Shown here piece after piece: positions 1-9,437 of a stretch of 9,437 nucleotides of DNA. The stretch is from Candidatus Thioglobus sp. (GTDB taxonomy: Bacteria > Pseudomonadota > Gammaproteobacteria > PS1 > Pseudothioglobaceae): the NCBI GenBank assembly GCA_015163925.1, contig JAAOIF010000026.1:1-9437 (forward strand). The letters are read 5' to 3'. Positions within the stretch are counted from its first letter, which is position 1. Every line of letters starts with the position of its first letter. The notes beneath the pieces were generated by a model. It saw nothing but the letters and a program-made list of their open reading frames with translations, did no database searches and was not told the DNA's origin. A program made the position numbers and the translations under genes.

Positions 1-1
1 C

Positions 2-448
2 TTTGAGGGTCAGCCAGTTTTTTGCAGTCTTGCGTTTTGCAGGCGTGGCAATGCTTTGCCGACCGCTGAGGTAGTCGCCGGTGAGTGATTTTGGATTATT
101 ACTAATTTGTTTTGGCGTGCCGCAAGCGCTAATTTCTCCGCCATGCACGCCAGCGCCGGGGCCAATATCAATAACAAAATCGGCTTGCAAAATCGCCTCT
201 TCATCATGCTCAACCACAATCACAGTATTGCCTAAATCACGCAAATAAGTCAGCGTGCCAAGCAGTTTTTTATTGTCTCGCTGATGCAAACCAATTGACG
301 GTTCGTCCAAAACATACAGCACCCCCATCAGCCCAGCGCCGATTTGACTGGCGAGGCGGATTCGTTGTGATTCCCCGCCGGAGAGGCTGTTAGAACGGCG
401 CTCTAAACTCAAATATTCCAAGCCGACATTGATTAAAAATTCCAAGCG
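2..448 (-). CDS. uvrA: UvrA excinuclease ABC subunit A, internal fragment
   Basis: This is part of UvrA, the ATPase that scans DNA for lesions and loads UvrB in nucleotide excision repair. The roughly 148 residues cover the end of the first ABC ATPase module. Visible are the run [13 protein letters not shown], the ABC signature [14 protein letters not shown], the Walker B region [17 protein letters not shown], the switch-histidine segment [11 protein letters not shown], and the [13 protein letters not shown] motif typical of UvrA. It corresponds to approximately residues 470-615 of a protein of about 940. The frame is open to the window edge, so the second ATPase half lies outside. The N-terminal half, including the first Walker A and the UvrB-binding domain, is missing: upstream the frame runs straight into leuA. 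The identity is secure. Whether the gene is really broken here or the sequence is a chimera is unresolved; I favour a chimera. Confidence 0.93.
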
Positions 449-463
449 TACATTGACCTCGCC
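436..463. other. leuA/uvrA in-frame chimeric junction
   Basis: LeuA-type sequence (GEVNVRLE) passes directly into UvrA-type sequence ([16 protein letters not shown]) with no stop or frame change. The residues RLE fit both families, which suggests a join at about nine bases of shared sequence around 440-448. Such microhomology is common at amplification or assembly chimeras and also at illegitimate recombination sites. The window alone cannot separate these. Confidence 0.8.
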
Positions 464-1852
464 GAGGCTATCAGTGCCTTGAGTGACATTTGAAACTGAA
501 TAAAGTTGCAGATTTAGCTCCAGCTCAACCAATGAATTAATCGCACTAAAAGTGGCATCAACCGCTCCGGAAGTGCTTGCTGTGGCTGACTTTTCAACAT
601 CGTTAATACTCAAAATCACATTTGCTGTATTTTTGCCGCCGGTCTCCGAACAGACTTTCAGCGAAACCAATTTAATCAAATCAGTGGTTTGAGTTTGCAC
701 CTCTGAGGCCAATGCCTGCAAGTCTTCATCAAAAATTTGATGCTTTTTATCCGCTAATTCTTTAAAACGCAAAAAGCCATCATTCAAACTTTCATCAGTC
801 TCAAAACTAATTCCAAGCTCGCCAAGCCGCACTTTGAAAGCATTTCTGCCAGAATGCTTGCCGAGAACCAACTTATTAGTATTCCAGCCGACATCCTCAG
901 CGCGCATAATTTCGTAAGTTTCACGATATTTTAGAACGCCGTCCTGATGGATTCCGGCCTCATGGGCAAAGGCATTCGCGCCGACAATGGCTTTATTCGG
1001 CTGGACAATAAAACCAGTTACGCTGGAAACCAAGCGTGATGCCGCCAGAATATGGGCTGAGTCAATGCCGGAGTCGCAATCAAATATGTCTTGCCGAGTG
1101 CGCACTGCCATCACAATTTCCTCCAGCGAAGTGTTGCCAGCACGCTCGCCCAGCCCGTTAATAGTGCATTCCACTTGCCTTGCGCCGTTCAGCACCGCCG
1201 CCAAAGAATTAGCCACAGCCAGCCCCAAATCATTATGGCAATGGGCTGAAAAAATCGCCTTATCAGCATTCGGCACGCGCTCAATCAAAGACTTAATTGT
1301 TGCCCCAAACTGCTCGGGAATGTTGTAGCCGACAGTGTCCGGAATGTTAATGGTAGTGGCGCCTGCAGCGATTGTGGCTTCAATAATTCGGCAGAGAAAA
1401 TCCTCATCCGAGCGCCCGGCGTCCTCAGGCGAAAATTCAATATTATCAGTAAATTTCCCAGCCCGCTTAACCGCCCGCACCGCCTGAGTTACCACCTCAT
1501 CAGCGCTCATTTTCAGCTTCATTTTCATATGAATATCTGAGGTGGCAATGAAAGTGTGAATCCGTGCAGAATTAGCGCCCCTCAGAGCCTCAGCGGCGCG
1601 GTCAATGTCTTTGTCAAGGGCTCTGGCGAGTGAGCAAATAGTGGAATTTTGCACCGCTTTAGCAACCGCTTGGACTGCCTCAAAATCCCCCACTGAGGCG
1701 ATGGCAAAGCCAGCTTCAATCACATCAACTTGCATTTTTTCCAGCGTTTTGGCAATCCGCACTTTTTCATCTTTTGTCATTGAAGCGCCGGGCGACTGCT
1801 CTCCGTCCCGCAAAGTGGTGTCAAAAATAATGAGTTTGTTAGAATTAGACAT
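443..1852 (-). CDS. leuA: 2-isopropylmalate synthase, C-terminus cut off at a chimeric join
   Basis: LeuA condenses acetyl-CoA with 2-oxoisovalerate, the committed step of leucine synthesis. It starts at ATG 1852-1850, with GGAG at 1862-1859 six bases upstream. The TIM-barrel catalytic domain is complete: [15 protein letters not shown] at residues 11-25 (Arg15, metal ligand Asp16), SAHCHNDLG with metal ligands His204 and His206, and NGLGERAGN ending at Asn240. The linker region follows, with HEAGIHQDG (297-305) and GKHSGRNAF (331-339). The C-terminal leucine-sensing domain begins near residue 390 but breaks off at GEVNVRLE (464-471), about 40-45 residues before the usual end. From there the frame continues in uvrA without a stop. 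The preceding 161 bp hold a leucine-rich leader peptide and an RNA inverted repeat covering the ribosome-binding site. Identity is certain; the C-terminus as shown is doubtful. Confidence 0.95.
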
Positions 1853-1857
1853 TTTAA

Positions 1858-1952
1858 TCTCCGTGTTTGTTGCTTAAATTTTAGTGTTAGGCTTTTTCGC
1901 CAAACGAAATGATAAATTAGCTTACGATAATAATCGCAACAAAACCAGGAGA
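1858..1952 (-). promoter_or_regulatory. Inverted repeat pairing leader Leu codons with the leuA ribosome-binding site
   Basis: The RNA arm at 1952-1936 (TCTCC TGGT TTTGTTGC) is complementary to the arm at 1873-1858 (GCAACAAA CAC GGAGA). This gives eight plus five pairs around a 4/3-base internal loop, in which one more G-C pair is possible. The upstream arm is exactly leader codons 15-19 (Leu-Leu-Val-Leu-Leu) plus flanking bases; the downstream arm contains the leuA GGAG. The inferred role is a translational attenuator: a ribosome waiting at leucine codons would cover the first arm and expose the leuA start. The complementarity is seen directly; the mechanism is inference. Confidence 0.65.
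1859..1862 (-). promoter_or_regulatory. Shine-Dalgarno of leuA
   Basis: GGAG lies six bases before the leuA ATG. It is among the best ribosome-binding sites in the window and fixes the start. It lies inside one arm (1858-1873) of an inverted repeat whose other arm covers the leucine codons of the leader peptide, so it is predicted to be hidden when that pairing forms. Confidence 0.85.
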
Positions 1953-1993
1953 ATGCTTTGTTTGCAGTGGAAATTGCTAATTTGATTTATCAT
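1909..1993 (-). promoter_or_regulatory. Second inverted repeat linking leader start to bases after its stop
   Basis: ATGATAAATCAAATTAGC (1993-1976), which is the leader start codon and next five codons, can pair with GCTAATTTATCAT (1921-1909), which begins directly after the leader TAA. The pairing is seven plus six base pairs with a five-base bulge (1987-1983). It crosses the other inverted repeat (1858-1873 with 1936-1952), so the two would be alternatives or form a pseudoknot. The arms are A+T-rich, so chance complementarity is less easily excluded than for the other repeat. Confidence 0.4.
1922..1993 (-). CDS. Leucine-rich leader peptide upstream of leuA (23 aa)
   Basis: An ATG at 1993-1991 opens a 23-codon frame ending in TAA at 1924-1922. 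The peptide starts MINQISNFHCKQS and ends ILLVLLRLLS. Six of its last nine residues are leucine (codons 15, 16, 18, 19, 21 and 22: CTC, CTG, TTG, TTG, TTA, TTA). This is the hallmark of an amino-acid attenuation leader such as enterobacterial leuL, although sequence and length differ. It lies 69 bases upstream of leuA on the same strand. The leucine codons overlap one arm of an RNA inverted repeat that includes the leuA Shine-Dalgarno. No Shine-Dalgarno precedes the leader ATG. A small hairpin (1939-1933 with 1928-1922, seven pairs including one G-U, loop of four) spans its last codons and stop. I expect it to act through its translation rather than as a functional peptide. Confidence 0.72.
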   Translation of the reverse strand: MINQISNFHCKQSILLVLLRLLS

Positions 1994-2001
1994 AATTGCA
2001 A

Positions 2002-2029
2002 ATTATAAACTATTCAAATCGCTTGAAAA
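2002..2029 (-). promoter_or_regulatory. Candidate sigma-70 promoter for leader-leuA
   Basis: A perfect -10 TATAAT (2007-2002) lies 16 bases downstream of TTTTCA (2029-2024), a four-of-six match to the -35 consensus. The -35 overlaps the end of pssA. Normal spacing puts the transcription start at about 1995, within two bases of the leader ATG at 1993. That would make the leader mRNA nearly leaderless and explain its lack of a Shine-Dalgarno. Read-through from pssA is also possible. Confidence 0.42.
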
Positions 2030-2763
2030 CGCTTTTTTGATTTGCGTTTTTTTCTGACATCAATAATCGTCATCAGCAGCCCCGAAAGCGTATAAGCCAA
2101 AAACAAAATAAACAAAATCGCACTCGGAAAAATGCTGATAGTAATAATAATCAAAACCGCCAACAGCAGTAATTTAAAGGACGAGCGGCCTTTTAGGTTG
2201 ATTTCCTTGAAGCTGTAATAACGCACATTGCTGACCATCAAAACCCCAGCGCCGACCAAAATAATCCAGCTGAGAATGGTCAGAGAACTATCATAATTAC
2301 TACTAATATTCTGCTGAGTCCAGACCCAGCCAGCAATCAGTGCAGCCGCAGCAGGCGAGGGCAGGCCTTGAAAATGACGCTTATCCTCAACCCCAATTTG
2401 AGTGTTAAAACGCGCCAGCCGCAACGCCCCAGCAGCAGTATAAATAAATGCCGCCAGCCAGCCAATTTTGCCCAAATCAGCAAATTGCCAAAAATACATC
2501 AGCAACGCCGGCGCAACGCTAAATGAAAGCATATCCGCCATAGAATCGTATTGCTCGCCAAAAGCACTCTGGGTATTCGTCAGGCGTGCCACCCGCCCAT
2601 CCAAACCATCAAACAACATCGCCACAAAAATCGCAATCGCCGCCTCCGCATATTGCCCTTTTGTCGCCAAAATAATCGCAAAAAACCCCGCAAACAACCC
2701 CATAGTTGTAAGAATATTAGGCAATAAATAAATCCCTATTTTGGCTTTTTTATCTGTTTTCAC
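2014..2763 (-). CDS. pssA: CDP-diacylglycerol-serine O-phosphatidyltransferase
   Basis: This integral membrane enzyme makes phosphatidylserine from CDP-diacylglycerol and L-serine, on the way to phosphatidylethanolamine. The CDP-alcohol phosphotransferase signature is complete at residues 52-77 (DGLDGRVAR, then G69 and D73/D77), with metal-binding Asp52, Asp55, Asp73 and Asp77. The membrane segments lie roughly at 11-33, 41-50, 80-95, 100-118, 137-150, 162-178 and 197-235. The C-terminus is strongly basic (RKKRKSKKR). At 249 residues it matches the membrane (Bacillus-like) type rather than the E. coli peripheral PssA. The start is GTG at 2763; an in-frame stop lies two codons upstream and no good Shine-Dalgarno is visible. 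It lies 52 bp after ilvC on the same strand. It has no obvious metabolic tie to the ilv/leu genes around it, although its substrate is also an amino acid. Confidence 0.93.
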   Translation of the reverse strand: MKTDKKAKIGIYLLPNILTTMGLFAGFFAIILATKGQYAEAAIAIFVAMLFDGLDGRVARLTNTQSAFGEQYDSMADMLSFSVAPALLMYFWQFADLGKIGWLAAFIYTAAGALRLARFNTQIGVEDKRHFQGLPSPAAAALIAGWVWTQQNISSNYDSSLTILSWIILVGAGVLMVSNVRYYSFKEINLKGRSSFKLLLLAVLIIITISIFPSAILFILFLAYTLSGLLMTIIDVRKKRKSKKRFQAI

Positions 2764-2815
2764 TTTTTAATACCAAATTTAAAATGACATAATAATTCCA
2801 TTCAAACAGATGATT

Positions 2816-3825
<1,010 letters not shown>

Positions 3826-3832
3826 ATTTTGT

Positions 3833-4318
3833 TTAATTATTTTCTCTATTTTGACAAACTCCGGTTACTCCGGTCCTAGCAACTTCTAAAATTTTTGTAG
3901 TCTTAAAAGTTGCTAAAAAATCGTTAATTTTCTGACTTTTTCCTGCTAATTCAAGCAAATAAGTGTCCTCTGAAACATCAATAATCTTAGCAGAAAAATC
4001 ATCAATTTGCTTATCAATATCCGCCTGAGTGATGGAATTTACATCAATTTTCAGTAGTAATAATTCACGCTCAATATGCTCATGAGCGGTTAAATCAGTG
4101 ACTTCTACGACATCAATTAGCTTGTTTAATTGCTTGACAATTTGCTCAATAATTCCGTCATCGCCGATGCTGACAATGGTCATTTTAGACAGGGTTGAAT
4201 CGTGCGTTGCCGCCACGGTGAGGGATTCAATATTAAATCCACGAGCCGAGAAAAGCCCCGCCACACGGGACAATGCGCCGGATTCATTTTCTAATAATAC
4301 TGAAATAATATGTCTCAT
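3833..4318 (-). CDS. ilvH: Acetolactate synthase small (regulatory) subunit
   Basis: This subunit activates the large catalytic subunit and carries the valine feedback site. The N-terminal ACT domain (about residues 3-75) contains LLENESGALSRVAGLFS and GFNIESLTVA. Gly14 and Asn29, positions known from valine-resistant E. coli IlvH mutants, are both present, so valine inhibition is predicted. The second ACT-like domain (about 80-157) includes REIIDV-type sequence (here AKIIDVSEDTYLLEL) and ends near ILEVARTGVTG. The 161-residue length is normal. Its ATG lies two bases after the ilvI stop (TAATTATG) and no Shine-Dalgarno is obvious, which points to translational coupling to ilvI. Confidence 0.96.
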   Translation of the reverse strand: MRHIISVLLENESGALSRVAGLFSARGFNIESLTVAATHDSTLSKMTIVSIGDDGIIEQIVKQLNKLIDVVEVTDLTAHEHIERELLLLKIDVNSITQADIDKQIDDFSAKIIDVSEDTYLLELAGKSQKINDFLATFKTTKILEVARTGVTGVCQNRENN

Positions 4319-4320
4319 AA

Positions 4321-6054
4321 TTACACTAAATTCAAGCCTTCATCATCGGTTGATTGCATTTTATCCTTGCTTGCCAGTAGCATTTCGTGATGCCCGGCGC
4401 CGGCTGCAATCATCGGAAAAACATTCTCAGTCGGGTCGGTAATAATATCCAAAAACACAGTTTTATCCTTTTGCTTAAATGCCTCAATCAGCGCCGGTTT
4501 CAGGTCTGCCGATTTTTCAACCTTAATGCCGCTATGCCCATAACCCTCACTGAGCTTGACAAAATCCGGCAACGCATCCATATAAGACATCGCATAACGC
4601 TTGTTGTAAAAAAACTCTTGCCACTGCCGCACCATTCCCAAATAGCCGTTATTTAGATTGATAATTTTAACCGGAATGCTGTACTGGCGCATAGTTGAGA
4701 GCTCTTGCAGCATCATTTGAATACTGCCCTCGCCGGTCACACAAGCCACATCACGGCTCGGCTCGGCAAGTTTTGCACCCATCGCCGCCGGCAGCCCAAA
4801 GCCCATAGTCCCCAGCCCGCCTGAGTTAATCCACCGCCGCGGCTCATCAAAAGGGTAATATTGCGCCGCCCACATCTGATGCTGCCCGACATCACTCGTT
4901 ACAATCGCCTCGCCGCCGGTTACCTGATACAAAGCCTGAATCACACTTTGCGGCTTAATAACGCCGGTTTTAGTGCTGTAAGCCAGCGAATCCTTGCTCC
5001 GCCACTTGTCAATTTGCGCCCACCAATTAGCAATTTCAGCGGTCTTTTTGCCCTTTAACGCTTGCAGCAAATCGCTCAAAACCGCCCTGACTTGCCCAAC
5101 AATCGCCACATCAATACTAACGGTTTTGCCGATGGAGGAAGGGTCAATATCAATATGAATGATTTTCGCAAACGGACAAAATTTATCCAAATTACCAGTA
5201 ATTCTATCGTCAAATCGCGCCCCGACAGCAATAATACAATCCGCCTCGTGCATTGCCATATTCGCTTCATAAGTGCCGTGCATGCCAAGCATACCAAGGG
5301 ATTGAGGGTCAGTCGCCGGATAAGCGCCAAGCCCCATCAGCGTTTGCGTAATCGGAAAATTCAGCAACCGAGTAAATTCACGCAGCTCAGAACTCGCATT
5401 CCCAATCACACTGCCGCCTCCAGAGTAAATCAGCGGGCGCTCGGCACTCATAATTAAATCCACAGCCTTGCTAATTTGTGCTGCCTCAACTGCCACTTCA
5501 GGCTGATAGGAACGCATATTTATAGTGTCAGGATAGGATTTTTCAGCAGTCTGAGCGATGGTTACATCTTTTGTAATGTCAATTAGCACCGGACCGGGGC
5601 GACCGGTAGCGGCGATGTGAAAGGCTTTTTTGACCGTGCTTGCCAAAATATTAATATCAGTTACCAAGAAATTATGCTTCACGCAAGAGCGAGTAATCCC
5701 CACTGCATCAACCTCTTGAAAGGCATCATTGCCGATTACCGCCGAAGACACTTGCCCGGAAATTACCACTAACGGAATAGAATCCATATAGGCTGTGGCA
5801 ATGCCGGTTACCGCATTCGTCAGCCCGGGCCCGGAAGTGACTAAAGCCGTGCCGACCTTGCCGCTAACTCTGGCGTAACCGTCCGCCCCATGCACTGCCC
5901 CTTGCTCATGCCGCACCAAAATATGCTTGATTTCTTGGCTCAAATCTAAGGCATCGTAAATATGCAAAACAGCCCCGCCCGGATAGCCAAAAATGCACTC
6001 CACGCCCTCGTTTTTGAGGCTTTGGATTAAAATTTGAGCGCCGTTTAATTTCAT
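4321..6054 (-). CDS. ilvI: Acetolactate synthase large (catalytic) subunit
   Basis: This thiamine-diphosphate enzyme condenses two pyruvates, or pyruvate and 2-oxobutyrate, to start valine/leucine and isoleucine synthesis. The pyrimidine-binding domain has FGYPGGAVL (22-30) and HILVRHEQGAVHGADGYAR, with catalytic Glu50. The central FAD-binding domain lies roughly at 190-340 and includes GARFDDRITGNL (278-289). The PP domain has the metal/ThDP motif from GEGSIQ (441-446) to NLNNGYLG (466-473). GEGS instead of GDGS is common in gammaproteobacterial homologues. The 577 residues match the family. ilvI and ilvB cannot be told apart from sequence alone here; linkage to an E. coli IlvH-like subunit favours ilvI. 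No Shine-Dalgarno is evident before the ATG. The 66 bp upstream hold an A+T-rich palindrome and two TATAAT boxes. Confidence 0.96.
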   Translation of the reverse strand: MKLNGAQILIQSLKNEGVECIFGYPGGAVLHIYDALDLSQEIKHILVRHEQGAVHGADGYARVSGKVGTALVTSGPGLTNAVTGIATAYMDSIPLVVISGQVSSAVIGNDAFQEVDAVGITRSCVKHNFLVTDINILASTVKKAFHIAATGRPGPVLIDITKDVTIAQTAEKSYPDTINMRSYQPEVAVEAAQISKAVDLIMSAERPLIYSGGGSVIGNASSELREFTRLLNFPITQTLMGLGAYPATDPQSLGMLGMHGTYEANMAMHEADCIIAVGARFDDRITGNLDKFCPFAKIIHIDIDPSSIGKTVSIDVAIVGQVRAVLSDLLQALKGKKTAEIANWWAQIDKWRSKDSLAYSTKTGVIKPQSVIQALYQVTGGEAIVTSDVGQHQMWAAQYYPFDEPRRWINSGGLGTMGFGLPAAMGAKLAEPSRDVACVTGEGSIQMMLQELSTMRQYSIPVKIINLNNGYLGMVRQWQEFFYNKRYAMSYMDALPDFVKLSEGYGHSGIKVEKSADLKPALIEAFKQKDKTVFLDIITDPTENVFPMIAAGAGHHEMLLASKDKMQSTDDEGLNLV

Positions 6055-6061
6055 TTGCTAA

Positions 6062-6078
6062 TTTTTAAGACTTAAAAA
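6062..6078. repeat. 17-bp perfect palindrome just upstream of ilvI
   Basis: TTTTTAAGACTTAAAAA consists of two eight-base inverted arms around a central A, ending eight bases before the ilvI start codon. It could be an operator or a weak A-U hairpin. The composition makes chance occurrence quite possible. Confidence 0.4.
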
Positions 6079-6087
6079 AACCTTCGG

Positions 6088-6112
6088 ATTATACCTAAAA
6101 TAAAGGATTATA
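6088..6112 (-). promoter_or_regulatory. Possible promoter region of the ilv genes (two TATAAT boxes)
   Basis: On the minus strand TATAATCC occurs twice, at 6112-6105 and 6093-6086, nineteen bases apart. Each contains a perfect -10 hexamer. Neither has a convincing -35 at 16-18 bases. The site falls in the only sizeable gap between lpxC and ilvI, where a promoter for the ilv genes would be expected. Confidence 0.3.
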
Positions 6113-6120
6113 GGCACTTC

Positions 6121-7032
6121 CTACAAAGAATTTTGCCAATCCTCTGAGTAAAATTTAATCGGCGAATCTTTCTCTTCAAAAGTCTCCAGCGACCAAGTAT
6201 CAGGCTGGTCTAAAATCGCTGAAAGCAACTGGTCATTGAGCAAATGCCCAGTTTTGTAACCCTCATAATGGCCAATTAAATTATTGCCTAATAAATACAA
6301 ATCGCCGACAATATCCAATATTTTATGCTTTACAAATTCATTCTGATAACGCATGCCGTCTTCGTTCAAAACATCGGAATCGCTTAGTGCAATGGCGTTA
6401 TCCATACTTGCGCCGAGTGCTAAATTTCTCCTTTGCAAGGTTTCAACATCTCTCATATAACCAAAAGTTCTAGCCCGAGAAATCTCTTTTAAATAAGACT
6501 GTTGGGCAAAATCTATGCTGAGTTTTTGCCCACTTTCTTTCACTTTTTTATGCTCAAAATCAATTTCCAATGTAACTTTAAAGCCCTCATACGGCGAGAC
6601 TTTTGCCCAAGAATCCTTGTGCTGAATTTTCACCGGCTTGCGAATTACAAAAAAATTCTTAGGCGCATCTTGCTCTTCAATCCCAGCCGACTGCGACAAA
6701 AAAATAAATGGCGCACTTGAACCATCCATAATCGGCACTTCAAATGAGTCTAATTCAACCAAAATATTATCAATTCCTAACGCCGCAAAAGCACTCATCA
6801 GATGCTCCACAGTGGAGACTTTGACCCCTTTATTTTCCAAACTGGTGGAAAGCACGACCTCATTCACAAAGGCATTATGCGCTCTTATCAGCTTGCCGCC
6901 GACATCCATTCGCCGAAATACTACGCCGTGGTCAATCTTCGCCGGAATTAAAGTCATATTGACCATATTTCCGCTGTGAATGCCTATGCCACGGGCTTTT
7001 ACGGATTTTTTAATAGTTCTTTGCTTAATCAT
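6121..7032 (-). CDS. lpxC: UDP-3-O-acyl-N-acetylglucosamine deacetylase
   Basis: LpxC is the zinc deacetylase performing the committed step of lipid A synthesis, which implies a Gram-negative outer membrane with lipopolysaccharide. The catalytic set is complete: TVEHLMSAF with general base Glu76 and zinc ligand His77, [15 protein letters not shown] with zinc ligands His236 and Asp240, and YKTGHLLN with catalytic His263. The N-terminal half includes GIGIHSG (16-21) and [11 protein letters not shown] (99-109); ARTFGYM is at 187-193. The 303 residues are normal. It begins eight bases after the ftsA stop with no strong Shine-Dalgarno, so it depends on the ftsA transcript. In many gammaproteobacteria ftsZ lies between ftsA and lpxC; here it does not. 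Confidence 0.97.
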
Positions 7033-7040
7033 AAAAACTG

Positions 7041-8273
7041 TTAGAATTTGAAGTGTTGCTTAATTTTACCCAAAAAATTTCTCTCAAAGCCGGATTGTGA
7101 GTGTTGCAAGTCAATATCGTTTGGGTCAAATAATAATAAGCCCAGCGCCAGACCATACTCCGGCTCTAAAAGGCTGCGCTCGGCGCTAATTCTGCCGGTG
7201 TTCACGCTACCTTTTTTGACTCGCATTTTCACAAAACTCAGCAGTAATGCTGCCACGCCCTCAAGCTTGCTGCCGCCGCCGGTTATGACAAATCCGGAGT
7301 GCAAGGCGCGGTATAATTTTTGCTTTTTTAAGTCATCTTTAAGCCGTGAAAATAGCGTCAAATAAGCATTTTCAATCACTTCAAGCAAAGACTGATGCGA
7401 TAAATAATGGCAAGAATTTCCGACATCGTCAAGCTGAGAAAATTCAATTAATTTGTCATTATTAATACTTTTCTGCGTTTTTCCATACTCCAATTTTAGC
7501 CGCTCCGCCTCCGCAAATGAAGTATCAAAACTCTCCATAATCGCCTCAGTAACAGAGTTTCCGCCCATTTGCACCACCGCACTATGAGCAATTCCGCCGT
7601 TAGTGAAAACCGATATATTCATCACTCCAGCGCCAATATCAACCAAGCAAACGCCGCTGTCTTTCTCGTCCTGAGTGATGTAAGCCTCGCTGCTCGCCAT
7701 TGAATTTAGCACGATATTTGACAAGCCCAAATCACTCTGACGAATGCTTTGCTCAATCATATCAACCGCCTGATTTGAGACCGTTACAATATGCATTATT
7801 ACCTCTAAAGTAGTGGCTTTTTGACCAATCGGATGCTCCACCACCACGCCCAAATGAGTTAGCGGGTCGCGGTCTAAAGTGAAACTATTTGCCACGGCGC
7901 TGATGACTTGCTGATTAGCCGAAATCGGCATAGCACAAGCCGCTGCAATCGCCTCATCCACATCTTGCTGAGTGATTTTATCCGCCGCCACAGAAATCTG
8001 CCCGGCGCGGCTGATGACACTCAAATTCGGGTCAGAAATATTAACACTAACATTATGAAAATGCGTGCTGCAGCTGAGATAGGCCACCTCTGCCACTTTT
8101 TTTATCGCCCCAGCAGCCAGCTCCACATCAGCAATTACCCCTTTTTTCACCCCAGCAGATTCACCCAGCGCATGCCCAAATACTTCCAGCCTGCTGCCAA
8201 CCTCTTCAGCCAGCAAAATCGCAATCTTGCTGCTGCCAATATCAATGCTGACGAAAAAATTATTATCCGCCAT
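7041..8273 (-). CDS. ftsA: Cell division protein FtsA
   Basis: FtsA is the actin-like ATPase that tethers FtsZ filaments to the inner membrane and recruits later divisome proteins. The phosphate-1 motif is [10 protein letters not shown] (11-20). The SHS2/1C domain lies at about 80-165. The phosphate-2 motif is [14 protein letters not shown] (210-223) and the adenosine motif is [13 protein letters not shown] (327-339). [13 protein letters not shown] is at 370-382. The last residues, [14 protein letters not shown], form a basic amphipathic helix fitting the C-terminal membrane-targeting sequence. At 410 residues it looks intact. Its ATG overlaps the end of dusA by 11 bases, and lpxC follows after 8 bp. 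Neither ftsQ upstream nor ftsZ downstream is present, unlike the classical division cluster. Confidence 0.96.
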
Positions 8274-9120
8274 TCGCCCTGCCCGTCAGCTCTAACCACT
8301 GCTGCAAGTGTGCAAATTCCACAGTTTTGCCACTTAGTAATTGCCGAAATTTCCTCGCCTGCGGCTGCCCATGATACAAGCCCAAAATATGCCGAGTCAT
8401 TGACCGCAGCGGCACTCCGAGCTGATTTTGCGTTTTCATATATTTCATAAAATCCAATAATATTTGCTCACGGCTCGGCATTTTAGTCGTTTGCTGATAA
8501 ATCATATTATCCACTTTTGCCAGCAAAAAAGGCTGCTGATACGCCGCCCGCCCGAGCATCACATTATCCACTTTTTGCAACTGATTTTGCGCCTCTTCAA
8601 GACTAATAATTCCGCCATTTATGCCAATCGTAAGTGCTGGAAAATCACGCTTAATCTGATGCACCCAAGCATAATTTAGCGGCGGCACACAGCGATTTTC
8701 CTTAGGGCTGAGACCCTTGAGCCAAGCCTTCCGAGCATGAATTATAAAGCTCTCACAGCCGGCATTTTTAACCGTCAGAATAAAATTACACAGCTCATCA
8801 TAACTCTCCATTTCATCCACACCAATCCGCGTTTTGACACTCACAGGCAGCTCAGACGCCGCCTGCATAGCCAAAACACAAGCGGCAACCACCTGCGGAG
8901 TTTGCATCAAACATGCCCCAAAACTCCCCGATTGCACCCTGTCAGACGGGCAGCCGACATTAATATTTACCCCGTCATAGCCCCAGTCCTGTGCGATTTT
9001 AGCCGCCTGTGCCATCTCCGCCGGCTCACTCCCACCGAGCTGCAAAATCAGCGGATTCTCCGCCGCATCAAAATCCAGAAGCCGATTTTTATCCCCAAAA
9101 ATCACCGCCCGAGCCGTTAT
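8263..9120 (-). CDS. dusA: tRNA-dihydrouridine synthase A, N-terminus missing
   Basis: DusA is an FMN enzyme reducing specific uridines in the tRNA D-loop. The retained part shows LQLGGSEPAEMAQAAKIA, INVGCPSDRVQSGSFGACLM (the cysteine of GCPS is the expected catalytic acid), VKTRIGVDEMESYDELC, FIIHARKAWLKGLSPKENR, IGINGGI and VMLGRAAYQQPF, all typical of DusA rather than DusB or DusC. A GTG at 9105 looks like a start but is probably an internal valine: the codons before it still read ITARA, matching the family's TEMITARAVIFGD region. Beyond about 9120 the similarity ends and roughly 35-45 N-terminal residues, including the usual APMLDWTD segment, are missing. The TAA at 8265-8263 lies inside ftsA, overlapping its start. 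Confidence 0.93.
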   Translation of the reverse strand: MTARAVIFGDKNRLLDFDAAENPLILQLGGSEPAEMAQAAKIAQDWGYDGVNINVGCPSDRVQSGSFGACLMQTPQVVAACVLAMQAASELPVSVKTRIGVDEMESYDELCNFILTVKNAGCESFIIHARKAWLKGLSPKENRCVPPLNYAWVHQIKRDFPALTIGINGGIISLEEAQNQLQKVDNVMLGRAAYQQPFLLAKVDNMIYQQTTKMPSREQILLDFMKYMKTQNQLGVPLRSMTRHILGLYHGQPQARKFRQLLSGKTVEFAHLQQWLELTGRANGG

Positions 9121-9126
9121 AATGAC
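9112..9126. other. dusA / surface-protein chimeric junction
   Basis: Reading leftward, DusA sequence begins with ITARAVIFGD (codons from about 9120). Reading rightward on the plus strand, a repeat-domain protein begins with NDNPPVGVPVITGT (codons from 9121). Two coding fragments of opposite orientation, each lacking its 5' end, meet head to head within a few bases with no intergenic DNA. Natural gene order does not produce this; a chimera or rearrangement does. Confidence 0.75.
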
Positions 9127-9411
9127 AATCCGCCAGTCGGGGTGCCAGTTATTACTGGCACAACCGCACAGGGAAGCGTCCTCAACGCCGATATATCAGC
9201 TATTAGCGATGCTGATGGCTTAGGCGCATTTTCATATCAATGGCAAGCAGGTGGCACTAATATTACTGGGGCAACCAACCAAACCCTGACCCTGACTGCC
9301 GCTGAAATAGGCGCTCTGCTCAATGCTAACGCCGCTTCCGGGACAATATCCTCCGCCACCACCCGAACAGTCGCCTCAGGTTTTAATTCATCATTTTTCC
9401 AAGTCGGATAA
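9121..9411 (+). CDS. Fragment of a repetitive Ig/cadherin-like (VCBS-type) surface protein
   Basis: About 96 residues are open from the junction to TAA at 9409-9411. The first half, with NPPVGVPVITGTTAQGSVL, DADGLGAFSYQWQAGG, and NQTLTLTAAEIG, matches the tandem-repeat modules of very large bacterial adhesins and RTX-like secreted proteins. The second half (after AEIGALLNAN) no longer follows the usual repeat pattern and ends in FNSSFFQVG, so it may be a degenerate last repeat, a frameshift, or another join. No start codon or ribosome-binding site exists for it here; the N-terminal part is missing. Its real genomic location is unknown, and its tandem repeats make it a likely source of misassembly. 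Confidence 0.6.
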   Translation, partial: NDNPPVGVPVITGTTAQGSVLNADISAISDADGLGAFSYQWQAGGTNITGATNQTLTLTAAEIGALLNANAASGTISSATTRTVASGFNSSFFQVG

Positions 9412-9437
9412 TCAGCCAAAATCAGCCTTAGTCAAAT

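Follow-up and report, generated by a model that had tools for sequence, protein, structure and literature searches.

What is the function of a short reading frame that ends in a cluster of leucine codons immediately upstream of leuA? The window, the whole stretch of DNA that we analyzed, is a complete contig of 9437 bases (G000:C149) from a genome of 1.17 Mb in 230 contigs (86% complete). Its minus-strand genes are dus, ftsA, lpxC, genes of the ilvI-, ilvH-, ilvC- and pssA-types, and leuA. The pssA-type gene ends at 2014 and a leader ORF of 23 codons plus TAA follows it (1922..1993, minus strand; MINQISNFHCKQSILLVLLRLLS), leaving 69 bases to leuA. The preliminary description of this DNA counted six leucines among the last nine sense codons, and we find the same six, at codons 15, 16, 18, 19, 21 and 22. 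The answer we consider moderately probable, judging from the sequence and from modeled folds, is that the leader would be a leucine-sensing translational attenuator of leuA, acting through complementarity between the bases of Leu15-Leu19 and the ribosome-binding site of leuA. Such a role would account for the purpose of a conserved leuA leader in genomes of the Thioglobus family.

The downstream gene encodes 2-isopropylmalate synthase (440..1852, minus strand; Pfam HMGL-like, HCS_D2 and positions 1-100 of the 131 of LeuA_dimer), and among the named relatives of its product are Candidatus Ruthturnera (85%) and Candidatus Thioglobus (80%). It starts with an ATG at 1852-1850, preceded by a Shine-Dalgarno (SD) sequence, GGAG, at 1862-1859. 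Its lower boundary is approximate because the C-terminal end has been replaced in the contig: the best relatives align with the window LeuA up to query residue 471-475. Within 2-449 (minus strand) similarity to the LeuA of relatives ends at about residue 470 and a UvrA-like piece continues from there, query residues about 460-500 matching long uvrA-sized frames in relatives; the name uvrA is our own presumption from the sequence. Positions 402-449 (48 bases) recur unchanged in contig C213 of the same genome, and the LeuA/UvrA-like junction is probably an assembly chimera. Near the other end of the window, a 224-residue ORF (8737-9411, plus strand) overlaps dus and has no Pfam match; its last part presumably resembles a repeated extracellular protein sequence, and this region is perhaps a second chimeric contig end.

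How strong is the complementarity between the leucine codons and the SD region? Of the 13-14 pairs claimed previously between 1952-1936 and 1873-1858, we count 14 in a predicted structure whose coordinates were assigned by hand. The anti-SD segment over Leu15-Leu19 (1936..1952, minus strand) pairs with the SD-region arm GCAACAAACACGGAGA (1858..1873, minus strand), which includes the leuA GGAG, 1952-1948 with 1858-1862, 1946 with 1863 and 1943-1936 with 1866-1873. The duplex, at -18.4 kcal/mol, was equalled in 9/5000 dinucleotide shuffles of the leader and 24/5000 shuffles of the SD region. Leucine codons such as CUC look like an anti-SD in any case, which makes synonymous recoding of the leader an important control; 49/5000 recodings formed a duplex as strong. 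In the window the minimum free energy fold of the whole leader includes this pairing, and the mean probability of the SD being paired to the leader is 0.87, vs 0.35 with shuffled leaders.

Is the pairing a property of the window only? Taking it as predicted where the mean pairing of the SD to the leader was at least 0.7, and with G019 and G085 left out (G019 has no SD-like site by the pattern used), we found it in 38/71 family genomes, distributed unevenly among genera (g5 9/11, g7 6/7, g3 15/23, g2 5/9, g4 2/12, g1 1/2, and none of g6, g8, g9, g10 or g11). In a comparison with shuffled leaders that did include G085, the genus means exceeded those of the shuffled leaders in g5 (0.85 vs 0.46), g7 (0.80 vs 0.42), g3 (0.74 vs 0.58) and g2 (0.66 vs 0.46), and fell below them in g4 (0.28 vs 0.32), g6 (0.06 vs 0.25), g8 (0.19 vs 0.76) and g9 (0.08 vs 0.24). 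The number of leucine codons was weakly related to SD pairing (Spearman 0.21, P 0.08). It had been argued that relatives lacking both a Leu-rich frame and the complementarity would count against the model, and one such relative exists in G001, the one genus-mate of the window, which has neither a Leu run nor extended pairing; the trait therefore comes and goes.

This patchiness suits an alternative that we nevertheless hold to be quite unlikely, namely that the leader is conserved but its complementarity to the SD is a by-product of anti-SD-like CUC/CUU codons, leuA being controlled elsewhere. Even shuffled leaders reach an SD pairing of 0.2-0.8 in most genera. However, the pairing in the window reaches eight bases past the SD core, to a strength that few synonymous recodings equal, and in g5 and g7 the extension is present with different bases, for instance GUGUUAC:GUAACAC in G022 and UUUGUUGC:GCAACAAA in G023. 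In the duplexes of g1, g5 and g7 generally, the distal helix is composed of differing bases and the spacer before the SD helix varies in length.

Covariation of the two arms, the check suggested in the preliminary description, was found in part. Cognate duplexes of the Leu region with the SD had a mean of -12.0, vs -10.1 when permuted, the lowest of 5000 permutations being -11.3, with relatedness uncorrected; this set comprised 73/74 genomes (G080 had no anchor), 70 after dereplication, and included G019 and G085 though both were mis-anchored. The distal helix on its own covaries weakly. For g1, g5 and g7 plus G099, permutations were as low as observed in 138/10000, but the corresponding counts per 10000 were 1092 for all 67 and, within single genera, 3239 (g5), 1035 (g7), 813 (g4), 7487 (g2) and 9065 (g3); the value at the genus level was 0.037.

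The leader ORF also contains a predicted hairpin, H1 (1936..1965, minus strand; 5′ arm 1965-1955, loop 1954-1946, 3′ arm 1945-1936, coordinates by hand), whose loop contains CUCC, the complement of GGAG. Its region had a mean z-score of -1.63 (66 distinct sequences), whereas the means of nine control segments ranged from -0.60 to +0.40. We take the z-scores as the support for H1 because arm-swapping was not decisive: the like-for-like difference was -2.21, yet among the five control segments one reached -2.45, in runs without G019 and G085 set beside control segments that included both. With nested folds only, the H1 loop was complementary to the SD in 58/67 at p<=0.1 relative to background windows (background means were faulty for G086, G088 and G023, and ranks were retained in 58/67). 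There was no genus-level covariation of loop and SD (0.68), a result that favors the by-product explanation. G019 and G085 were absent from the dereplicated references, from the loop:SD and distal-helix covariation tests and from the z-score sets.

What, then, is conserved throughout the family? A short ATG-started ORF occupies the leader position in 73 of the 74 family genomes in which the front of leuA could be read, and G030 retains an LLRLLP tail with no leader ATG found. Among the 73 ORFs, 64 end RLL[P/S]-stop, one RLLL and one LLLP; those of G095 and G098 run on past the hairpin at the stop codon, and five, all of genus g2, are truncated or shifted. Five or six of the last nine codons are Leu in 51/73 family leaders and two to four in the other 22. 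In the 68 leaders compared for tail codons (a set without G019, G085 and the truncated g2 leaders G024, G029 and G033), Arg is CGA in 67/68, the first Leu TTA in 66/68 and Pro CCG in 52/68, although in leuA itself CGA makes up 12% of Arg codons, TTA 23% of Leu codons and CCG 10%. The constraint thus extends to nucleotides. At window positions 1936-1928 and the equivalent codons of relatives, CGA-TTA is nearly invariant in nucleotides, exceeding what the peptide would require. The window departs from the family at the very end, with TCG-TAA. In four g2 loci (L013, L014, L016 and L138, from genomes of about 1.0 Mb) an in-frame TAA deletes the RLLP tail; the sequence of the tail hairpin is preserved in three of these genomes and eroded in G080, and the four represent a decaying leader.

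Could this tail be the functional element, as a termination-arrest signal in the nascent peptide or the stop-codon hairpin, the Leu run being of lesser importance? The tail is retained where the Leu run is absent or reduced (G001 and most of g4), and its codon bias also speaks for that reading. Against this, a pure peptide signal would tolerate synonymous codons, yet these are rare at the Arg and at the first Leu; the window ends LLS; and in G095 and G098 the stop codon is replaced by TCA, the frame running on for three codons. We regard termination arrest as distinctly improbable.

Two further hairpins, each from single folds of a set that took in the mis-anchored G019 and G085, accompany the tail: H2 at the leader stop codon (1922..1939, minus strand), which is included in our covariance model R2, and H3 downstream of the leader and ahead of the SD region (1886..1905, minus strand). 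In relatives H2 typically reads YURCC-NUAR-GGYAR with the stop codon in the loop, CCG followed by UAA giving a GUAA loop. In the window this canonical pairing is disrupted, and folding predicts instead a shifted hairpin of seven pairs, UUGCGAU-UAUU-AUCGUAA; the departure may be either genuine or an error of assembly. Mean z-scores were -3.1 for H2 (45 distinct sequences) and -2.0 for H3 (61 distinct), and changes on both sides occur in relatives at 4/4 counted H3 pairs. For H2 and H3 together, 39 sequences yielded 43 cells changed on both sides vs a shuffled mean of 12.1 (0/500 as high) and a covariation score of 0.337 vs 0.206 (0/500 as high). Two of the five measures, the six pairs with a double change and the 17 pair types, were unremarkable, being reached in 71/500 and 40/500 shuffles, respectively. 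Slid versions of the structure gave 2-10 double-changed cells, in a control that favors the R2 structure because that structure was picked from single folds. RNAalifold predicted zero consensus pairs for alignment A1 (39/41 dereplicated references, the truncated leaders L013 and L014 excluded), and our first model, R1, was therefore of sequence only.

The absence of a G+C-rich stem and U run before leuA, as remarked previously, stands at the sensitivity of a simple minus-strand scan of 1600-2500, in which we found no intrinsic terminator before leuA and a sole terminator-like site at 2170-2156, within pssA. Neither curated nor relaxed Rfam thresholds gave a relevant match for the leader. Might the leader instead regulate leuA by transcription termination that depends on Rho or another factor, SD sequestration merely adding polarity? 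That there is no intrinsic terminator, yet the leader and hairpins are conserved in genomes without predicted SD pairing (g9, g6 and most of g4), speaks for such a route. The distance from leader stop to leuA is 57-104 nt among the family loci listed, however, which is scant space for Rho loading, and we think factor-dependent termination unlikely.

R2, comprising the leader tail, H2 and H3 from 39 sequences, matched 74/83 genomes of the order, all in the family of the window and at a single site per genome save two genomes with two; outside its own 39 sequences it matched 35/44 of the remaining genomes. Of the nine misses, seven had no leuA match at E 1e-100, the leuA match of G059 starts at residue 201 and the copy in G080 is degraded. 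The match to the window has an E of 2.3e-12, the window itself being one of the sequences in the model. Among 274 genomes of the class there were five matches: three belong to the model's own sequences, and the remaining two, from beyond the family, each lie before leuA. The pattern of matches suggests that the leader element is tied to leuA and is probably older than the family, and R2 is usable for finding further leaders.

How would such a leader be translated? The window has a predicted promoter (2002..2029, minus strand) within the end of pssA and just beyond, with a -35 of TTTTCA (2029-2024) and a -10 of TATAAT (2007-2002), 10 of 12 matches in all; with the leader ATG at 1993, it would place the transcript start at that ATG or within a few bases of it. 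A perfect TATAAT lies 6-11 nt (most commonly 7 or 8) upstream of an in-frame leader ATG in 70/70 distinct family leaders. If only the first ATG is considered the spacing holds in 56/64, the exceptions including g7 leaders in which the first ATG overlaps the box; in shuffled upstream DNA a perfect TATAAT occurred anywhere in 26 nt in 4/64. Relatives match the -35 poorly (2.6 of 6 positions on average), and GGA or GAG is present at -15..-4 before the leader ATG in two leaders only. From the spacing of TATAAT and the rarity of GGA/GAG we infer that the leader is probably translated from a leaderless message. This prediction accords with the Streptomyces lividans leuA leader, which is reported to be transcribed leaderless and to have no typical terminator (PMC8079986). 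At 15/26 loci outside the family a TAnnnT box (>=4 of 6 matches) precedes a possible start by 6-9 nt, a raw count with no shuffled comparison.

The attenuator we favor would work as follows. Transcription would begin just past the TATAAT at the end of pssA, at the leader AUG or a few bases before it, so that translation of the leader would be leaderless whereas leuA would depend on its SD. In a ribosome-free leader, the Leu-codon segment is predicted to pair with the SD region, with two hairpins in between. With ample charged leucyl-tRNA, ribosomes would complete the leader and the SD would remain closed; if leucine were scarce, a ribosome waiting on Leu16-Leu19 would mask the anti-SD bases and leuA would be translated. 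As a guess, the RLLP-stop hairpin may keep the pairing arms near each other and may time ribosome release. Of these elements the sequences show the ORF, the complementarity and how the latter is conserved; the promoter, the leaderless start and the structures are predictions, and we infer the stalling, the dependence on leucine and a control that is translational and not transcriptional.

Thermodynamic folds in which a ribosome masked P-site positions -14 to +15, computed without pseudoknots or kinetics, are compatible with sequestration that is relieved by a stall. In the window the mean unpaired probability of the SD was 0.02 in the ribosome-free fold. Placing the A site on codons 2-10 gave 0.00 and on the stop codon 0.01; the values were 0.31-0.41 for codons 16-19, 0.38-0.44 for the non-Leu codons 12-14, and 0.05, 0.12 and 0.06 for Leu15, Leu21 and Leu22. 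Genus g5 (n=11) behaved alike, at 0.09 with no ribosome, 0.36 at tail Leu codons and 0.08 at the stop; the same three values were 0.16, 0.32 and 0.19 in g7 and 0.18, 0.38 and 0.29 in g3, where the SD thus remains partly open at the stop. Genus g2 hardly responded (0.08, 0.12, 0.10), and there was little change in g4, g6, g8, g9, g10 and g11. A freed SD remains over half paired. Since the SD is freed equally at codons 12-14 and hardly at Leu15, Leu21 or Leu22, any leucine specificity would come from the codons and not from the fold; covering the anti-SD must free the SD, so a leucine response could arise only from the positions at which ribosomes wait. The idea in the preliminary description that a stalled ribosome frees leuA is supported in part: in the window the SD opens at codons 16-19 and closes at the stop, but it opens just as far at codons 12-14; across the family the pairing is incompletely distributed, and the best-conserved parts, the RLLP-stop hairpin and H3, lie outside that model.

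How does this leader compare with known systems? The enterobacterial leu transcription attenuator likewise has a Leu-rich leader peptide upstream of leuA, but the window lacks both its terminator hairpin with U run and an Rfam match. For the rtpA (anti-TRAP) leader peptide of Bacillus subtilis, Chen and Yanofsky (2004) reportedly found that the leader peptide coding region regulates initiation of translation of the next gene, as we propose here; in that case the SD is reportedly blocked directly by a ribosome located at the stop codon, and long-range anti-SD pairing is not known to take part. Canestrari and co-workers (2020) are said to have described in mycobacteria leaderless polycysteine sORF attenuators, short frames with a run of a single amino acid to which the attenuated operon responds; these resemble the predicted leader of the window in being leaderless, with cysteine instead of leucine. 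Vitreschak and colleagues are also said to have made a comparative survey of proteobacterial attenuators.

Before leuA in Campylobacter and other Epsilonproteobacteria there is LeuL, a leader of 20-35 residues with several C-terminal Leu codons, and its RNA ends soon after the leader stop; its authors propose transcription termination and their search demanded a ribosome-binding site before the leader (PMC3847290). LeuL shares the Leu-rich C-terminus with the window and differs in the end of its RNA, the proposed termination and the ribosome-binding site. A likeness in base pairing is offered by the actinobacterial LEU element upstream of leuA (Seliverstov et al., 2005; PMC1262725), in which the Leu run of a leader peptide pairs with the leuA SD, an alternative fold has two internal helices and the base stem includes a conserved pseudoknot. 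The authors favored a protein-binding site over ribosome stalling, and in the analogous leuA leader of Streptomyces, mutations of the leucine codons were cited there as not consistent with attenuation, which counts against our reading. A Leu-run ORF before leuA and a Leu run:SD base stem are both features of the window. The use of the same bases as sensing codons and anti-SD was called unusually compact in the preliminary description; this design, its central novelty, has a precedent in the LEU element. LEU belongs to a different phylum, however, and the conserved RLLP-stop hairpin is a feature of the window family. We hold the gammaproteobacterial element separate because of that conserved tail and its lack of an Rfam match.

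In the literature we found, terminator-free SD-pairing leuA leaders are described for Actinobacteria, which is a reading of search results and not a survey. Our mostly open-access search found no paper on the gammaproteobacterial leader, and subscription papers may contain one. We suggest only tentatively that Gammaproteobacteria have an ancient leuA leader RNA that is new to the literature. In it a leucine-sensing frame, read leaderless, would be set against the SD-dependent reading of leuA; the stop codon of the frame would sit in a GNRA-type tetraloop in most relatives, and its anti-SD would be part of the codons that sense leucine, a design convergent with the actinobacterial LEU element. 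Conservation of such a leader in the Thioglobus family would make the sensing of leucine by a leaderless uORF directly testable in small-genome bacteria.

Outside the family, a related tail hairpin was found by pattern in 26/72 loci of other Gammaproteobacteria with enough upstream DNA, several of them labelled Methylophaga, and long-range pairing at the 26 loci is no more than suggestive (cognate mean -15.8 vs -13.6). In eight Methylophaga-like contigs (L037, L043, L044, L047, L051, L055, L057 and L059) the leaders upstream of leuA mostly end LLRLP and have both CAGAC(T) past the stop and AGTCTG ahead of the SD; in several, the Leu codons CCTGCT match AGCAGG at the SD. An Rfam search of 12 relatives returned Acido-Lenti-1 matches only, all in L089, a contig labelled Thiomargarita, in which three such matches lie downstream of leuA (4563-4607, 5473-5517 and 5559-5603).
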